Shown here: in pieces, positions 1-64,000 of the stretch | How the letters are laid out: each line of letters begins with the position of its first letter | Position numbering within the stretch: position 1 is the stretch's first letter | Source: Selenomonas sputigena | GTDB taxonomy: Bacteria; Bacillota; Negativicutes; Selenomonadales; Selenomonadaceae | Length of the DNA: 64,000 nucleotides | Direction of reading: 5' to 3' | NCBI RefSeq assembly: GCF_026015965.1 | Contig: NZ_CP110383.1 | Span: 405,808 to 469,807, forward strand | The notes under the pieces: generated by a model | Told to the model about the DNA's origin: nothing | Seen by the model: the letters and a program-made list of their open reading frames with translations, nothing else | Databases searched by the model: none | Made by a program: the position numbers and the translations under genes

Positions 1-2
1 TC

Positions 3-134
3 GAGGACGAAGAACTCGGCGACGGCACATACGGCTATATATTTGAGTTTCTTGCGCCGACGGGTGAAAGCGCCCTTTCGGAGATCGCCGTATTCAACAT
101 CGAGGACGGAAACATCACGACATTTGATGAATGA
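3..134 (+). CDS. C-terminal end of an unidentified protein (partial)
   Basis: The frame is open from base 3 to a TGA at 132-134, giving 43 residues that end in NITTFDE; the start lies outside the window. The fragment is acidic and polar, with no membrane segment or metal motif. The next gene starts 70 bp downstream with its own Shine-Dalgarno sequence, so the two could be co-transcribed. I do not recognise a family. An overlapping frame reads through the same bases but has no ribosome site. Confidence 0.6.
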   Translation, partial: EDEELGDGTYGYIFEFLAPTGESALSEIAVFNIEDGNITTFDE

Positions 135-204
135 GCGGCAGACCTTCTGCCGCCGGTATTATTCCAGTATACAGGTCATACAACATCCAAAGGAGAGATT
201 CATT

Positions 205-447
205 ATGAGCAAAAAAAGTCCTATTCTCGGAGCAATTCTCGGCTTCTTCATCTTGGGTATCTTCTACAGCACGGGCTTCAACAAGCAGGGCATCATTGCC
301 GTTGTCGGACTGATTGTCGTCAGTTGGCTTATCAGTATGTTTGTCAGCCCGGAAGTCTCTGTGATCGTCAACCTTGTCGGAGCTTTTCTCGGCTACAAGT
401 GGGCGAACGATCACAATGCATCAATCGAGGGCGGCGGTGCGATGTAA
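205..447 (+). CDS. Small hydrophobic membrane protein, 80 aa, unknown function
   Basis: The ATG at 205 follows an AGGAGA site at 191-196. A longer in-frame start at base 43 lies inside the upstream gene and has no ribosome site, so it was not used. The protein begins MSKKSPILGAILGFFILGIF and has two hydrophobic segments (about residues 7-22 and 28-48), then a third weaker one with a glycine (VNLVGAFLGYKWA). It ends in a short polar glycine-rich tail. The pattern suggests a small inner-membrane protein with two or three helices. No catalytic motif is visible and I do not recognise the family. Confidence 0.7.
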   Translation: MSKKSPILGAILGFFILGIFYSTGFNKQGIIAVVGLIVVSWLISMFVSPEVSVIVNLVGAFLGYKWANDHNASIEGGGAM

Positions 448-490
448 GGAGACGCAGCATCCAGTTTGCGTCTTTTGGCGCATCTTTTGC

Positions 491-516
491 ATCGTTTCGA
501 GCAATCTCGAAACGAT
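491..516. repeat. Perfect 11-bp inverted repeat (hairpin)
   Basis: ATCGTTTCGAG and CTCGAAACGAT flank a CAAT loop. There is no T-run directly after it. It lies 26 bp before the bidirectional terminator in the gap between two convergent genes and may help termination or protect the 3' end of the message. Confidence 0.6.
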
Positions 517-541
517 GTGCTTGTAACCGAGTCTGGCCGAT

Positions 542-582
542 AAAAAGCGTGCAGCGGAATCGAATCTGCTGCACGCTTTTTG
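542..582. terminator. Bidirectional intrinsic terminator between convergent genes
   Basis: The stem AAAAGCGTGCAGC pairs with GCTGCACGCTTTT, with a 12-base loop and runs of five T on both strands. It separates the small rightward membrane-protein gene from the leftward exporter gene and can serve both. Confidence 0.8.
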
Positions 583-611
583 CATGGTGATTTCATGGGA
601 GCATCGCTCTG

Positions 612-1943
612 TCAGTCTTCCTGATCGACGAACCTCGACGCGAGCAGCTTCTTCTCCTGTGCGATTTTGTTGCGCTGGATTTGTCTTGACCAGAAGATGC
701 TGGGAATAGCGACGCCGATGGCGATGCCGGCGATGATGCTCGCGGCTTCGACGCCGTTTCTAAGCGCCGCGAGCAAGAGGGGGGTGCTGACCTCGTTGAT
801 ATTTAAGAGTGTGAAGAAGAAGCGGTAGAGAAGAACGCCGGGAATCAAAGGAATGGCGGAAGGGATCGTCAGCACGATGTTCGGCGTGTGAAACCAGTGA
901 ATGGCAAAGAGTGCGAGAACGCCGACGAAGGCGGAGGCGAGGAAGGTGCCGGCCGCTTGGCTCATGCCAAGTTCGAACATACAGATGTTCCGAAGGAGGA
1001 TCGTGATGCTGCCGCCCGCGGAGACGACCCATAGCAGGCGGCGCGGCACGCTGAAGATCAGGGAGAAACCACCGGCTGCGATGGCGGCGGCTAGCGGGTG
1101 GTAGAGGTAGATCTCGCCGGGACTGAGGCTCACGGTCGTGAATGAACTGACGTGTCCAAGGCGCAGGGCGATCGCCATGCCGAATGCCGTGCTGCAGACG
1201 ATGAGGAGCGTGTCGAACGCCCGCGTCATGCCCGAGGTGATGAAGTGGTTCAGAAGGTCATTTGCCGCGTTGATCAGAGGAACGCCGGGCACGATGAAGA
1301 GCGTGCAGGCGACGATGGGCAGCATAGGCGTCGCAGACAGATTGAGGTTTTGCAGCAGCACGGCGGCGAGCGTCGCAGTAAAGGCGGCGATGGCGATGCC
1401 GGCGTAGACGTTGAAGCCGTGCTCGTTGCAGAAGCGCCGTGCATAGAAGCCGAGGAAGGCACAGAGCGCTGTGATGAAGAAGGCGGCGAGGTCGCAGCCG
1501 AAGAGAGCGCACGAGCCGGCGCACGCGAAGCCTGCACCGAGCGCCGTCAAAAAGCCGCTGTAGGGGGATTTTCGTTTTTCCAGAGCTTCCATCTCGCGCT
1601 CGAAAAGTTCGAGCGACCAGGCGTCGCGCATAGCGCGCCAGATCATGCGGCTGACGGCGGAGAGAACGAGCATGTTCACGCGGTGCGTGCGGCACTTGCT
1701 GAAGCGCGTGTAGGTGCGCTCTTCGTCTTTGATGTTCAGCATGATGGTCGTGTAGGCGATGTGACAGCTGACGTTTTCCGCAGGGATGCCCATGTACGCC
1801 GCTGTGCGCATGATGTACTGCGAGGTGCGGTCGGAATCGGCGCCGTTTTCCATCATCGTGCGCGCGACGAGGAGGATCAGATGCATCTTGTAAATGATCT
1901 GGGAGAAGGGGTGCGTGAGAACATGTTCTTTCGTTTCTGCCAT
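612..1943 (-). CDS. ThrE-family threonine/serine exporter, paralogue 1
   Basis: A 443-residue inner-membrane protein of the ThrE family, which exports threonine and serine by proton motive force. The N-terminal half carries the conserved segments MENGADSDRT, AAYMGIPAENVSCH and VSRMIWRAMRD. About ten hydrophobic segments follow, including VPGVPLINAANDLL, and the YjjP-like and YjjB-like halves are fused in one chain, as in Gram-positive ThrE. The C-terminus is a charged cytoplasmic tail (QEKKLLASRFVDQED). The neighbouring gene at 2071-3402 is the same length with an identical C-terminal tail, so this is a recent tandem duplication. The actual substrate cannot be read from the sequence. Confidence 0.88.
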   Translation of the reverse strand: MAETKEHVLTHPFSQIIYKMHLILLVARTMMENGADSDRTSQYIMRTAAYMGIPAENVSCHIAYTTIMLNIKDEERTYTRFSKCRTHRVNMLVLSAVSRMIWRAMRDAWSLELFEREMEALEKRKSPYSGFLTALGAGFACAGSCALFGCDLAAFFITALCAFLGFYARRFCNEHGFNVYAGIAIAAFTATLAAVLLQNLNLSATPMLPIVACTLFIVPGVPLINAANDLLNHFITSGMTRAFDTLLIVCSTAFGMAIALRLGHVSSFTTVSLSPGEIYLYHPLAAAIAAGGFSLIFSVPRRLLWVVSAGGSITILLRNICMFELGMSQAAGTFLASAFVGVLALFAIHWFHTPNIVLTIPSAIPLIPGVLLYRFFFTLLNINEVSTPLLLAALRNGVEAASIIAGIAIGVAIPSIFWSRQIQRNKIAQEKKLLASRFVDQED

Positions 1944-2038
1944 GGGGAGACTCCTTTCCTGTGCAAGGGGTGGTGCAAAAGCTGCTATGCCTTAAAGGTA
2001 TTTTATGATAATAGTTTGGAATATTGTGACGATTCTTC

Positions 2039-2064
2039 ATAGACTGCCCAGCGGGCAATCTATG
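2039..2064 (-). repeat. Hairpin after the second ThrE gene
   Basis: CATAGACTGCCC and GGGCAATCTATG form a 12-bp stem with one mismatch just past the stop of the leftward gene at 2071. No T-run follows on the minus strand, so it may be a processing or weak stop element between the two paralogues. Confidence 0.45.
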
Positions 2065-2070
2065 AAGCGG

Positions 2071-3402
2071 TCAGTCCTCCTGATCGACAAATCTCGACGC
2101 GAGCAGTTTCTTTTCCTGTGCGATCTTGTTCTTGCGGATCTGACGTGACCAGAAGATGTTCGGTATGGCGACGCTGACGGCGATGCTGATGATGATGGTC
2201 GCCGCCTCGATGCCGTTTCTGAGTGCGCCCAAGAGGACTTCCGTACTGACGTCGTTGATGTTGAGGAGCGTGAAGAGCAGGCGGTAGAGCAGGATGCCGG
2301 GCACAAGAGGGATGGCGGACGGCGTCGTGAGGACGACGTTCGGCACATGGAAGCGATGGATGGCGGAAAGCGCGGCGATGCCGACGACGCCGCCGCCGAT
2401 GAGCGTTCCCGTCGCCTGGCTGAGGCCGAAGTCGAACATGCAGATGTTTCGGAGCAGGACGGCGACGGCGCCGCCGACGGATACCGCCCAGAGGACGCGC
2501 TTCGGCACATTGAAGAGCAGCGAGAAGCCGCCCGCCGAGATCGCTGCAGCAATCGGATGGTAGATGTAGATGTCTCCGGGACTGAGGCTGATCGTCGTGA
2601 ATTCGGTGATGCGTCCGAGGTGCAGCGCGATCGCCGTGCCGAACGCCATCGAGCCGATGATGAGCACGGTGTGGAAGGCTCGTGTGATGCCCGCCATGAT
2701 GAAGTTGTTGAGCATGTCGTCTGCTGCATTGATCAGCGGCACGCCGGGTACAATGAAGAGGGCGCAGGCAACGATGGGGTGCATGGGCGTCGCGGAGTGG
2801 ACGACGCTCTGCGAGAGCGTCGCTAAGGAGGTCGCGACGAAGGCGGCAATGGCGATGCCCGCATAGTTGTTGAAGCCGCGCTTGTTGCAGAGGATGCGTG
2901 CGTAGAAGCCGAAGAAGGCGCAGACCGCCGTGACGAAAAAGGCGATGAAGTCGCCGCCGAAGAGCAGGCACGAGCCGCCGCAGGCGAAGCTGGAGCCGAT
3001 GGCGGTCGCAAAGTTCGAGTAGGGATTCTTGCGGCTTTCGACGGTTTCCAGTTCCTTTTCAAAGCGTTCGAGCGACCAGTTGTCGCGCATGGCACGCCAG
3101 ATGACGCGGCTGACGGCGGCGAGGACGGTCATGCTCACGTTGTGCTTGCGGCATTTTGTGAGTTCCGTGTAGGTGCGCTCCTCGTTCTTGACGTTGAGGA
3201 GAAGCGACGTATACATGATGTGGCAGCTGACGTTTTCGGCAGGGATGCCCATGTAGGCCGCCGTGCGCATGATGTAGCGCGTCGTTCGGTCGGAGTCGGC
3301 GCCGTTCTCCATGAGGAGTCTGCCGACGGTCAAGATCAGATGCATCTTGTAGGTAATCTTGTAAAATGGGTCTTTGAATACTTGTTCAAGGGATGATTGC
3401 AT
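2071..3402 (-). CDS. ThrE-family threonine/serine exporter, paralogue 2
   Basis: A 443-residue membrane exporter with the same architecture as the gene just downstream on the same strand: MENGADSDRT near residue 35, AAYMGIPAENVSCH, then the multi-helix half with VPGVPLINAADDML. The last 19 or so residues are identical between the copies, and many N-terminal stretches are nearly so, while the membrane segments differ more. This suggests conserved cytoplasmic parts with diverged transport paths or ongoing gene conversion. The gap between copies is 127 bp, so both may be read from a promoter upstream of 3402. Function is assigned by family only. Confidence 0.88.
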   Translation of the reverse strand: MQSSLEQVFKDPFYKITYKMHLILTVGRLLMENGADSDRTTRYIMRTAAYMGIPAENVSCHIMYTSLLLNVKNEERTYTELTKCRKHNVSMTVLAAVSRVIWRAMRDNWSLERFEKELETVESRKNPYSNFATAIGSSFACGGSCLLFGGDFIAFFVTAVCAFFGFYARILCNKRGFNNYAGIAIAAFVATSLATLSQSVVHSATPMHPIVACALFIVPGVPLINAADDMLNNFIMAGITRAFHTVLIIGSMAFGTAIALHLGRITEFTTISLSPGDIYIYHPIAAAISAGGFSLLFNVPKRVLWAVSVGGAVAVLLRNICMFDFGLSQATGTLIGGGVVGIAALSAIHRFHVPNVVLTTPSAIPLVPGILLYRLLFTLLNINDVSTEVLLGALRNGIEAATIIISIAVSVAIPNIFWSRQIRKNKIAQEKKLLASRFVDQED

Positions 3403-3549
3403 AGTTTGTTAACCTCTTTATTTAGGAATGTTCGTGTGCTTTTTTTGTATGTGGGTATAGCTTATTTCGTCGTTAGCGTGTTAGACGAAATCGTACTTCT
3501 ATTTTGCCTTAAATCTTATTCAATAGCAAGGAAATATGATATTATTTCT

Positions 3550-3575
3550 AAAAAAAGGGGGCGCAAGCGCCCCCT
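3550..3575 (-). terminator. Intrinsic terminator of the hydrogenase operon
   Basis: GGGGGCGC and GCGCCCCC with an AA loop form an 8-bp all-GC stem at 3557-3574. On the minus strand it is followed by seven T (complement of the A-run at 3550-3556). It sits 40 bp past the hydA stop. Confidence 0.85.
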
Positions 3576-3614
3576 CATCGTGTTCCTGGCAGAAGATCTG
3601 CCGCGCTGTCTTCG

Positions 3615-5375
3615 TTATTTTCCTGCGCCCGTGAAGTCGTAGAGTTTCTCCGCCTTGTGAAAATGGGTGTGCAGCAGTTCGTGCGCTTTGCCTTCCAAGG
3701 GTGCGCCGAGGAATTCTTTGTAGATGCGCACGACTTCGGGATTTTCATGCGATTTTCTCACGGGGAGATTCTTGTCGATCTCGTAGAGAGCCTTCATGCG
3801 CTCGGCGCGGCGCGCGTTCGTCGTATTGAGAGGCTGTCCGCCGCCGCCTTGGCAGCCGCCGGGGCAGGCCATGACTTCGATGAAGTCGTAGGGACTTTTG
3901 CCGGCCTTGAGTTCGTCCATGATGTGCTTGGCATTCTTGAGCGTGTGCGCGACGGCGACGCGCACCTTGCGCTCGCCGAGGTCGACGGTCGCTTCCTTGA
4001 TGCCGTCCATGCCGCGCACGGCGAGAAAGTCGATGGAAGGGAGCGTCTTACCCGTCGCCTTTTCGTAGACTGTGCGCAGCGCGGCTTCCATGACGCCGCC
4101 TGTCGTGCCGAAGATCGCGCCCGCGCCCGAGCATGTGCCGAGCGGGCTGTCGAAGTCCTCTTCGGGCAGATCGTGGAAGGTGATGCCGACGTAGTGGATG
4201 AGTTTGGCAAGTTCGCGCGTCGTGATGACGATGTCGACGTCCTGATGACCGTCTCTGCCCATCTCAGGACGCGCGGCTTCGAACTTCTTCGCCGTGCACG
4301 GCATGACGGAGACGGTCACGATGTCCTCGACGGGGATGCCCGACTGCTTCGGATAGTAGGTCTTGGCGACAGCGCCGAAGATCTGCATGGGTGACTTTGC
4401 CGTCGAGAGATGGGGCAAGAGGTCGCTGTAGTGTTTTTCGACGTAGTTGACCCAGCCGGGGCTGCACGAGGTCATCATGGGAAGCGTGCCGCCGTTTTCC
4501 AGGCGATGGATGAATTCATGCCCTTCTTCCATGATCGTGAGGTCGGCGCCGAAGTTCGTGTCGAAGACGCGGTCGAAGCCGAGCCGCTTCAAGGCGGCGA
4601 CCATCTGTCCCGTGACGATGGCGCCGGGCGGCAGGTGGAATTCGTCGCCCAAGGAGACGCGCACGGCGGGCGCGACCTGCACGATGACGTGCTTTTTCGG
4701 ATCTTGCAGGGCATCGAGGACGCGCTGCGTATCGTCTTTTTCCGTGATCGCTCCCGTCGGACAGACGAGGCTGCACTGGCCGCAGAGGATGCAGTCGGTC
4801 GCTTCGAGCGGGCTGTCGTAGGCGGTCGTGACGGTGATCTTGTCGCTTCGTCCAGCGAAATTCAGGGCTTCGATGCCCTGCACGTCCTTGCAGGCACGGA
4901 TGCAGCGGCCGCATTTGATGCACTTCGTCGGGTCGCGAGCGATGCTCGGGTTGTTCGCCGCATCCTCTTTGCTTTCGACGACGATGGGCAGTCCCGTATG
5001 GCCGATGTTGAAGCGGCTGCAAAGCTCCTGCAGGTCACAGCGGTGGTTGCGCGGACAGTTCAGGCAGTCCTGGTTGTGGTTGGCGAGGATGAGCTGCAGG
5101 ATGGCGATCTGCGTGTCGCGCACGATCTGCGTGTCCGTATGGACTTCCATGCCTTCCCAGACCTCGGTCGCGCACGCTGCCATGAGGCGGCGACTGCCCG
5201 TGACCTCGATGGAGCAGATGCGGCAGCGAGCCTTGACGCGCTGATCGGGGTGGTAGCAGAGATGCGGGATATTGATGTGCACCTTGCGTGCGGCATCGAT
5301 GATCTTCGTGCCCTTGGGGACTTCGACGGGGATGTTGTTGATTTTCAGGTGTACGAGTTCTCTTTCTTCTGCCAT
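3615..5375 (-). CDS. hydA: [FeFe] hydrogenase catalytic subunit, NAD(P)-linked type
   Basis: 586 residues, the length of HndD-type catalytic subunits. In order: an N-terminal [2Fe-2S] domain (Cys40, Cys51, Cys54, Cys68), the His-Cys cluster (His100, Cys104, Cys107, Cys113), two [4Fe-4S] motifs (CIKCGRCIRAC at 152-162 and CILCGQCSLVC at 195-205) and the H-cluster domain. H-cluster motifs are TSCSPGW (Cys304), MPCTAKKFE and MACPGGCQGGGG. The first motif has Ser where many monomeric enzymes have a second Cys. It makes or oxidises H2 in the cytoplasm, exchanging electrons with the NuoF/NuoE-like partners encoded upstream. The start overlaps the hydB stop (TGATG), which points to translational coupling. 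Maturases HydE, HydF and HydG are not in the window. Confidence 0.95.
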   Translation of the reverse strand: MAEERELVHLKINNIPVEVPKGTKIIDAARKVHINIPHLCYHPDQRVKARCRICSIEVTGSRRLMAACATEVWEGMEVHTDTQIVRDTQIAILQLILANHNQDCLNCPRNHRCDLQELCSRFNIGHTGLPIVVESKEDAANNPSIARDPTKCIKCGRCIRACKDVQGIEALNFAGRSDKITVTTAYDSPLEATDCILCGQCSLVCPTGAITEKDDTQRVLDALQDPKKHVIVQVAPAVRVSLGDEFHLPPGAIVTGQMVAALKRLGFDRVFDTNFGADLTIMEEGHEFIHRLENGGTLPMMTSCSPGWVNYVEKHYSDLLPHLSTAKSPMQIFGAVAKTYYPKQSGIPVEDIVTVSVMPCTAKKFEAARPEMGRDGHQDVDIVITTRELAKLIHYVGITFHDLPEEDFDSPLGTCSGAGAIFGTTGGVMEAALRTVYEKATGKTLPSIDFLAVRGMDGIKEATVDLGERKVRVAVAHTLKNAKHIMDELKAGKSPYDFIEVMACPGGCQGGGGQPLNTTNARRAERMKALYEIDKNLPVRKSHENPEVVRIYKEFLGAPLEGKAHELLHTHFHKAEKLYDFTGAGK

Positions 5376-6625
5376 CAGTGTACGCCTCCGATCCGGAATG
5401 TTTCAGGGAAGAGCTTGAAGGCGGCGGAAAGGGCGTTTTCGGCGCTTTCGCCCAGGCCGCAGAGGGCGGACATGGGCATGATGCGCGCGATCATCTTCAT
5501 GTTTTCGAGATCCTTTTCCGTCGCTGTTCCTTGCGCGAACTTTTCCAAGATGAGCTTGATGTGGAGGACTCCCTCGCGGCACGGCGTACACTGGCCGCAG
5601 CTCTCGTGCGAGAAGAACGCCTGCGTCATGCGCAGAAAGTCGAGGACGCTCGTGCGCTCGTCGACGACGAGGATCGCGCCCGAGCCTACGGTCACGCCGG
5701 CCGCCTTGAGGTCGTCGTAGGTGTAGGGGACGTCGAGGATGGATTCGTCGGCGATTTTGCCCGACGCGCCGCCGAACTGGATGAGGCGGATGCGTCGGCC
5801 GCCCTGGATGCCGCCCGCAAGGTCATAGATGATTTCGCGCACGGTCGTACCGAAGGGGATCTCAAAGACGGCAGGACGGTTGACGTTGCCGCCGACGGAG
5901 ACGAGCTTCGTGCCGAGGGATTCGCCCGAGCCGTAGCTGATGTATTCCTTCTTGTCGTCGAGGAGGAGATGCGGCACGATGGAAAGGCTCTCGACGTTGT
6001 TGACGCACGTCGGCAGTGCGAAGAGACCGCTCTGCTTGATGAAGGGCGGCTTCATGCGCGGCCGGCCCGCCTTGCCCTCGATGGAGCGGATGAGAGCCGT
6101 GCCCTCGCCGCAGACGTAAGCACCCGCGCCTGAGCGGAGGTGGATGTGAAAGTCGAAGCCTTCCTTGCCGAGGATGTTCTTGCCGAGGAAGCCGCAGCGC
6201 TCCGCCTCTTCAATGGCGTTCTTGAGGCGCGAGCGAAGGTGCGCGTATTCTTCGCGCAGGTAGATGTAGCCATCCTGTGCGCGGATGCTCCAGGCGCCGA
6301 TCGTCATGGCCTCAATGAGGTTGAAGGGGTCGTTCGTGATCAGTTCACGATCCTTGAAGGTGCATGGCTCGCCCTCGTCGGCGTTGCAGATGATGACTTT
6401 GTGCTCGCCCTTGACGGCGCGCGCCTGCGACCACTTGCGTCCCATGGGGTAGGCGGCGCCGCCGCGCCCCTTGATCTGGGCTTCGGAGAGAAGGGAGGCG
6501 ATGTCCTCGCCGTCCATTGTCACGGCCTTTTTGAGGGCGTTGAAGCCGCCAATCGCCAGGTAGGATTCGATGGACATGGGATCGTAGCGGTGGAAGTTCT
6601 TTGTCATGAAAGAAACCTTGCTCAT
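5375..6625 (-). CDS. hydB: NuoF-like NADH-binding hydrogenase subunit
   Basis: 416 residues related to the 51-kDa subunit of complex I. Visible motifs: GRGGAAYPMGRKW (NADH binding), CNADEGEPCTFKDRE (FMN site), GAGAYVCGEGTALIRSIEG, and the [4Fe-4S] cluster SCGQCTPCREG with a fourth cysteine in MSALCGLGE. It should pass electrons between NAD(H) and HydA. Unlike the long HydB/HndC proteins of well-studied bifurcating enzymes, it lacks the N-terminal thioredoxin-like [2Fe-2S] domain and the C-terminal ferredoxin domain, and is closer to plain NuoF. Whether the complex bifurcates electrons is therefore open. It follows hydC by 126 bp and overlaps hydA. Confidence 0.92.
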   Translation of the reverse strand: MSKVSFMTKNFHRYDPMSIESYLAIGGFNALKKAVTMDGEDIASLLSEAQIKGRGGAAYPMGRKWSQARAVKGEHKVIICNADEGEPCTFKDRELITNDPFNLIEAMTIGAWSIRAQDGYIYLREEYAHLRSRLKNAIEEAERCGFLGKNILGKEGFDFHIHLRSGAGAYVCGEGTALIRSIEGKAGRPRMKPPFIKQSGLFALPTCVNNVESLSIVPHLLLDDKKEYISYGSGESLGTKLVSVGGNVNRPAVFEIPFGTTVREIIYDLAGGIQGGRRIRLIQFGGASGKIADESILDVPYTYDDLKAAGVTVGSGAILVVDERTSVLDFLRMTQAFFSHESCGQCTPCREGVLHIKLILEKFAQGTATEKDLENMKMIARIMPMSALCGLGESAENALSAAFKLFPETFRIGGVH

Positions 6626-6751
6626 ATAGTCTCCTTTCGTGTGGATGGCGTTTTGTTTCCGGTCCTTTTTGTGCGCCTCGCAGAGAGAAGGCGCGGCTGC
6701 AAGGGGTGGAGAGCTCTTGCAGCGCAGGTTCGGTGAAGATGTGCAGGCCGC

Positions 6752-7243
6752 TTACTGCAGCGTGTGCAAAAGTTCCTCAATCTTCTCGCGGCTGTCAAGA
6801 TGCCCGTAGACTTCGCCGTTGACGCGCACGGCGGGCGCGATGTCACAAGCGCCGAAGCACGGCGTCTTTTCGAGCGTGAAGCGTCCGTCGTAGGTGACTT
6901 CGCCGATGTCGATGCCGAGGAGGCTCTTGAGCGCAGAGAAAAGCGTTTCGTTCTCGTTGATGCGACAGACGACAGAGTCGCACACTTGGATGGGGTATTT
7001 GGCGCGCGGCACAGGCGACAGGCTTGCGTAGAATGTTAGACAGTCGTAGATCAGAGAGATCTTCAGCGGCAGTTTCTCCGCCACGTAATAGGCGGCAGGC
7101 TCGGGCACATAGTGGCGCTCGAAGAGGTCTTGCACGTCGAGCAGGATGCCGACGATCTGCGTCGGGTCGTAGGAATGAGCCTCAAGCACGCGGTCGATCT
7201 TCTCGCGCGTCGCGAGTTCGAGACTCTTGGGGTCGGCGTTCAT
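6752..7243 (-). CDS. hydC: NuoE-like [2Fe-2S] hydrogenase subunit
   Basis: 163 residues with the thioredoxin-like ferredoxin fold of the 24-kDa complex I subunit. The cluster ligands are visible as CDSVVC and CFGAC, a Cys-x4-Cys and Cys-x3-Cys arrangement. The N-terminal helical part (REKIDRVLEAHSYDPTQIVG) is typical of NuoE. It is the first gene of the leftward hydrogenase operon, behind a good promoter at 7285-7313, and would relay electrons from the FMN of the NuoF-like subunit. The family assignment is secure; the hydrogenase role comes from the operon. Confidence 0.92.
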   Translation of the reverse strand: MNADPKSLELATREKIDRVLEAHSYDPTQIVGILLDVQDLFERHYVPEPAAYYVAEKLPLKISLIYDCLTFYASLSPVPRAKYPIQVCDSVVCRINENETLFSALKSLLGIDIGEVTYDGRFTLEKTPCFGACDIAPAVRVNGEVYGHLDSREKIEELLHTLQ

Positions 7244-7284
7244 GGCAGCATCTCCTTTTCTTGGAAAATATGTTTTCTTTTATC

Positions 7285-7313
7285 ATTATAGAGGAGAACG
7301 GAGATTCATTCAA
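7285..7313 (-). promoter_or_regulatory. Sigma-70 promoter of the hydrogenase operon
   Basis: On the minus strand TTGAAT (7308-7313) and a perfect TATAAT (7285-7290) are 17 bp apart, about 40 bp upstream of hydC. It is back to back with the rightward promoter of the phosphoesterase gene. Confidence 0.65.
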
Positions 7314-7351
7314 GAGAAAGGGGTACATGAGTATGTTTCTCCGTCCGTTTG

Positions 7352-7360
7352 TGCTATAAT
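7352..7360 (+). promoter_or_regulatory. Extended -10 promoter of the phosphoesterase gene
   Basis: TGCTATAAT is a TGn-extended consensus -10 element (TATAAT at 7355-7360). The -35 position is weak (TATGTT), which fits an extended -10 promoter. The TTG start codon is 39 bp downstream. Confidence 0.6.
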
Positions 7361-7398
7361 GTCTGCGATATCATCTGTTTGACTTTCGGAGGTGCAGC

Positions 7399-8553
7399 TT
7401 GGTCTCCTTTCTCATCATTTTAGTCACCGTTCTTGCAGTGTTCACCGTGGCGGCGCTTTGGGCGCTGCGCTATCTTCTCGCTGAGCGTGCGCTGTTTATT
7501 TGCCGCGTGCTGGTCGGCGTCGTGTTCACCGTCGCGTCGGCATCCTTCTTCTTGCGGCGCAATCCGCTCGTGGCGTTTCTTTCGGACGGTGCGACGATTT
7601 CTCTGGCTTCTGTCTTCTTCCTCTCTTTGATGTTCTTGTTTCTCTTCGTGTTGGCAGCCGTCGTCCTTCGTGCCGTCTATCGCAGGACGCTCGCCGTGCC
7701 CGAGGATGTGGGGCGGCGCAGGGTCTTGAAGGCGGCGGGCGCGTATCCTGCGGCGGCGCTCGGTGCGGTGCTCTACGGCAATCTCTACGAGCGGAATGCG
7801 ACGGTTGAGCGTCGCTACGACATCCCCGTTGCGGCGCCGGCACTCGCGGGCTATACGGTCGCCCAGCTCAGCGACGTGCATCTCGGCATGTTTTTCTCGC
7901 TTGAGCGGCTGAAGAGCCTTTTGCAGCAGGTCGCCGACGCTGCTCCCGACGCACTCTTGCTGACGGGCGACATCTTCGACTATCCCGATTGGACGGTGGA
8001 CGCCGTGCGCCTGATCGACGGCTTTGCCGCCGCCTTTCCTGACGGTATATGGTACTGCCACGGCAATCACGAGCATATACGCGGCATTGCGCTCGTAGAA
8101 GAAGCGCTGGCGACGTCGAAGATTCACTTTTTGAAAAATGAGGCGCAGTGCGTGAGGCAGGGAGCGCAGCCGCTCTACTTCGCGGGCGTCGACTACCCGA
8201 TGTCGGAGTATGAGAAGAGGCTTGACGCCGAGGCATTCCAGCGCGAGAAGGCGATGTACGCGAAAGCGGCGCTCGAAGCGATTCCGGCAGATGCCGTGAC
8301 CGTGCTGCTCGCGCATCATCCCGAGTTCATCGATGATGGCGCTGAGTACGGCGCACGTCTCGTGCTCACGGGGCACACGCACGGCTCGCAGTTCGGCATC
8401 TTCGGCCTGCCGCTCTTCCCTGTGTTCAAGTACACGCGCGGCATCGTCGAGAAGGGGAAGACGACGGGCTACGTCCACTCAGGCAATGGCAGTTGGTTTC
8501 CGTACCGCCTCGGTTGCCCGCCCGAGATCGCGTACTTCGTCTTGCGCGCTTAG
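7399..8553 (+). CDS. Membrane-anchored metallophosphoesterase (YkuE/YaeI-like)
   Basis: 384 residues, starting at a TTG with CGGAGGTG at 7387-7394; no nearby ATG keeps the first membrane segment. Three or four N-terminal hydrophobic segments (residues 1-90) precede a calcineurin-like phosphoesterase domain. Its metal motifs appear in order: SDVHLG, TGDIFD, GNHEH, AHHPEF and TGHTHGSQFG, all intact. Relatives hydrolyse phosphodiester or lipid phosphate bonds, including UDP-diacylglucosamine-like substrates, but the substrate is not readable here. The next gene starts 9 bp after its stop, so the two are probably co-transcribed. Confidence 0.85.
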   Translation: MVSFLIILVTVLAVFTVAALWALRYLLAERALFICRVLVGVVFTVASASFFLRRNPLVAFLSDGATISLASVFFLSLMFLFLFVLAAVVLRAVYRRTLAVPEDVGRRRVLKAAGAYPAAALGAVLYGNLYERNATVERRYDIPVAAPALAGYTVAQLSDVHLGMFFSLERLKSLLQQVADAAPDALLLTGDIFDYPDWTVDAVRLIDGFAAAFPDGIWYCHGNHEHIRGIALVEEALATSKIHFLKNEAQCVRQGAQPLYFAGVDYPMSEYEKRLDAEAFQREKAMYAKAALEAIPADAVTVLLAHHPEFIDDGAEYGARLVLTGHTHGSQFGIFGLPLFPVFKYTRGIVEKGKTTGYVHSGNGSWFPYRLGCPPEIAYFVLRA

Positions 8554-8562
8554 GAGGAAGCA

Positions 8563-9567
8563 ATGAAAATACTCGTGACAATACCGCATTACTATGCACA
8601 TGACCCACAAGGCATCTATGCTTCGAACGGCGACCCTGAGCGCAAGGCAGGGAATCTTCGGAAACTCATCGTTCATCTGAAAACCCTGTTTGAAAGTCCG
8701 CAGGCATATTGCCGCTACGATCTGCAGAATGCAGACGGCTCGCGCTTCACGGATGCCGATTTGCAGGCGGGCAGGCCGATTGCACGCTCACTGGCGAACT
8801 ACTATGCAGCGAACGAGGCGCTTCATGCCAGGGTCGACATCGTGCTCTCGACGGCGGGCGAGCGTCATGTGCTCGATCGGCTTGGATTGCCGCAGGGCAT
8901 GTACGAGCGAAGGGATTTTCCCGCTGTCGATCCGAAGCTTCTGGGATTCACTTGTCAGGATGTACTCAAGGAGAGACGCGGCGAATACGACTACTATTGC
9001 TACATGGAGGACGACCTCGTCGTGCACGATCCGCTGTTCTTCCAAAAGCTCGTGTGGTTCGATGCGCTCTTCGGTGCGGAAGCCGTACTTTTGCCGCATC
9101 GTTTCGAGTACAATGAGCAGTGTGTATTCCCCAAAGGGTATGTGGAGACGGACGGTTTTGAGGCGGGAAGCGAGCTTGTGGAGCGTCTTTCCTTCGCGCA
9201 GAAGTACATCGACTTTGCCGAGCGTCCCGTCTTGATGGCTTCCATGCCCAGCGGCAACGTGCGCTTCGTCAAGGCGCGCAATCCACATTCAGGCTGCTTC
9301 TTCCTGACGGCGGAGCAGTTCGAGCACTGGCTGAGCCGTCCTTACTTCGGCGAGCGTACGGGGGAGTTTTCATCGACGTTTGAGAGTCCCGCGACGTGGG
9401 GGCTCATTCGCACCTTTGGCGTCTACAAGAGCGATTTTCCCATGGCGGCATTCTTTGAGATCGAGCATGCGGGTGCGCGCTTCCTGGGGCAGAGTCTTTC
9501 CAAGGAGCCGCAAAAGCGCATCAATGAGGAATCGTTTGCGCGGGAAGGCATCCATTTTTCGTTTTGA
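8563..9567 (+). CDS. Predicted glycosyltransferase-like protein
   Basis: 334 residues with a GGAGG site just before the ATG. The N-terminus MKILVTIPHYYA is typical of a Rossmann-like strand, and YYCYMEDDLVVHDPLFF around residue 150 resembles the strand and acidic DxD-type metal site of GT-A glycosyltransferases. PHSGCFFLTAEQFEHWLSRP and SPATWGLIRTFGVYKS near the C-terminus also fit a GT-A acceptor region. There is no signal peptide or membrane segment, so it is probably cytoplasmic. It is coupled to the membrane phosphoesterase upstream, which would suit envelope sugar or lipid metabolism. Family and substrate are inferred, not recognised with certainty. Confidence 0.55.
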   Translation: MKILVTIPHYYAHDPQGIYASNGDPERKAGNLRKLIVHLKTLFESPQAYCRYDLQNADGSRFTDADLQAGRPIARSLANYYAANEALHARVDIVLSTAGERHVLDRLGLPQGMYERRDFPAVDPKLLGFTCQDVLKERRGEYDYYCYMEDDLVVHDPLFFQKLVWFDALFGAEAVLLPHRFEYNEQCVFPKGYVETDGFEAGSELVERLSFAQKYIDFAERPVLMASMPSGNVRFVKARNPHSGCFFLTAEQFEHWLSRPYFGERTGEFSSTFESPATWGLIRTFGVYKSDFPMAAFFEIEHAGARFLGQSLSKEPQKRINEESFAREGIHFSF

Positions 9568-9587
9568 TGCAGGAGTAAGACAAAGGA

Positions 9588-9613
9588 AAAGCCCGCTTTC
9601 GCGGGCTTTTTTT
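9588..9613. terminator. Intrinsic terminator between convergent genes
   Basis: AGCCCGC, loop TTTC, GCGGGCT, then seven T on the plus strand. The minus strand has a weaker T-rich flank (complement of GGAAA). It lies between the rightward glycosyltransferase-like gene and the leftward TPM gene. Confidence 0.85.
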
Positions 9614-9616
9614 ATG

Positions 9617-10420
9617 TCAATATTTCCCGCCACCACCGCCGTGGCTTTCATCGCGGCTCGAAGTGTCTTTTCCTTGCTTTTTGGGCTTTTCGTGCCGTGT
9701 GACGTTCATGTAGAGGAAGGAGTCGCGGTTTTCTGTCAGATGCAGTCCTTCGTGACTCAGATAGGCGTCGGCTTCCGTTGCCGAGGTGACGTTGCTCATC
9801 GAGGCGATGAGGCTGCTGCGCACGAGGTAGAATACACCGCCTGCGAGCACGACGGCGATGCCTAGGGCGATGAAGCTGAAACCTGCCTTGGGGTCGAAGG
9901 GTTTGCCTTCCTTTTCATAGTAGGTGAGCATTTCATCAGCTGCAGCGGCGTAGGCTTTGAATCCCGCCGCATAGTCGTCCTTCTTGAACGACGGCAGGAA
10001 CTTGCCCGAAAGGTAGTCCGTACCGATGTCGTCGGTGATGCGGCTCTTCATCTTCTTGTCTGTCGCGAGATACCAGTCGCGCTCTTTCGGCGCGACAAGG
10101 AGAACGAGGGCGCCATTTTCCGTGCCTACTGCGAATTTGTCAGCGAATCTGTTCGCGACTGTGCCCGCTTTCTCCCCCTTGAGGTCTTTGACTGTGTAGA
10201 CGACGATACGCGCTTTGTGTGCCGTTCCGATGTCGGCAAGCGTCTTTTCGAGTGAGGATTCGTCCGCATCGCTCAAGAGTCCTGCATCATCCATGACGCA
10301 TGCGTCCGCCTGTGCGCGACTCTTTTCAGCCGCCTCGCTCAAGGCGGGGGCGGCGAGTGCGAGCAAAAGGATGAGGGAGAGGAGAACGGCGCTGAAGAAG
10401 TTTCTTTGTTCACGTTTCAT
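9617..10420 (-). CDS. TPM-domain membrane protein (YdjH/YgcG-like)
   Basis: 267 residues. There is a signal peptide (SAVLLSLILLLALAAPALS), then an extracytoplasmic TPM domain beginning DDAGLLSDADESSLEKTLAD and continuing through ENGALVLLVAPKERDWYLAT. A single membrane helix follows (FIALGIAVVLAGGVFYLV, about residues 182-199), then a cytoplasmic tail ending in GGGGGKY. TPM proteins in Firmicutes and Photosystem II assembly factors share this fold; the molecular activity is unsettled. It is the last gene of a three-gene leftward operon with a zinc-ribbon protein and an SPFH protein, the same set as Bacillus ydjG-ydjH-ydjI. Confidence 0.82.
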   Translation of the reverse strand: MKREQRNFFSAVLLSLILLLALAAPALSEAAEKSRAQADACVMDDAGLLSDADESSLEKTLADIGTAHKARIVVYTVKDLKGEKAGTVANRFADKFAVGTENGALVLLVAPKERDWYLATDKKMKSRITDDIGTDYLSGKFLPSFKKDDYAAGFKAYAAAADEMLTYYEKEGKPFDPKAGFSFIALGIAVVLAGGVFYLVRSSLIASMSNVTSATEADAYLSHEGLHLTENRDSFLYMNVTRHEKPKKQGKDTSSRDESHGGGGGKY

Positions 10421-10432
10421 GTGCAGCCCTCC

Positions 10433-11545
10433 TCATATTGTTCCCAAAAGGAATTTCGCGATGAAGTAGAGAATCGGCACGCTGATGAGTGAGGCGGCGA
10501 GGGGATAGAGCGTCGCCTTCCGCTTGTCGATGGGCAAGGAGCCGATGACCTTGCCTGTCTGTCCGTTCATCATGAAGGTGTAGGGCTTGCCTTCGTACTT
10601 CGTTGTGAGAATCCAGACGGGCACCATAGCGTAGCTGACGGTGCCGTCCTCTTTGATGATGCACGGCTCGCCATCGAGCGAGCAGCGGTCGTAGCCTTCG
10701 ACGGTGCTTTCGAGGACGCCGAGGGCGCTTTCCGTCACGCGCTTGTCGGCGCGCGGCGCGGAGGCCTCGGCGTCGACGTCGTACTTCTCGGCGAGGAAGC
10801 CCGTGAAGTAGGCGGCCGAGAAGGGCACGAGTTCGCTGTAGTCGAATGGTTCGATGCTCTCCATGTAGGTATCGTCCATGCGTTCGCTGCCGTCGACGGG
10901 GATGCGCTCGAACTTCATCGAGCCTGTGCGCTCGCAGTCGTAGACGCTCGTTTCCGTGATGATCTCGTCCGCCGTCTCGTAGATGTTGTCCCTTTCCGCG
11001 CGGAAGGAGGCGCTTGCTGTGATGGCAGAGTCGAAGAGCCAGAACGGCACGTACATCGCCTGGATTTCTTTGATGCGGTTGTTCGATTTGAAGGAGTCGG
11101 GCAAGAGGTAGCGCTTCTCGTAGAACTTTTTGAGGGCAGCGATGGCTTCGTCCTTCGTTTTCTTGAATGGGATGACGAAATCGGGGCGCAGCATGCCGGA
11201 GAATTGCTGCGGCAGCATGTTTGGGCTGCCGCAGTAAGCGCATTCCGTCGCCATCGTGTTGCCGTCTGAGACCAGCTCCGCGCCGCACGATGAGCATGTC
11301 TGCACCTTCATGGTGGCGGCGTCCTGCTCATCCCATTCGCCGCCTGCATTCTCTGTGTTCCAGCGCGAGTCGCGCGCTTCTGCGGCAAGACGCGCCTTTT
11401 CCTGCTCGCGCTCGAAGAGCGCTTCAACGGTCGCGATCTCAAGCTCCGTCGAGCAGTATTCGCAGGTCACATGGTCGTGACCGGGCAGGAAGGAGAGCGG
11501 TGCGCCGCAGTTGGGGCATTTGTAGCTTACCGATGTATCGGCCAT
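10433..11545 (-). CDS. Zinc-ribbon membrane protein (YdjG-like)
   Basis: 370 residues from the ATG at 11545, chosen because GAGGTG lies 6 bp before it; a GTG at 11554 is part of that ribosome site. Two TFIIB-type zinc ribbons (CPNCGAPL with CEYC, and CSSCGAEL with CAYC) occupy the first 100 residues. A long soluble region ends in a hydrophobic C-terminal segment (YPLAASLISVPILYFIAKFLL). It matches YdjG of the Bacillus ydjFGHI membrane-stress operon. Its partners, an SPFH protein upstream and a TPM protein downstream, are the same, but no PspA homologue is present in this operon. Confidence 0.8.
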   Translation of the reverse strand: MADTSVSYKCPNCGAPLSFLPGHDHVTCEYCSTELEIATVEALFEREQEKARLAAEARDSRWNTENAGGEWDEQDAATMKVQTCSSCGAELVSDGNTMATECAYCGSPNMLPQQFSGMLRPDFVIPFKKTKDEAIAALKKFYEKRYLLPDSFKSNNRIKEIQAMYVPFWLFDSAITASASFRAERDNIYETADEIITETSVYDCERTGSMKFERIPVDGSERMDDTYMESIEPFDYSELVPFSAAYFTGFLAEKYDVDAEASAPRADKRVTESALGVLESTVEGYDRCSLDGEPCIIKEDGTVSYAMVPVWILTTKYEGKPYTFMMNGQTGKVIGSLPIDKRKATLYPLAASLISVPILYFIAKFLLGTI

Positions 11546-11578
11546 TTGCTTCACCTCGCTTGCTCGTCAGTGCATCAT

Positions 11579-13006
11579 TTACTGCAGGTCGTTTTCGTCG
11601 AAGGCGTCGCCGCACTCGGGGCAGAACTTCGGCGGATTCGTCGGATCTTTGGGCTGCCAGCCACACTTGTCGCAGCGATAGAGGGGCGCGTCCGCCGGCT
11701 TCGGTTTGCCGCAGTTCGCGCAGAAGCGTCCCTGGTTCGTCGCGCCGCAGCTGCACTGCCAGCCGTCCGCTGTCGGCCGGGGTTTGCCGCAGTTCGCGCA
11801 GAACTTGCCCGTATTGCCCGCGTGGCCGCAGCTGCAGCTCCAAGTCCCTGCAGGCGCGGGCTGTGGCTTGCCGCATCCCGCGCAGAACTTGCCCGTGTTG
11901 CCCGTCTGGCCGCACGCGCAGTTCCAACTGCCGGCTGCTCCCGCCTGTGGTTGCTGCTGCGGCGGCGGAGCGAGCGGGTTGCCCTGCGGCGCTTGGCCGC
12001 CCGCAGGGCCGAAAGCACCCATGGCTCCGGCGCCGGCGTTTCCCGCCATGCCCATGCCCATGAAGCCGAAGGCGCCGCCCATGCCGGCTTCGTTGCCCGC
12101 TGCCGTGCGCATGGCATCCGCCGTCGCCGTCGCGAGGCGGCCGGCACGCAGGTTTGGGTCACTCATGATGGCGCTGTCCTGGATCTCCTTGATGCGCTTC
12201 TCGTCCTCTTCGTCCGCCTTGACGCTCGACACGCCGAAGGAAACGATCTCGATGCCGCGCTTTTTGCCCCAGTCCTCGGAAAGCTCTGCCGAAAGTTCCG
12301 TCTTGATGTCGCGCGTGTAGTTGATGAGCTGCGTGTAGCGGATTCCTTTGGCGGCGATGCGACCGAAAGCCGGCTGCAGCGCCGTCAGAAGCTCGCTCTT
12401 GAGCTGGGAGTCGATTTCGCTTCTCGTGTAGATGTCCTCGACGTTGCCGCAGACGTTCGTGTAGAAGAGAATCGGGTTCGTGATGCGGTAGCTGTATTCG
12501 CCGAAGCAGCGGATGTTCACGTTCATCATGTACTGGCCGATCATCGTCTCGAACTGGATAGACTGCGGCGTGCCGTACTTGTTGCCCATGATTTCCTTCG
12601 TGTTGAAGTAGTAGATGCGCTGGTCTTTCGGCGCATCGCCGCCGAAGGTGAAGCGCTTGCCGATGTTTTGGAACACCGCCTTGAGGTCGCTTGCGAGGTC
12701 GCCGCCAAAGATTGTCGGCTCGGTCGAGCTGTCGTAGGTGAATTCGCCGGGCTGTGCGCAGACCTCGACGACCTTGCCCTGCTCGACGATGATCATGCAC
12801 TGCCCCTCGTTGACGGCGATGATGGAGCCGTTCGAGATGATGTTCTCCTCGCCCGAAGTGTTGGAACTGCGTCCGCGTGCGCTCGCACGCTTCTGCCCCT
12901 TGGCGACGAGCGAATCCTTGTCGAGGCTGTCGCAGTAGAAAAACTCTTTCCACTGATCGGACATGACACCGCCGGCAGCGCCCATAGCAGCTTGAATCAA
13001 ACCCAT
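11579..13006 (-). CDS. SPFH/Band 7 protein with four C-terminal zinc ribbons (YdjI-like)
   Basis: 475 residues from the ATG at 13006, which has AGGAGG 9 bp upstream; a longer frame to 13045 lacks a site. The N-terminal part (MGLIQAAMGAAGGVMSDQWKEF) leads into an SPFH domain (about 20-310) of the kind called virion core protein in annotations. After a Gly/Ala/Met-rich linker come three near-repeat ribbons (CACGQTGNTGKFCAGCGKP, CSCGHAGNTGKFCANCGKP, CSCGATNQGRFCANCGKP) and a fourth, CDKCGW with CPECGD. SPFH proteins form membrane-associated oligomers. The repeated ribbons have probably arisen by internal duplication. First gene of the operon. Confidence 0.82.
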   Translation of the reverse strand: MGLIQAAMGAAGGVMSDQWKEFFYCDSLDKDSLVAKGQKRASARGRSSNTSGEENIISNGSIIAVNEGQCMIIVEQGKVVEVCAQPGEFTYDSSTEPTIFGGDLASDLKAVFQNIGKRFTFGGDAPKDQRIYYFNTKEIMGNKYGTPQSIQFETMIGQYMMNVNIRCFGEYSYRITNPILFYTNVCGNVEDIYTRSEIDSQLKSELLTALQPAFGRIAAKGIRYTQLINYTRDIKTELSAELSEDWGKKRGIEIVSFGVSSVKADEEDEKRIKEIQDSAIMSDPNLRAGRLATATADAMRTAAGNEAGMGGAFGFMGMGMAGNAGAGAMGAFGPAGGQAPQGNPLAPPPQQQPQAGAAGSWNCACGQTGNTGKFCAGCGKPQPAPAGTWSCSCGHAGNTGKFCANCGKPRPTADGWQCSCGATNQGRFCANCGKPKPADAPLYRCDKCGWQPKDPTNPPKFCPECGDAFDENDLQ

Positions 13007-13250
13007 GATGCATCTCCTCCTTCGTATGACTGTACAAATATACAAGTGTATCTATGAAACTAATTCTATTCTGTGAATAAGAAATCCTTGTGGAAAAGTC
13101 GGTTTTGCCTGGGTATTTTGGTGGAATTTTCCGATGTTGATTCTTTTTGCAAATGTAGAAGAAATGGATATAATATAGAAGAGACGGCGTGCTTCGTCGT
13201 GGAATTTTTTGTCGGACGAAAAGACTCTTTAAGGGAAGGCGGTCATTCGA

Positions 13251-13535
13251 TTGAAGAAGATTACGGTGCTCTACATGGAAGGTTGTCCGTATTGCCGCAA
13301 CGCGGCGCGGGCGATGGACGAATTGGAAAAGGCGTATTCGGCCTACGAGGCGGTTCCCGTCGAATGGATCGAGGAAACTCGTGAGAAAGAGAGGGCGCTG
13401 CCTTTTGCCAAGGATTATTACTATGTACCTTCGATGTTCGTAGATGGTGTGAAGCTTTATGAGGCGAAGCCCGGCGAGAGCTATGAAGAGTGCAAGCGTT
13501 GTGTCGAGGCGGTCTTTCAGGCGGCTGTAGATTGA
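13251..13535 (+). CDS. Thioredoxin/glutaredoxin-like protein, 94 aa
   Basis: The sequence KKITVLYMEGCPYCRNAARA carries a CPYC redox motif at the end of the first strand, and YVPSMFVDGVKLYEAKPGE holds the cis-proline strand of the thioredoxin fold. Length and order match the glutaredoxin-like family of short disulphide reductases. The start is a TTG at 13251, since the first ATG (residue 8) would remove the first strand; a purine-rich GGGAAGG lies about 11 bp upstream. The reaction is presumably thiol-disulphide exchange in the cytoplasm; no partner gene is visible. Confidence 0.78.
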   Translation: MKKITVLYMEGCPYCRNAARAMDELEKAYSAYEAVPVEWIEETREKERALPFAKDYYYVPSMFVDGVKLYEAKPGESYEECKRCVEAVFQAAVD

Positions 13536-13581
13536 TGAGTGGAAATGGGGCAGTGTTTTTTACGCAATGTTTCGGGCATAG

Positions 13582-13640
13582 AAAAATCCCATCTCCATAA
13601 GCAATGCGTTTTCGCGTTGCTTATGGAGATGGGATTCTAT
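13582..13640 (-). terminator. Long-stem intrinsic terminator of rpsT
   Basis: ATCCCATCTCCATAAGCAA pairs perfectly with its complement at 13617-13635, a stem of about 19 bp. On the minus strand it is followed by TTTTTC; the plus strand flank is T-poor. It mainly serves the leftward rpsT gene and may also end the thioredoxin gene. Confidence 0.75.
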
Positions 13641-13656
13641 CGTGTCGCTGGTGAGT

Positions 13657-13920
13657 CTACGCCATGGCGTTGACCTTGCGGGCAAGGCGCGACTTCTTGC
13701 GGGCAGCGCAGTTCTTGTGGAACACATGGTTCGCTGCAGCCTGATCGATCGTCTTGCAGGCAGCCTTCAGGAAGGACTTCGCTTCATCAGCGTTTCCTGC
13801 CTCAACGGCGTCGAGTACATGGCGGGAAGCCGTACGAACGCGGGACTTCTCCGCAGCGTTCTTGGCGCGGCGCTTCTCATCCTTCTTGACGCTGCGGATG
13901 GATGCTTTGATGTTCGGCAA
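13657..13920 (-). CDS. rpsT: 30S ribosomal protein S20
   Basis: 87 residues beginning MPNIKASIRSVKKDEKRRAK, the normal start of bS20, which binds 16S rRNA early in small-subunit assembly. The start is a TTG at 13918-13920 placed 6 bp after GGAGGTG; the GTG three codons earlier belongs to that ribosome site, so it was rejected. The chain is almost all Lys/Arg/Ala-rich helix, as expected. It is monocistronic with its own promoter and terminator. TTG is an unusual start for S20, though S20 of Escherichia coli also has a non-ATG (UUG) start important for autoregulation; the same may apply here. Confidence 0.95.
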   Translation of the reverse strand: MPNIKASIRSVKKDEKRRAKNAAEKSRVRTASRHVLDAVEAGNADEAKSFLKAACKTIDQAAANHVFHKNCAARKKSRLARKVNAMA

Positions 13921-13956
13921 ATGTTTCACCTCCCTTGAAGGAAATTACACTGTAGT

Positions 13957-13985
13957 ATATTAGCATGGATGGGGGGAAAATGCAA
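13957..13985 (-). promoter_or_regulatory. Sigma-70 promoter of rpsT
   Basis: On the minus strand TTGCAT (13980-13985), a 17-bp spacer and TGCTAATAT, an extended -10 (TAATAT at 13957-13962). The rpsT start codon is 37 bp downstream. Confidence 0.65.
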
Positions 13986-14068
13986 TATTTAATTTTGTGG
14001 CAGGGAAATTGGAAATAACTGCGAATGAATAAAAGGGATTCAATAGCCGGATCAAGGGAGGTACTTCG

Positions 14069-14524
14069 ATGAAGAAAACAATCGTCATAGGCGCAGATCA
14101 TGCGGGCTATCCCATGAAGCAGTTCTTGCTGCAGCAGTTGACGGAAGCGGGCTGCAGCGTCGAGGATGCGGGCACGTATGATGAAGCGTCCTGCAACACG
14201 CAGCCCTATGCGCAAAAGGTGGCGGAAGAGGTGGCGAAGGGCGAGGGGAAGCTTGGCATCCTCGTCTGCGGCACGGGTGCGGCGATGTGCATCATGGCGA
14301 ATAAGGTCAAGGGAGCGCGTGCCGTCGTCGCGCACGACCTGTTTACGGCTCGCATGACGCGTACGCACAATGACGCTAACATCCTCTGCATGGGGCAGCG
14401 CGTCATAGCGAACCATATGGCCTGGGAGATAGCAAAGACGTGGCTCTCCTATGAGCCGCTTGGAGGCAAGTATGCTGAGCGGCGCGAAACCATCGCAAGG
14501 TATGAGGAAGAGCATATGAAATGA
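14069..14524 (+). CDS. rpiB: Ribose-5-phosphate isomerase B
   Basis: 151 residues of the RpiB/LacAB family, interconverting ribose 5-phosphate and ribulose 5-phosphate in the pentose phosphate pathway. GADHAGYPMKQFL near the N-terminus holds the substrate loop, and VCGTGAAMCIMANKVKGARA contains the catalytic-base Cys67 in the CGTG motif. HDLFTARMTRTHNDANILCMG carries the conserved phosphate-binding and acid residues. The ATG follows GGGAGG at about 9 bp. LacA or LacB function is less likely without other lac genes. It stands alone between rpsT and the tRNA pair. Confidence 0.93.
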   Translation: MKKTIVIGADHAGYPMKQFLLQQLTEAGCSVEDAGTYDEASCNTQPYAQKVAEEVAKGEGKLGILVCGTGAAMCIMANKVKGARAVVAHDLFTARMTRTHNDANILCMGQRVIANHMAWEIAKTWLSYEPLGGKYAERRETIARYEEEHMK

Positions 14525-14575
14525 CGAGGGTCTGTGCGCATTGCCGGAAAAAGTGGGAAGTTGTAAAAATAATGC

Positions 14576-14604
14576 TTGCGCCCCCTTTCATAATCGTGTA
14601 TAAT
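14576..14604 (+). promoter_or_regulatory. Promoter of the tRNA pair
   Basis: TTGCGC (14576-14581), 17 bp, then a perfect TATAAT (14599-14604), ending 31 bp before the first tRNA base. Confidence 0.7.
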
Positions 14605-14635
14605 ATCCCTTGCTGGTGCATGAGCACCGCATGAT

Positions 14636-14711
14636 TCCTCGATAGCTCAGTAGGTAGAGCGCCTGACTGTTAATCAGGTTGTCGCAGGTTCGATCCCTGC
14701 TCGAGGAGCCA
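14636..14711 (+). tRNA. tRNA-Asn (anticodon GTT)
   Basis: A 76-base cloverleaf. Acceptor stem TCCTCGA pairs with TCGAGGA, D-arm AGCTCAGTAGGTAGAGC, anticodon stem-loop CTGACTGTTAATCAG with GTT, T-arm CAGGTTCGATCCCTG, and an encoded CCA. It is first of two tRNAs behind one promoter. Confidence 0.96.
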
Positions 14712-14716
14712 TTCTC

Positions 14717-14791
14717 GGCGCGTTGGTCAAGTGGTTAAGACACCGCCCTTTCACGGCGGCTTCACGGGTTCGAATCCCGTACGCGTCACCA
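14717..14791 (+). tRNA. tRNA-Glu (anticodon TTC)
   Basis: A 75-base cloverleaf starting 5 bp after the tRNA-Asn. Acceptor GGCGCGT pairs with ACGCGTC (one G-T pair), anticodon stem-loop CCGCCCTTTCACGGCGG with TTC, T-arm CGGGTTCGAATCCCG, CCA encoded. A terminator follows. Confidence 0.95.
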
Positions 14792-14803
14792 TAAGGCAGA
14801 AGC

Positions 14804-14832
14804 AGCACCGTCCAGTCGGGCGGTGCTTTTTT
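14804..14832 (+). terminator. Intrinsic terminator of the tRNA operon
   Basis: AGCACCG and CGGTGCT form a 7-bp GC-rich stem with a 10-base loop, followed by TTTTT. Confidence 0.8.
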
Positions 14833-15006
14833 GTGTGCATCCTTGGATGATTGTTGAAAAAGATAGAGAAAAGCATGCGTTAATTTTAATGAAGAGGATG
14901 CTCGCCTTTTAGGAAGGATTTTTTCTTTCCGCGACGAAGTGTTTCAGCGAACAGAGAAGATTTGACATTTTTTGAGAGAAATTCGCGAGGAGGGTGAGGA
15001 ACTGCT

Positions 15007-15633
15007 ATGCTCGTCGGTGGTGTTGTTTGTTCTATGGCGTTTTATTGTCAGCGCTGCGGCAAGATTCATGTGCACGATGTGCCGTATTTTCTCGGCGTAA
15101 AGCGCTTCTCTCTTCGCTGTGCAGGCTGCGGGCACGAGCAGGCGCTGCTGGTGCGTGGGGACAAGGGCTGCTTTGAGGTCCATGTGCCGTGCGTCGCCTG
15201 CAATAAGGAGCATGTGATTGCCTGCAGTCTCGCGCAGCTCAGGCACATGGATCTTGAGAAGGTCTATTGCAGTCGAGATCGCTTCGAACTGGGTTACATC
15301 GGAAAGCGCCGTCGCATCGAGGAACTTTTGGCGTTCAATCAGGCGGAGTTTGACAGGCTTCATCCTGCTGACGGCGCAAATTTCATCGGCAAGCAGCAGC
15401 TTCTTCTTGAGGCGGTCAACCGTGTGCATGAGTTTGTCGCTGCGGGTGATGTCGTCTGCCCGTGCGGCAGTCATGATTTCATCGCACATGTCGATGGCGC
15501 GTCCGTGTTCCTAGAGTGTAGGAATTGCGGCAGCAGCGCCGTGATTCCTGCTGAGAGCGCGGCCGATCTTCGCCGTCTCCTGTGCGGTTCATCGATCCGC
15601 TTCCTGGCGCCGACGGTGCACAACAAGCGCTAG
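15007..15633 (+). CDS. Zinc-ribbon protein of unknown function, 208 aa
   Basis: The ATG at 15007 has GAGGA 6 bp upstream. The protein has many paired cysteines: CQRCG and CAGCGHE near residues 14 and 40, CVACNKEH near 62, then CPCGSHDF and CRNCGSSAV near the C-terminus. These suggest two zinc-binding regions on either side of a helical middle (KRRRIEELLAFNQAEFDRLH). It has no signal peptide or membrane segment. Such a layout suggests nucleic-acid or protein binding, but I do not recognise the family and assign no function. It is monocistronic, between the tRNA operon and an M48 protease. Confidence 0.72.
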   Translation: MLVGGVVCSMAFYCQRCGKIHVHDVPYFLGVKRFSLRCAGCGHEQALLVRGDKGCFEVHVPCVACNKEHVIACSLAQLRHMDLEKVYCSRDRFELGYIGKRRRIEELLAFNQAEFDRLHPADGANFIGKQQLLLEAVNRVHEFVAAGDVVCPCGSHDFIAHVDGASVFLECRNCGSSAVIPAESAADLRRLLCGSSIRFLAPTVHNKR

Positions 15634-15840
15634 AGAATCAGAGACCTCGCAGAGACGAAAGGTACGTTTGTGGAGATAGAGACTTGCGGTGCAATCTTTG
15701 CAAAAAGATGGTCGCAGGTCTTGTTTTTTTACCGAAAAAGGATTTTCATCGAATATCGTCGAAAAGGTGTTAAAGAGTAAACTATTGTTTATGGGTTTAT
15801 GCGTAGCCGCTTCTTGATGAAAGCAAGGGAGATGATGAAA

Positions 15841-16944
15841 ATGAATACTTGGAAAAAACGTGTGGCTGCAGGACTTACAGCGGGCGTGCTCGCCTTCGGA
15901 GGAAGCTTCGCCCTGCAGCCTGCTCCTGTGGCGGATGCGGGTTGGGGCGATCTCATCGGTACGGTCATAGGCGGCTTCCAGGCAAAGGCTGAGGCGGAGA
16001 ATCAAATCAAGGAACTCGACCAGACGGAGGAGGGGCGGCAGGCGCTTTTCGCCTCGTACCAAGAAGAGCTTGGCGTAGAAGAATATTCTCCGTGGGAGGG
16101 ACTTTGCAGCCGTGCGATTGAACGCGTTTCGGCTGGTATCGCTAAGAGCGATCCTTCTGTCCGCGACAAGCCGTTTCTTTGGTTCATTAATCAGGACGAC
16201 ACCTTCAATGCCTTTTGTTCGCTCGGTCATGTGATGTCGATCAACCGCGGACTTTTCTATTATCTGCAGAATGAGGACGAAATTGCCGTCGTCTTGGGGC
16301 ATGAGATGGGGCATGGAATGAAGAACCATGTGGCGGATGGTTGGCGCAAGAAGATCGACGTGGCGATCGGTGCGCAGGTTCTTGCCGATATGACGAATGC
16401 GTCGGCGGTTAGAAACGTCGTGCTCAATACGGTTGTCACGCAGATCAACCAGGTGTCGATCGGCCGTGCGCACGAATGGGAAGCAGACGGACTTGCACTC
16501 AAGTACATCACGGACGCGGGGTACAATCCCGGTGCTGCAGCCGCCGTCTGGCAGCGCTTCATGGAGCAGATGGGCGACAATCGGCAGAATTTCGTCAGCG
16601 AGATGTTCGATCCGTCCGATCATCCGACGAACAAGGAGCGCCGTGACAAGTACATGCAGAGCGTCAAGGAGTACAGCGGCGGTCATGTCGAGGTCAAGGA
16701 CGGCGTCGTTTATGTCAAGGGCAAACGATTCGTCGTTCCCGCTGAGACCGACAATATGTCGAGCGCCGAGCGCGCCTACTTCGTGCAGGGAAACTTGGCG
16801 GCGGCATACCACAACGGGCATAACAAGGAGAGTGCCTATGCGGACGGAAACGTCGTCATGCTCGGCGCACAGCCGGTCATGACCTGCCTTAGAGGCGACG
16901 ACTCCGCAGCGGCGCTCGCCGAGAAATTGAATCAGGTAAAGTGA
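15841..16944 (+). CDS. Secreted M48-family metalloprotease
   Basis: 367 residues from the ATG at 15841, nine bases after AAGGGAG; two ATGs just upstream are too close to that site. A signal peptide (VAAGLTAGVLAFGGSFALQP) with an A-D-A type cleavage region precedes the protease domain. The zinc motif is HEMGH at 154-158 (VVLGHEMGHGMKNH), with the third ligand probably in HEWEADGLAL. There is no further membrane helix, unlike HtpX, so it is more like the periplasmic BepA/YfgC or Oma1-like group, suited to outer-envelope quality control in a diderm. TrpB follows after 9 bp, so the pair may share a message. Confidence 0.87.
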   Translation: MNTWKKRVAAGLTAGVLAFGGSFALQPAPVADAGWGDLIGTVIGGFQAKAEAENQIKELDQTEEGRQALFASYQEELGVEEYSPWEGLCSRAIERVSAGIAKSDPSVRDKPFLWFINQDDTFNAFCSLGHVMSINRGLFYYLQNEDEIAVVLGHEMGHGMKNHVADGWRKKIDVAIGAQVLADMTNASAVRNVVLNTVVTQINQVSIGRAHEWEADGLALKYITDAGYNPGAAAAVWQRFMEQMGDNRQNFVSEMFDPSDHPTNKERRDKYMQSVKEYSGGHVEVKDGVVYVKGKRFVVPAETDNMSSAERAYFVQGNLAAAYHNGHNKESAYADGNVVMLGAQPVMTCLRGDDSAAALAEKLNQVK

Positions 16945-16953
16945 GGAAGATGT

Positions 16954-18177
16954 ATGGATTTCAAGCGTTATCTCAAGGAATATCCGAACAAGGAGGGGCG
17001 TTTCGGCAAGTTCGGCGGCGCCTACCTGCCAGAAGAACTCGTGCCTGCTTTTGCGGAAATCAACGAGGCGTATCTGACGATTTGCCATTCTTCGCAGTTC
17101 ATCAATGAGCTGCGGCGCATACGCCGCGAGTTTCAAGGGCGGCCGACGCCCGTCTACCACTGCGAGCGCCTTTCGCGCAAGATCGGCAATTGCCAGATCT
17201 ATTTGAAGCGTGAGGATTTGAACCACTCGGGTGCGCACAAGCTCAATCACTGTATGGGAGAGGGGCTTCTGGCGAAGTTCATGGGCAAGAAGCGCATCAT
17301 TGCCGAGACGGGCGCGGGACAGCACGGTGTGGCGCTCGCGACGGCGGCGGCCTTCTTCGGGCTCGACTGCACGATCTACATGGGCGAGGTCGACATCAAG
17401 AAGCAGGCGCCGAATGTGGCGCGCATGAAGGTGCTCGGCGCGAAGGTCGTGCCCGTCTCGCGCGGTGCGAAGACGCTCAAGGAAGCTGTCGATGCGGCTT
17501 TTGAGGATTATCTGGCGAACTACAAGGAGACGATCTACTGCATCGGCTCTGCTGTCGGACCGCATCCGTTCCCCATGATGGTGCGCGATTTCCAGACAGT
17601 CGTAGGCATCGAGGCGCGCGAACAATTCAAGGATATGATGGGGTTCCTGCCTGATGTTGTGACGGCGTGCGTGGGCGGCGGCAGCAATGCCATCGGCATG
17701 TTCGTGCCGTTCCTCGACGATCCTGTGGAGATCGTCGGCGTCGAGCCTCTGGGGCTTGGCAAGAAGCTCGGCGATCATGCGGCGTCCATGTCGTATGGCG
17801 AAGAGGGTGTCATGCACGGCTTTGACAGCATCATGCTCAAGGACGCGGCGGGCGAGCCGGCTCCTGTGTATTCGGTAGCAAGCGGACTCGACTACCCATC
17901 CGTCGGCCCCGAGCACGCCTTTTTGCGGGAGATTGGGCGCGTCAAGTACGATACGGCGACGGACGAGGAGGCGATCGGCGCCTTCTTCAAACTTTCGCGC
18001 TACGAGGGAATCATCCCCGCGCTCGAAAGCTCTCATGCGGTTGCCTACGCCATGCGCCGCGCCAAGGAGATGGATACGGGCTCGATCCTCGTCAACCTCA
18101 GCGGCAGGGGCGACAAGGATCTCGACTACGTCATTGAGAAGTACGGTACGGGCGAGAAGTATCTGGAATTTGCTTGA
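16954..18177 (+). CDS. trpB: Tryptophan synthase beta chain (stand-alone)
   Basis: 407 residues. The PLP lysine is Lys96 in [16 protein letters not shown], the catalytic glutamate is Glu118 in [11 protein letters not shown], and the phosphate loop is [26 protein letters not shown] and [13 protein letters not shown] complete the family signature. It joins indole and serine to make tryptophan. No trpA or other trp gene is nearby; the neighbour upstream is a protease. Several positions in the usually invariant core differ from typical TrpB1 ([14 protein letters not shown]), so it may be a stand-alone indole-salvage enzyme or work with a trpA elsewhere. Confidence 0.93.
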
Positions 18178-18222
18178 ACGCTTGGATGAAGGAACAGTAA
18201 GAGGCCTTTGGGAATTACCCAC

Positions 18223-18280
18223 AGGACTCGCATGCAAAAAGGAGCTGCTTTACGGTAGCTCCTTTTGCATGCGGGTCCTG
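18223..18280 (+). terminator. Long inverted repeat, probable terminator after trpB
   Basis: AGGACTCGCATGCAAAAAGGAGCT pairs with AGCTCCTTTTGCATGCGGGTCCT with few mismatches, a stem of about 23 bp. The inner part GGAGCT...AGCTCC is directly followed by TTTT, which makes it terminator-like even though no T-run follows the outer stem. Confidence 0.6.
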
Positions 18281-18412
18281 TCTATGCTCTTATAGTATAC
18301 TTCTTTCTATACACATGCTTTTCTGCTGGAAAAGTTAGATTGTACGACTTCTTACCGGGTTGACGGTTTTTGAGCTGGGAGGTTCGATATGATGGTGAAG
18401 GGCTCGAAAATA

Positions 18413-18442
18413 TTCATGAAACATGGTATGCTTCTATATAAT
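18413..18442 (+). promoter_or_regulatory. Probable promoter of the DUF389 gene
   Basis: TTCATG (18413-18418), an 18-bp spacer and a perfect TATAAT (18437-18442). The gene's ribosome site AAAGGAG starts 22 bp later. The rest of the 300-bp gap upstream holds only the trpB inverted repeat. Confidence 0.55.
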
Positions 18443-18480
18443 GAAAGTATCCCGATGCCCAGACAAAGGAGATGGTTTGT

Positions 18481-19845
18481 TTGGTTTGGAATAAGCTGAA
18501 AGATTTTTTTGATTTGCATGGCGACATCGCGTCGATACGGGAAATTACAGATCGGATCAACGCCGGCGTGCGATTTCGGGGGACGAATCTCTGTGTGCTG
18601 ATGTTGGCCATCTTTATCGCCTCCATCGGACTCAACATGGACAGCACGGCGGTCATCATCGGCGCGATGCTGATCTCTCCGCTGATGGGGTCGATCTTGG
18701 GTATCGGCTATGGCCTTGCCCGGTATGACAGCACATATATCCGCTCTAGTGCAGGCAGTCTGTTGGCCCAAGTGCTCATTTCGGTTGCCACATCGGCACT
18801 TTATTTTTCCCTTACGCCCATAGCTACACCTTCGTCGGAACTGCTTGCACGGACATCACCGACCATCTGGGATGTTTTGATCGCTGTTTTCGGTGGACTG
18901 GCAGGCATCATCGGTATAACACGTAAAGAAGGTGGAAATGTCATCCCCGGCGTTGCGATTGCGACGGCTCTCATGCCTCCTCTCTGTACCGCAGGATACG
19001 GCATTGCTACGGGTGTGACTGCGTATACCGTAGGTGCGTTATATCTTTTCTTCATCAATAGTTTCTTTATCTGTTTGACCGCATTCAGTGTCCTGAAAAT
19101 CATTGACATTCCATCCAAGATCGAGCGGGACTCCGTGGAATTTTCAAGACAGAAACGCTACCTGCTGACATTTGCCATACTTATCACATTGCCCAGCTGT
19201 TTCTTTGCGTATCAGAGCGTGCAGGAAAATCTGGAGAGCGAGCAGGCGAAGATTTATATCGAGGAGAATTTCAAAGTGCCGCCTCATCTGGCGATCTCCT
19301 ATACCTTGGATAGTGAGGAGAAAATATTGACGGTATTTACGATTGCCGGAATATCGGAGGATGATTTGACAGTATTGACGGAGAAACTGCATGAAAAGGC
19401 ATATCTCAAACCTTTCCGTCTGGAGGTTTTTTCTGCAGAAACGGTGGAAGAGCGGGAAAAGATGGAGGCGATGATCGATCAGAGACTCAGCGAGGTTGAA
19501 AAAAGAGCCATTCCTTCCGTACAGGAACAACAGACAGTGACCGCACTCAAATCTGCTCGAGAGGAAAGTGAAAAGCAGGGCACTTATATATTGGACTGGA
19601 ATCGTGAGGCACGTATCGTGTTCCCGGAAATCTCCCGCATCGCCGTTGGGAGTGTGCGCGGCCCTGCTGCGACTGCAGATCCATCGGATTCTCTGAGTGA
19701 AATGCCGATTGCTTTTATATACTTGAAGGCCGATATGGACGAAGCGTTGCGTGCTCGTTTGACCGAATGGATTTCCACTAAGGCGCAGCGCCGTGTACAG
19801 GTGCAGTTCTTCCCCGAATCCACACGGGCAGAGGGAAAAACGTAA
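18481..19845 (+). CDS. DUF389 / TIGR00341 family membrane protein
   Basis: 454 residues. The start is set at the TTG at 18481, nine bases after AAAGGAG; an ATG at 18472 touches that site and would add three residues. Six or so membrane segments fill residues 35-245, with the conserved family core STAVIIGAMLISPLMGSILG and the second core GNVIPGVAIATALMPPLC. A soluble C-terminal part of about 200 residues follows, rich in Glu and Lys. The family is widespread and functionally unassigned. Codon usage is less GC-rich than the neighbouring genes, a hint of separate acquisition. Confidence 0.85.
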   Translation: MVWNKLKDFFDLHGDIASIREITDRINAGVRFRGTNLCVLMLAIFIASIGLNMDSTAVIIGAMLISPLMGSILGIGYGLARYDSTYIRSSAGSLLAQVLISVATSALYFSLTPIATPSSELLARTSPTIWDVLIAVFGGLAGIIGITRKEGGNVIPGVAIATALMPPLCTAGYGIATGVTAYTVGALYLFFINSFFICLTAFSVLKIIDIPSKIERDSVEFSRQKRYLLTFAILITLPSCFFAYQSVQENLESEQAKIYIEENFKVPPHLAISYTLDSEEKILTVFTIAGISEDDLTVLTEKLHEKAYLKPFRLEVFSAETVEEREKMEAMIDQRLSEVEKRAIPSVQEQQTVTALKSAREESEKQGTYILDWNREARIVFPEISRIAVGSVRGPAATADPSDSLSEMPIAFIYLKADMDEALRARLTEWISTKAQRRVQVQFFPESTRAEGKT

Positions 19846-19888
19846 CGATATTGCCGAGTCAATGTTCAGCGAGTCGTTGGGCAGACGC

Positions 19889-19936
19889 CAAAAAAGCCCG
19901 CCCAGTCCCCGTGAGTAAGAGGAATGGGTGGGCTTC
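19889..19936 (-). terminator. Terminator of the LptA-like gene
   Basis: AAGCCCGCCCA (19894-19904) and TGGGTGGGCTT (19925-19935) form an 11-bp stem with one G-T pair and a 20-base loop. On the minus strand it is followed by six T. It lies between convergent genes. Confidence 0.75.
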
Positions 19937-19997
19937 AGTTTGTGAAATCTCGTGTTCGTTTCGACGGTGCGGTGTGAAGAAGGTCGTGTACTGCAGC

Positions 19998-20534
19998 TTA
20001 GAGCAGCTCGTCCTTGGCGACGTCGTAGAAGGCGTGCTCCGCCTTGATCTCGCGCTTGCCTTGGCGAATCCTCACGTTGTCGTCGAACTGTGCGACCTGA
20101 GTGTCCCAGTTGAAGAGGCCGCTGTCCGACTGAATCGTGACCTTGGGACGCTCAAGGAAGACGTTGCCTTCGACGACAGCCTCGTGCGTCTTGCCGATGA
20201 CATGCGCCTTGTCACCCGTCAGTTTCAAGCCGTCCTGCGAGACGCTGACGTTGCCCTCGCACCAGACCTCGAAATCGGGGGAGTTGACGCCACTCTGGGC
20301 ATCGAAGGCGCCGTTTTTCAGGTACTTGAGCGCCGTCGCAAGGTCGACCTCGGCATGGTCGGCCTGGAAAGTGCAGCCGTTGGCGACGATGCGAATGTTG
20401 CCGTCGAAGACGCAGCGTCCCGAGGAGAAGTCGAGACGGTAGGAGTCAAAGGAGAAGTTCGGTGCGGCAAGAGCCGTCGCGCTCAAGGCGAGCAGAACGA
20501 ACATCATGAGAACCGAAACAAGGTTTTTTTTCAT
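19998..20534 (-). CDS. LptA/OstA-like periplasmic protein
   Basis: 178 residues from the ATG at 20534, seven bases after AAGGAAG; a longer frame to 20594 lacks a site. A clear signal peptide (MKKNLVSVLMMFVLLALSA, cleaved near ALAAP) leads into repeated beta-strand units typical of the OstA jellyroll: DSYRLDFSSGRCVFDGNIRI, LTGDKAHVIGKTHEAVVEGN and FDDNVRIRQGKREIKAEHAF. LptA forms the bridge that carries lipopolysaccharide to the outer membrane, so this is direct evidence for a diderm cell. No other lpt gene is adjacent, so this may be a paralogue rather than the main LptA. Confidence 0.75.
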   Translation of the reverse strand: MKKNLVSVLMMFVLLALSATALAAPNFSFDSYRLDFSSGRCVFDGNIRIVANGCTFQADHAEVDLATALKYLKNGAFDAQSGVNSPDFEVWCEGNVSVSQDGLKLTGDKAHVIGKTHEAVVEGNVFLERPKVTIQSDSGLFNWDTQVAQFDDNVRIRQGKREIKAEHAFYDVAKDELL

Positions 20535-20720
20535 AAAGACGCTTCCTTTCATTGGCGTGAAAAGTATTTTCCATACAGATCCTTTTTCTATCATACAGCA
20601 TGAAGGCGGGTTTTTCCAGCGAATTTTCCTTAAAGGCTAAGTTTCAGCAGGATAAAGCGGTGTTCTTGCCGTATTATTTCATCATATAATGGAAGACAAG
20701 CAGGAAGAGGAGGCGGACAA

Positions 20721-21728
20721 ATGACGATACGGGAAAAACGTGAGGCGTTGGAGTATGAAATACTTTCCCCCCTTGCGGCGAAGAGCAGGGAGAGCCGGCG
20801 GCGAGCACCGATCGTACCGTGCCCTTTCCGCACGGACTTTCAGCGCGACCGCGACCGCATCCTGCACTCGAAAGCGTTCCGGCGTCTGAAGCGCAAGACG
20901 CAGGTTTACATCGTCTCGGGTGATCACTACCGTACGCGCATGACGCACAGCTTGGAGGTGTCGCAGATCGCCCGCACGATCGCGCGAGGGCTTTGCCTCA
21001 ACGAAGATCTGACGGAGGCGATCGCACTCGGTCACGACGTCGGTCATACGCCTTTTGGTCATGCGGGCGAGGCGGCGATGGCGGAGATCATTGGACACTT
21101 CGCGCACAACGAGCAGAGTCTGCGCGTCGTCGAGTATTTGGAGCGCGATGGCGCGGGTCTCAATCTGACCTTCGAGGTCAAGGACGGCATCGTCAATCAC
21201 ACGGGAAAGCACTTGCCGAAGACACTTGAAGGGCGCATTGTGCGCATTGCCGACCGCATCGCCTACCTTTGCCACGATTACGACGACAGTCTGCGCGCGG
21301 GTATGCTTGAGGCGGGCGATCTGCCGACGCTCGTTTACGCGAAGCTCGGGTATACGACGTCGGAGATGATCACGGGCATGGTCTCCGACCTCATTGTGCA
21401 TTCAGAGAAGCGGGAGGACATTGCGCTCTCTCCTGCCATGCAGGAGGTTATGGATGCTTTTCGGGCCTTCATGTTCGAGCATATCTACCATTCGGAGCGG
21501 CTGGCGCGTGAGAGGAAGCAGGCGGTGTTCGTGCTGCGCGAACTTTACGCGCACTACATGGAGAACTTTGAGGAACTGCCCGAGGAGTTTCGCCGCTATG
21601 AAACGCGCTGGGGCAGGCAGCAGACCGTCGTCGACTATGTGGCGGGACTCAGTGACAACTATGCCGTGCATACGTTCGCACGCATCTTCATGCCGCCCGT
21701 CGGCTTTTCCGTGCCGGGCGATGCGTGA
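20721..21728 (+). CDS. dgt: Deoxyguanosinetriphosphate triphosphohydrolase-like protein
   Basis: 335 residues of the HD-domain dNTPase family, which hydrolyses dNTPs to the nucleoside and tripolyphosphate. Signature segments are FRRLKRKTQVY, the first metal histidine in MTHSLEVSQIART, the HD pair in GHDVGHTPFGHAGE, and the later Asp in RIADRIAYLCHDYDD. The length matches the short type-2 dGTPase-like proteins rather than the 500-residue E. coli Dgt. A perfect TATAAT at 20685-20690 lies upstream without a clear -35. The position just before dnaG, as in many Firmicutes, suits control of nucleotide supply for replication. Confidence 0.9.
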   Translation: MTIREKREALEYEILSPLAAKSRESRRRAPIVPCPFRTDFQRDRDRILHSKAFRRLKRKTQVYIVSGDHYRTRMTHSLEVSQIARTIARGLCLNEDLTEAIALGHDVGHTPFGHAGEAAMAEIIGHFAHNEQSLRVVEYLERDGAGLNLTFEVKDGIVNHTGKHLPKTLEGRIVRIADRIAYLCHDYDDSLRAGMLEAGDLPTLVYAKLGYTTSEMITGMVSDLIVHSEKREDIALSPAMQEVMDAFRAFMFEHIYHSERLARERKQAVFVLRELYAHYMENFEELPEEFRRYETRWGRQQTVVDYVAGLSDNYAVHTFARIFMPPVGFSVPGDA

Positions 21729-21947
21729 TTTTCAGGACGGAACTTTTGTGTTTTTTTGTGCTTGTGCCTCTGCAGCAGATTTCGGCAAAATTTTTTGGCG
21801 TAACGGAAAAAAAGAGGATATTTTCAATTTATAGGGAATATAAAATTTAGTGGAATTTGAGTGGATGTTCCGCGTGGCTCGTTCGTTTCAATACGGTAGA
21901 AAAATCGCAGAAAATCAAGAAGAGGGAGCAGCGAAGGGTGAAGAAGC

Positions 21948-23732
21948 ATGAGGAATGAGGCGATGGACGCCTTTGTCGAGCGCGTACGCGCAGATTCCGA
22001 CATCGTTGCCGTCGTTTCCTCCTATGTCGCGTTAAAGAAAAAAGGAAATCGTTATTGGGGCTGCTGCCCGTTTCACCACGAGAACACGCCGTCTTTTTCG
22101 GTAGTTCCCGAGCAGGGATTTTTTTATTGTTTCGGTTGTCACGTCGGAGGAAACGTATTCAAGTTCCTCTCGCTTATTGAGAACATCCCCTATTTCGAGG
22201 CAATCAAACTGCAGGCGGAAAAGCTCAATATTCCTTTGCCCGAGAGAGAGAGAAGCGCAGCGGAAATCGCGCGTGACAAGAAGGCGGAGGAACTTCGCCG
22301 CGTGCATGAGATGGCGCAGACCTTTTTTCACAACTGTCTGACCAAGACGCATTACGGCGAGGCGGCGAAGGCCTATCTCGCGGGGCGCGGTATCGGCGAG
22401 AGCGTCATCGAGGCTTTCGGCATCGGCTATGCGCCGCCCGCGTGGGACAAGCTCGCCGTCGCCTTCGAGAAGCGCGGCGTGCCTGCTGCGCTCCTTGAAG
22501 AGAGCGGCTTGGCGGCGAAGCGGCAGAAGGGCGCGGGTCATTACGACCGCTTTCGCAATCGCGTGATCATCCCGATCCGCGACGCGCGAGGGCGCGTCGT
22601 GGCGTTCGGCGGACGCATCTTGGGAGACGGCAAGCCGAAATATCTGAACTCGCCCGAGACGCTGATCTTCAACAAGCGACGTCTGCTCTTCGGTCTCGAT
22701 CGCGCGCATCGTGCCATTGCGCGCGCGGGATTCGCCGTCGTCGTCGAGGGCTATATGGATGCGATTTCCGTCGCGGCTGCGGGCATAGAGAACGTCGTTG
22801 CCTCCCTCGGCACAGCTTTTACTGCAGAGCAGGCGAAGCTTCTGCTGCGCTATGCGCCGGAACTGCGCTTCTGCTATGACAGCGATGCGGCGGGACAGGA
22901 GGCGACGCTTCGCGCGCTTTCCGTCGCGCGCGCGGCGGGGGCGATGGTCAAGGTGCTGCGCGTGCCCGACGGCAAAGATCCCGACGAATACATCCGAAAA
23001 CATGGCGAGGCGGCTTTTCGAAAACTCGTCGAAGCGGCGCTTCCCTTCATCGAGTACCGCATGGTGCGCGTATTGGAGACGGCGGACAAGGAGAGCCTGC
23101 AGGGCAGGCTCGATACACTCGCGGCGCTTCTGCCCGTGCTCGCCGAGGTGAAAAGCCCTGCGGAACTTGATGGCTATATCGTGCGCACGGCGCGTGAACT
23201 GACGCTCGACGAAGGGCTCATACGCGCCGAGCTTGGCCGGGCGGCAGGATCTTCTGCGCCGCCCGCTGCCGTGCGAGAGACGACGCGGCGCGCCTTCAAA
23301 AAGGCGGACGATATTCTGCAGCGTGCAGGGCGGATCGTGCTTCGGACAGCGTGGCATGATCCGGCTGTTACGGAGCATATTGCCTCCCTCGTGCCGTTCG
23401 AGGCTTTTTCGACAGAGGAACAGGCGAAGGCGCTCGCGTGGCTCTATGGACTTCATCTTGCGGGCGAGAGGCCGACGGATGCGCGTGCGCAGGCGGAGCT
23501 TTCCGAGGCGGTCGCGACGGAGATCAGTCGATCGCTTGCCGAGGACACGGGGACGATGGACGCGCTGGAGGCTTACGATGACTCCATGAGACGCTTGCGC
23601 AGGACGTATCTTGCGCAGCTCTTTGAGGAGCATACGCGGCGCGCTGATCGATGGGAAAAGGAAAATGATGCGCGGTTCTTGCAGGAATTAGCGCAGATTC
23701 AGCGAATAAAGAACGAAATGGAAGGGCTATGA
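21948..23732 (+). CDS. dnaG: DNA primase
   Basis: 594 residues. The N-terminal zinc-binding domain shows the CHC2 ligands (Cys40, His43, Cys61, Cys64) in CCPFHHENTPSF and FFYCFGCHVGG. The TOPRIM catalytic domain contains VVVEGYMDAIS and RFCYDSDAAGQEA, with RNRVIIPIRDARGRVVAFGG before it. The C-terminal third is helical and would bind DnaB helicase. It makes RNA primers at the replication fork. It is followed by rpoD after 78 bp, the usual dnaG-rpoD macromolecular synthesis pair; rpsU is not next to it. Confidence 0.97.
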   Translation: MRNEAMDAFVERVRADSDIVAVVSSYVALKKKGNRYWGCCPFHHENTPSFSVVPEQGFFYCFGCHVGGNVFKFLSLIENIPYFEAIKLQAEKLNIPLPERERSAAEIARDKKAEELRRVHEMAQTFFHNCLTKTHYGEAAKAYLAGRGIGESVIEAFGIGYAPPAWDKLAVAFEKRGVPAALLEESGLAAKRQKGAGHYDRFRNRVIIPIRDARGRVVAFGGRILGDGKPKYLNSPETLIFNKRRLLFGLDRAHRAIARAGFAVVVEGYMDAISVAAAGIENVVASLGTAFTAEQAKLLLRYAPELRFCYDSDAAGQEATLRALSVARAAGAMVKVLRVPDGKDPDEYIRKHGEAAFRKLVEAALPFIEYRMVRVLETADKESLQGRLDTLAALLPVLAEVKSPAELDGYIVRTARELTLDEGLIRAELGRAAGSSAPPAAVRETTRRAFKKADDILQRAGRIVLRTAWHDPAVTEHIASLVPFEAFSTEEQAKALAWLYGLHLAGERPTDARAQAELSEAVATEISRSLAEDTGTMDALEAYDDSMRRLRRTYLAQLFEEHTRRADRWEKENDARFLQELAQIQRIKNEMEGL

Positions 23733-23810
23733 GCAAAACAAAGGCATTTTCCCAAGCGGGCGTCCTTGCCCGACATGACGAAATGAGCAGCAGAAAGGAG
23801 GCGCGATTCC

Positions 23811-24938
23811 ATGGCTGAGAAAGCGAACAAGACGGTTCTCGACGTGGAGAAGAAGCCGACGCAGAGCTCTGCCATCGTGTCGAGCCTTCTCACAAAAGGG
23901 CGGGGCAACGGCGGCGTGCTGACTTACGGCGAGCTGATGACGGCATTGCAGGAGCAGGAACTCACGCCGGATGAAATCGACGACCTTTACGAGACGTTCA
24001 GCAACAAGGGTATCGAGATTGTGGATGATTCGAACCGTGCACAAGCGGAGGTAGACGAGGACAAGGCTGAGGAAGAAGTGGATATCGATCTCAGTATTCC
24101 CGAGGGCATCAGCATCGACGATCCCGTGCGCATGTATCTGAAGGAGATCGGCCGCGTGCCTCTCCTTTCCGCAGATGAGGAAATCGCTCTTGCCAAGCGC
24201 ATGGAAGCGGGCGACGAGGAAGCGCAGAAGGAATTGGCGGAGGCGAATCTGCGTCTGGTCGTGAGCATTGCCAAGCGCTATGTCGGCAGGGGCATGCTGT
24301 TTCTCGATCTCATACAGGAGGGGAATCTCGGCCTCATCAAGGCGGTCGAGAAGTTCGACTACAACAAGGGCTACAAGTTCAGTACCTATGCGACGTGGTG
24401 GATTCGGCAGGCGATCACGCGGGCTATCGCCGATCAGGCGCGTACGATCCGCATCCCCGTCCACATGGTCGAGACGATCAATAAGCTCATTCGCGTTTCA
24501 CGCCAGCTCCTGCAGCAGCTTGGCCGGGAGCCGTCGCCCGAAGAAATTGCCGAGGCTATGGAGATCAGCGTGGAGCGCGTGCGCGAGATCATGAAGATTG
24601 CGCAGGAGCCGGTTTCCTTAGAAACGCCGATCGGCGAGGAAGAGGACTCCCATCTCGGCGACTTCATCGAGGATCAGGACGCGCCTGCGCCGGCGGAGGC
24701 CGCATCCTTCATGCTCCTCAAAGAGCAGCTCGAAGAAGTCCTCGACACGTTGACGGAGCGCGAGGAACGCGTCCTGCGCCTGCGTTTCGGTCTGGACGAC
24801 GGCAGGGCGCGCACGCTTGAAGAGGTCGGACAGAACTTCGGCGTGACGCGCGAGCGCATCCGTCAGATCGAGGCGAAGGCTCTTCGGAAGCTGCGGCATC
24901 CGAGCCGCAGCCGCAAGCTCAAGGACTTTCTCGATTGA
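23811..24938 (+). CDS. rpoD: RNA polymerase primary sigma factor
   Basis: 375 residues, the size of Firmicute SigA. Region 1.1 is followed by region 1.2 ([19 protein letters not shown]), region 2 ([20 protein letters not shown] and [19 protein letters not shown], the -10 recognition helix), region 3 ([14 protein letters not shown]) and region 4 ([20 protein letters not shown], the -35 helix-turn-helix). AAAGGAGG lies ahead of the ATG. It directs polymerase to the TTGACA/TATAAT promoters seen throughout the window. Confidence 0.98.
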
Positions 24939-24973
24939 TTGGATGCCGAAAAAGATGAAAAGGGGCGGTGACG

Positions 24974-25663
24974 GTGCCAGAACTCGATGAGCGTCTTGCG
25001 GCCGTCGCCGCCTTCGTACCTTTGGGTGCGCGTCTTGCCGACATCGGCACCGATCATGCGAAGCTGCCGCTCGCACTGGCTGCGTCAGGAAAAATTGCAC
25101 ACGCGATTGCCGTTGACGTGAATGAAGGGCCTTTTGAGGCGGCGCGGCGAGCCGTGCGAACGGCAGGGCTGACGCAAATGGTCGAGGTGCGCATCGGTGA
25201 CGGTCTTGCGGCGCTTGCACCTGGCGAGGTCGACAGCGTCGCTGTCGCGGGCATGGGAGGCTCGCTGATCGCGCGCATCCTCACGGACGGTGCTGCCGTG
25301 CTGCAGACGCTGGAAACCCTCGTCCTGCAGCCGCAGAGCGATGCGGCGGAGCTTCGCACCTGGCTCTATGACAACGGCTGGCACGTCGCGGAGGAAAGCC
25401 TTGTGCGTGCGGGCGGCAGGCTCTATGAGATCCTTCTGGCAAGGCGAGGGAAAAAGGAGAAGCCAGAGCCGATCCTCTTGGAGATCGGCCCTTGCCTTTG
25501 GCAAAAGAAGCCGCCGCTCTTGAAAGAACATATCGAGCAGCTGCTTTCTCGTGTGCGCCGTGCGAGAGAAGGCATGGGAAAGAGTGCGCGTGCAAGGGAA
25601 GGGGCGGCGTATCGCGCGCTTGGAGAAAAGGCCGCCGCATTGGAGGAAAAGCTTATATGGTAA
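24974..25663 (+). CDS. trmK: tRNA (adenine-22-N1)-methyltransferase
   Basis: 229 residues from the GTG at 24974, which has AGGGG 8 bp upstream; an earlier in-frame GTG at 24968 is too close to that site. The protein begins MPELDERLAAVAAFVPLGAR and carries an S-adenosylmethionine fold with RLADIGTDHAKLPLALA and the acidic AIAVDVNEGPFEAA. VAVAGMGGSLIARIL is the family signature. It methylates A22 in some tRNAs. Its stop overlaps the start of the Nif3-like gene, the same trmK-nif3 pairing downstream of rpoD as in Bacillus. Confidence 0.92.
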   Translation: MPELDERLAAVAAFVPLGARLADIGTDHAKLPLALAASGKIAHAIAVDVNEGPFEAARRAVRTAGLTQMVEVRIGDGLAALAPGEVDSVAVAGMGGSLIARILTDGAAVLQTLETLVLQPQSDAAELRTWLYDNGWHVAEESLVRAGGRLYEILLARRGKKEKPEPILLEIGPCLWQKKPPLLKEHIEQLLSRVRRAREGMGKSARAREGAAYRALGEKAAALEEKLIW

Positions 25664-26451
25664 AGTTGCAGGACGTCATGCAGGCGATGGAGCGCATCGC
25701 GCCGCGCCGCTTGGCAGAGGAGTGGGACAACCCTGGCCTCCTCGTCGGCTCGCCGCACGATGAAGTGAGGAAGATCCTCGTCGCGCTCGATGTGCGCGAG
25801 GAAACAGTGGAACGTGCAATCGAGGATGGCTGCGATCTGATCGTCGCGCACCATCCTCTTATTTTTCGTGGACTCAAGGCGGTGCGCACGGACGATGCGA
25901 CGGGACGCAAGATCGCGCGTCTGATCAAGGCAGACATCGCTGTCTTTGCCGCGCACACGAACCTCGACAGTGCGGCGGGCGGCGTCAACGATGTGCTCGC
26001 TGAAAAGCTGGAATTGAAGGGAGTTGTGCCGCTTGCCGAAGGCACGGCAGACGGCGAGCCGGGTCTTGGGCGCATCGGCTCGCTCGATGCGGAATTCTCC
26101 CTGGATGATTTTGCTGCACGCGTCAAGGCGAAATTGGGGCTTTCGTCGATGCGCATTGTGCGTGCAGGCGCTCACAGGATTTCCCGTGTCGCCCTCTGCG
26201 GCGGCAGTGGTGCAGAGTTCATCGGCAGGGCGGCGGCCAAGGGCGCCGACGTCTATGTGACGGGCGATGTCAAGTATCACGATGCCGAACGCGCCATAGG
26301 TCTTGGGATCCATATTCTTGATGCCGGGCATTTTGCGACGGAGCAGCCGATCGTTGCCCGTCTTGCTGAACGGTTGGAGAAGGAACTTGGCGATGGCGTG
26401 GAAATTGTCGCCGAAACAAAATCTAGTGATTTTTTCAAGTTTATTAACTAG
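25657..26451 (+). CDS. Nif3-like dinuclear metal protein (YqfO family)
   Basis: 264 residues from the ATG at 25657, which overlaps the trmK stop by 7 bp and has GGAGG about 10 bp upstream. Family signatures: AEEWDNPGLLVG, VAHHPLIFRGLKAV with its metal histidines, AAHTNLDSA, and VYVTGDVKYHDAERAI with AGHFATEQ at the C-terminal end. These residues build the dinuclear metal site of the hexameric ring. It has been annotated as GTP cyclohydrolase 1 type 2 or a metal-binding regulator; the true reaction is uncertain. It lacks the large inserted domain found in Bacillus YqfO. Confidence 0.9.
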   Translation: MVKLQDVMQAMERIAPRRLAEEWDNPGLLVGSPHDEVRKILVALDVREETVERAIEDGCDLIVAHHPLIFRGLKAVRTDDATGRKIARLIKADIAVFAAHTNLDSAAGGVNDVLAEKLELKGVVPLAEGTADGEPGLGRIGSLDAEFSLDDFAARVKAKLGLSSMRIVRAGAHRISRVALCGGSGAEFIGRAAAKGADVYVTGDVKYHDAERAIGLGIHILDAGHFATEQPIVARLAERLEKELGDGVEIVAETKSSDFFKFIN

Positions 26452-26521
26452 ATGTATGATAAATGGAGAAAATAGAATTAGTGTTCTCTTATAATAATTG
26501 TTTGCATGTGCCTCGAATCGT

Positions 26522-26550
26522 TTGACAAATCCTTGGGCAACTGGTATAAT
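26522..26550 (+). promoter_or_regulatory. Full-consensus promoter of rnpB
   Basis: TTGACA (26522-26527), exactly 17 bp, then TATAAT (26545-26550); both hexamers are perfect. Predicted start is at about 26557. Confidence 0.9.
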
Positions 26551-26556
26551 GGTCAC

Positions 26557-26935
26557 GTTGTGAGTTTGCTGAGCATCCGGGCAATCGCGGGCGTTTCGCC
26601 TGAGGAAAGTCCGGGCTTCAGAGGGCAGCGTGCTGGATAACGTCCAGCGGGGGCAACCCTAGGGAAAGTGCCATAGAGACTTAGACCGCCGCACGGCATA
26701 GCCGTGTTGGCAAGGGTGGAAAGGTGCGGTAAGAGCGCACCAGCAGTCAGGTGACTGGCTGGCTAGGCAAACCCCACGCGAAGCAAGACCGAATAGGGAA
26801 GGGATGAGGCGGCCCGCCGACCTTCCGGGTAGCGTCGCTTGAGCCGTCCGGCAACGGGCGGTCCAGATAAATGATTGCCACTGCCGTAAGGCAGCACAGA
26901 ACCCGGCTTATAGGACGCCCAGCGAGCAAAACAAC
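26557..26935 (+). ncRNA. rnpB: RNase P RNA, type A
   Basis: The catalytic RNA that matures tRNA 5' ends. Conserved blocks in order: GAGGAAAGTCCGGGC, AAGGGTGGAAAGGTGCGGT with AAGAGCGCACC, AAACCCCACGCGAAGCAAGA, GATAAATGATTGCC and ACAGAACCCGGCTTA near the 3' end. TTTGCT at 26565-26570 pairs with AGCAAA near 26925-26930 as the P1 stem, which sets the ends to within a few bases. No intrinsic terminator is visible between it and the riboswitch that starts some 15 bases later. Confidence 0.96.
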
Positions 26936-26949
26936 GAGGAGCTAATACG

Positions 26950-27113
26950 CATCAGCGAAGAAAAGCCGAATCCAGCTCAGGAGCGGGGGAACCATAGTTT
27001 TTGGGGTGAATGATGAGGCGGCAGAAGGACGGCGGGGATAAGGTTGCTTTCCAGTCGCGTCAAAAAGGGTGTTCTCTTCCCTAACCCGGCAGCTAACCTC
27101 GTAGGCGAAATCA
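26950..27113 (+). promoter_or_regulatory. c-di-AMP riboswitch (ydaO/yuaA type)
   Basis: Blocks characteristic of this class appear in order: GCCGAATCC, GGGGGAACCA, TTTTGGGGTGAAT, GGGATAAGG-like segments, then CCCTAACCCGGCAGCTAACC and TCGTAGGC at the 3' side. It lies in the leader of an NlpC/P60 cell-wall hydrolase gene, the commonest target of this riboswitch, which turns expression down when c-di-AMP is high. No separate T-run terminator is visible before the gene, so control may act on translation. Boundaries are approximate. Confidence 0.88.
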
Positions 27114-27129
27114 GAGAGGGAGTGTCTAT

Positions 27130-27792
27130 TTGAGTAGAGTAATGCGTATTTTCGTGCTGACCATGGTTTTGATGTGTGGGTTTTCTGTTGCGGGGGCTTC
27201 GGCTTTCCGAATCGGAGACCAGGGAAGCGATGTAGCGGAGATTCAGGGACGGTTGGCGAGCCTTGGATATGACGTGGCGGCGGACGGCGATTTCGGCCCC
27301 GCAACGGCAGAGGCGGTCAAGGCTTTCCAGAGTGCGCACGGCCTTGAGGCGGACGGCCTCGTCGGCTCAGCGACGTACTCGGCGCTTCTCGGCAAGGGTA
27401 TGCCGGAAGTGAGCCGCGGCTCGAACTATATTTCGCGCCGCATCATCTCGGATTCGATGCAGTATCTCGGCGTGCCGTATGTATTCGGCGGCACGACGCC
27501 GAGCGGTTTTGACTGCTCGGGCTATGTGCGTTATGTGTTCGCCAACGCCGGCATCTATCTGCCGCGCATGGCGGATGAGCAGTTCGAGGTGGGTACTCCC
27601 GTTTCGACCGACGAGCTTATCCCTGGCGATCTCGTGTTCTTCACGACGTACACTTATGGTGCATCGCATGTCGGCATCTATCTCGGTGACGGCAACTTCA
27701 TCAACGCATCATCGAGCCGTGGCGTGGCGATTGATTCGCTTTACAGCTCGTACTGGGGGTCCTGCTACATCGGGGCTCGCAGGGTAATGTAA
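27130..27792 (+). CDS. NlpC/P60 peptidoglycan hydrolase with peptidoglycan-binding domain
   Basis: 220 residues. The TTG at 27130 is 7 bp after GGGAG and gives a signal peptide (IFVLTMVLMCGFSVAGASA). A peptidoglycan-binding domain follows (QGSDVAEIQGRLASLGYDVA to about residue 88), then an NlpC/P60 endopeptidase domain with Cys129 in PSGFDCSGYVRYVF and His180 in GASHVGIYLGDG. It would cut stem-peptide bonds of the cell wall outside the inner membrane. Control by the c-di-AMP riboswitch directly upstream links wall cleavage to osmotic and wall-stress signalling. Confidence 0.93.
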   Translation: MSRVMRIFVLTMVLMCGFSVAGASAFRIGDQGSDVAEIQGRLASLGYDVAADGDFGPATAEAVKAFQSAHGLEADGLVGSATYSALLGKGMPEVSRGSNYISRRIISDSMQYLGVPYVFGGTTPSGFDCSGYVRYVFANAGIYLPRMADEQFEVGTPVSTDELIPGDLVFFTTYTYGASHVGIYLGDGNFINASSSRGVAIDSLYSSYWGSCYIGARRVM

Positions 27793-27801
27793 TCTTTTTT
27801 G

Positions 27802-27830
27802 GGGGAGGCTGCAAGCCTCCTTCTTTTTTT
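27802..27830 (+). terminator. Intrinsic terminator of the NlpC/P60 gene
   Basis: GGAGGCT and AGCCTCC flank a GCA loop; TTCTTTTTTT follows. Confidence 0.85.
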
Positions 27831-27870
27831 GTGCGCATATATAGGATGTCCAGTGTCTCAGCCTATGAAC

Positions 27871-27900
27871 TTGACAAATATCCTAGTCCTATGGTATTCT
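27871..27900 (+). promoter_or_regulatory. Promoter of the riboflavin operon
   Basis: TTGACA (27871-27876), 18 bp, then TATTCT (27895-27900), ending some 15 bases before the FMN riboswitch. Confidence 0.65.
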
Positions 27901-27915
27901 TTCTAGCAGAGGAGC

Positions 27916-28024
27916 AGTCTTTGGGGCGGGGTGGAAGTCCCCACCGGCGGTATAGCCCGCGAGCCTTTTGGCAGATTCGGTGTGATTCCGAAGCCGACAG
28001 TATAGTCTGGATGGGAAAAGACGT
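27916..28024 (+). promoter_or_regulatory. FMN riboswitch (RFN element)
   Basis: The aptamer shows the hallmark segments GGGGCGGGGTGGAAGTCCCC, ACCGGCGGTATAGCCCGCGA, TTCGGTGTGATTCCGAAGCC and GACAGTATAGTCTGGATGGG in the right order. It binds flavin mononucleotide and shuts off the ribD-ribE-ribBA-ribH operon that follows. The expression platform is the terminator annotated just downstream. Confidence 0.95.
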
Positions 28025-28040
28025 GCAAGTTGCGTTACGG

Positions 28041-28078
28041 AGACTGTGAAAAGAGTGTTCTTTTTGCGGTCTTTTTTT
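28041..28078 (+). terminator. Attenuator terminator of the FMN riboswitch
   Basis: AGACTGTGAAAAGA (28041-28054) pairs with TCTTTTTGCGGTCT (28059-28072) through 14 positions including three G-U pairs, loop GTGT, then a run of seven T. This is the expected OFF-state hairpin between the aptamer and ribD. Confidence 0.75.
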
Positions 28079-28106
28079 GTGCAAAGAACAGGAAGGAGGT
28101 GGAGAG

Positions 28107-29210
28107 ATGCAGCAGGACGAGGACTTTATGCGCGAGGCGCTCCTGCTCGCTGCGAATGCGCGTGGCCGCACCTCGCCCAATCCGCTCGTCGGTGCTGTCA
28201 TCGTGCGCGAGGGGCGCGTCGTCGGCGCAGGCTGGCACCGCAAGGCGGGCACGCCGCACGCCGAGGTGCATGCGCTCGCCATGGCGGGCGATCTCGCGCA
28301 CGGCGCGACTGCCTATGTGACACTGGAGCCATGCTCGCACCACGGGCGCACGGGACCGTGCGCCGAGGCGCTCGTCAAGGCAGGCGTCAAGCGTGTCGTC
28401 GCAGCCATGCTCGACCCGAATCCGCTCGTCGCAGGCAAGGGCAAGGCGATGCTCGAAGCGGCGGGCGTCGAGGTGATGGTCGGCGTGCTCGCCGAAGAGG
28501 CGCGGCGGCTCAATGAAGCATATCTCAAATGGGTGACGCAGAAACTGCCCTTCGTCACGCTCAAGACGGCGATGACGCTCGACGGTAAGATCGCGACGGC
28601 AGCGGGGAAATCGCAGTGGATCACGGGCGAGGCGGCACGTCAGCGCGTGCATGAGATGCGCGACATGGCGGACGCCATCGTCGTTGGCATCGGCACGGTG
28701 CTCGCCGACGATCCATCGTTGACGACGCGTCTGGCGGACGGTACGGGCAGGAATCCCGTGCGCGTCATTGTCGATAGCCGCGCGCGCACGCCGCTCGCAG
28801 CGAAGGTCGTACAGGACGGTGCGGCGAAGACGCTCATCGCCGTGACATGCGCCGCACCCGAGGAGCGTTGTGCAGCTTTGGAAGCGGCGGGCGTCGAGAT
28901 CGTCCGTGTGGGCGAGGGTGAGCGTGTCGATCTTGACGCGCTTATGCGCCTGCTTGCGGCGCGCGACCTGACCTCTGTATTTGTCGAGGGCGGCGGCACG
29001 CTGAACTTTTCGCTCTTGGCGGCGGGTCTTGTCGACAAGATTCATGCCTTTATTGCACCGAAGATCGTGGGCGGCAAGGCAGCTCTGACGCCCGTCGAGG
29101 GCGCGGGATTCGCCGAGCTTGCCGATGCCGCACTTCTGACAAGACTGACGGCGGAGCAGGTCGCAGCGGACATCCTCCTCACGGGCTATGTGGCGAAGGG
29201 AGCGAGGTAG
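28107..29210 (+). CDS. ribD: Bifunctional riboflavin deaminase-reductase
   Basis: 367 residues from the ATG at 28107, which follows GGAAGGAGGTGG; a frame from 28077 is longer but starts inside the attenuator. The N-terminal deaminase domain has the zinc motif HAEVHAL and PCSHHGRTGPC. The C-terminal reductase domain begins near LKTAMTLDGKIATAAGKSQW and contains VFVEGGGTLNFSLL. It carries out the second and third steps of riboflavin synthesis from GTP. First gene of the operon. Confidence 0.96.
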   Translation: MQQDEDFMREALLLAANARGRTSPNPLVGAVIVREGRVVGAGWHRKAGTPHAEVHALAMAGDLAHGATAYVTLEPCSHHGRTGPCAEALVKAGVKRVVAAMLDPNPLVAGKGKAMLEAAGVEVMVGVLAEEARRLNEAYLKWVTQKLPFVTLKTAMTLDGKIATAAGKSQWITGEAARQRVHEMRDMADAIVVGIGTVLADDPSLTTRLADGTGRNPVRVIVDSRARTPLAAKVVQDGAAKTLIAVTCAAPEERCAALEAAGVEIVRVGEGERVDLDALMRLLAARDLTSVFVEGGGTLNFSLLAAGLVDKIHAFIAPKIVGGKAALTPVEGAGFAELADAALLTRLTAEQVAADILLTGYVAKGAR

Positions 29211-29213
29211 CCT

Positions 29214-29867
29214 TTGTTTACAGGAATCATTGAAGAGGTCGGCGCATTGAGGCGTCTTGCGGGCGGTGAGATCGCCATCCGCGCGAAGAAGGTACTCGAA
29301 GACGTCGCGCTCGGCGACAGCATCGCGGTCAACGGCATCTGCCTGACGGTCACGCACTTCGATGCGGCGCACTTCACGGCGGACGTCATGCCCGAGACGG
29401 TCCGACGCACGTCGCTTGCAGAGCTGAAGCGCGGCAGCCGCGTAAATTTGGAGCGCGCCCTGACGCTTCGAAGCCGCCTTGGCGGTCACATCGTCAGCGG
29501 CCATATCGACGGCGTGGGCACGATCGCCGCCATGAAGGAGGAGGGCAATGCCATCCTCTTGACGGTACGCGCAGGTGCCGACATCCTGCGCTACATTGTG
29601 GAGAAAGGCTCAGTCGCGCTCGACGGCATCAGCCTTACGGTCGCGCGCGTGAGTGCGGCGGATTTCACGGTCAGCCTCATTCCGCATACGCGCGAGATCA
29701 CGAACCTGCGCGAAAAGCGCAGCGGCAGTCGCTTGAACATCGAGACGGACATCCTCGGCAAGTACGTGGAGAAACTTTTTCCGGGAGTGCGCACACAGGG
29801 AGAAAGCGATGCGCCGAAGAGCGCGGGCAAAATAACTATGGATTTCCTGCGTCAGCAGGGATTTTAA
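29214..29867 (+). CDS. ribE: Riboflavin synthase, alpha chain
   Basis: 217 residues in two similar halves of about 95. The first begins [18 protein letters not shown] and contains [11 protein letters not shown]; the second contains [15 protein letters not shown]. The two-fold repeat is typical of this trimeric enzyme, which dismutates two lumazine molecules to riboflavin and its precursor. The start is a TTG at 29214, three bases after the ribD stop, since MFTGIIEE is the universal N-terminus. It would work with the RibH shell encoded downstream. Confidence 0.95.
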
Positions 29868-29917
29868 GGGAGTGCGGAATTTATCCGTACTTCCCAGAGA
29901 TAAGGAGATGCAGCAAT

Positions 29918-31132
29918 ATGTCAGATTTTGCAACGGTGGAGCAGGCAATCGAGGATATCAAGTACGGCAAGATGGTCGTCGTCGTAGATGACGAGGATCG
30001 CGAGAACGAGGGCGATCTCATCGTCGCGGCGGCGACGGTCACGCCTGAGGATATCAATTTCATGGCAAAGTACGCGAAGGGCCTGATCTGCACGCCGATC
30101 GACGGTAAGCGACTCGACGAGCTGAATATCGGACAGATGGTCGTGAACAACACGGACAATCACGAGACGGCGTTCACGGTTTCCATCGACGCCTACAATA
30201 CGGATACAGGCATATCGGCTTTCGAGCGCTGCCAGACGATCAAGCTCCTGCTCGATCCGAAGGCAAGGCCATCGTCCTTCCGCCGTCCCGGCCATGTGTT
30301 CCCGCTGCGCTCCGTCGAGGGCGGCGTGCTGCGGCGCACGGGCCACACGGAGGCGACAACGGATCTCGCACGCTTGGCAGGATTCTATCCCGCGGGGCTT
30401 TGCTGTGAGATCATGGCGGACGACGGGCACATGATGCGCACGCCCGAGTTGAAAGAATTTGCGAAAAAACACGGACTCAACATCATCACGGTCAAATCGC
30501 TCATCGAGTACCGCAAGCGCACGGAGAGTTTCGTCAAGCAGGTTGCCGACGTCGACTTCCCGAGTCGTTACGGTCACTTCCGCATCAAGGCGTATGAGAG
30601 CACGCTCGACGGCAAGTGCCACATCGCTGTCGTCAAGGGCGATGTCGCGGGCAAGAAGAACGTGCTCGTGCGCGTCCACTCCGAATGCCTGACGGGCGAC
30701 GCGCTCGGCTCGCTGCGCTGCGACTGCGGCGACCAGCTCGCCATTGCCTTGAAGAATATCGAGAAGGAAGGCGAGGGCGTCGTGCTCTACATGCGCCAGG
30801 AGGGGCGCGGCATCGGCCTCGCAAATAAGATGCGTGCCTACGAACTGCAGGACAAGGGCGCGGATACGGTTGAGGCGAACGTCGAGCTGGGCTTCGCGCC
30901 CGATCTTCGCGACTACGGCATCGGCGCACAGATCCTCTCCGACCTCGGCCTCACGAGCATCCGCCTCATGACGAACAATCCCGCCAAGCGCGCGGGACTT
31001 GAGGGATACAATCTCGAAATCGTCGAACGCGTGCCGCTCGTCGTCAAGGCGAACAAGTTCGACAAGCGCTACTTGAGCGTCAAGAAAGTCAAGATGGGAC
31101 ATATGCTCAGCGACGATGCGCTGAACGGTTGA
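29918..31132 (+). CDS. ribBA: Bifunctional DHBP synthase / GTP cyclohydrolase II
   Basis: 404 residues. The N-terminal half is 3,4-dihydroxy-2-butanone 4-phosphate synthase ([18 protein letters not shown] and [19 protein letters not shown]). The C-terminal half is GTP cyclohydrolase II, with the zinc ligands in [18 protein letters not shown] and the catalytic [20 protein letters not shown]. It supplies both entry branches of the pathway. An AAGGAG ribosome site precedes the ATG. It is the third gene of the FMN-controlled operon. Confidence 0.96.
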
Positions 31133-31176
31133 GATAAACGATAGGTTGAAGGACAGAGACATAGGGGGAAATAATC

Positions 31177-31644
31177 ATGGCAAAGACGATCGAAGGTTTT
31201 ATTACAGGCAAGGGACTTCATATCGGCATCGTGGCGGCGCGTTTCAATGAGTTCATCACGAGCAAGCTCTTGGGCGGTGCGCTCGATGCGCTGCATCGTC
31301 ATGAGACGAAGGAAGATGACATCGACGTCGCCTGGGTGCCGGGCGCGTTCGAGATTCCAATTGTTGCCAAGAAGATGGCCGAGAGCGGCAAATACGATGC
31401 CGTGATTTGCCTCGGTGCAGTCATTCGCGGCGCGACGACGCATTATGATTATGTCTGCAATGAAGTGTCGAAGGGTGTCGCGCAGGTCGGGCTTTCGACG
31501 GGCGTGCCGGCGCTCTTCGGCGTCCTGACGACGGAGAATATCGAGCAGGCGATCGAGCGCGCGGGCACGAAGGCGGGCAACAAGGGCGCGGACTGCGCTC
31601 TGGCGGCGATGGAGCTTGCAAGCCTGCTGAAGAAGATCGGCTGA
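31177..31644 (+). CDS. ribH: 6,7-dimethyl-8-ribityllumazine synthase
   Basis: 155 residues, the normal size. Recognised by [36 protein letters not shown] and [20 protein letters not shown], with [20 protein letters not shown] near the end. It condenses the butanone phosphate from RibB with the pyrimidine from RibD; subunits assemble into icosahedral shells. It completes the operon ribD-ribE-ribBA-ribH, an order common in Firmicutes. Confidence 0.96.
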
Positions 31645-31656
31645 GGGGGCGAGGTC

Positions 31657-32214
31657 ATGAAAATCGGCATCATCAGCGATACGCACGGCTGCGAGAAGCG
31701 CTGGCAGCTTGCCTACGAGAAGCACTTTTCCGACGCCGACCTCATCATCCACGCGGGCGACGTGCTCTACCACGGCCCGCGCAACCCAATGCTCGAAGAT
31801 TATAACCCCGCCGGGCTTGCCGATAAGATCAACGAGAGTGTGCCGCCCGTCCTTATCTGCCGCGGCAACTGCGATTCCGAGGTCGATCAGCTCGTGCTCA
31901 AGACGCCGATCCAAGCGCCTTACGCCTATGCTTTTGCGGGCGGCAAGCGCATCGTCGCGACGCACGGGCATCTCATCGAGAGCGACGCCGCCAAGGATGA
32001 GGCGGCACAGACGATGCGCGCCGACGTCTTCATCACGGGTCACATCCACACGAACGTCCTCGAAAAGCGCGGTGCGACCGTGTTCGTCAATCCTGGCTCG
32101 CCGTCTCTGTCAAAGCGCGAGGACGGCAGGGCGACCATCGCTTTAATGACCGATGAGAAAATCACGATCCTCGACCTCGATACGGATGAGGTGCTGATGG
32201 AATTGAAATTTTAG
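31657..32214 (+). CDS. YfcE-family metallophosphodiesterase
   Basis: 185 residues of the small calcineurin-like phosphoesterase group. Metal motifs: IISDTHG, IHAGDVLYHG, CRGNCDSEVD, VATHGHL and ITGHIHTNV, all intact. E. coli YfcE acts on artificial phosphodiesters; the natural substrate is unknown. It starts 12 bp after ribH, so it is probably carried on the FMN-regulated message, although no link with riboflavin is known. A strong terminator follows. Confidence 0.9.
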   Translation: MKIGIISDTHGCEKRWQLAYEKHFSDADLIIHAGDVLYHGPRNPMLEDYNPAGLADKINESVPPVLICRGNCDSEVDQLVLKTPIQAPYAYAFAGGKRIVATHGHLIESDAAKDEAAQTMRADVFITGHIHTNVLEKRGATVFVNPGSPSLSKREDGRATIALMTDEKITILDLDTDEVLMELKF

Positions 32215-32285
32215 ATATGTGCGCCGATAATCGGCGATGTTGTCTGGGAAATGTGCACATTGTGGTGTAGAAAGCCTGTCATGCC

Positions 32286-32333
32286 GCACACAAAAGACGC
32301 TCCGTTGAGGAGCGTTTTTGTGTGCGATTTTTG
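32286..32333 (+). terminator. Intrinsic terminator at the end of the riboflavin operon
   Basis: GCACACAAAAGACGCTCC pairs with GGAGCGTTTTTGTGTGC (17-bp stem, one bulge, loop GTTGA), followed by ATTTTTGTT. Confidence 0.8.
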
Positions 32334-32381
32334 TTGCCTTGAAGCGAAAAAATTCGTACAATGGAGAAAAGGGGTGAGAAT

Positions 32382-33203
32382 ATGGGCGACTACAAGATCA
32401 AGCCGTGGGAAGAGTTGACGATTCGTGATGATTACATGTTCAAACTCGTTATGAGGCGCAGGCGCATTTGCAAGAAGATGCTTGAAGGAACACTTCGCAT
32501 AAGGATTGAGAAGATTCGGTATCTGGAAACGGAAAAGTCTATAACAGCACCTTATCGAAGCAAGGGAATACGCCTGGATGTCTACGTCAAGGATGAGAGA
32601 AATACAGTCTATAACATTGAGATGCAGATTCGGCGACTGGAAGGAGATGCGCTTTTCAAAAGGACACGATATTACCAGTCCATGATGGATGCCGATCTTC
32701 TCGCGGCGGGAGCGGATTACGATGAATTGAATAAAACAATCATCATATTCATCTGTCCCTTCGATCCCTTTGGTGAAGGGCGCTATATGTATACGTTTGA
32801 AAATATTTGTCTGGAAAATAAGAACCTCAATCTACTGGATGGTGCGACGAAGATTTTTCTCAATACGAAAGGACAGATCGGCGATATTGATGATACGATT
32901 CGCGCATTTCTGCAGTATGTTGACGGTGTAGTCACAGATAACAGCTTTGTGCAGGAGGTCGAAGAGGAAATTCGAAGAGTCAAGCTTGAAGAAGGAGAGA
33001 GGGTGAGTTACATGACATTTGCCATGAAGATGATGGAAGAACGCAAAGAAGGACGCAAGGAAGGACAGCGGGACGAGCGTGTGGCAATTCTACGGCGACT
33101 TGTTACGCAATCTCAAATTCCTGTCGAACAGGCTCTTGAGATGATTGGCATACCGCAGGCGGAGCATCTTTCGTATAAGAAGATGCTCCATGCGAAGCTG
33201 TGA
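32382..33203 (+). CDS. Rpn-family PD-(D/E)XK nuclease
   Basis: 273 residues from the ATG at 32382, which has AAGGGG upstream; an ATG at 32361 has no site. This is the Rpn (recombination-promoting nuclease, TIGR01784, formerly putative transposase) family. The nuclease core is visible: GIRLDVYVKDE with Asp66 and YNIEMQIRR with Glu80 and Gln82, followed by TRYYQSMMDADLL. The C-terminal part has the family's charged repeat (EERKEGRKEGQRDERVAILR) and a short conserved tail, IGIPQAEHLSYKKML. The DNA of that tail recurs 9230 bp downstream at the end of cas6. Rpn proteins act as phage-defence or recombination nucleases; this intact copy borders the CRISPR operon. Confidence 0.85.
   Translation: MGDYKIKPWEELTIRDDYMFKLVMRRRRICKKMLEGTLRIRIEKIRYLETEKSITAPYRSKGIRLDVYVKDERNTVYNIEMQIRRLEGDALFKRTRYYQSMMDADLLAAGADYDELNKTIIIFICPFDPFGEGRYMYTFENICLENKNLNLLDGATKIFLNTKGQIGDIDDTIRAFLQYVDGVVTDNSFVQEVEEEIRRVKLEEGERVSYMTFAMKMMEERKEGRKEGQRDERVAILRRLVTQSQIPVEQALEMIGIPQAEHLSYKKMLHAKL
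33131..33203 (+). repeat. Rpn 3'-end direct repeat, left copy
   Basis: The last 73 bp of the Rpn gene match 42361-42433 at 64 of 73 positions, in the same orientation and with an identical 14-bp start (GGCTCTTGAGATGA). Similarity ends abruptly at both sides. The pair brackets the whole type III effector operon. Confidence 0.9.
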
Positions 33204-33279
33204 CAGCAGTGTGAGGACAGGTGCAGCGGCACGGTTCTCGTGTACATTATGGACCGTATTCGGGCTATGCTCGAAAGTG

Positions 33280-33311
33280 AAAAGCCACCAGCTGTACAGG
33301 TGGCTTTTTTT
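33280..33311 (+). terminator. Intrinsic terminator after the Rpn gene
   Basis: AAAGCCACC and GGTGGCTTT flank a 9-base loop, with six or more T following. It isolates the Rpn gene from cas10. The 140 bp from here to cas10 is AT-rich but I see no convincing promoter pair. Confidence 0.85.
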
Positions 33312-33449
33312 CATGTGGATTGCCTCGGCTTAGGGAGATCTTCCTGAAGGTTTGTGCAGATTTCTCGCTTTTTGAGAGGATTTCTTCCTATAAAAGCGAA
33401 TTAGATAAATACGACGGAAATTAGAACAAGAGGCAAGGGGGAAGGATAG

Positions 33450-35174
33450 ATGGCAATCAAATTGCAGGCGATTCTTTTTGATACGCGCTCGATTCAGAAG
33501 TATATCTTCGCGAGCAACCGCCTCAAGACGAATATAGGGGCGTCGTTCTTGGTGGAGAGCGCTTTTTCGCGCGAGCTGCTTCATGTTCTGCGCGAGCGTT
33601 TCGGTAAGGATGAAGTCGACGATGCAACGTGGCGCGAGGTGGAAGCTCCCGATTGGACGAAGATGGAGCAGAAGTGCCGCATCGGCTATATCGGCGGTGG
33701 CAACGCTCTCGTGCTGTTTTCTGAGGGAACGACGGATGAAGAACTCGTCGAGGTGATCAAATCCTTCACGAAGCGGCTGCTGTGGACGACTCCCGGACTG
33801 CGCACGGGAGCGGCGCGCGGCGAAATGGTGCTCGAAGCGGACGGCGCCTATCGCGTGACGCGCGTGAAGCGTGCGGATGGCGAGGAAGAGGCGATCGACG
33901 ATCTCACGCATCTCGTCCGCAAGCTCAGGGCGCAGCAGAACTTGTTCTTTCCTGCCGTATCGCTCCCCTATACGGGATTGACGCTTTCGTGCGAGGCGAG
34001 CGCGGAAACGGCGAATGCCTACGATGTGGACGATGTGCGCAAGGAGAGCCGCTTCCTTTCGTGGGAAGTGAAGAGGAAGCTCTTGGCGGCACGTCAGAAG
34101 GGGGGCGTCATCGCACCCGCTGAGGAAGCGCTTCTCGACAAGCTGCGCAGCATCCTGAGGGCACATGCCTTGGCGGGTGAGACGTTGCCGCCGTCGCGAG
34201 TCCGCGCTATGAGTGATCCCGAGGAATTGGCACGAGAGCTGCAAAAGTATGCTTTTCCTTCCGAGTTCGAGAAGCTCGGGCAGAGGGAGACGGAAGACTA
34301 CATGGCGATTGTCCATATCGACGGCAACAACATGGGCGAGAAGTTCCGTGACTGCAGCACACTGACAAAGCGCAAGAACATGTCGCGCGCCGTGTACTGG
34401 AAGACAGTTCTGGCGTTCTGCATGCTCCTTGCGGACATCTTAGGCGATTATGCGGCGATGCATAAGCATCTCTCACTGGAAGAAGCTGACGACGGCAAGA
34501 TGCTTCTGCCGATCCGCCCCATCGTGCTCGGCGGCGACGATATGACCTTCGTCTGCACGGCGAAGTACGCGCTCTCCTTCACGCGTACGATCATGGAAGC
34601 GCTCAATGACCTCGGCATCGATACTTGCGGCGGCGTCAGCATCCTGCCGACCGCCTATCCGTTCTTCCGCGGCTACGAGATTGCCGAGCAGCTTTGCGGT
34701 GCGGCGAAGTCGAAGATGCGTGCCATGCGCACGGAAGGAAGCTCGTGCTGGCTCGACTTCGCCATCCTGCACGGCGAGCAGCCGCCGACCTTGGAGCAAA
34801 TCCGCGAGCAGCAGTACAGCGGCAAGTGCGGTGCGATGCACTTCGGCCCCTATCGCGTCGACGGTGATGCATCGAAGCCCGAGTACGTCGGCAATCTCAT
34901 CGAGGCCGTGCGTCAGCTCGTGCAGGGTGAGGGACGCATGCCGATGAACAAGATCAAGGAACTGCGTGCCGTATTGGCGGCGGGCAGACATGAACATGCG
35001 CAATTCATGGCGCAGTATCACCGCTTGATTGCAAGTGGCGGAGCGATGCGCCTGCCCGAGATCGCGGCTTGGTCGTCGTACCGCGAATCTTTGTGGCAGG
35101 AGGGAAGGACGCCTTACGTCGACGCCATCGAGATGATCGACTTCTATGTGCCCGAGGAGGTGCAGCATGGCTAA
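33450..35174 (+). CDS. cas10: Cas10, HD-less, type III-D effector large subunit
   Basis: 574 residues, short for Cas10. It begins directly with the first palm-like domain (IQKYIFASNRLKTNIGASFL; YIGGGNALVLF at 80-90), with no N-terminal HD nuclease domain. The second palm has VHIDGNNMGEKF near 288 and an intact GGDD at 361-364 (VLGGDDMTFV), the site that makes cyclic oligoadenylates on target RNA binding. A helical C-terminal domain follows. Lack of the HD domain is a known trait of subtype III-D. It is the first gene of the effector operon and overlaps cas7 by 8 bp. No CARF-domain effector that would sense the signal is present in the window. Confidence 0.93.
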   Translation: MAIKLQAILFDTRSIQKYIFASNRLKTNIGASFLVESAFSRELLHVLRERFGKDEVDDATWREVEAPDWTKMEQKCRIGYIGGGNALVLFSEGTTDEELVEVIKSFTKRLLWTTPGLRTGAARGEMVLEADGAYRVTRVKRADGEEEAIDDLTHLVRKLRAQQNLFFPAVSLPYTGLTLSCEASAETANAYDVDDVRKESRFLSWEVKRKLLAARQKGGVIAPAEEALLDKLRSILRAHALAGETLPPSRVRAMSDPEELARELQKYAFPSEFEKLGQRETEDYMAIVHIDGNNMGEKFRDCSTLTKRKNMSRAVYWKTVLAFCMLLADILGDYAAMHKHLSLEEADDGKMLLPIRPIVLGGDDMTFVCTAKYALSFTRTIMEALNDLGIDTCGGVSILPTAYPFFRGYEIAEQLCGAAKSKMRAMRTEGSSCWLDFAILHGEQPPTLEQIREQQYSGKCGAMHFGPYRVDGDASKPEYVGNLIEAVRQLVQGEGRMPMNKIKELRAVLAAGRHEHAQFMAQYHRLIASGGAMRLPEIAAWSSYRESLWQEGRTPYVDAIEMIDFYVPEEVQHG

Positions 35175-36096
35175 AAAGAAGAACGCAAAGGAGGCGCGCG
35201 AAAACAAGAAGAAAGAGCTGCTGGCCAAACATGCCGAGAGTCGCAGACAGCAGATGGAGATGAACCAGCAGAAGCAGCAGGCAGCGCAAAGGCCTGCTCC
35301 GAGCGAGAGCAATGCGGCGGACGATGGCATGCCGACGCTGGAAGAACAGCTCAAGCGTGTGCCCAGGAACTCGTTTCCTCCTGTGCGACTCCCAGAGCAT
35401 CCCTTGGCTGAGTCCAAGGAGATTCGCTTCGACGAATTTACGCTGGAAGTCGCGGCGCTTTCACCGCTGCACCTCGGCTCGGGGCGCGCCGATGTCAACG
35501 TCGATGCTGAGGTCGTGCATGACCGGGCGGGATTGCCCTACTTCCCCGGAAAGCGGCTCAAGGGGCTCATTTACGAGAGTGCGCTGGAAGTCCTTGAGAT
35601 GTCCGAATTGGCAGGATTGAACCTCTTTACAGAAGAGGAAATGGAGGAGCTTTTCCAGCATAACGTGCAGAGCGATACACAGCTGACGATACCGAACCTT
35701 CACCTTGCGTCGGAGGAAGCAGCGCGGCAGATGGAAGAAGACTGGCTTTACCTGCAGCAGCACTATCCCGACCTCGTCTCTGCGCAGGATGTTCTTTCGC
35801 TCTATACCTCGCTGCGCTATCAGACGATGATTGACCGTGAGACAGGTACAGCTGCCGAAACGTCGCTCAGGAACATCCGTGTCGTCGATGAAGGGCTCAC
35901 GTTTTGCGGCACGGTACGCCTCAAAGGAGGAACGCGGAAAAAGCTCACGATTCTTGCGCTGGCGCTGCGCAACCTCTCGCATGCCGGCATGAAGCGCAAT
36001 CGAGGCTTCGGCCGCATATCGTGCGCGATGCTGCAGCATGGGAAAGATATACGGAGCGTCCTCGTCAATGAAGCGCTGAAAGGGGGCAAGGTTTGA
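35167..36096 (+). CDS. cas7: Cas7-like RAMP (Csm3 group) with charged N-terminal extension
   Basis: 309 residues from the ATG at 35167 (GAGGAGG upstream), overlapping cas10. The first 65 or so residues are a Lys/Glu/Gln-rich probable coiled coil (KEARENKKKELLAKHAESRR) not normal for Cas7. The RAMP core follows: LSPLHLGSGRADVNVDAEVV with Asp113 at the position of the RNA-cutting aspartate of Csm3, then GLPYFPGKRLKGLIYE, and the glycine-rich loop MKRNRGFGRISC near the C-terminus. It should form part of the crRNA-binding backbone and cut target RNA. The next gene starts one base after its stop. Confidence 0.85.
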   Translation: MAKKKNAKEARENKKKELLAKHAESRRQQMEMNQQKQQAAQRPAPSESNAADDGMPTLEEQLKRVPRNSFPPVRLPEHPLAESKEIRFDEFTLEVAALSPLHLGSGRADVNVDAEVVHDRAGLPYFPGKRLKGLIYESALEVLEMSELAGLNLFTEEEMEELFQHNVQSDTQLTIPNLHLASEEAARQMEEDWLYLQQHYPDLVSAQDVLSLYTSLRYQTMIDRETGTAAETSLRNIRVVDEGLTFCGTVRLKGGTRKKLTILALALRNLSHAGMKRNRGFGRISCAMLQHGKDIRSVLVNEALKGGKV

Positions 36097-36097
36097 G

Positions 36098-37744
36098 ATG
36101 AAAAAGATCCGTGTAAAAATAGAGACCCTTTCGCCGATCGTGCTGGCGACGCGCACCAATACGACCGTCATGACGTCGTCGCACGATTTCTTCAGCGGCA
36201 CGCTCGTGCGCGGTATGCTGGCCGAGCGCTACATTGAAGCGAAGAATCTTGGCAGTCAGGCGCAGGAGGACGAGAATTTTCTCGGACTCTTCTTCGACAA
36301 ACTGCGCTTCGTCGCCGCCTATCCCGTGCGTGCGTTGGATGGAAAGCGCGCCTCCTTTGTGCCCGCTTCGGTGCAGCGCCTCAAGGACGGAGAGGCGGTC
36401 AGGGACTTGCTCGCAGATGCTCCCGAGGCAGGGTACAAGACATTGCGCGGCTTTGCCGTGATCGAAGACGGCGGCATCGAGAAGGTGGATGTCGCAAAGA
36501 ACATATCGCTGCACATGAGCCGCAGTAACGTCAAGGAACGGCAGGGCAAGGAGAGGGGAAGCTCGTCCTTGGAGCGTCTTGCGGGACGTTCGCGCGACGG
36601 CGCGATCTACAACTATGAAGCTGTAGAGAAAGGCGTGCGCTTCGAAGGCGAAGTCTTCGGTGAGGATGCGGCGTTGGAAAGCTTCATGGACGCCTTGGGA
36701 ACGGCTTCATGGACGGCGCAGGCGGGGCGTGCGCGCCATGCGCAATACGGCGCCTGCCGCGTACAGCTTGAGCCGGTGGAATTCATGCCTGAAAGCGTCG
36801 AGCCGGATGTGGACAATCGCATCAATCTGCGTCTAGAGACGCCGCTTCTCGCGGCGGATGACCTCCTGTCGAGCGCTGCTGTGGCTCTGCAGCAGATCGT
36901 TGACCGCCTCAACGAGGGCACTGCGGGAGAGTTTTCCCTTCACGCCTACGATCCAAAGCGGAGTGCAGCACAGGGAGATGTGGAAAACACGGTCTTTGCC
37001 GATTTTGTCGAGGTGGACAACTTCGTAGGCATCTGGGGCATGAAGCGCCCGCGCGCCGTTGCCCTCGCGGCAGGAAGCGTCTTTGCCGTAGAGAAGGAGA
37101 GCGCGTGGACAGAGAGCGACAAGGAGCGACTGCAAAGACTGCTGTACGATGGCGTCGGCGTACGCACGGAAGAGGGCTTTGGTCAGCTTCGCCTCTGGCA
37201 TCTGCAGCCGCTTTCCCTCGCGAAGAGGATGCAGCAAAAGGAACGGCGTGCAGTCAAGTCGCCCGAGGTGCGCAGGCGGGCGAAAGAACTCCTCCTCTGC
37301 GCGGCGCAGCGGAAGATGGTCGTCTATGCGGCGGAAGATGTGCAGAAGCTCACGGGGGGTAAAGGGGTATCGCACTTTTTCGCACGACTCGATTCGATGT
37401 GGATGCGTGGACGGGCAAACATGCAGGGAGCATTGCGCGAGGAAATCCGCAGTCAGAAAAGCAATGCGTCGACGCCCTTTGCCAAGAATCTAGAGGCGAT
37501 CAAGTTCAACGGGCGCTCCTTGGAGGAACTTTTGATGAAGGCGAATCTCGCCGATATGCCGTACAACAAGGAACGTCGTTGGAAAAAAGAGCTGGGCGAA
37601 GATCTCGAGGCATTCCTGGAAGATGTAGGCGAGCCGGACTTCCTGACGAGCGGCACGGCGCAGGACGCGCTCTTCTATGCGTATTGGCACAATTTCTTCC
37701 GCTTCGCGAGAAAGGCAGCGGCAGGAAAAGGAGGCGAGGAGTGA
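36098..37744 (+). CDS. csx10: Csx10 (Cas5-like RAMP) with helical C-terminal domain
   Basis: 548 residues. The N-terminus (IETLSPIVLATRTNTTVMTS, then HDFFSGTLVRGMLAERYI) matches Csx10, the subtype III-D marker. The glycine-rich RAMP loop GVGVRTEEGFGQLRLW lies near residue 350. The last 160 residues (from about 385) look almost all helical and basic (AAEDVQKLTGG, MWMRGRANMQGALREE, YNKERRWKKELGEDLEAFLE). No separate small-subunit (Cas11) gene exists in the operon, so this tail is a candidate fused Cas11. The gene overlaps the next by TGATG. Confidence 0.82.
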   Translation: MKKIRVKIETLSPIVLATRTNTTVMTSSHDFFSGTLVRGMLAERYIEAKNLGSQAQEDENFLGLFFDKLRFVAAYPVRALDGKRASFVPASVQRLKDGEAVRDLLADAPEAGYKTLRGFAVIEDGGIEKVDVAKNISLHMSRSNVKERQGKERGSSSLERLAGRSRDGAIYNYEAVEKGVRFEGEVFGEDAALESFMDALGTASWTAQAGRARHAQYGACRVQLEPVEFMPESVEPDVDNRINLRLETPLLAADDLLSSAAVALQQIVDRLNEGTAGEFSLHAYDPKRSAAQGDVENTVFADFVEVDNFVGIWGMKRPRAVALAAGSVFAVEKESAWTESDKERLQRLLYDGVGVRTEEGFGQLRLWHLQPLSLAKRMQQKERRAVKSPEVRRRAKELLLCAAQRKMVVYAAEDVQKLTGGKGVSHFFARLDSMWMRGRANMQGALREEIRSQKSNASTPFAKNLEAIKFNGRSLEELLMKANLADMPYNKERRWKKELGEDLEAFLEDVGEPDFLTSGTAQDALFYAYWHNFFRFARKAAAGKGGEE

Positions 37745-39171
37745 TGGCGATGAGCGAAGAGAGTATCAAGAGCAAGGTCATCCTCAAAGGCACGCTCGTC
37801 CTCGATGCGCCGCTCCTCATCGGTGCGGGCGGCAGCGGTGCAGGCAATGAGATCGATACCGAGGTGCTGAAGACAAAAGCAGGACAGCCGTTCATCCCCG
37901 GCACATCGCTCGCCGGAGCGCTGCGAGACTTCATGACAGCGGAAAATGCGCTCGGCATGCGTCTGCTCTTCGGCACAGAAGCCGCGTATGAAAGACAGCA
38001 TAATGCGGCTTGGCAAAGCTCCATCCGCATCGACGACGTCAAGCTGAACAACGTGGAAATCGTCGTGCGCGACGGCGTGAGCCTCGACGAGATCACGGGC
38101 ACGGCAATCGAGCATCATAAGTTCGACTACGAGGCGGTGGGCAGCGGCGCGACGGGGAAGTTCTTCGCCGAGATCACGCAGCGCGGCATCCATGAGAGGT
38201 ACGAGGACGCTATGAAGGAGGCGGTTGACCTCTTGGCGCATAGACTCGCTGCAGGGTTCTCCCTGGGTGCACATACGGCGAAGGGCTTTGGCGAAATACA
38301 TGTGGGGGAGTTGAAGGTCTACCGCTACGATTTCAAAAATCCCGATCACGTCAGAGCTTGGCTTGGCTCAGAGGGAAAGAGCGAAGCTCTCGTCGAGCCG
38401 GAAGTATACGAACGACAGAAGGGCTTCTATGCCAAGGACGACTGCGTGCTCGAAGCGAAGTTCGCCTTGAAAAGCTCGCTTCTCGTGCGCGACTATGCGC
38501 GTGCTATGGAGGTGAAGACGGCAGAGCGCATGGATGATAAGGGGACGTCCGTGCAGGCGCTCATGCTGCGCGAGAACGATCATTGGCTGATTCCCGGCGC
38601 GAGCATCAAGGGGGCGCTGCGTCATCGCGCGGCGGAAATCCTGCGCAAACTCGATATCGACAGCACACTGCTCGACCGCATGATGGGGCCTTCGCTCGAT
38701 CGCATCAAGGAGAAGCCTGCGGAGAAGTGGAAGAGCCATCTGCTTGTCTCGGAAGCACGCCTCGAAAATGGCGTTGTGACGGGACTGCAGACGCGCGTGC
38801 GTATCGACCGCTTCACGGGCGGCAAGATTGACACGGCCCTTTTCGCCACGGCTCCCATCTGGCAGAGGGAGAAAGAGGGAGCGGCGCTTTCCATGCGCCT
38901 TGTTCTGCATGAGCCGAAGGAAGAGGAGCGCGCCTGGCAGATCGGCCTTCTGCTCCTTTTGCTCAAGGAATTGTCACTCGGCAGACTGGCGCTCGGCGGC
39001 GAGAAGGGCATCGGCCGCGGTGTGCTTGAGGGAAGAGGCGCCGTCCTGCATTATCATGGTGAGGAAATTGCCTGGGATGCGACGCCCGGCGCCTTGACGG
39101 ATGAAGAGAGACGGAAATTGCAGGGATTCGTCGAAGCCCTGCTGAAAAAGAGGGAGGCGAAAGCTCTATGA
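37744..39171 (+). CDS. Double Cas7 (two fused Csm3-like RAMP units)
   Basis: 475 residues from the ATG at 37744, 9 bp after AAAAGGAGG. Two RAMP units are joined. Unit 1 (about 1-210) has LLIGAGGSGAGNEIDTEVLK with Asp38 at the catalytic position, then GQPFIPGTSLAGALRDFM and the loop HTAKGFGEIHVG. Unit 2 (about 235-475) has DHWLIPGASIKGALRHRA and the loop LGGEKGIGRGVLEG but no acidic residue at the equivalent place (VQALMLREN). The Cas7-2x of the cyanobacterial III-Dv complex has the same layout. It would supply two backbone positions, one predicted to cut RNA. Confidence 0.85.
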   Translation: MAMSEESIKSKVILKGTLVLDAPLLIGAGGSGAGNEIDTEVLKTKAGQPFIPGTSLAGALRDFMTAENALGMRLLFGTEAAYERQHNAAWQSSIRIDDVKLNNVEIVVRDGVSLDEITGTAIEHHKFDYEAVGSGATGKFFAEITQRGIHERYEDAMKEAVDLLAHRLAAGFSLGAHTAKGFGEIHVGELKVYRYDFKNPDHVRAWLGSEGKSEALVEPEVYERQKGFYAKDDCVLEAKFALKSSLLVRDYARAMEVKTAERMDDKGTSVQALMLRENDHWLIPGASIKGALRHRAAEILRKLDIDSTLLDRMMGPSLDRIKEKPAEKWKSHLLVSEARLENGVVTGLQTRVRIDRFTGGKIDTALFATAPIWQREKEGAALSMRLVLHEPKEEERAWQIGLLLLLLKELSLGRLALGGEKGIGRGVLEGRGAVLHYHGEEIAWDATPGALTDEERRKLQGFVEALLKKREAKAL

Positions 39172-39767
39172 GCATCGAACTGGCATTGGAAGATCAGATG
39201 TGCATACAGCAGGGAAGCTCAGAGAGGCTCGCCGTAAGTCTCGCGAGGAAGGAAGCCGCCCTCTGCGAAAAGCTCGAAGTGCTCGGCATGAAGGAAGCGA
39301 ATGTCGTCGTCTGGCAGGTGCACGGCATCACTTGGGGACGCTGGCAGAACGGCTCGCTCAAGCTGGCAGGCGATGCGGCTAAGAAGTGCAGCCTGTGGCT
39401 GGAACTGCGCGTATTCAACGAGGAAGAAGAGCTTCATTTGAAGAAGAGCGGCGACATGTGGCTCGGGCGTTGGCGCAAGGACGGCGCGGGCGAGGCGACG
39501 GAATACGTTGACAGCATCTCACGCTTCTGGGGCGAGAGAGTAGAGGCAGCGGATGCGCCCGAAGGCTATATGAAGCTCGAAGATGCAGCGCGAAAGCTCA
39601 AGCAGATTTTGCCGCAGGCCGAAGAGCGCGCGAAATACTACGGCTTGGTGACGCGCAGCTATATCGGCTACGAGGCGACGGGGCAGGCCGGCTATGCGGA
39701 CTATCGCTATGTGCGCATAGCGGCGGCGGATGTGGAAGGAGGTATGGAAGATGGCAATGCGAGATGA
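39168..39767 (+). CDS. csx19: Csx19-like type III-D protein (TIGR03984 type)
   Basis: 199 residues starting at an ATGA overlap with the double-Cas7 gene. Features: an aromatic-rich N-terminal half (VVVWQVHGITWGRWQNG, WLELRVFNEEEELHLKKSG) and a C-terminal segment ITRSYIGYE-like (GLVTRSYIGYEATGQAGYAD). Position and general pattern fit Csx19, which sits with csx10 in III-D loci and is a structural subunit in III-Dv. No catalytic motif is visible. The assignment is partly from context. Confidence 0.7.
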   Translation: MSIELALEDQMCIQQGSSERLAVSLARKEAALCEKLEVLGMKEANVVVWQVHGITWGRWQNGSLKLAGDAAKKCSLWLELRVFNEEEELHLKKSGDMWLGRWRKDGAGEATEYVDSISRFWGERVEAADAPEGYMKLEDAARKLKQILPQAEERAKYYGLVTRSYIGYEATGQAGYADYRYVRIAAADVEGGMEDGNAR

Positions 39768-41565
39768 AAAAGCCACGGCATCGTACAACTTCGTGCCGCT
39801 GCCAGCGACGGTCATCCGTTCGCCCATCGACGGCGGTGCGAAGAATGATGCAGAACGGCAGGAAAACTACAAGAGATATGTGAAGGAACATGGCAGGCTC
39901 AGCGGCTATATTGAGCTGAGCTGCCGCACGATGACGCCTGTCTTCATCGGCACGGGCGACAAGGAAGGCGCGTTCTTCGCCCCCGTCGGCAAGCCCGTCC
40001 TGCCGGGCAGCACGCTTCGCGGCATGGTCAAGAACATCTTCAAGATCGTGACCTGCGGCGCGATGCGCACGATGAAATCCGATGTTGTGGGCGGTCAGCG
40101 ACAAGATTTCGATGTCGACAATCGGAGACTCTACTTTCGCACTGTAGCTGCGAAAAAGAACAGTCTCACGAAACTCTATGATGAAGAATTGCTCGAAAGG
40201 ACTGATACGGATGAAGATGGCGAGCGGATCAGCATAACGAAGGCGGAAGCAGCGTTTCTCGTCCATGACAGCCAGGATGGAAACCATTACATGTGCCGTG
40301 CCGAATATCGCCATAAGAAGGTCGAAGATAAAGGTTTTCTTAAGCACAATGCAGGAAAGATCCTTTGGGAAACGTACGAAAGGACGGGAGAACTTCCCTG
40401 CTTTACCGGCGCGATGTTTTCCAAGAAGCGCTATACCGTGCATTTCAATCCAGACTGGAATGACCGTGTGCTTGTCACGCCGGAGGTTATAGCGCAATAC
40501 AAAGAAGATCTTTTGCGCAGCGATGTCTTGGATTTGTTCAAGCTGGCGCGCAAGAATGAGGAGGCAAGGAACTTTACGGGAGATGATCGCTATGATTTCG
40601 TTGTGCCTTGCTTTTACAAGAATGAAAATGGCACGGTGAAACATTTCGGGTTTGGGCAGTTCTATCGTATTTGCTACCCTTATCGGCTTGGTGAGGCAGG
40701 GCATATTCCCGAGATCCTTCAGTCGAAAGCCGTTGATTATGCGGATGCGCTTTTTGGTCGCACGGAGCTTTGGGGCAGCCGCTTGTTCTTCGAGGATGCT
40801 GTGCTCAAAGAAAGCAAGGGATTTGAAGGGCAGCATTACTCGAAAACCTTGGGCGAGCCGAAACCCACGTCGTTCCAGCTCTACATGAAGCAAGAAGATG
40901 GAAAGAATCTCAATCACTGGGGCACGGAAAATGCCGCGATTCGCGGCTACAAGCTGTATTGGCATCAGAAGCCGGGTTTTCGCTGGCAAAAAGACGGCGA
41001 CGTGAAGGACAATGTTGACCGCAAATTGCGTCCCTTGAAGGCGGGCAATGTGTTCAAGGGTAGAATACGCTTCAAGAACCTCAGCGAAGTGGAGCTTGGC
41101 GCATTGCTCAAGGTCTTTTCGCTCGCGGCAAAAGATCGCGAGCTTTGCTTCAAGATCGGACAGGGCAAGGGCATCGGGCTCGGCAGCGTGCGCATCGATG
41201 CGAAGCTCGTTCTCGTGGACGAGGTGCACGGCTATGAGCAGCTTTTTGCGGCGGACGGCGACTGGAACAAGGCGGAAAAAGAAACTTCGATGGAAGCATA
41301 TCTGAAAGCCTTTGATGATGTCATCGCACAGCTCGGCAAAACGGAGCGGGCGCGCTATGAATTGTCACAGCAAGCTCTGCTCGATCTTCTCGATTGGAAG
41401 GCTGTAGAGCAGAAGGACTGGGCGGCGAGGACGCGGCAGATGACCTTGGGTGACAGGGATTCTTCTGATCGTGACGAAGTTTCCGACGCAGAGAAAAAGC
41501 AATTCCGCAATCGTTGGGTCTTGCCGACGGCGCATGAGGTATATGATGAAGGGATAGGCAAATGA
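39751..41565 (+). CDS. Large RAMP protein, TIGR03986 type (Cas7 with insertion)
   Basis: 604 residues from the ATG at 39751, about 8 bp after GGAGG, overlapping csx19 by 17 bp. The N-terminal RAMP half has SCRTMTPVFIGTGDKEGAFF and VLPGSTLRGMVKNIFK; the C-terminal RAMP part has the loop FKIGQGKGIGLGSVRI near residue 475. Between them lies an insertion of several hundred residues, which makes it much larger than a plain Cas7. The catalytic-aspartate position is occupied by Ala/Phe (EGAFFAPVG), so it is predicted not to cut RNA. It corresponds to Cas7-insertion of III-Dv. The last four bases of the gene overlap cas6. Confidence 0.82.
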   Translation: MAMRDEKATASYNFVPLPATVIRSPIDGGAKNDAERQENYKRYVKEHGRLSGYIELSCRTMTPVFIGTGDKEGAFFAPVGKPVLPGSTLRGMVKNIFKIVTCGAMRTMKSDVVGGQRQDFDVDNRRLYFRTVAAKKNSLTKLYDEELLERTDTDEDGERISITKAEAAFLVHDSQDGNHYMCRAEYRHKKVEDKGFLKHNAGKILWETYERTGELPCFTGAMFSKKRYTVHFNPDWNDRVLVTPEVIAQYKEDLLRSDVLDLFKLARKNEEARNFTGDDRYDFVVPCFYKNENGTVKHFGFGQFYRICYPYRLGEAGHIPEILQSKAVDYADALFGRTELWGSRLFFEDAVLKESKGFEGQHYSKTLGEPKPTSFQLYMKQEDGKNLNHWGTENAAIRGYKLYWHQKPGFRWQKDGDVKDNVDRKLRPLKAGNVFKGRIRFKNLSEVELGALLKVFSLAAKDRELCFKIGQGKGIGLGSVRIDAKLVLVDEVHGYEQLFAADGDWNKAEKETSMEAYLKAFDDVIAQLGKTERARYELSQQALLDLLDWKAVEQKDWAARTRQMTLGDRDSSDRDEVSDAEKKQFRNRWVLPTAHEVYDEGIGK

Positions 41566-42374
41566 TCGGTGCTGTTGTCTATCGGCTGCGGGCAGAAGAT
41601 ACTGCCCGTGTGCCAGTTTTTCACGGACGTTGGCTGCATGGGCTGTTCTTCAAGATTATGGAAGGATATTCGGCGGAGCTTTCCACCTATGTCCATGAGA
41701 CGCTTAACGTAAAGCCGTTCACCGTGTCGCTCCTCAAGTGGCGGCAGGAAAAAGACGAGGGCGGCTATCGTGTGGTTACCAGGGGCGAGAGCCTGAGCTG
41801 GCGCGTCACGGCGCTTCGGGAGGACGTATTGCAGGCGGCGCTCCATGTTCGCACGGGCGAGGTTCTGCAAGCGGGGAATTTGCCGCTTCGCGTCGAGAAA
41901 GTCAAGGCGGACGGCACAGAGGATTCGGGCGTCGTCGATGAGATGGAGCTTGTCGGCGCGGCGCTCCAAGCAGGGCGCATCGCGGAACTTCGTCTGCGCT
42001 TCCTCTCGCCCGTCGCCTTTCGCCGCGACGATAAGGACTATCCGACGCCTGATCCCGTCTTCATCTTTTCGTCGCTTGCCGACAAGTGGCAGCAAGCCGC
42101 CATGCCCGTGGAGATGGATCGCGCCTGGGTTCGCGAGGCGGCGGCGAGGGCGCTTCTGGCAGAATGGCACGGCAGCTCGCGCCGCGTCTACTTCGGCGGC
42201 GACCGCGGCATGCTAGCGTTCTCGGGCAGGTTCAGCTACGATGTCACGGCTTTGAATGAAGAAGAGCAGCACGCACTCCTTCTCCTCGCCCAATTCGCCA
42301 ACTTCTCCGGCGTTGGCAGACTCACGGGACAGGGATTTGGCGAGACGCGGGCGATGTATCGGCTCTTGAGATGA
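41562..42374 (+). CDS. cas6: Cas6 pre-crRNA endoribonuclease
   Basis: 270 residues. VPVFHGRWLHGLFFKIM near the N-terminus holds candidate catalytic histidines, LSPVAFRRDDKDYPTPDPVFI and FSSLADKWQQA are typical of the second domain, and the glycine-rich loop FSGVGRLTGQGFGETRAMYR closes the protein. It cuts the array transcript inside each repeat. The ATG overlaps the preceding stop (ATGA). The final Leu-Leu-Arg and the stop codon lie inside a 73-bp remnant of an Rpn gene, so the natural C-terminus may have been lost or replaced. Confidence 0.9.
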   Translation: MIGAVVYRLRAEDTARVPVFHGRWLHGLFFKIMEGYSAELSTYVHETLNVKPFTVSLLKWRQEKDEGGYRVVTRGESLSWRVTALREDVLQAALHVRTGEVLQAGNLPLRVEKVKADGTEDSGVVDEMELVGAALQAGRIAELRLRFLSPVAFRRDDKDYPTPDPVFIFSSLADKWQQAAMPVEMDRAWVREAAARALLAEWHGSSRRVYFGGDRGMLAFSGRFSYDVTALNEEEQHALLLLAQFANFSGVGRLTGQGFGETRAMYRLLR

Positions 42375-42433
42375 TCGGCATACCGCAGGCGGAGCAGCTG
42401 TCGTATAAGAAAATGTTGCAGGCGACGCTGTAA
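42361..42433 (+). pseudogene. 3'-end remnant of an Rpn-family nuclease gene
   Basis: The frame reads ALEMIGIPQAEQLSYKKMLQ and ends at TAA 42431-42433. It matches the tail of the intact Rpn gene at 33131-33203 (64 of 73 bases), including the conserved IGIPQAE motif. Nothing upstream of it is Rpn-like: the sequence switches directly to cas6, whose stop TGA (42372-42374) is within the remnant. The divergence indicates a different Rpn paralogue rather than a fresh duplication. Confidence 0.88.
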
Positions 42434-42448
42434 GAGCGGCAGAAGAAG

Positions 42449-42477
42449 CGGGAACGCTCCCTATGAGTGTTCCCGCC
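42449..42477 (+). terminator. Possible terminator after the effector operon
   Basis: CGGGAACGCTC and GAGTGTTCCCG form an 11-bp stem with one G-U pair around a short loop. The downstream CCTTTGCGTTT is only moderately T-rich, so strength is uncertain. It lies between cas6 and the array promoter. Confidence 0.5.
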
Positions 42478-42513
42478 TTTGCGTTTGCAGAGAAAGAAAT
42501 TCCGCAAGGGATA

Positions 42514-42542
42514 TTGACAGCAGTTCAACTTCATGCTATACT
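42514..42542 (+). promoter_or_regulatory. Promoter in the CRISPR leader
   Basis: TTGACA (42514-42519), 17 bp, TATACT (42537-42542). It points into the array, about 217 bp before the first repeat, and should drive the pre-crRNA. Confidence 0.8.
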
Positions 42543-42759
42543 TCATTACAGTGAAGTCTGGGATTTGCGAGAAACTGCCATGAGTTTTAGGTTTTCCTTG
42601 TGGACAAAAGTTTCCTTGATATTGCTGGCTTCACACCCCTTTTGAACCGCTTTTTGCGACAAAAAAGTTCCCTGAGGTTTGGGGAAAAGTGCAAAAAGGG
42701 AGGGAGTATTAGAAAACCTATTTCTGGGTTCACTGTTTTCAAGGGTTCTGGGAGACAGT
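42543..42759 (+). other. CRISPR leader
   Basis: A 217-bp AT-rich, non-coding segment between the array promoter and the first repeat. It contains purine-rich runs (AAAAAGGGAGGGAG) and ends in GGGAGACAGT directly before the repeat. New spacers would be added at this end, since the degenerate repeat is at the other. Confidence 0.75.
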
Positions 42760-43438
42760 ATTGCATGCAATCCATACCGCTTGCGGTATTGAAACACAGA
42801 ACCTTCTGGTTAGGTCTTACCTCTACACGATTGCATGCAATCCATACCGCTTGCGGTATTGAAACTCAACTCCCTCTTCCACTTTTTCCCTTCCCAATTC
42901 ATTGCATGCAATCCATACCGCTTGCGGTATTGAAACTTCATCAAACATGCCAATCGTTGCGGACAGGCGGAATTGCATGCAATCCATACCGCTTGCGGTA
43001 TTGAAACAATTTTATGTTTGTCTTCAGCAGGGACAATAAATTTATTGCATGCAATCCATACCGCTTGCGGTATTGAAACGATTACGCTCAATCTGCGAGC
43101 AGATCAGCGACTTCATTGCATGCAATCCATACCGCTTGCGGTATTGAAACGCTGATTTTGTTTACGAATACTACAAATTTGTTCATATTGCATGCAATCC
43201 ATACCGCTTGCGGTATTGAAACTGTTTAACTGGTTAAACCCCGCTTGCTTCAGAAGCATTGCATGCAATCCATACCGCTTGCGGTATTGAAACAAGATTT
43301 TTCCTATTTTAGGAATCAAATACAACCGCATTGCATGCAATCCATACCGCTTGCGGTATTGAAACTAGCCTCCATTGGTGTTGTCAGCACCAATGTTTTC
43401 CAATTGCATGCAATCCATACCGCTTGCGGTATTTTTTT
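42760..43438 (+). CRISPR. CRISPR array, 10 repeats of 36 bp and 9 spacers
   Basis: Repeats start at 42760, 42830, 42901, 42972, 43044, 43115, 43187, 43258, 43330 and 43403. Nine are identical 36-mers that begin with the palindrome ATTGCATGCAAT, contain the hairpin ATACCGCTTGCGGTAT and end in ATTGAAAC, the classic 8-base crRNA handle. The tenth matches for 31 bases and then turns into a T-run. Spacers are 34-37 bp and all different; they match nothing I recognise. The array reads rightward from the leader and lies between cas6 and cas1. Confidence 0.98.
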
Positions 43439-43446
43439 TATTTTTC
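43418..43446 (+). terminator. Terminator formed by the degenerate last repeat
   Basis: The repeat hairpin ATACCG-CTTG-CGGTAT (43418-43433) is followed by eight T, an A and five more T, where the other nine repeats have GAAAC. It fits an intrinsic terminator for the pre-crRNA and ends transcription before cas1. Confidence 0.75.
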
Positions 43447-43526
43447 GGTGCGTTTTTTTCAAACGGCCGCTTTTTTTATGGCATAATGGAGCTATCGAAA
43501 AAAAATCTTTCCGGGGAGGGATAGCG

Positions 43527-44501
43527 ATGTGTGTCATTTATATGATGTCGGAGGAAACGAAAGCGATTAAGGATCATGGCAGGTTGATTCTTTATCGTAG
43601 GGATGAGAAGGTGGCGAGCCAGCCGATTCGTCATATTTCGGGTGTCGTGGTGACGAAGCAGGCGCATATAACGATGCCGCTGGTCTATGCCCTGTTGGAG
43701 GAAGGGATTCCGATTTCCTACATGGATTTTCGCGGACGCGTTTTGGGCGTCTTGGGCGGGGAGCAGATTTCTCTTGAGCATCTGTTTCGACAAAAAGAGG
43801 TGATGGAGCGCCCGAAGGAGCAGATTCGGCTCGTACGGGAGATTGTCTGCCGCAAGATTGGCAGCCAGCGCAGGCTGCTTAAGGAGTACAGCTATCGTGA
43901 ACGGGAACTGCAGGCGATGGCGGCCATCGGCCGTCTTGCCGCATGTGCACATAAGGCGAAATATCTGATGGATCTAGAGGTGCTGCGCGGCATGGAGGGG
44001 GCAGCGTCGAGGGCCTATTTTTCGGCATTTCCGTGTCTGCTTAATGAAAAGATTTGGCGCTGGGAAGGTCGTGCGCAGCATCCAGCGCACGATGCGGTCA
44101 ATGCGCTTTTGAACTACGGCTATGCGTTTCTTGAAAAGGAAGTGCGTCTTGCTTTGGCGGGCAGCGGACTGGATGCGCGTTTGGGCTTCTTTCATGCGAA
44201 CAACGGACGCAAGGATAGCCTCGTCTACGACATGATGGAGCCGTACCGCCATGATGTGCTCGACCGTCTCGTTTTGAATCTCCTTCGCGGCGGGTCTTTC
44301 ACGCCCGATGATTTTTTTGTGACGGGTGAGGAGTGCCGTCTTTCGCCAGCAGCGAAGAAGATTTGGGCGGCGCACTATGAAAACTATATGGAGAAACCGA
44401 CGGCACGCTATGACGGGCTTTCACCGCGTGAGATGATTCGCCGCGAGATAGAAAACTTCGGCACTCGGGTTTTAAGGAAGAAAGGGGATGGTGACGTATG
44501 A
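43527..44501 (+). CDS. cas1: Cas1 integrase
   Basis: 324 residues from the ATG at 43527, six bases after GGGGAGGG; a much longer frame begins inside the array and was rejected. The N-terminal beta domain (RLILYRRDEKVASQPIRHIS) is followed by the helical catalytic domain with Glu in LRGMEGAASRAYF, His in ARLGFFHANNGRKDSL and the acidic partner in VYDMMEPYRHDVLDRL. It integrates new spacers with Cas2 at the leader end of the array. It has its own message start after the array terminator; CATAAT near 43481 is a possible -10. Confidence 0.95.
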   Translation: MCVIYMMSEETKAIKDHGRLILYRRDEKVASQPIRHISGVVVTKQAHITMPLVYALLEEGIPISYMDFRGRVLGVLGGEQISLEHLFRQKEVMERPKEQIRLVREIVCRKIGSQRRLLKEYSYRERELQAMAAIGRLAACAHKAKYLMDLEVLRGMEGAASRAYFSAFPCLLNEKIWRWEGRAQHPAHDAVNALLNYGYAFLEKEVRLALAGSGLDARLGFFHANNGRKDSLVYDMMEPYRHDVLDRLVLNLLRGGSFTPDDFFVTGEECRLSPAAKKIWAAHYENYMEKPTARYDGLSPREMIRREIENFGTRVLRKKGDGDV

Positions 44502-44773
44502 AATTTCTCATTGGTTATGATATTGCCAGCAATCGCGTTCGCTCGCGTGTGGCGAAGTATCTGGAAGGCAAGGCGTACCGCATCCAATACAGTGTGTTTC
44601 TCTTTGAGGGGACGGAGCGCGAAGCGCAGGAGATTCGTGCGGCTTTGCTCACCTTGACGGAGAAGGAGGAAGGCCGTGCACTCTTCATGGCGCCGATGTG
44701 CGAGGCTTGCTGTGCGCGAATCTGGAAGGCGGGGAAGATGAGGGAGGAGGACGAGATTTGCATTGTGGCATAG
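44498..44773 (+). CDS. cas2: Cas2
   Basis: 91 residues, starting at an ATGA overlap with the cas1 stop. MKFLIGYDIASNRVRSRVAK shows the first strand with its aspartate, and IQYSVFLFEGTEREAQEIRA the second strand and helix of the ferredoxin-like fold. It bridges two Cas1 dimers in the spacer-integration complex. Standard Cas2 length. No cas4 or reverse transcriptase gene is linked. Confidence 0.93.
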   Translation: MKFLIGYDIASNRVRSRVAKYLEGKAYRIQYSVFLFEGTEREAQEIRAALLTLTEKEEGRALFMAPMCEACCARIWKAGKMREEDEICIVA

Positions 44774-44834
44774 CTGTTAGAGAAATGTGACACACGAGGC
44801 GCGGTGTACATAAAAATGCCGATAAAATAAAGTG

Positions 44835-44863
44835 TTGACATAGTTTTTTCCTTTTGCTAATAT
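44835..44863 (+). promoter_or_regulatory. Strong promoter of the str operon
   Basis: TTGACA (44835-44840), 17 bp, and an extended -10, TGCTAATAT (TAATAT at 44858-44863). It is about 50 bp before the L7Ae-like gene. Confidence 0.75.
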
Positions 44864-44913
44864 ATATAGGTGCCTGACACTGAGCAGGAATCGTGCGTTG
44901 GGAGGGAAGCTGC

Positions 44914-45174
44914 ATGACGTTGGAATCGCTGAGGGACGCGGAGCGGGTCATCGGGGTCAAGCAGGTCACGAAGGCCGTGCAGAAGAGCCGTGCGGATGCC
45001 GTTTTTTTGGCGGACGATGCGGATGAACGCGTGACGCAGCCGCTTCTCGATCTCGCGAGTGAGATCGGCGTGCAAGTCGTGCATGTCCCCACGATGCAGG
45101 AGCTTGGAAAGGCTTGCTCCATCGAGGTCGGCGCCGCTGCGGCAGCCGTACTGAAGGAAACGATGATAAAATAA
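44914..45174 (+). CDS. rplGB: L7Ae-like ribosomal protein (YbxF / RplGB type)
   Basis: 86 residues from the ATG at 44914, after GGGAGGG. The L7Ae/L30e fold is visible in VIGVKQVTKAVQKSRADAVF (helix and RNA-contact strand), LADDADERVTQPLL and VHVPTMQELGKACSIEVGAA. Such proteins bind kink-turn RNAs. In Bacillus it lies between rpoC and rpsL; here rpsL follows as expected after a 261-bp gap, but rpoB and rpoC are absent upstream, where the CRISPR locus lies instead. Confidence 0.85.
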   Translation: MTLESLRDAERVIGVKQVTKAVQKSRADAVFLADDADERVTQPLLDLASEIGVQVVHVPTMQELGKACSIEVGAAAAAVLKETMIK

Positions 45175-45435
45175 AGTCCCCCAGATTTGCACAGATGCTC
45201 TGTATCTATCGAGGAGACAAACCGCAGGCGTAGCTGTGCTACGTCGAGGATTTGTCGACGACGAGAGGACAGTGCAGATGTGTGAAGATGGGTGGCTGAA
45301 TTTATCAGTGGTTCCTCGAGAGCGATGCCTCAGGTCGGTAAATGCTTCGCCTGCCGCAAGGCGAGCGGCTCAAAGAGCTGCGGCGGAGTAATTATAAATA
45401 ATAAATTCTCAATATGAAGGAAGGAGGTGCATCAA
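45175..45435 (+). promoter_or_regulatory. Structured leader before rpsL
   Basis: A 261-bp non-coding gap inside an otherwise tight operon. It can fold into an extended hairpin: ACAAACC...GCGTAGC (from about 45217) pairs with GCTACGT...GGATTTGT (to about 45256), extended outward by CTGT/ACAG near 45200 and 45270. A second GC-rich hairpin follows around 45346-45387 (CGCCTGCCGC with GCGGCG). I see no T-run, no tRNA-like or known riboswitch core. It may be an autoregulatory ribosomal-protein leader, a processing site or a dispersed repeat. Confidence 0.5.
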
Positions 45436-45813
45436 ATGCCTACAATTAATCAGCTGGTTCGCAAGAGCCGCAAGAGCATGCAGGAGAAATCGAATGCACC
45501 GGCACTGAAGAATTGCCCGCAGAAGCGTGGCGTCTGCACGAGGGTCTACACGACGACCCCGAAGAAGCCGAACTCGGCTCTCCGCAAGGTCGCCCGTGTT
45601 CGCTTGACGAACAGCATCGAGGTGACGGCATACATTCCCGGTATTGGCCATAATCTGCAGGAGCATAGCGTTGTCTTGATCCGCGGCGGCCGTGTCAAGG
45701 ATCTGCCTGGTGTTCGCTACCACATCATCCGTGGTTCGCTGGATACGGCGGGCGTTCAGGATCGCGGTCAGGCGAGGTCGAAGTACGGCGCGAAGCGCGC
45801 GAAGAAGAAGTGA
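45436..45813 (+). CDS. rpsL: 30S ribosomal protein S12
   Basis: 125 residues from the ATG at 45436, preceded by GGAAGGAGG. It begins [19 protein letters not shown] and includes [20 protein letters not shown], the decoding-site loop that holds the lysines altered in streptomycin resistance; the sensitive-type lysine is present. [20 protein letters not shown] is the second functional loop. It starts the rpsL-rpsG-fusA-tuf block. Confidence 0.98.
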
Positions 45814-45840
45814 GACGCTTTTTCTGAGAAGAGATTATAG

Positions 45841-46326
<486 letters not shown>

Positions 46327-46365
46327 TCCCAAGCAGTATCTCAACTAGTTAAGGAGCGATAATAA

Positions 46366-48444
46366 GTGGCAAGAGAGTTTTCTCTGGAAAAAACTCGCAA
46401 TATCGGCATCATGGCTCACATCGATGCCGGCAAGACAACGACGACAGAGCGTATCCTCTTTTATACGGGCATTACACATAAGATCGGTGAGGTTCATGAT
46501 GGCGCTGCCACGATGGACTGGATGGCACAGGAGCAGGAGCGCGGCATCACGATCACGTCGGCTGCGACGACCTGCCATTGGAAGAATCATCGCATCAACA
46601 TCATTGATACGCCCGGTCACGTTGACTTCACAGTCGAGGTGGAGCGCTCGCTGCGCGTCCTCGATGGCGCTGTTGCCGTCCTGACGGCCAGAGGCGGCGT
46701 CGAGCCTCAGACGGAGACGGTCTGGCGTCAGGCGGAGAAGTACAATGTCCCGCGCATGGCTTATGTCAACAAGATGGACATCACGGGCGCGGACTTCTTC
46801 AACGTCATCAAGATGATGCAGGAGCGCCTGCAGGCAAATCCGGTGGCAATCCAGCTGCCGATCGGCTCGGAGGATACGTTCTCCGGCATCGTCGATCTCA
46901 TCAAGATGGAAGCGATCATCTATGAGGACGACCTCGGAAAGGTCGCCGATGAGGTGGCGATTCCCGATGATATGAAGGATATGGCCGACGAGTACCGCGA
47001 CAAGCTCCTCGAAGCCGTCGCCGAAGAGGATGACGACCTCATGGAGAAGTACCTCGGCGGTGAGGAAATCTCGGAAGATGAGATCCGTAAGGCCATCCGC
47101 AAGGCGACGATCGCCTGCAAGATGACGCCGGTGACGTGCGGCTCTTCGTACCGCAACCGCGGCGTGCAGCCGATGCTCGATGCGATCGTCGACTTCATGC
47201 CCGCGCCGATCGACATCCCCGCGATCAAGGGTGTCAACCCTGATACGGGCGAAGAGGATCATCGCGATTCGACGGACGACGGCCCCTTTGCGGCGCTCGC
47301 GTTCAAGATCATGGCCGATCCTTACGTCGGCAAGCTCGCGTTCTTCCGCGTTTACTCGGGCACGCTTTCCTCCGGCTCTTATGTCTTCAACTCGACGAAG
47401 GGCAAGAAGGAGCGCATCGGCCGCATCCTGCAGATGCACGCGAATCACCGTGCCGAGCTTGATACGGTCTACAGCGGCGACATCGCTGCTGCCGTCGGCT
47501 TGAAGGACACGACGACGGGCGACACGCTGTGCGACGAGTCAAAGCCGATCATTCTTGAGTCGATGGAGTTCCCTGACCCGGTCATCTCGGTCGCGGTCGA
47601 GCCGAAGACGAAGAACGATCAGGAGAAGATGGGCATCGCCCTGCAGAAACTGGCGGAAGAAGATCCGACGTTCCGTGTGCGCACGGATCAGGAGACGGGT
47701 CAGACGATCATCTCGGGCATGGGCGAACTTCATTTGGAAATCATCGTCGACCGCATGCTGCGCGAATTCAAGGTCGACTGCAACGTCGGCAATCCGCAGG
47801 TTGCGTACCGCGAGACGATCCGCAAGTCCGCGAAGGCGGAAGGCAAGTTCGTCCGTCAGTCGGGCGGTCATGGTCAGTATGGCCATTGCTGGCTCGAGCT
47901 CACGCCGCAGGAGCCGGGTGAAGGCTTCACATTCGAGAACAAGATCGTCGGCGGCGTCATTCCGAAGGAGTTCATCAACCCGATCGAGAACGGCGTGCGC
48001 GAGGCTATGGACAACGGTGTCATCGCGGGCTATCCGATGGTCGACGTCAAGGTCACGGTCTACGACGGTTCGTACCACGAGGTCGACTCTTCGGAAATGG
48101 CGTTCAAGATCGCCGGCTCAATGGCGTTCAGGAATGGTGCCGAGAAGGCGAATCCGGTGCTCCTCGAGCCTTATGTAAAGGTCGAGGTCATTGTGCCGGA
48201 AGAGTATATGGGCGATGTCATGGGCGACATCAATTCACGCCGTGGCCGCATCGAGGGCATGGAAGCGAGAAACGGCGCTCAGGTCATCAATGCGTTCGTT
48301 CCGCTGTCCGAGATGTTCGGATATTCGACGGATCTGCGCTCCAAGACACAGGGTCGAGGGAACTACTCCATGGAAGTTTCTTACTATGATGAAGTTCCTA
48401 AGAATATAGCCGAGGCTATCATCGCCAAGAACAAGGGCGAGTAA
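46366..48444 (+). CDS. fusA: Elongation factor G
   Basis: 692 residues, standard size, starting at GTG (46366) after AAGGAG. G-domain motifs: [15 protein letters not shown] (P-loop), [23 protein letters not shown] and [10 protein letters not shown]. Domains II-V follow, with [16 protein letters not shown] and [20 protein letters not shown] in domain IV and the tip that enters the decoding site. It drives translocation on the ribosome. Confidence 0.98.
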
Positions 48445-48463
48445 CGAGGGAGGAAAAAACAAT

Positions 48464-49651
<1,188 letters not shown>

Positions 49652-49680
49652 GGTAAAGGTTTCCAACATCATAAAGGCTT

Positions 49681-49722
49681 TTATAAGGGCTGCGGTCTCG
49701 CAGCCCTTTATAAAGGCTTTGT
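49681..49722 (+). terminator. Hairpin terminator after tuf
   Basis: TTTATAAGGGCTGCG and CGCAGCCCTTTATAAA form a 15-bp stem (one bulged T) with loop GTCT. The downstream AGGCTTTG is only weakly T-rich, so read-through into the S10 cluster is likely. Confidence 0.6.
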
Positions 49723-49786
49723 GTATTTATCTCATTTCCGGAATCACTGACAAGTTCAGCGCTTCCTTATTGCTCCCATGCGATGA

Positions 49787-49828
49787 CGCGGCAGATGGCT
49801 CGGCAGAGCCGAGGGAACTGTTGCGGAG
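49787..49828 (+). promoter_or_regulatory. Nested hairpin in the S10 leader
   Basis: CGCGGCAG (outer arm) pairs with CTGTTGCG, enclosing CTCGGC-AGA-GCCGAG. It lies some 45 bp before the rpsJ start in a 220-bp leader. The S10 leader is the classic target of ribosomal protein L4 in E. coli; a similar role here is only a guess. Confidence 0.4.
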
Positions 49829-49872
49829 AAATGTTTGGGCCATGGAGTCCGGACGACAAGGAGGAAAAAACA

Positions 49873-50184
49873 TTGTCGAAACAGCAGAAAATCCGTATTC
49901 GTTTGAAGGCCTACGATCACAAGGCTCTCGACCAGAGCGCGGTTAAGATTGTCGATACCGCGAAGAGGACGGGTGCTCGTGTGTCGGGTCCGATTCCGCT
50001 CCCCACGGAGAAGAACATCTACACGATCCTGCGCTCCCCGCACGTCAACAAGGATTCGCGCGAGCAGTTCGAGATGCGCACGCACAAGCGCCTCATCGAC
50101 ATCCTCGATCCTTCCAACAAGACGGTGGACGCACTGATGCGCCTTGACCTGCCGGCCGGGGTGGACATCGAGATCAAGCTGTAA
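49873..50184 (+). CDS. rpsJ: 30S ribosomal protein S10
   Basis: 103 residues from a TTG at 49873, eight bases after AAGGAGG; the longer frame from 49783 crosses the leader hairpin. The sequence starts [20 protein letters not shown] and has the long loop [20 protein letters not shown] typical of S10. It is both a 30S head protein and the NusE transcription factor. First gene of the S10 cluster. Confidence 0.97.
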
Positions 50185-50199
50185 GGGGAGGTGGAATTT

Positions 50200-50859
50200 A
50201 TGTCGAAAGCTATTTTGGGAAGAAAACTTGGCATGACGCAGATCTTTACGGAAGAGGGCACTGTCGTCCCTGTCACGGTCGTCGAGTCAGGCAACAATGT
50301 TGTCATCATGAACAAGACCGTGGAGAACGACGGCTACAACGCTGTCCAGATCGGCTTCGGCGAAGTCAAGGAGAAGAGGGTCACGAAGCCTCTGAAAGGT
50401 CACTTCGCCAAGGCGGGAGTCGCGCCTGTGCGCTTCATCCGCGAGATGCGTCTTACTGATGCTTCGGAATATAACGTCGGTGACACTATCGGCGTTGACA
50501 TATTTGCTGCCGGCGACCTCGTCGATGTGACGGGCACCTCGAAGGGTAAAGGTTTCGCTGGTACGATCAAGCGCCACAACTTCGCGCGCGGCCCCATGGG
50601 GCACGGTTCGAAGTCGCACAGAGAACCCGGCTCGACGGGCGCGATGATCAGCGGTCATGGCGGCCGCGTCTTGAAGGGTAAGAAGCTTCCTGGCCAGATG
50701 GGTCATGCGAGGGTCACGGTGCAGCGTCTTTCCGTCGTCCGTGTGGACGCGGAGCGCAACCTCATCCTCATCAAGGGCGCAATCCCGGGCCCGAAGAAGG
50801 GTCTTGTCGTGGTTCGTGCCACGGTCAAGCCGGACAAGCCGAAAAAGGCGGAAAAATAA
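50200..50859 (+). CDS. rplC: 50S ribosomal protein L3
   Basis: 219 residues from the ATG at 50200 after GGGGAGGTG (an upstream GTG is in the ribosome site). [16 protein letters not shown] is the usual N-terminus, and the long extension that reaches the peptidyl-transferase centre contains [21 protein letters not shown]-terminal tail rich in Lys. Normal S10-cluster position. Confidence 0.98.
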
Positions 50860-50882
50860 TCTGGAAGGAGGATTGCTAACTT

Positions 50883-51506
50883 ATGCCAAAAGTAGCAGTT
50901 TATAATAGCGCAAACCAGCAGGTTGGCGATATCGAATTGAATGACAGCGTCTTCGGCGTGGAGATGAATGCCGGTCTCGTGCATCAGGCCGTCGTCATGC
51001 AGCTCGCATCGCGCCGTCTCGGCACGCATGCGACGAAGACGCGCGGCCTCGTGAGGGGCGGCGGAAGGAAGCCGTGGAGACAGAAGGGCACGGGTCGTGC
51101 GAGAAGCGGCTCGACGCGCTCGCCGCTGTGGGTCGGCGGCGGCACGGTCTTCGGCCCGCAGCCGCGCTCGTATGCTTTCCGCATGCCGAAGAAGCAGCGC
51201 CGCCTCGCGATCAAGTGCGCTCTCTCGGACAAGGTGGCGAGCGGTGATTTCATCGTCCTCGACGACCTTCAGTTCGATGCCCCGAAGACGAAGAGCGTCG
51301 TCAAGATGCTTGGCGATTTCGGCGTCGATGCGAAGAGCCTTATCATCACGCTCGATGAGAACGAGAACGTCGAGCTTTCTTCGCGCAACATCCCCGGCGT
51401 CAAGGCGATCAACACGATGGGCCTCAACGTCTACGACATCCTGAACCACACGAAGCTCTTCATCACGAAGGCTGCGATAGAAAAGATTGAGGAGGTGCTC
51501 GCATAA
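50883..51506 (+). CDS. rplD: 50S ribosomal protein L4
   Basis: 207 residues. The internal loop that lines the exit tunnel is visible as [20 protein letters not shown] followed by [20 protein letters not shown]. The C-terminal globular part has [20 protein letters not shown]. In enteric bacteria it also represses the S10 operon. The stop overlaps the rplW start by one base (TAATG). Confidence 0.98.
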
Positions 51507-51787
51507 TGGACGCACGCGATATCCTCATCCGCCCGCTGATCACAGAGAAAAGCACCCAGCTCATGGAGGAAGGCAAGTATGTCTTCGTCGTCGCCAAGAA
51601 AGCGAACAAGATCGAGATCGCCAAGGCGGTCGCTGAGGTCTTCAACGTGAAGGTCGCAAACGTGAACACGGTCAACGTCAGCGGCAAGATGAAGCGCATG
51701 GGTCGCTTCGTCGGCAAGCGCTCGGACTACAAGAAGGCGATTGTGAAGCTCGCTCCGGGCGAGACGATCGAGTTCTTCCAGGCATAA
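51506..51787 (+). CDS. rplW: 50S ribosomal protein L23
   Basis: 93 residues starting [20 protein letters not shown], the standard L23 N-terminus. [20 protein letters not shown] and [20 protein letters not shown] follow. It sits at the tunnel exit, where trigger factor and SRP dock. It overlaps rplD by one base. Confidence 0.98.
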
Positions 51788-51812
51788 AATCGAGCAAAGG
51801 AGGTAAAAAGAA

Positions 51813-52637
51813 GTGGCAATCAAAAGTTTCAAACCTTATTCCGCAGGCCGCAGGTTCATGACGGTCGCGTCGTTTGACGAAATTACGACGGACAAGCCGG
51901 AAAAATCCCTCGTCGAGAGCCTCAAGAGTCATGGCGGACGCAATCAGCAGGGCCGCATGACGGTTCGCCATCAGGGCGGCGGTCACAAGCGCCGCTACCG
52001 CATCATCGACTTCAAGCGCACGAAGGACGGCATCCCCGCCCGCGTCGCGACGATCGAGTACGATCCGAACCGCAGCGCTCGCATCGCGCTCCTGAACTAC
52101 GCAGACGGTGAGAAGCGCTACATCCTCGCACCGAACGGCCTTAAGGTCGGCGACAAGGTGGAGTCGGGCGCAGAGGCTGACATCAAGGTCGGCAACGCGC
52201 TTCCCATCAAGAACATTCCTGTCGGCACGATGATCCACAACATCGAGCTGAAGATCGGCAAGGGCGCACAGCTCGCAAGAAGCGCCGGCAGCGCCGTGCA
52301 GCTCATGGCGAAGGAGAACGACTACGCGCTCCTGCGTCTTCCCTCGGGCGAGCTTCGCAAGGTGCACATCAACTGCCGCGCGACGATCGGCCAGGTCGGC
52401 AACCTCGAGCATGAGAACATCACGATCGGCAAGGCGGGGCGCAATCGCTGGCTCGGCAAGCGTCCGGAGAATCGCGGCGTAGCGATGAACCCGAACGACC
52501 ATCCGCATGGCGGCGGCGAAGGGCGCAGCCCGGTCGGCCGCAAGCATCCGGTCACGAAGTGGGGCAAGTGCGCGATGGGCGCCAAGACGCGCCGCAAGAA
52601 GGCGTCGGACAAGCTCATCGTGCGTGGCCGCAAGTAA
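51813..52637 (+). CDS. rplB: 50S ribosomal protein L2
   Basis: 274 residues, starting at GTG 51813 after [28 protein letters not shown] and the C-terminal [20 protein letters not shown], with the conserved histidine near the peptidyl-transferase centre, identify it. It ends in the basic tail [15 protein letters not shown]. Confidence 0.98.
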
Positions 52638-52686
52638 TTCGTGGGGGAAGGCAGCTCAGGCTGCCTGAGCGGAAGGAGGATATATT

Positions 52687-52968
52687 TTGTCGAGATCAGT
52701 CAAGAAGGGGCCTTTCGTACAAGAAAGTCTCGTGAAGAAAATTGACGCGCTCAATGCGGCGAACGACAAGAAGGTCGTGAAGACGTGGTCGAGGAGTTCC
52801 ACGATCCTGCCGGATTTCGTGGGTCACACGATCGCCGTGCACGACGGCCGCAAGCACGTTCCTGTATATGTGACGGAAGATATGGTCGGACACAAGCTCG
52901 GAGAGTTCGCTCCGACGCGCACGTTCAAAGGCCATGCCGGCGAAGAGCGCAAGACTTCGCTGAGATAA
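52687..52968 (+). CDS. rpsS: 30S ribosomal protein S19
   Basis: 93 residues from TTG 52687 (GGAAGGAGG upstream). [20 protein letters not shown] and [20 protein letters not shown] are invariant S19 segments, as is [15 protein letters not shown] near the end. It binds the head of the 30S next to S13. Confidence 0.97.
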
Positions 52969-52991
52969 GAGCGAAAGGAGGCATTTCCCCT

Positions 52992-53324
52992 TTGGAAGCA
53001 AAAGCTACAGCCAAGTATGTACGGATTGCGCCGCGCAAGGTGCGTGTCGTCATGGATCTCATCCGTGGCAAGAACATCGCCGAAGCTTTCGCAATCTTGA
53101 AGTTCACGCCGAAAATCGGTGCGGACGTCATAGAGAAGGTATTGAAATCCGCCGTTTCCAATGCCGAGAACAACTTCGACATGAATGTCGACAAGCTCTA
53201 CATCAAGACGGCTTATGTCGATCAGGGCCCGACACTCAAGCGCATCCACCCGCGTTCTCGTGGGCAGGCGTTCAAGATTTTGAAGCGCACGTCCCACGTT
53301 ACCGTCGCCGTGGAAGAAAGATGA
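52992..53324 (+). CDS. rplV: 50S ribosomal protein L22
   Basis: 110 residues from TTG 52992, 11 bases after AAAGGAGG; a longer frame starts inside rpsS and was rejected. [20 protein letters not shown] is the normal N-terminus, and the tunnel loop is [20 protein letters not shown]. The loop has no deletion of the kind that gives macrolide resistance. Confidence 0.96.
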
Positions 53325-53340
53325 GGAGGAGGGAAAAGGT

Positions 53341-54011
<671 letters not shown>

Positions 54012-54012
<1 letters not shown>

Positions 54013-54461
54013 TGTTATTACCGAAGAGAGTCAAATACCGCAAGCAGTTTCGCGGACGCATGAAGGGCAAGGCACATCGCGGCAACACGGTCAGCCACGG
54101 TGAGTTCGGCCTTGTGGCTCTGGAGCCGGCTTGGATCACGAATCGTCAGATCGAAGCCGCCCGTATCGCCATGACGCGCTACATCAAGCGCGGCGGTAAG
54201 GTCTGGATCAAGATTTTCCCCGACAAGCCGGTCACGGCGAAGCCGGCCGAGACCCGCATGGGCAGCGGCAAGGGCTCGCCCGAGTACTGGGTGTGCGTCG
54301 TCAAGCCCGGTCGTGTGCTCTTCGAGATGGACGGCGTGTCGAAGGAAGTCGCCATGGAGGCCATGCGCCTTGCAGGCCACAAGCTGCCGATCCGCACGAA
54401 GTTCGTCACGCGCGAGGAGTCACTGAAAGCAGCAGAGGGCGGTGAAGTAAATGAAGGTTAA
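54012..54461 (+). CDS. rplP: 50S ribosomal protein L16
   Basis: 149 residues beginning [40 protein letters not shown] holds the region near the A-site tRNA elbow, including the arginine hydroxylated in some bacteria. The 3' end overlaps rpmC by 11 bp, indicating tight coupling. Confidence 0.98.
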
Positions 54462-54663
54462 TGAGATACGCGACTTGAATGCCGGGGAGCTTGTTGAAAA
54501 GCTTGCTTCGCTCAAACAGGAGCTGTTTAACCTCCGTTTCCAGCACGCTACCGGCCAGCTGGAGAATCCGATGCGTATCAAGGAAGTCAAGAAGTCGATC
54601 GCGCGCGTCAAGACGGTGCAGCGCGAACTTGAGAATCAGGACGTTTGCTTGGCGAAGAATTGA
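54451..54663 (+). CDS. rpmC: 50S ribosomal protein L29
   Basis: 70 residues, two long helices ([20 protein letters not shown] and [20 protein letters not shown]). It starts inside the end of rplP. It sits by the tunnel exit next to L23. Confidence 0.96.
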
Positions 54664-54691
54664 TTGATATGCAGAGGAAGGAGGCTCTTTG

Positions 54692-54949
54692 ATGAGCGAG
54701 AGAAATGAACGCAAGACGAGAGTCGGCAAGGTCGTAAGCGACAAGATGGACAAGACCGTCGTCGTCGCCGTTGTCGACATTGAGCAGCACAAGCTCTATA
54801 AGAAGGCCGTCAAGAAGACGGTGAAGTTCCAGGCGCACGACGAGAACAACGAGGCGCATGTCGGCGATACGGTGGCTCTGATGGAGACCCGCCCGCTCTC
54901 GAAGCACAAGCGCTGGAGAGTCGTGAAGATCGTCGAGAGGGCGAAATAA
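54692..54949 (+). CDS. rpsQ: 30S ribosomal protein S17
   Basis: 85 residues from the ATG at 54692 (AAGGAGG upstream; a TTG directly before was not used). The OB-fold protein shows [20 protein letters not shown] and [20 protein letters not shown]. It binds the 5' domain of 16S rRNA. Confidence 0.97.
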
Positions 54950-54982
54950 TTTCGCCACGATCTCGAAAGGGAGGTTCATACA

Positions 54983-55351
54983 TTGATTCAACAGCAGACC
55001 ATGCTGAATGTTGGCGACAATACGGGCGCGAAAGAGATCATGTGCATCCGCGTGCTCGGCGGTTCGTACCGCAAGTATGCCAACATCGGTGATGTTATCG
55101 TGGCTGCCGTCAAGGCAGCGGCCCCCGGCGGCACGGTCAAGAAGGGCGATGTCGTCAAGGCTGTCGTCGTTCGAAGCGTCAAGGGCATCCGTCGTCGGGA
55201 CGGCTCTTACATCCGCTTTGACGAGAACGCCGCCGTGCTCATCAAGGAAGACAAGACGCCGAGAGGAACCCGTATTTTTGGCCCCGTGGCCAGGGAGCTG
55301 CGCGAGAAGGATTTCATGAAGATCGTTTCCTTGGCTCCTGAAGTTCTTTGA
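54983..55351 (+). CDS. rplN: 50S ribosomal protein L14
   Basis: 122 residues from TTG 54983, after [29 protein letters not shown] is the universal start, and [20 protein letters not shown] and [16 protein letters not shown] close it. It forms part of the subunit interface and binds RsfS. Confidence 0.97.
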
Positions 55352-55365
55352 TAGGAGGCGCTATT

Positions 55366-55698
55366 TTGTCACAGGTGAAACTGCACGTAAAGAAAGGCGA
55401 CACGGTCGTCGTCCTCGCAGGCAAGGACAAGGGCAAAGAGGGCAAGATCGTCGAGGCTCTGCCGAAGAAGGGCAAGGTTGTCGTCGAGGGCGTGAACAAG
55501 GTGAAGCGCCATACGAAGCCGAGCCAGAAGTACCCGCAGGGCGGCATCATCCAGAAGGAAACCCCTCTGAACGCCTGCAAGGTCATGCTCGTATGCCCGG
55601 CCTGCAAGAAGGCGACGCGCACGGGCAAGAAGGAAGTCAACGGCAAGATGGTTCGCGCCTGCAAGAAGTGCGGCGAAGTCATCGACCAGACGAAATAA
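55366..55698 (+). CDS. rplX: 50S ribosomal protein L24 with zinc ribbon
   Basis: 110 residues from TTG 55366 after AGGAGG; a frame from 55348 lacks a site. The KOW domain is [20 protein letters not shown]. The C-terminal half has four cysteines (CPACKK and CKKCGE) that form a zinc ribbon, a form found in some bacteria and absent in E. coli. It starts assembly of the 50S subunit. Confidence 0.96.
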
Positions 55699-55719
55699 TT
55701 GAGGAAGGAGGAGCACGGT

Positions 55720-56259
55720 TTGGATAGATTACAGGAAAAGTACAAGAACGAAGTTGTGCCTGAGCTCACGAAGAAGTTCGGCTACAAGAACATCATGCAG
55801 CTTCCGAAGATCGAGAAGGTCATCATCAACATGGGCGTCGGCGAAGCCGTCGGCAATCCCAAGGCTCTTGACTCTGCGGTCAACGATCTGACGATCATTG
55901 CGGGACAGAAGCCCATCCTGACGCGCGCGAAGAAGTCGCTTGCCGCCTGGAAGCTCAGGGAAGGCATGCCGATCGGCACGAAGGTCACGTTGCGCGGCAC
56001 GCGCATGTACCAGTTCCTCGACAAGTTCATCAACGTCGCCCTGCCGCGCGTCCGCGACTTCCGCGGCGTGAGCAGCACGGCTTTTGACGGCCGCGGCAAT
56101 TATGCGGTCGGTCTCAAGGAGCAGCTCATCTTCCCCGAGATCGAGTACGACAAGATTGACAAGCTGCGCGGCATGAACATCGTCATCGTCACGACAGCAG
56201 AAAAAGACGAAGAGGCGCGCGAGCTCTTGAAGCTCATGGGTATGCCTTTCAAGGCTTGA
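55720..56259 (+). CDS. rplE: 50S ribosomal protein L5
   Basis: 179 residues from TTG 55720, seven or so bases after [49 protein letters not shown] and [20 protein letters not shown] are characteristic. It carries 5S rRNA with L18 into the 50S subunit. Confidence 0.97.
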
Positions 56260-56276
56260 AGAAGGAGGTATGAACT

Positions 56277-56462
56277 GTGGCTAAGAAATCGATGATCGAA
56301 AAGTGGAGCCAGCAGCCGAAGTTCAAGGTGCGCCAGCACAACCGCTGCAAGATCTGCGGTCGTCCGCATGGCTACATGAGGAAGTTCGACATGTGCCGCA
56401 TCTGCTTCCGCGAGCAGAGCTACAACGGCGCCATTCCCGGCGTGACGAAAGCCAGCTGGTAA
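56277..56462 (+). CDS. rpsN: 30S ribosomal protein S14, type Z
   Basis: 61 residues starting at GTG 56277 (AAGGAGG upstream). The four zinc-binding cysteines are visible in [20 protein letters not shown] (Cys-x2-Cys and the first of the second pair) and the following CF. Short length and cysteines define the zinc-dependent form; the zinc-free paralogue is not in the window. Confidence 0.98.
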
Positions 56463-56497
56463 ACTACGAAACGTATGAAAGGGAGGATATCGGTTCC

Positions 56498-56896
56498 ATG
56501 GTAATGACTGATCCTATTGCAGATATGCTGACGCGCGTTCGCAACGCGAACTCCGTCTACCACTCCAAGGTGGAGATTCCCGCCTCCAAGATCAAGAAGG
56601 CAATTGCCGAGGTCTTGAAGGAAGAGGGCTTCATCAAGGATTACACCTTCACGGCAGACTCGAAGCAGGGCATGCTGACGGTTTTTCTCAAGTATGGCCC
56701 CGCACGCGAGAAGGTCATCACGGGCATCAAGCGCATCTCGAAGCCCGGTCTTCGCGCTTATGCGAAGCACGATGAACTGCCGCGCGTCCTCGGCGGACTC
56801 GGCATCGCCATCATCTCCACGTCGAAGGGGATCATGAGTGACAAGGAAGCCCGCAAGGCCGGCCTTGGCGGCGAAGTCGTCGCCTATGTCTGGTAA
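56498..56896 (+). CDS. rpsH: 30S ribosomal protein S8
   Basis: 132 residues from the ATG at 56498 after GGGAGG; a second ATG two codons on is also possible. [20 protein letters not shown] and [20 protein letters not shown] are S8 signatures. It binds the central 16S domain and in E. coli represses the spc operon. Confidence 0.97.
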
Positions 56897-56914
56897 ACGT
56901 CTGGAGGTGAAAAG

Positions 56915-57466
56915 ATGTCGAGAATTGGCAGAGCACCGATTGAGATTCCCGCTGGCGTAACCGTCAAGATCGAGGAAGTCAACAAGGTGACAGTAAAGGG
57001 TCCGAAGGGCGAGCTTTTCCGCGAGCTTCATCCGGACATGAAGATCGCGGTCGAGGGCAATGTCCTCACGGTCACGCGCCCGTCGGACGACAAGGAGCAC
57101 CGCTCCCTGCACGGCCTTACGCGCACGCTCATCAACAACATGGTCATCGGCGTGACGGAAGGCTTCAAGAAGACGCTCGAAATCAACGGCGTCGGCTACC
57201 GTGCCGCGAAGCAGGGCAAGAATCTGAACCTTTCCTTGGGTTTTTCCCATCCCGTCATTGTCGAGCCGCCCGCAGGCATTACGCTTGACGCGCCCAGCGC
57301 GACGAGCATCGTCGTTTCGGGCATCGACAAGGAAGCTGTCGGCGCCATCGCTGCAAAGATCCGCAGCTATCGTCTGCCTGAACCGTACAAGGGCAAGGGT
57401 ATCAAGTACGAGGGCGAGCACATCCGCCGCAAGGTCGGTAAGGCCGGCGCCAAGGCGAAGAAATAA
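56915..57466 (+). CDS. rplF: 50S ribosomal protein L6
   Basis: 183 residues. [20 protein letters not shown] starts it, and [10 protein letters not shown]-like ([20 protein letters not shown]) and [20 protein letters not shown] close it. It has two related domains near the GTPase centre. The ATG follows GGAGGTG. Confidence 0.98.
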
Positions 57467-57494
57467 GGCAGCTTAAAGGAAAGGAGTGACCATA

Positions 57495-57854
57495 GTGCTG
57501 ATCAAGGCAGACAAGAACAAGGCAAGGCAGAAGCGCCACCTGCGCGTCCGTAACCACGTTTCGGGCACGGCAGAGCGTCCGCGCCTCAACGTATACAGAA
57601 GCCTCGCGAACATCTACGCGCAGGTGATTGACGACGAGAAGGGCGTGACGCTCGTCTCGGCAAGTTCGAAGGACAAGGGATTCTCGAACTACGGCGGCAA
57701 CATCGAGGCCGCGAAGGCTGTCGGCGCTGCTGTCGCGAAGCGTGCGCTTGAAAAGGGCATCACCGAGGTTGTCTTTGACCGCGGGGGTTACATCTACCAC
57801 GGTCGCGTCGCGGCGCTCGCAGAAGCAGCGCGCGAGGCAGGCCTCAAATTCTGA
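57495..57854 (+). CDS. rplR: 50S ribosomal protein L18
   Basis: 119 residues from GTG 57495, eight bases after AAGGAG; an upstream GTG at 57486 lies in the ribosome site. It begins [20 protein letters not shown] and has [20 protein letters not shown] and [20 protein letters not shown]. It binds 5S rRNA together with L5. Confidence 0.97.
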
Positions 57855-57873
57855 CTTGCAAGGAGGTAAATGA

Positions 57874-58404
57874 ATGGCTAGAATGGACAGGAACCATGAC
57901 AGGGACCGGGACAGAAACAACGAGACTCCTGAATTTGAGGAGAAGGTCGTTTACATCAACCGCGTCGCCAAAGTCGTCAAGGGCGGCCGCCGTTTCTCCT
58001 TCAGTGCCCTCGTAGTCGTGGGCAACAAGAAGGGCAAGGTTGGCGCAGGCCTCGGCAAGGCGAGCGAAGTGCCCGAGGCAATACGAAAGGGCATCGAGGA
58101 CGCGAAGAAGAACCTCATCGAGGTTTCCTTGAAGGATACGACGATTCCGCACGAGATGATCGGCATCTTCGGTGCAGGCCGCGTGCTCTTGAAGCCCGCC
58201 GCCAAAGGTACCGGCGTCATCGCGGGCGGCCCTGCGCGCGCCGTCTTGGAGCTTGCGGGCATTCGCGACATCCTTACGAAGTCTCTTGGCTCGTCGAATC
58301 CGAACAACATGGTTCGCGCCACGGTCAAGGGTCTCGAGCAGCTCAAGCGTGCTGAAGCGGTCGCTGAACTGCGCGGCAAGACGGTGCAGGAACTCTTAGG
58401 TTAA
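57874..58404 (+). CDS. rpsE: 30S ribosomal protein S5
   Basis: 176 residues with an unusually charged N-terminus ([20 protein letters not shown]). The decoding-site domain has VNRVAKVV-like [20 protein letters not shown], and the second domain [20 protein letters not shown]. It affects fidelity and mRNA unwinding. AAGGAGG precedes the ATG. Confidence 0.97.
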
Positions 58405-58416
58405 GGAGGAAGTTCG

Positions 58417-58596
58417 ATGGCAAAGGTTAAAATCACTCTTACGAGGAGCCTCATCGGTCGTCCCGAGACGCAGAGAGCCACCGTTCGTTCGCTCGGACTT
58501 CGTAAGCTCAACTCGTCGGTGGAGCGTGAGATGAACGACGCATTGAAGGGACAGATCCACAAGGTCGAACATCTCGTGAAGGTCGAGAACATATAA
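58417..58596 (+). CDS. rpmD: 50S ribosomal protein L30
   Basis: 59 residues, beginning [20 protein letters not shown] and ending [13 protein letters not shown]. The ATG at 58417 follows AAGGAGGA and the gene fills the gap between rpsE and rplO exactly. [20 protein letters not shown] is the typical middle. Short but certain from sequence and place. Confidence 0.96.
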
Positions 58597-58621
58597 GAAG
58601 GAACAAGGAGGTGCAAGCAGT

Positions 58622-59062
58622 ATGAAGTTACATGAATTGTCCCCGGCGCCTGGCTCCAAAAAGACGCGCAACCGCGTGGGGCGCGGCATCGGCAGCGGCA
58701 ACGGCAAGACCGCAGGCCGCGGGCACAAGGGTCAGAATTCGAGGAGCGGCGGCGGCGTCCGCACGGGCTTCGAAGGCGGCCAGATGCCGATCTACCGCAG
58801 GCTTCCGAAGCGCGGCTTCAACAATGTGTTCCGCAAGATTTATGCGGAGGTCAACATCGAAACCTTGAACCGCTTTGAGGACGGCGCTGTTGTCGATCCC
58901 GTCGCACTCGTCGAAGAGGGTATCCTGAAGAACGTCCGCGACGGCATCCGCATCCTCGGCAAGGGCGAACTCACGAAGAAGCTCACGGTTCGAGCCAACG
59001 GCTTCACGAAGTCGGCGGAAGAAAAGATCAAGGCGGCAGGCGGACAAGTCGAGGTGATCTGA
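58622..59062 (+). CDS. rplO: 50S ribosomal protein L15
   Basis: 146 residues. The glycine-rich extended N-terminus ([20 protein letters not shown]) and [20 protein letters not shown] are typical. Its stop and the secY start are directly adjacent (TGATTG), the usual coupling. Confidence 0.98.
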
Positions 59063-60977
<1,915 letters not shown>

Positions 60978-61149
60978 GCTGCGTGTCCGAGAGCCACCGA
61001 ACGATAAAGACGCGAGAGCGTCACGGCGGGCGCGGGTTTGGCGTCCGAGAAAATACGATGTTGGGCATGGGCAATTCCCGATGCGGAACGCTCCTTTCAC
61101 GGAAGATGGACAGCTTTCGCCCAACCCAATTTCAGAGAGGGAGAAGCTC
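60978..61149 (+). other. adk-infA gap without map
   Basis: About 170 bp where many Firmicutes have map (methionine aminopeptidase). It holds no convincing gene; a short frame of 61 codons lacks family features. I also see no map remnant. It ends in the ribosome site of infA (AGAGGGAG). Confidence 0.5.
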
Positions 61150-61368
61150 ATGTCAAAACAAGATGTAATCGAAGTTGAGGGCAAAGTGCTGGAAGCGCTG
61201 CCCAACGCGATGTTTCAAGTCGAGCTGGAAAACGGTCACGTCGTCCTGGCGCACGTCTCGGGGAAGATCCGTATGAATTTCATCCGCATCCTTCCCGGCG
61301 ACAAGGTCACGATTGAGCTTACGCCTTACGACCTGACGCGCGGCCGCATCACCTATCGTTTTAAGTAG
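61150..61368 (+). CDS. infA: Translation initiation factor IF-1
   Basis: 72 residues, standard. [40 protein letters not shown] and [15 protein letters not shown] are near-universal IF-1 sequences. The ATG at 61150 follows AGAGGGAG. It binds the ribosomal A site at initiation. Confidence 0.98.
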
Positions 61369-61412
61369 ACGCGGCCGCTATTCGGCAGGCAGCGCAGAAG
61401 GAGGCAAAGTCA

Positions 61413-61526
61413 ATGAAAGTCAAGCCGTCCGTCAAACGGATTTGCGAAAAATGCAAGATCATCAAGCGCAAGGGACGCGTCATGGTCATTTGCGAAAACC
61501 CGAAGCATAAGCAGAGACAAGGTTAA
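61413..61526 (+). CDS. rpmJ: 50S ribosomal protein L36
   Basis: 37 residues, [20 protein letters not shown] followed by [17 protein letters not shown]. The zinc ligands (Cys11, Cys14, Cys27, His32) are present, so it is the zinc-binding form. AGAAGGAGG precedes the ATG. The gene lies between infA and rpsM as usual. Confidence 0.97.
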
Positions 61527-61540
61527 GGAGGTGCTTTTCT

Positions 61541-61915
61541 ATGGCACGTATCGCCGGTGTGGATTTACCGCGTGACAAGAGAATCGAGATTGCTTTGACA
61601 TATATCTATGGGATCGGCCTGACGACCTCCCAGAAGCTTCTGAAGCTGGCAGGCGTCAACCCCGACACGCGCACGCGCGACTTGACGGAAGACGAAGTCG
61701 TGAAACTGCGCGACGTCATCGACAAGGAAGCGATCGTCGAGGGCGATCTTCGCCGTGAGCGTCAGATGGCGATCAAGCGTCTCGTCGATATCGGCTGCTA
61801 CCGCGGTCGTCGTCACCGCCTGGGACTTCCCGTGCGCGGACAGAACACGAAGAACAACGCCCGCACGAGGAAAGGTCCCCGCAAGGCCATCGCAGGCAAG
61901 AAGAAGGACAAATAA
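61541..61915 (+). CDS. rpsM: 30S ribosomal protein S13
   Basis: 124 residues, beginning [20 protein letters not shown] with YIYGIG following. The C-terminal tail that reaches the P-site tRNA is [20 protein letters not shown]. The ATG follows AAGGAGG. Confidence 0.98.
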
Positions 61916-61931
61916 AAGGGAGGGTCATTGA

Positions 61932-62324
61932 GTGGCAGTAAAGAAAACGACGCGGACGAAGAAAAAAGACCGCAAGAACATTGAATATGGCGTTGCGCAT
62001 ATCAGCTCCACCTTCAACAACACGATCGTCACGCTGACGGACAAGAGCGGCAATGCCCTCTCGTGGGCGAGCGCGGGCGGCCTCGGCTTCCGCGGCTCCA
62101 GAAAGAGCACGCCGTTCGCTGCACAGATGGCGGCGGAAGTCGCGGCGAAGGCCGCGATGGAGCATGGCTTGAAGCAGGTCGAGGTCTATGTCAAGGGCCC
62201 CGGCGCCGGCCGTGAAGCCGCAATCCGCTCCCTGCAGGCGACGGGTCTTGAAGTCAACATGATCAAGGACGTCACCCCGATTCCGCACAACGGCTGCCGT
62301 CCGCCGAAGCGCAGAAGAGTTTGA
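61932..62324 (+). CDS. rpsK: 30S ribosomal protein S11
   Basis: 130 residues from GTG 61932 (GGGAGGG upstream). [20 protein letters not shown] and [20 protein letters not shown] are S11 hallmarks, and [18 protein letters not shown] is the universal end. It lines the mRNA exit channel. Confidence 0.98.
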
Positions 62325-62342
62325 TGGAGGTGCAGAAGAAAT

Positions 62343-62936
62343 ATGGCTATTGATAGATCCGCAACCCTCAAGCGGTGCCGTTCGCTCGGCATTGAGCCGG
62401 GCATGGTCGGCATCAGCCGTCAGTCCAAGCGTCAGCCGCGCCGCCAGGCTCGCAAGGTCAGCGAGTATGGCATGCAGCTCAAGGAAAAGCAGAAAGCGAA
62501 GTTCATCTACGGCGTTTTGGAAAAGCAGTTCCGCAAGTACTATGAAAAGGCGAAGACGATGCCGGGCGTCACGGGTGAGAACCTCCTCGGTCTCCTGGAG
62601 CGTCGCATCGACAACGTCGTATACCGCCTCGGTCTCGCGCAGACGCGCCGTCAGGCTCGCCAGCTCGTGACGCACGGTCACATCCGTGTCAACGGCAAGC
62701 GCCTCGATATTCCGTCCGCGCTCGTTCGTGCCGAAGATGAGATCACGATCGATGAGAAGAGCCGCTCGAATGCGTTCTTCAAGGCGCTCGCCGAGAACTA
62801 CAAGCCTCTGAACCTTCCCGCATGGCTCACTGCCGACGGTGCGAAGCTCAGCGGTACGGTCACGCGCTATCCGAGCCGCGATGAGATCGACGTCCCCGTC
62901 AACGAGCAGGCGATCGTCGAGCTGTACTCCAGATAA
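62343..62936 (+). CDS. rpsD: 30S ribosomal protein S4
   Basis: 197 residues. The N-terminal part is the short, cysteine-free version ([20 protein letters not shown] has only one Cys), followed by the S4 RNA-binding domain [20 protein letters not shown] and [20 protein letters not shown]. It starts 30S assembly and in E. coli represses the alpha operon. Confidence 0.97.
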
Positions 62937-62998
62937 TCTCTTGCCGGTATTTTCAATATGATTGACTGCATGAGAACAATGGAGGAGGGTTATCCCAG

Positions 62999-63958
62999 AT
63001 GATCGAGATCGAAAAGCCAAAGATCGAGATAGTGGAAATCAGCGAAGATAATCGTTATGGGAAGTTCGTCTGCGAGCCTTTGGAGCGTGGCTACGGCACG
63101 ACCCTCGGCAACAGCTTGCGGCGCATCCTCTTGTCATCCCTGCCGGGCGCTGCGATCACTTCGATCCGCATCGACGGCGTACTGCACGAGTTTTCCACCA
63201 TTCCGGGCGTCCGCGATGATGTGACGAACATCGTGCTGAACCTCAAGTCGCTCTGCTTCAAGATGTACAGCGAAGAGCCGCGCGTTCTTCGCCTCGATGT
63301 CAAGGGTGAGAAGGAAGTCACGGCGGCGGACATCATCACCGATCCCGACGTTGAGATCTTGAACCCCGATCTTCACATCGCGACGCTTAACGAGGACGGA
63401 GAGCTGCACATGGAAATGACCGTTGAACGCGGCAAAGGCTATGTGGCAGCGGAGAAAAATAAGAAGCCCGATCATGTCATCGGCGTCATTCCGATCGACT
63501 CCATCTTTTCCCCGATTCAGCGCGTCAACTACACCGTGCAGGACACGCGCGTGGGCAACGTCACCGACTATGACAAGCTCATCCTCGAAGTGTGGACGGA
63601 TGGCTCCATCCGCCCCGAAGAGGGCGTGAGCCGCGCGGCGACTATCCTCATCTCGCACTTTAAGCTCTTCCAAAATATGGCGGGCATTCCAGAGATTGAG
63701 GAAGAGGAGGAGATTGTTCCTCCCGAGCCTGAGGAGCCGGACGCTTCCAAGGTTCTTGAGACGACGATTGACGATCTTGACCTCTCTGTTCGCTCTTTCA
63801 ACTGCTTGAAGCGCGCGAACATCAATACGGTCGCAGATCTTGTCTCGAAGACGGAAGAAGACATGATGAAGGTCAGGAACCTCGGCAGGAAATCCTTGGA
63901 AGAAGTCAAGAAGAAGCTTGAAGAGTACGACTTGACATTGAAGAAAGAAGAAGAATAA
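62999..63958 (+). CDS. rpoA: RNA polymerase alpha subunit
   Basis: 319 residues. The N-terminal domain has [20 protein letters not shown] and [20 protein letters not shown] (dimer and beta contact). The C-terminal domain contains [20 protein letters not shown] and [20 protein letters not shown], which contacts UP elements and activators. The ATG at 62999 follows GGAGGAGGG. Confidence 0.98.
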
Positions 63959-63972
63959 GAGAGGGATAAACC

Positions 63973-64000
63973 ATGAGCTATAGAAAATTAGGGCGTAATT
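63973..64000 (+). CDS. rplQ: 50S ribosomal protein L17 (start only)
   Basis: The window ends nine codons in. MSYRKLGRN after an AGAGGG site 15 bp past rpoA fits the start of L17, which always follows rpoA. The rest lies outside. Confidence 0.88.

Follow-up and report, generated by a model that had tools for sequence, protein, structure and literature searches.

Does the last repeat of a type III-D CRISPR array also serve as the terminator of its own transcript? The question is raised by a locus of Selenomonas sputigena, located in a stretch of 64 kb (hereafter, the window), in which an array of ten 36-nt repeats (42760-43438) sits between cas6 and cas1-cas2 and the final repeat runs into a tract of T. 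In a first-pass annotation, this repeat was described as a textbook intrinsic terminator that had gained a regulatory function.

The array and its terminal repeat

The locus contains the following features:

33450-41565, + strand: type III-D effector genes (Cas10, Csm3-like, Csx10-like, Csx7-like, Csx19, TIGR03986), from profile matches
41562-42374, + strand: cas6, TIGR01877 over cut-off
42514-42542, + strand: leader promoter, TTGACA-17-TATACT with TG, 11/12 consensus bases
42543-42759, + strand: leader, kept across 8 leaders
42760-43402, + strand: nine identical 36-nt repeats and nine spacers of 34-37 nt
43373-43399, + strand: terminator-like hairpin (10 bp, -11 kcal/mol) and TTTT in spacer 9, passing the strict terminator test
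43403-43438, + strand: terminal tenth repeat, 31 bases identical to the others, then TTTTT for GAAAC
43417-43432, + strand: inner hairpin ATACCG-CTTG-CGGTAT, putative Cas6 hairpin and putative terminator stem
43432-43445, + strand: T-tract, T8-A-T5, the first T closing the stem
43446-43477, + strand: second hairpin, CGGTGCGTTT-TTTTC-AAACGGCCG, -6.7 kcal/mol, one base bulged, followed by C and T7
43458-43487, + strand: promoter-like site TTCAAA-18-CATAAT with an extended -10, 9/12 consensus bases, candidate promoter for cas1
43527-44501, + strand: cas1, 324 aa, TIGR00287 at E 1.1e-59, over cut-off
44498-44773, + strand: cas2, 91 aa, TIGR01573 over cut-off

The locus is of type III-D, as it encodes Cas10 with Csx10- and Csx19-type subunits together with Cas6. 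Csx19 (TIGR03984), TIGR03986 and Cas6 all score over their cut-offs, Csx10 (TIGR02674) reaches E 1.2e-16 yet stays below its own cut-off, and the PADLOC matches are to Cas10d and III-D profiles. An Rpn-family nuclease gene precedes cas10 in the window (32361-33203) and follows cas6 (L074) in G001, the sole genome of the same genus among the 380 of the class that were searched; moreover, a piece resembling the 3' end of the Rpn nuclease gene trails cas6 in the window, at about 42375-42434. These positions of the gene and its fragment suggest a rearrangement around the III-D operon.

The leader promoter is found upstream of all seven arrays of this genome that carry the same repeat, as well as upstream of a single-repeat remnant in G001, and approx. 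220 leader bases are conserved before all seven own-genome arrays. The conservation of promoter and leader before 7/7 arrays indicates that the array is transcribed towards cas1. No boxA-like motif was recognized in the leaders with the crude patterns used, Rfam gave no match in 42300-43700 at E up to 0.1, and no viral contig was found to carry the 25-base repeat core. Each repeat opens with a perfect 12-base palindrome, ATTGCATGCAAT (at 42760-42771 in the first repeat), through which neighbouring repeats are predicted to be able to pair in the transcript.

Repeats 1-9 are identical, and the tenth differs from them solely in its last five bases. The tract consists of eight T (43432-43439), one A (43440) and five T (43441-43445); the unaltered repeats already have the first two of these eight T. 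Across both strands of the window, the tract is alone among 14-mers in containing 13 or more T. The first-pass annotation had these letters right, and only the end that it gave for the feature, 43446, lies one base beyond the T-run. Its statement that the change destroys the crRNA handle also holds: the leader-distal repeat differs from the consensus in handle bases, and ATT alone remains of the 8-base handle ATTGAAAC.

Stop- and start-like elements before cas1

Both strands of the window were scanned for hairpins with a dG of -4 or lower and a T-score of 4 or more, which yielded 11 hairpin-plus-T sites in 64 kb. The T-score of the terminal repeat, 6.08, is the highest among them; in six dinucleotide-shuffled versions of the + strand, the number of sites was 0-2 and no T-score reached 5.5. 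The hairpin lies immediately 5' of the U-tract (43417-43445), as in an intrinsic terminator. Its 6-bp stem is, however, among the two weakest of the 11 (-5.3 kcal/mol when complete and -4.2 as trimmed by the scan, the next weakest being -4.3 and the other nine -5.9 to -35.9) and falls short of the -6 kcal/mol cut-off used in the survey described below. The word "textbook" is therefore too strong for a site that joins the best T-tract of the 11 with so weak a stem.

The predicted fold depends on how much of the transcript is included. When the last repeat is folded alone, a different structure is preferred and the pair probability of the inner hairpin is 0.28-0.34; with spacer 9 added, it is 0.24-0.29. 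When repeat 9, spacer 9 and the last repeat are folded together, the probability rises to 0.83-1.0, because the palindromic ATTGCATGCAAT halves of the adjacent repeats pair with each other.

The first-pass annotation missed three further elements, namely the second hairpin with T7, the spacer-9 hairpin and the promoter-like site for cas1. The second hairpin begins 8 bases past the repeat (stem 43446-43469) and is overlapped by the promoter-like site, the first hexamer of which lies inside the hairpin. Of the nine spacers, spacer 9, the oldest, is alone in passing the strict terminator test. At the junction of array and cas1 there are thus up to three elements that look like stops and one that looks like a start. 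With the second hairpin and its T7 as well as the spacer-9 hairpin present, the main stop may lie outside the repeat; in particular, the spacer-9 hairpin could halt the polymerase before the last repeat is made. In the survey, strict-terminator hairpins occur in 4/90 last spacers vs 25/2718 internal spacers, a count made after the hairpin of spacer 9 had been seen and useful as a lead only.

Array ends in the same genome, a relative and the wider group

The six other arrays of this genome have 1-3 changes in the last repeat, none of which creates a T-run, and in five of the six the handle is almost unchanged (TTGAAAC or TTGAAAA). Suppression of extraneous crRNAs as a rule in this genome is therefore not supported. 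Among the five distinct ends of these six arrays, four have a strict separate terminator and the fifth has a hairpin without a T-tail. One array, L006, contains repeated spacer blocks (two spacers alternating and another present in three consecutive copies), which points to recombination between repeats.

The flanking DNA of G001 is mostly 93-98% identical to the window. At the matching place, the array, cas1-cas2 and the effector genes are absent, and cas6 and the block 43417-43496 are kept. Over these 80 bases identity is 77.5%, and ATACCGCTTGCGGTATTTTT, comprising the hairpin and T5, is unchanged (20/20 bases). By our own arithmetic, 20 unchanged bases are expected approx. one time in four at 93% identity; thus, the identity of ATACCGCTTGCGGTATTTTT is no proof of selection. 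The second hairpin of G001 has altered letters, still folds (-6.2 kcal/mol) and is followed by T6. The second hexamer of the promoter-like site, i.e., the -10 box, is also kept, though no cas1 follows, and the only Cas1 relative that G001 encodes is 28% identical to that of the window. The simplest account is that T took the place of GAAAC before the two species separated; the feature probably goes back further than one species. Other places in G001 involve array ends. At approx. 2324 kb (L075), a leader is followed by one repeat, its handle changed, and by a terminator with a perfect hairpin; this arrangement resembles the end of an array in the window's genome and is probably an array collapsed to its end. 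At L038 and L041, last repeats of another repeat type end, as judged by eye, in the base of the next terminator hairpin, so that repeat and terminator overlap.

Relatives of the window Cas1 at E 1e-20 are encoded in 75/189 genomes of the family. The family set, drawn from part of the Cas1 places and from places found by the repeat core, comprised 72 loci, of which 52 were usable (6 arrays were cut and 5 ambiguous) and 49 were left after those with N near the end were dropped. The phylum set, taken from part of the listed Cas1 places and mostly from the top of the list, comprised 60 loci, of which 38 were usable (14 cut, 11 ambiguous) and 36 were left; two of its loci (L178, L197) belong to the window's family. 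A Cas1 search of genome contigs gave two distant MAG loci, which were set aside. Arrays had at least 3 repeats, were oriented by GAAA[CGT] or GTAAC at the repeat end, and were counted once when last repeat and flank were identical. Repeats were compared from the 5' end, a comparison that treats truncation and substitution alike. The strict scan covered -20 to +100 nt from the end of the last repeat with a cut-off of -6 kcal/mol and allowed mismatches but not bulges.

Among family arrays with related hairpin-TTGAAAC repeats, a strict terminator was found in 20/29 (0.9 expected in shuffles), although these rows are not independent, as several arrays come from one genome and 5 of the 29 ends besides that of the window are from its own genome. 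A control region 400-520 nt downstream gave 1/29, and the leader side gave 0/28. No strict terminator was found at the family I-C-like (0/15) or GGAAAC (0/5) arrays; in the phylum set, they were present at 2/22 other arrays and 1/14 I-C-like arrays. The window array is not among the 20, since its repeat hairpin fails on energy and its second hairpin on the bulge; the rule was not loosened for it. This contrast between related-repeat and I-C-like arrays makes array-end architecture testable by subtype. In many related arrays the predicted stop signal is separate and lies just past the array instead of in the repeat.

Altered handles were found in 24/29 of the related-repeat family arrays, so that these arrays mostly end in an altered handle at a predicted terminator. 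Handle changes are common in other groups too (family I-C-like 8/15, GGAAAC 5/5; phylum other 14/22, I-C-like 5/14); thus, this repeat class is not distinguished by having its last handle altered. In terminal repeats of the class, a mean of 3.14 of the 8 handle bases is changed vs 1.90 over the rest of the repeat, the corresponding means for internal repeats being 0.011 and 0.049.

Two of the 85 arrays, that of the window and L084, combine a hairpin within the last repeat with a T-tail after it, and the long T-run is present in the window array only. L084 has T4, and its last repeat nominally ends right at the start codon of a cas2-like gene (identified by eye). The pattern of hairpin plus six T occurs in 2/380 genomes of the class, one being the present genome and the other carrying it in a coding sequence without CRISPR, which rules out wide conservation of the fused form in the class.

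A possible mechanism and its relation to known array ends

On balance, we lean towards the view that the terminal III-D repeat acts as a natural intrinsic terminator embedded in a repeat and paired with a conventional one just downstream, and that the promoter overlapping the second hairpin restarts cas1-cas2. RNA polymerase would start at the leader promoter and transcribe the array, and the last repeat would form the same inner hairpin that Cas6 presumably recognizes in the other repeats. With a U-tract following this hairpin, a good part of the transcripts may stop at the last repeat, and the conventional hairpin with U7 just downstream would catch the read-through. The promoter overlapping that second hairpin would then start cas1-cas2 afresh. 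As the 5' handle AUUGAAAC is absent from the last repeat, no extraneous crRNA should be cut there, and the crRNA of the oldest spacer would keep an ordinary 3' hairpin, made by termination and not by Cas6. We infer termination in the cell, its sharing between two or three hairpins and any benefit. The hairpin and T-tract (with the highest T-score of the window), the loss of the handle, transcription towards cas1, the predicted formation of the hairpin with repeat 9 included, the hairpin with T5 in one relative, the terminators and altered handles of family arrays and the E. coli construct of PMC4499155 all speak for this reading. The weak stem, the failure of the window array in the strict scan, the other fold of the repeat alone, the spacer-9 hairpin, the six sister arrays without a T-run, the rarity of hairpin plus six T in the class and the dependence on a single relative from which the array is gone count against it. 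A functional reading of the terminal repeat is plausible, with the stop probably shared with the adjacent conventional terminator, and the repeat may have gained a regulatory function in this sense.

A bolder proposal, about which we are doubtful, is that the repeat was exapted for two purposes: the Cas6 hairpin would be the terminator stem, the 3' end of the last crRNA would be set by RNA polymerase, no extraneous crRNA would form, and the array would be insulated from cas1-cas2. If so, one small change would stop transcription, avoid a useless guide RNA and give the oldest spacer a proper 3' hairpin; to our knowledge, this would be the first natural case of a repeat-terminator design built in E. 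coli. Neutral erosion, in which the oldest repeat decays and its last bases merge into a T-rich flank, has a similarly modest chance of being correct; the stop would then be the second hairpin or the spacer-9 hairpin, to which the fusion adds little. Such decay would accord with the concentration of changes at the 3' end of terminal repeats of the class and with the separate downstream terminators that are usual in the family, as well as with the second hairpin, retained in G001 despite its changed letters, and the spacer-9 hairpin, strong enough to pass the strict test. It does not readily account for a T-tract that starts exactly at the stem end and is the strongest in 64 kb, or, as a weak argument resting on 20 bases, for an unchanged hairpin with T5 in an 80-base block that has otherwise diverged.

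It is unlikely that there is no real stop at the repeat and that the array is co-transcribed with cas1-cas2 and separated from it by Cas6. This may hold in relatives, since the arrays of L043, L084 and L102 end 0 to approx. 40 bases before a cas2-like start (a visual call on the reading frame) and none of them has a terminator by the strict scan; in the window, however, two hairpin-plus-T elements and a promoter-like site stand between array and cas1. Long T-runs are generally error-prone, and a homopolymer error in sequencing or assembly might be suspected; such an error is very improbable here, as GAAAC is wholly absent, which goes beyond a run of odd length, and G001 has T5 at the same place.

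The closest counterpart is an engineered one. In the E. coli type I-E system, a repeat hairpin followed by eight T gave robust termination in vitro, and the construct yielded, in E. coli, a crRNA that was functional, albeit less efficient, in the absence of Cas6e; the authors considered it, to their knowledge, the first demonstration that a CRISPR repeat with a T-tract is a highly efficient terminator (PMC4499155, in the passages on this construct). The window likewise has a repeat hairpin fused to approx. eight T. Whereas the hairpin of that artificial, single I-E unit is a terminator that makes the crRNA 3' end, the window holds the natural end of a ten-repeat III-D array with T8AT5 and a second hairpin, where termination is predicted.

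Extraneous crRNAs and altered extra repeats are described, in the relevant passages, for type V-A (PMC6610086), in general (PMC13187072) and for type II-C (PMC12080349). As in these cases, the extra repeat is altered here and an extraneous crRNA should not form; those accounts name mutations as the means and, for II-C, also a hairpin or a terminator placed upstream of the array, whereas in the window the alteration itself supplies the T-tract. The creA antitoxin genes offer a further parallel, in that a downstream repeat-like element was degraded or lost where a terminator had evolved for the RNA 3' end (PMC8501985, as far as its account of creA goes). Unlike the window array, creA belongs to a haloarchaeal minimal array with an antitoxin role, and its repeat was replaced instead of being retained as a terminator stem. 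The family arrays with related repeats resemble the window in having a predicted terminator no more than 100 nt from the last repeat, but use a stronger hairpin that is not part of the repeat. No natural repeat-terminator at an array end was found in the open-licence literature that was searched. We class the feature with known array ends, as a natural variant whose nearest counterpart is an engineered design.
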